Shown here in pieces: positions 1 to 6,244 of a stretch of DNA of 6,244 nucleotides; position 1 is the first letter of the stretch; each line of letters starts with the position of its first letter. The notes under the pieces were generated by a model. It was given only the letters and a program-made list of their open reading frames with translations, did not search any database and was not told the DNA's origin. The position numbers were made by a program, and so were the translations under genes. Source of the stretch: Candidatus Mcinerneyibacteriota bacterium (GTDB lineage: Bacteria; AUK180; JAQVHJ01); the NCBI GenBank assembly GCA_030630935.1, contig DAOVMD010000194.1, positions 1 through 6,244 on the forward strand. The letters run 5' to 3'.

Positions 1-30
1 ACTAAAAAAGCCCTTTAAAGTTCCATGGTT

Positions 31-66
31 AAAAAATAAAACTATTGAGATAGTATGGACTCCATA
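31..66 (-). terminator. Weak rho-independent terminator candidate for the operon
   Basis: On the minus strand a TATGG/CCATA stem (66-54) is followed by an ACTAT/ATAGT stem with a CTCA loop (54-41) and then the T-rich run TTTATTTTTT (40-31). Its position after the last gene is right for a terminator. The stem next to the T run has only five mostly A-T pairs, so it would be weak. The rest of the gene-free stretch (67-172) shows no RNA gene, promoter or open frame that I can support. Confidence 0.3.
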
Positions 67-172
67 ATATTCTATTTTATATGACGATTAAACTACTTGC
101 GAAAATCGGTGTTAAATATAGAAATAAATGTTATATATAAGTTCAAAAATACAGAGTACTTTATATTAAGGA

Positions 173-253
173 CTAAGCAGTCTTTCCCGGAAATTTCAAA
201 CAACTAAAATGGAGAAGAACCTTTTATATTATTGTTTTTTCAGGGATACTGTT
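173..253 (-). pseudogene. Possible decayed C-terminal extension of the amidohydrolase
   Basis: Reading on in the amidohydrolase frame past the TAA at 256-254 gives NSIPEKTII, a second TAA (226-224), then KVLLHFSCLKFPGKTA and TAG (175-173). YtcJ relatives typically end with ADLV, a proline-containing loop, a glutamate/isoleucine helix, then KVLxT and a glycine-lysine turn. The IPE and KVL pieces fall within about one residue of the expected distance from ADLV. This suggests a former coding end broken by nonsense changes. The match is short and judged by eye, so chance is possible. Confidence 0.35.
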
Positions 254-1693
254 TTATATATTGAATTTTATATTATAGACGAGATCGGCGAGATACCCAA
301 CCTTTATTTTTCCTTTAATTTTTTCTTCATGTTCAGCGAATGCGCTGCCGGTTGTATATGCTTCAATTGCGCGGTTCAGGTTGATTTCTGAGCCGGGAAT
401 TGGATGTTTAACAGCGGATTCAATCCCATACTTTGGTCCGAAAGGCATGCAATCGGATCCAAAAGCCATAGGGATTTTCAGTTTTGAAATTTTCTTAATG
501 GGATTATTCTGTCTATAATAATATTCAGGGAGTCGTTGATCATACATTTCACCGGGTCCGGACCATTCCCCGACAAAATTGGGCTGCATCGATGCTATTA
601 GTCCCATTTCTTTAATCTTTTTGAGTTGTTTATCAGAGACCAGCTCGATATGTTCCAATCTATGGCGTAATTTTCTTGAATACCCCACCTTATTAAAAGT
701 ATCTAAAACTTGCTGAATCGCACGGTCACCAATTGCATGAATCATTAATTGCAGATTATTATTATTAACTTTTTCAATTAAGCTTTCCAGTTTTTTAGAA
801 TTATATATCAGTATTCCTTTTGTCTTTTTTCCAATATAATTCTTGTAGATTGCTGCAGTATAAGCACCGATTGAACCGTCTGTAAAAACTTTAATCCCTC
901 GAATCTTTAAGTATTCATTTCCAAAACCCGTAAGCATACCGGTTCCAATGATCTCATCCATCAAAGCTGCAACGAAATAGAGACTAACACGTAATTTGGG
1001 TTTATATTTTTGGAAATATTTTTGATATATATTAAAATATCCTTTATTAACCACATCAGTGATCGAAGTAACACCTTCTTTCTCTGCAAGTTTAATTGCT
1101 TTAGAAAGACCTAGCATTAATTCATCTTCTGATGGAGGAAAAATTCTATGAATATATAAAACAACATCTTCGAATAATTCTCCGGTATCACGTTTCACAA
1201 TCATGCAATCAGCAGGGATTTTCTTTAAAGCATTAGTATTTGCATAACCGCGATGCCCACATACACGTCGAAGAACCAGGGGATTATTTGGTGCAAGTTC
1301 ATCAAGTTTCTTTTTTGAAATTGGAGTTTTATTTGTCCACTTACTTTCATCATAACCTTCTCCAATCAATGGTTTTCCATTTTCGTATTTCTTAACTGCT
1401 TCACTAACTATATTATACAGGTCGTCTACAGATTCAGAAGCATCGAGATTAATCCGCAGCATCTTTAAACCCAGCCACATGAAATGAGTATGAGCATCAT
1501 TAAACCCTGGATATATCATATTCCCTTTTAGATTTATTGATTTCAAGGCGGGTAACTTCCCAATTTTCCCGGAAGGTAATATTTTTTTAATAATATTATT
1601 TTCAATTAAAATATCCGAAGCTTTATAACCGGGTTTGCCGAATATTTTACAATTTTTAATTAATAGATTCCCCGGATTAAAAATTCTTCTCAT
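254..1693 (-). CDS. YtcJ-type amidohydrolase, C-terminally short
   Basis: This metal-dependent hydrolase belongs to the amidohydrolase superfamily, YtcJ/NfdA-like branch; the substrate is unknown. Numbered from the ATG, the metal motif DAHTH has H68 and H70. K268 in KVFTDGS is the likely bridging lysine. H319 in IHAIGDRA, H348 in LEH and D414 in FGSD complete the metal and catalytic set, and CGHRGYANTNAL (around 146-156) is the usual substrate-side motif. There is no signal peptide. I chose the ATG at 1693; an in-frame TTG at 1696 would add one residue. The gene starts seven bases after the WYL stop without a clear Shine-Dalgarno sequence, so translation may be coupled. The protein ends about ten residues after ADLV (469-472). 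Relatives usually continue 25-30 residues to finish the small beta-sandwich domain, so the end looks truncated, although all catalytic residues are present. Confidence 0.88.
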   Translation of the reverse strand: MRRIFNPGNLLIKNCKIFGKPGYKASDILIENNIIKKILPSGKIGKLPALKSINLKGNMIYPGFNDAHTHFMWLGLKMLRINLDASESVDDLYNIVSEAVKKYENGKPLIGEGYDESKWTNKTPISKKKLDELAPNNPLVLRRVCGHRGYANTNALKKIPADCMIVKRDTGELFEDVVLYIHRIFPPSEDELMLGLSKAIKLAEKEGVTSITDVVNKGYFNIYQKYFQKYKPKLRVSLYFVAALMDEIIGTGMLTGFGNEYLKIRGIKVFTDGSIGAYTAAIYKNYIGKKTKGILIYNSKKLESLIEKVNNNNLQLMIHAIGDRAIQQVLDTFNKVGYSRKLRHRLEHIELVSDKQLKKIKEMGLIASMQPNFVGEWSGPGEMYDQRLPEYYYRQNNPIKKISKLKIPMAFGSDCMPFGPKYGIESAVKHPIPGSEINLNRAIEAYTTGSAFAEHEEKIKGKIKVGYLADLVYNIKFNI

Positions 1694-1700
1694 CAAATTT

Positions 1701-2768
1701 CTAAACCCAAAATCGCGGTTTTTTCCTATTAATAAATTTCTTATGAGAAACTACAATCTTTCCAATTCTATCCAATCTGAATGTTCTAAAATCACGTCTT
1801 AGATGACAATACCCCAACAAGTATGCATTATCAGCCCGAAAAATTAATTCATACGGATCCAGTTTTCTAATTGTTCTTTCCTGTGTCCATGGAGAATAAT
1901 ATTCAATTTCAATAACCTTTTTTTCATCAAGTGCTTTTTTAATTTCACTTGGGATATCAAGATGTTTCTTAATACCGAAATAGAAATTTCTATCCTGGAA
2001 ATTTAAAAGTGCTTCTAAGTTATTTATACCTGCAGCTTTAAATTCAGAAATTAACTTTATAAATATCTGGTGGAGGATAATACAATTATTAAGTGAGCTA
2101 TATGGCGGGACAACTTCTAAGCCCATTGTCTTAGTAAACTTAGTAAATGAAATTGAGCTATGTCCCGGTCCAGGATTCAAACGGCGCCATAATGTAATTA
2201 TATCGATTAGAATTGTATTTGTAAATTTGAACTTATTATTCAGTTGTTTAAATATAAAATCAAAAAGAAAAGCTAAGCTGAATCCTATTACAATCTCACC
2301 TGATACAAAGTGTTCCATGATTGGTTTAAAATATTCCAGTGTCTTCTTTGCCGACTTTATTTTGTCTGCAGATTCAAATACATTTTGCAGAAGTATTGGA
2401 AATTCGTTATCTAATTTAACTATCTTCCTTGTTTTTGAAAGGATAGTATCCCCTTTTACTTTAATCATGGAGAATTCACATAATCTTGCACCCTGGTCAT
2501 AGTTAATTCCTGTAGTCAAAGCATCTATAATTGTAAATTGAAGTTCTTCAAGGGGAAGAAACATATATTTATCGATATTACAAACTGAAAGATTCAATTG
2601 TTCATTCAGAACAAGATTAAGTTTCAAATCACGGATATCTCTATTCTCTAATAAAATATCACCGAGATATTCACCGGAAGAGGATTGTTCTGCAAGGGCA
2701 GAATCAAGGATTTTATTTGAAATATAAGATTTATCTAATAAGAGATTTCCGAATAATTTCCAAGTCAT
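1701..2768 (-). CDS. WYL-domain protein with GspE/MshEN-like N-terminus and degenerate DnaQ-exonuclease-like middle domain
   Basis: Three parts can be seen in 355 residues. Residues 5-66 follow the helical repeat of the type II secretion ATPase N-domain (FGNLLLDKSYIS, then YLGDILLE, then a final LNEQLNL). The arginine of the RLGxxL motif that binds c-di-GMP in MshEN domains is tyrosine here. Residues 78-243 look like a DEDDh 3'-5' exonuclease: FTIIDALTTG (78-87) matches the ExoI block, GFSLAFLFDFI (162-172) the ExoII block, and LWRRLNPG (193-200) the helix before ExoIII. Only the first aspartate (D82) of the catalytic set is kept. Residues 275-345 form a WYL domain with YLLGYCHLRR (316-325) and RTFRLDRIG (328-336); the W of the WYL triad is alanine (A315). 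WYL domains sense nucleotides or nucleic acids in regulators. I see no helix-turn-helix, so direct DNA-binding regulation is uncertain. The gene starts 33 bases after mdh without a recognisable Shine-Dalgarno sequence. The WYL call is firm, the other two are by pattern. Confidence 0.8.
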   Translation of the reverse strand: MTWKLFGNLLLDKSYISNKILDSALAEQSSSGEYLGDILLENRDIRDLKLNLVLNEQLNLSVCNIDKYMFLPLEELQFTIIDALTTGINYDQGARLCEFSMIKVKGDTILSKTRKIVKLDNEFPILLQNVFESADKIKSAKKTLEYFKPIMEHFVSGEIVIGFSLAFLFDFIFKQLNNKFKFTNTILIDIITLWRRLNPGPGHSSISFTKFTKTMGLEVVPPYSSLNNCIILHQIFIKLISEFKAAGINNLEALLNFQDRNFYFGIKKHLDIPSEIKKALDEKKVIEIEYYSPWTQERTIRKLDPYELIFRADNAYLLGYCHLRRDFRTFRLDRIGKIVVSHKKFINRKKPRFWV

Positions 2769-2801
2769 AATTGTATCGTAGTTAAAATGTTATTTCTTTA
2801 T

Positions 2802-3719
2802 TTATAGCAATTCAATCTGTTTTTTATAAATATCAGCTGATGCTTGTAATGATTTTAGGCTATTATCATCGAGTTCAATTTCAAATATTTTCTCAATACC
2901 ATTTCTTCCAAGCACAACTGGAATTCCTATAAAAACACCATTGATTCCATATTGACCATCAAGATAAACAGAAGTTGGGAGTACCCGTTTTCTATTATTA
3001 AGAATTGACTCCATCATCTCAACAGTTGCCTGTGCCGGGGCATAAAAAGCCGATCCGGTTTTTAGAAGTGCAACAATCTCTGCACCGCCTTTCCTTGCTC
3101 TCTGGACCATTGCGTCAATTTTATCCTTATCTATCAGTTTTGAGATAGGGATTCCTGATACTGTAGCATATTCCATTAACGGCACCATTGAATCACCATG
3201 GCCGCCAAGCATAACTAACGAGATATCTTCAATAGAAACACCAAGTTCTTCAGCAATAAAGAATTTCAATCTTGCTGAATCAAGAACTCCCGCTTGACCC
3301 ATTACACGTTCTTTTGGAAAACCGGTTATTTTCCAAACATGATAAGACATTACATCAACAGGATTTGTTACCATAATTACGATTGCGTTAGGGGCATATT
3401 TCTTTATATTCTCTGCGATTCCTTTAATTATATCTGCATTCTTTTTCTGAAGATCTTCTCTTGACATTCCGGGTTTTCTTGCAAGCCCTGCAGTAATCGC
3501 AATCAAATCGGAACCTTTTATATCTTCAATATTATTTGTTCCGGTAACGATTGAATCAAAATTCTCAATGGGAGAAGATTCATTCATATCAAGGCCTTTA
3601 CCCTGGGGCATACCATCAACAATATCGTATAAAATTATTTTCCCAAGTCCTTTTGAAGCTGCAATATAGGCAATTGTTGCACCAACATTTCCTGCACCGA
3701 TTACACTTACCTTATTCAT
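2802..3719 (-). CDS. mdh: Malate dehydrogenase, NAD-dependent, LDH-like type
   Basis: The enzyme interconverts malate and oxaloacetate with NAD(H) in the cytoplasm, in the citric acid cycle or its reductive branch. The Rossmann motif GAGNVG is at 8-13, and D32 at the end of the second strand favours NAD over NADP. The substrate loop ARKPGMSRED (80-89) supplies R81 and R87. R81 sits at the position that is glutamine in lactate dehydrogenases, so malate rather than lactate is the expected substrate. TNPVD (118-122) carries N119, LDSAR (146-150) carries D147 and R150, and GGHGDS (172-177) carries the catalytic H174. Its 305 residues are close to the family norm and no key residue is missing. It begins 22 bases after the LarA-like stop, so the two genes probably share a transcript. 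The linkage suggests 2-hydroxyacid or C4-dicarboxylate metabolism, which is inference. Confidence 0.97.
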   Translation of the reverse strand: MNKVSVIGAGNVGATIAYIAASKGLGKIILYDIVDGMPQGKGLDMNESSPIENFDSIVTGTNNIEDIKGSDLIAITAGLARKPGMSREDLQKKNADIIKGIAENIKKYAPNAIVIMVTNPVDVMSYHVWKITGFPKERVMGQAGVLDSARLKFFIAEELGVSIEDISLVMLGGHGDSMVPLMEYATVSGIPISKLIDKDKIDAMVQRARKGGAEIVALLKTGSAFYAPAQATVEMMESILNNRKRVLPTSVYLDGQYGINGVFIGIPVVLGRNGIEKIFEIELDDNSLKSLQASADIYKKQIELL

Positions 3720-3725
3720 AAATAT

Positions 3726-3733
3726 CCTCCTTT
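3726..3733 (-). promoter_or_regulatory. Ribosome binding site of malate dehydrogenase
   Basis: The minus strand reads AAAGGAGG six bases before ATG at 3719. It is a near-perfect anti-16S match and the strongest in the window, suggesting high translation of this enzyme. Confidence 0.9.
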
Positions 3734-3741
3734 AGAAATTA

Positions 3742-5025
3742 TTAAAATTTCAAATCCTTGATAACACTAAACACCTTTTTCTTTTCAATTACCGGGATTG
3801 TAATACTGCCATGCATTAAGAATAGGATTTTCACATCATCTCCCTTCTCTTTAATTGCGGAGTCAAAAGCATCTTGAATAGAGTCATAAGGTTTGATAAA
3901 GATAGATTCCAAATCATCAGGGTTCAGGTTTGTCAGAGCCCAGATCTGGGATGTTTGAAGAATCCCAATTATTTTTGCTGATTTATGATAACCTAATTTA
4001 TACTCTTCCTGAATCTTCATCATTGCCTCTTCAGGAGAGAAAGCATCCATTAAAAGGTCAAAAAATGCACGCTTCCCAATTCCATTCCGGCATTCGGAGA
4101 TAAAAATCAAAATTCCATTTTCCTTCAATACATGTTTTACATTATCAACTGCAACCTGGGATTGGTATAGGTCAGTATCATAAGGATATGGAACGACTGT
4201 AACAACCACATCATATTTTGACTTGATAGAAACACAATAAATCTCCCTTGCAGAATTTATTGCTGCTAAAAATGAAGCGTTAAGCTCACCTGTTTTTACA
4301 TCATAAATATTTCTCTGGCTATCCTGTACAATTTGAATTGAAAAGATATTATCAGTTTTCAATGCATTAACTGCATCAAGTGCATCCGTAAATACAGGAT
4401 TGTTTTCGGTTTCCAAAACAATTGCGTTATCATCAATTGCAAGTTTTCTATTTGCTAATATAGATTCATAGCCTGCAATACCGGGGAATATTAACCCCCT
4501 GCCGCCAGTAAAGCCGGCATAATAATGTGGGGCAACTGAACCAATAACAATTATTCTATCTGCTTCAATTGCAAGTTTATTTAAATAGATAGGTGTTTTA
4601 TGACGGGTCTTGCCAAGAAGAATAAGGTCTTCTTTTTTTCTGGAATCATGAACAAAAACTTGTCCGCCAAAATGCATATAATTCTTTCCGAATATTAAGT
4701 TGCATTCCTGCTCAGTTGGAGCACGACTAACATCAGTTGCAATAAGAAATTTCACGGGGAAATCCACAATAATGTTTTTAATCGCGTCTAATATCTTTGC
4801 GGTTGGGGTTGATCGAGTACCATCATTTACAATTATCAGGATATTCTTTCCGCCCTTTAGAAAATCTTTAAAGGATCGAGATTCAATAGGGTTATTCAAT
4901 CCGTCAATAATTACTTTTTCTTCATTTTTCTTTTTTACTTTTACCGGATATATGATCTCACCAATATTCTTTTGTTCGAGATCAATCGGCAATTCAGCTT
5001 GTCCAAATGGTATCTTGATCCTCAT
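3742..5025 (-). CDS. LarA-superfamily protein (lactate racemase homologue) with altered nickel-pincer active site
   Basis: At 427 residues it matches the usual length of about 425 for LarA, the nickel-dependent racemase of 2-hydroxyacids, and the family motifs occur in order. DGTR at 68-71 holds the D72 and R75 counterparts (Lactobacillus plantarum numbering). A PHYYAGFTGG stretch at 166-175 holds H167, the counterpart of catalytic H174. Y287 and Q288 match Y294 and Q295, and HK at 347-348 is also typical. Several defining residues are replaced. H108 is S100 (ATDVSR where ATGxHR is expected). The cofactor-bound lysine K184 is G177 (GGRG for GGRK). The nickel ligand H200 is R193 (ANRK for ANHS). 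K298 is V291. Covalent cofactor attachment and normal nickel binding therefore look impossible, and racemase activity should not be assumed. It may be a ligand-binding or otherwise repurposed member. The symbol larA is withheld for this reason. It sits between an iron-sulfur subunit and malate dehydrogenase, 22 bases before the latter. No cofactor genes (larB, larC, larE) are in the window. Confidence 0.9.
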   Translation of the reverse strand: MRIKIPFGQAELPIDLEQKNIGEIIYPVKVKKKNEEKVIIDGLNNPIESRSFKDFLKGGKNILIIVNDGTRSTPTAKILDAIKNIIVDFPVKFLIATDVSRAPTEQECNLIFGKNYMHFGGQVFVHDSRKKEDLILLGKTRHKTPIYLNKLAIEADRIIVIGSVAPHYYAGFTGGRGLIFPGIAGYESILANRKLAIDDNAIVLETENNPVFTDALDAVNALKTDNIFSIQIVQDSQRNIYDVKTGELNASFLAAINSAREIYCVSIKSKYDVVVTVVPYPYDTDLYQSQVAVDNVKHVLKENGILIFISECRNGIGKRAFFDLLMDAFSPEEAMMKIQEEYKLGYHKSAKIIGILQTSQIWALTNLNPDDLESIFIKPYDSIQDAFDSAIKEKGDDVKILFLMHGSITIPVIEKKKVFSVIKDLKF

Positions 5026-5030
5026 TTATT

Positions 5031-5036
5031 CTCCTT
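5031..5036 (-). promoter_or_regulatory. Ribosome binding site of the LarA-like gene
   Basis: The minus strand reads AAGGAG, then AATAA, then ATG at 5025. The site lies in the 53-base gap after the FrhB-like stop and fixes the start. Confidence 0.85.
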
Positions 5037-5078
5037 CCACATATTAATTTCTTCCCTTTAGTAAATTCATTCCCCTTC

Positions 5079-6197
5079 CTACTCTCCCAGATCCTTTAAC
5101 TCATCTTCCCTGAATGTACTAATCGGAATTTCATCTTCAAAAGATCGACCTGCTTCATAATCAAATACAGCTTGGGCATTTTTTGCAGTTAATAAGAAGA
5201 TACTTCCCACGTCAATTCCAACCGGGCAAGCTTGACTGCACATTCCGCAAGCTACACAAGACGTGATCATATGATTCATTCTTCCTAATTGAAATAAAAG
5301 AGTATCGGTCGGCATCTTCAAGACTCCCTGTCGATCTGCCCAGGAAAGCAGCTGCTCAGATTCATAATCAAATGTACTTGATTCAAAGAAACATTCCTGA
5401 CAAATACATATCGGGCATTGAGACATACAATTATGACAGTTTATACATTTCGAGAAAAACTTAGTCAGGTTTTCAACTCCTGAAACTTCTTCCTGAAAAT
5501 TTGTTAAGAAGTTTTCTTTAATTTCGATTTTATTATTAATAATTGCTTCAATATTTTTCTGTCTATTATCTGTGTTGTAGTCTTCCAATCCTGAAATACT
5601 ATTTAATAATTCCTCGCCTTTTTCGGAATAAGCAGTGAGCACAATCGCACCGGAGTCATTTCCGAAGATCTCAATACCAATATCAGAAGTTGAAGTAGGA
5701 ATCATGTTATTGCAGAGTTTGCATGCTTGTCTAATGTCTTCGATTTGAGTTCCTTCTTTAAAAGAGTTCAATAGCTTCTGTTCAAGTTCAGTTTTTTTAT
5801 TTTCCTTTGAATAATATTCAATATCAAATGTTCCGTTACAATCTACCGTAAGTAAATAAATATTTTCAAGATTAATTTGTTTTAATTTTACCATCTCTAC
5901 AACAGCACGCATTTCACAAGGTTTTAATATTACACCAACCTTCTCCTCTGATTGTGTGAACTTCGTTAATTTCGCTAAAAGAGTAGCGGTGTTAACCGGT
6001 AAAATTGGAGCGAATGCAACTGTATTAGCTAAGCTTTCTTCAGTTTTATGAATAACTTGATAAATAAAGTTTTTCTCAGGCGTACGTTTAGGAATAATAA
6101 TAGAATCAAGAATTTTAGTTTTTATTAATCCTTTAATTATCTCTTCAACAGCTGTATTTTGCTCTTTTGACGAGTTTAATAATTTTGAGATAGCCAT
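5079..6197 (-). CDS. FrhB/FdhB-family iron-sulfur oxidoreductase subunit (coenzyme F420 hydrogenase/dehydrogenase beta-like)
   Basis: This 372-residue protein is cytoplasmic, with no signal peptide or membrane segment. The first half matches the FrhB/FdhB type: a KPCEMRA motif at 92-98, then VDCNGTF at 118-124 and a CKLC pair (C159, C162). The second half is a ferredoxin-like dicluster region. One site is C251/C254/C257/C261 followed by proline, with extra cysteines C264, C266 and C269. The second is C314/C317/C320/C324 followed by PVGI. In the known family such subunits carry electrons between a flavin or F420 site and partner hydrogenases, formate dehydrogenases or heterodisulfide-reductase-like complexes. 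Many bacterial members occur in organisms without F420, so the electron donor cannot be named here. The gene is first of five in the visible operon, and an Hdr-like or hydrogenase partner may lie upstream outside the window. The family is fairly secure; the exact reaction is not known. Confidence 0.85.
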   Translation of the reverse strand: MAISKLLNSSKEQNTAVEEIIKGLIKTKILDSIIIPKRTPEKNFIYQVIHKTEESLANTVAFAPILPVNTATLLAKLTKFTQSEEKVGVILKPCEMRAVVEMVKLKQINLENIYLLTVDCNGTFDIEYYSKENKKTELEQKLLNSFKEGTQIEDIRQACKLCNNMIPTSTSDIGIEIFGNDSGAIVLTAYSEKGEELLNSISGLEDYNTDNRQKNIEAIINNKIEIKENFLTNFQEEVSGVENLTKFFSKCINCHNCMSQCPICICQECFFESSTFDYESEQLLSWADRQGVLKMPTDTLLFQLGRMNHMITSCVACGMCSQACPVGIDVGSIFLLTAKNAQAVFDYEAGRSFEDEIPISTFREDELKDLGE

Positions 6198-6204
6198 TTA
6201 ATTT

Positions 6205-6211
6205 CTCCTTT
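6205..6211 (-). promoter_or_regulatory. Ribosome binding site of the FrhB-like gene
   Basis: The minus strand reads AAAGGAG, then seven bases, then ATG at 6197. This is a strong Shine-Dalgarno sequence at good spacing, and it supports that start codon. Confidence 0.85.
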
Positions 6212-6217
6212 AATTAG

Positions 6218-6244
6218 CTAAATATTCCATAATTTTTCAAAATC
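6218..6244 (-). CDS. Possible 3' end of an upstream gene, cut by the window edge
   Basis: Two minus-strand frames are open at the right edge. One reads DFEKLWNI and stops at TAG (6220-6218). The other reads ILKNYGIFS and stops at TAA (6216-6214). Either would end just before the ribosome binding site of the next gene, as expected inside an operon. Eight or nine codons are too few to identify a protein or to choose between the frames, and the stretch could also be untranslated leader. Confidence 0.25.
   Translation of the reverse strand, partial: DFEKLWNI

Follow-up and report, generated by a model that had tools for sequence, protein, structure and literature searches.

Few enzyme cofactors are as unusual as the nickel-pincer nucleotide (NPN) that LarA enzymes use, and a locus of Candidatus Mcinerneyibacteriota raises the question of what becomes of such a protein when the residues that hold the cofactor are replaced and the gene stays intact. 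The window analyzed here, 6,244 nucleotides long, is the whole of contig C418 of genome G000. It encodes a LarA-family protein with the features listed below (equivalent residues of Lactiplantibacillus plantarum LarA in parentheses unless Mar2 is named).

3742–5025, minus strand: LarA-family open reading frame of 427 amino acids, NPN site lost
5031–5038, minus strand: Shine-Dalgarno sequence GGAAGGAG, 5 nt ahead of the larA ATG
4813–4824, minus strand: DGTR motif, kept, with Asp68 (D72) and Arg71 (R75)
4726–4728, minus strand: Ser100 (AGT) in place of the catalytic His108, which 83/83 relatives have
4525–4527, minus strand: His167 (H174), kept
4495–4497, minus strand: Gly177 (GGG) at the position of Lys184, the covalent NPN holder; K in 83/83 relatives
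4447–4449, minus strand: Arg193 (AGA) in place of the nickel ligand His200, which 83/83 relatives have
4156–4167, minus strand: Tyr287 and Gln288 (Y294, Q295) and Gln290 (equivalent of Mar2 Q293), kept
4153–4155, minus strand: Val291 (GTT) in place of the catalytic Lys298, which 82/83 relatives have (Q in the other)
3982–3993, minus strand: malate-racemase motif G345-Y-H347-K348 (Mar2 G348, H350, K351), kept

By descent, the window protein is a member of the LarA superfamily. Over its full length it matches both Pfam domains above their curated cut-offs, Lar_N (PF09861, 3.5e-44; 150.9 bits versus 23.3) and LarA_C (PF21113, 2e-13; 50.9 bits versus 25), and the relevant blocks align without gaps to Mar2, 2yjg, and L. 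plantarum LarA (for example, PHYYAGFTGGRGLIFPGIAGYESILANRK). This alignment bears out the initial annotation, which had reported, from the sequence alone, the replacement of H108 by S, K184 by G, H200 by R, and K298 by V and the retention of D72, R75, H174, Y294, and Q295; the bases it gave are correct, and the exact residues are S100, G177, R193, and V291. In LarA, K184 is the covalent NPN anchor, H200 is a nickel ligand, H108 and H174 form the acid/base pair, and K298 is catalytic (PMC7583248, PMC12611868). Among the features of an NPN-dependent LarA, namely, the K184 lysine, the H200 ligand, and the H108/H174 pair, only H174 is present. The marks of a pseudogene, a broken frame or lost translation signals, were not found in the window gene: as also noted initially, the frame is full length and preceded by a ribosome binding site, and the alignment with the nearest relative contains two gap columns.

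The protein is predicted to fold. An AlphaFold2 (AF2) model (pLDDT 89.2, pTM 0.87) showed structural similarity to 2yjg (VIA Z = 44), L. plantarum LarA (5huq; VIA Z = 43.4), and Mar2 (VIA Z = 41); its VIA Z scores to LarA structures spanned 40–44. Apart from the C-terminal tail, low confidence is confined to the loop of the NPN lysine (residues 171–180; pLDDT of 54 versus 84 in a canonical control modeled with the same alignment members) and to helix 11, which is shortened from residues 286–299 in the control to 290–296; the short helix 175–179 is gone. Part of the local drop in pLDDT may stem from the greater distance of the window protein to the alignment. These features bear on the idea of a new nickel-free enzyme, in which the remodeled pocket (Ser, Gly, Arg, and Val alongside the retained D72, R75, H174, Y294, and Q295) would bind another ligand or a pyridine nucleotide and catalyze another reaction. 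The retained D72, R75, and one acid/base histidine, the potential of Arg at the H200 position to bind an anion, and the change of the lost codons at two or three positions are consistent with such an enzyme, but a single sequence defines no new conserved catalytic set and AF2 gives a low-confidence loop rather than a rebuilt one, so that we consider this possibility improbable.

To place the loss, we compiled 83 relatives of the subfamily (80 loci recovered with an alignment query and 3 homologs from a genome search); a search of 386 genomes yielded 14 further homologs. H108, K184, and H200 are present in all 83 relatives and K298 in 82, and all four are canonical in 14/14 of the further homologs. 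The nearest relative, from a genome of the same bacterial family and another genus (G001), is 60% identical to the window LarA over its full length, sits in the same operon, is its sister in the tree (SH-aLRT 100), and is canonical at all nine positions. Considering that this nearest relative is fully canonical, the loss is recent and limited to a single lineage. A clade conserving S, G, R, and V, which the initial annotation had suggested looking for, was sought and rejected, as no such member was found among the 83 relatives, the 14 further homologs, or seven genomes of the phylum; the window protein is a singleton. The annotation had also suggested looking for a second, canonical larA, and none was found in G000, an 80% complete MAG. 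Among distant family members, a divergent LarA (L054 2201–3490; 40% identity) carries R75K and K298Q with H108, H174, K184, and H200 intact, and a distant homolog (L010, genome G004) carries Q295H and K298R; the latter genome is 95% complete and lacks larB, larC, and larE hits over the cut-off.

Could the window protein still use NPN, dispensing with the covalent lysine and recruiting another nickel ligand? The retained D72, R75, and H174 would fit, but the protein has neither the covalent anchor nor the nickel ligand, keeps a single acid/base histidine out of two, and lacks the catalytic lysine, and this appears extremely improbable. The failure to find larB, larC, or larE in G000 points the same way weakly. 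None of the three scored over the cut-off in G000 (80% complete), in G001, or in another five genomes from the phylum. Of 20 genomes that encode a canonical subfamily LarA, 9, chromosome records among them, have no larC, and 8 of these 9 have no larB either. The absence of these genes, a search for which was proposed with the initial annotation, was rejected as proof of cofactor loss, as many canonical-LarA genomes lack larC and sometimes larB. Three Thermoplasmatales/Euryarchaeota chromosomes (L104, L125, L134) encode a canonical subfamily LarA and neither LarC nor LarB over the cut-off.

Malate is the putative substrate of this LarA subfamily, well supported by context. The best NCBIfam match of both the window protein and its G001 sister is the LarAH6 malate racemase (NF052593), with 322.5 and 386.2 bits, respectively, both below the equivalog cut-off of 500. 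The malate-racemase (MAR) signature consists of H/Q and K at the positions of W358 and T359 (PMC11770544), and the Mar2 residues behind the G-x-H-K motif have been described (PMC7583248, PMC11770544). The GHK signature of malate racemases (LarAH5/6, MAR) is present here as H347-K348, and 83/83 relatives share these two residues. The relatives adjoin genes for GlcD/GlcF in 37–38 of 76 loci and for malate dehydrogenase (MDH) in 9 of 76. A Chloroflexota cluster has the order (MDH or GlcD-GlcF)-LarA-fumarase alpha-HdrC-HdrB-tfrB-like-tfrA-like-fumarase beta, and in other relatives a malic enzyme gene is adjacent to that of LarA. MDH and GlcDF alternate at one place beside LarA in Chloroflexota (L069, L095, L123). 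In seven loci (L065, L070, L072, L075, L097, L106, L109), a canonical larA is immediately preceded by two tandem MDH-like genes; three of these loci (L097, L106, and L109) have GGAK instead of the conserved GGRK motif.

The surroundings of the window gene are as follows.

5079–6197, minus strand: FrhB/FdhB-like protein (4Fe-4S dicluster domain) whose Fe-S cysteines are all conserved with G001
6186–6244, strand not applicable: 59 bp shared exactly with the end of contig C59, which also belongs to G000
2802–3719, minus strand: NAD malate dehydrogenase (TIGR01763, 449.8 bits versus a cut-off of 351.85), at the glcD-glcF place of G001
1701–2768, minus strand: MshEN-like/degenerate DnaQ-like/WYL protein, syntenic with G001
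254–1696, minus strand: Amidohydro_3 amidohydrolase, syntenic with G001

The iron-sulfur protein that the initial annotation had placed next door is thus real and retains its cysteines; a new role for the window LarA, or a partnership with this protein, is possible. Contig C59 carries hdrC, hdrB, hdrA, an Fe-S tfrB-like gene, a tfrA-like flavoprotein gene, and flpD, with products 80–86% identical to those of G001. The 59-bp overlap joins it to the upstream end of the window, an adjacency in the assembly graph rather than on a long read, from which we deduce the operon order hdrCBA-tfrBA-flpD-frhB-larA-mdh-WYL-amidohydrolase. The G001 operon (L053 3223–16954) has the order hdrCBA-tfrB/tfrA-like-flpD-frhB-larA-glcD-glcF-WYL-amidohydrolase and is possibly an Hdr-linked D-2-hydroxyacid (malate) oxidation system. 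Elsewhere in G000 (L158, contig C109), a second FlpD/HdrA-like cluster includes two more FrhB-type Fe-S proteins. The WYL protein has an MshEN-like N-terminus, and the DxE motif of its DnaQ-like exonuclease region is degenerate (DALTTG; DILTTG in G001).

The same contigs allow an assembly chimera or sequencing error to be weighed. The altered gene is known from a single genome, the 80% complete MAG, and the window gene products are 56–61% identical to those of G001 compared to 80–86% for the Hdr genes of C59. However, gene order is that of G001, the overlap joins the window to the Hdr operon within the same bin, and the frame is intact. The four changed codons are mostly two or three nucleotides away from His or Lys codons (at least two for AGA to His, three for GTT to Lys), so that sequencing error is no credible cause. 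An artifact of either kind therefore seems very improbable.

The two operons differ between larA and the WYL gene, where G001 encodes glcD-glcF (D-2-hydroxyacid dehydrogenase) and the window encodes mdh. The window mdh is the sole match to the LDH/MDH family (PF02866) in G000, and the family is absent from the remaining six genomes examined in the phylum, of which five are 91–96% complete. Because PF02866 occurs in these seven genomes only at the window gene, the simplest reading is that mdh arrived later and took over precisely the site of glcDF, the polarity of this exchange being deduced. No ortholog of the G001 glcD was found in G000 (best match, 38%). This replacement within the operon, a likely cause of the changes in LarA, had escaped the initial annotation.

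The reading that we favor, at roughly even odds, is that a malate-racemase-type LarA lost the ability to hold NPN once mdh had replaced glcDF and that it survives without cofactor as a subunit that binds malate/dicarboxylates or acts as a scaffold. In an ancestral operon, arranged as in G001, the racemase probably turned L-malate into D-malate for GlcD/GlcF, whose electrons would feed the soluble Hdr/fumarate-reductase-like/FrhB system. In the window lineage, a newly acquired NAD-dependent L-malate dehydrogenase would have taken the place of glcD-glcF and, by yielding oxaloacetate directly, would have rendered racemization useless and possibly harmful, as D-malate would lead nowhere. Four residues would then have been lost, namely, the lysine that anchors NPN covalently, the histidine that binds nickel, one histidine of the acid/base pair, and the catalytic lysine, and the product retained as a cofactor-free malate/dicarboxylate-binding or scaffold subunit of an Hdr-FrhB assembly. 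It is by inference that we name malate as the original substrate, order the events and give them a direction, consider the activity lost, and assign a present role. The fuller version, in which the racemase turned into a cofactor-free malate-binding or scaffold subunit specifically of the soluble Hdr/fumarate-reductase-like/FrhB complex, following a switch from D-malate oxidation (racemase plus GlcDF) to NAD MDH, is put forward tentatively. Against a simple swap scenario stands the observation that in L065, L069, L075, L097, and L109, the region read encodes MDH next to a canonical LarA and contains no GlcD/GlcF; thus, gain of MDH alone does not make LarA useless.

The main and serious rival is early decay: the MDH swap removed the use of LarA, selection relaxed, the active site was affected first, and the frame happens to be unbroken so far. 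Since their split, the window LarA has evolved about 2.4–4.6 times faster than its G001 sister (branch lengths of 0.67 versus 0.26 with FastTree and 0.88 versus 0.19 with IQ-TREE); FrhB is also faster on the window branch (1.8-fold, with distant outgroups), and for the Hdr and Tfr genes the two branches have, on average, similar rates (ratios 0.56–1.94). Departures from the consensus in the window LarA affect 11/68 near-invariant, 18/91 conserved, and 26/139 moderately conserved columns, compared to 0/68, 3/91, and 14/139 in its sister (69 versus 30 overall, p = 1e-4). That near-invariant columns changed as often as variable ones is a sign of relaxed or redirected constraint and, with the long branch, speaks for decay. 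Besides the four replacements, seven near-invariant columns changed (P72S, G98D, G143K, E165A, F169Y, T188S, and L234Q), several of them adjoining active-site residues; given these and the elevated rate, the initial description of the gene as otherwise well kept was too strong. Its claim that metal and cofactor residues were lost selectively stands: the replacements are nonconservative and enriched at published pocket positions (5/12 pocket columns versus 6/56 other near-invariant columns, Fisher p = 0.019), and the G001 sister lost no pocket column.

Several observations nevertheless argue against decay. There is no stop or frameshift and there are only the two gap columns; the probability of no nonsense change among 39 neutral missense changes is about 0.11, indels uncounted. 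The substitutions are more conservative than neutral ones (mean BLOSUM of 0.34 versus −0.24, p = 0.008), and the malate motif is intact. Identity to G001 is similar to that of LarA (60%) for FrhB (58.6%), the WYL protein (56%), and the amidohydrolase (61%), and the LarA mismatches are as conservative as those in these three syntenic neighbors. The change in the window LarA is one of relaxed or redirected constraint, yet not of free drift. We therefore rate decay as rather unlikely and favor the cofactor-free role, given the intact frame, the ribosome binding site, the predicted fold, the malate motif, and conservation no worse than that of the neighbors.

The window and G001 form a matched pair, 60% identical in LarA and sharing the same operon, that could be used to ask when an NPN enzyme can be dispensed with, whether the LarA scaffold retains a function, and whether Hdr-type anaerobes metabolize malate via racemization and GlcDF. 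In the literature searched, no paper mentions malate racemase together with heterodisulfide reductase, and none mentions lactate racemase together with pseudoenzymes. Loss of the anchor, the ligand, one acid/base residue, and the catalytic lysine inside a canonical clade, here seen in one MAG, was not found in the published work examined. The closest known system is Mar2 of T. thermosaccharolyticum and its LarAH6 group (6d6z, 7s91), which shares with the window protein full-length homology, the fold, Q293, the G-x-H-K malate motif, and the equivalents of D72, R75, H174, Y294, and Q295. Of the five residues that Mar2 retains (NPN lysine, nickel-ligand histidine, two acid/base histidines, and catalytic lysine; PMC7583248), the window protein has lost four. 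L. plantarum LarA (5huq) resembles the window protein in the two-domain fold and some pocket residues but has H108, K184, H200, and K298, all replaced here. LarAH groups 14, 15, and 17 (LarA-Bw, LarA-Sp; 9q3j, 9q3k) likewise have an incomplete catalytic set; however, they lack the equivalent of H174, which the window protein keeps, and the two studied members of this type retain the NPN lysine and the nickel-ligand histidine (PMC12611868), both lost here. In LarAH groups 12, 13, and 16, catalytic and NPN-binding residues are reported not to be conserved, and their homology to LarA was doubted by the authors (Desguin 2020, PMC7583248). Whereas these published residue-poor homologs make up whole divergent groups, the window LarA falls within a canonical clade and shares 60% identity with a canonical ortholog, and its loss occurred on a single lineage beside a visible change of pathway.
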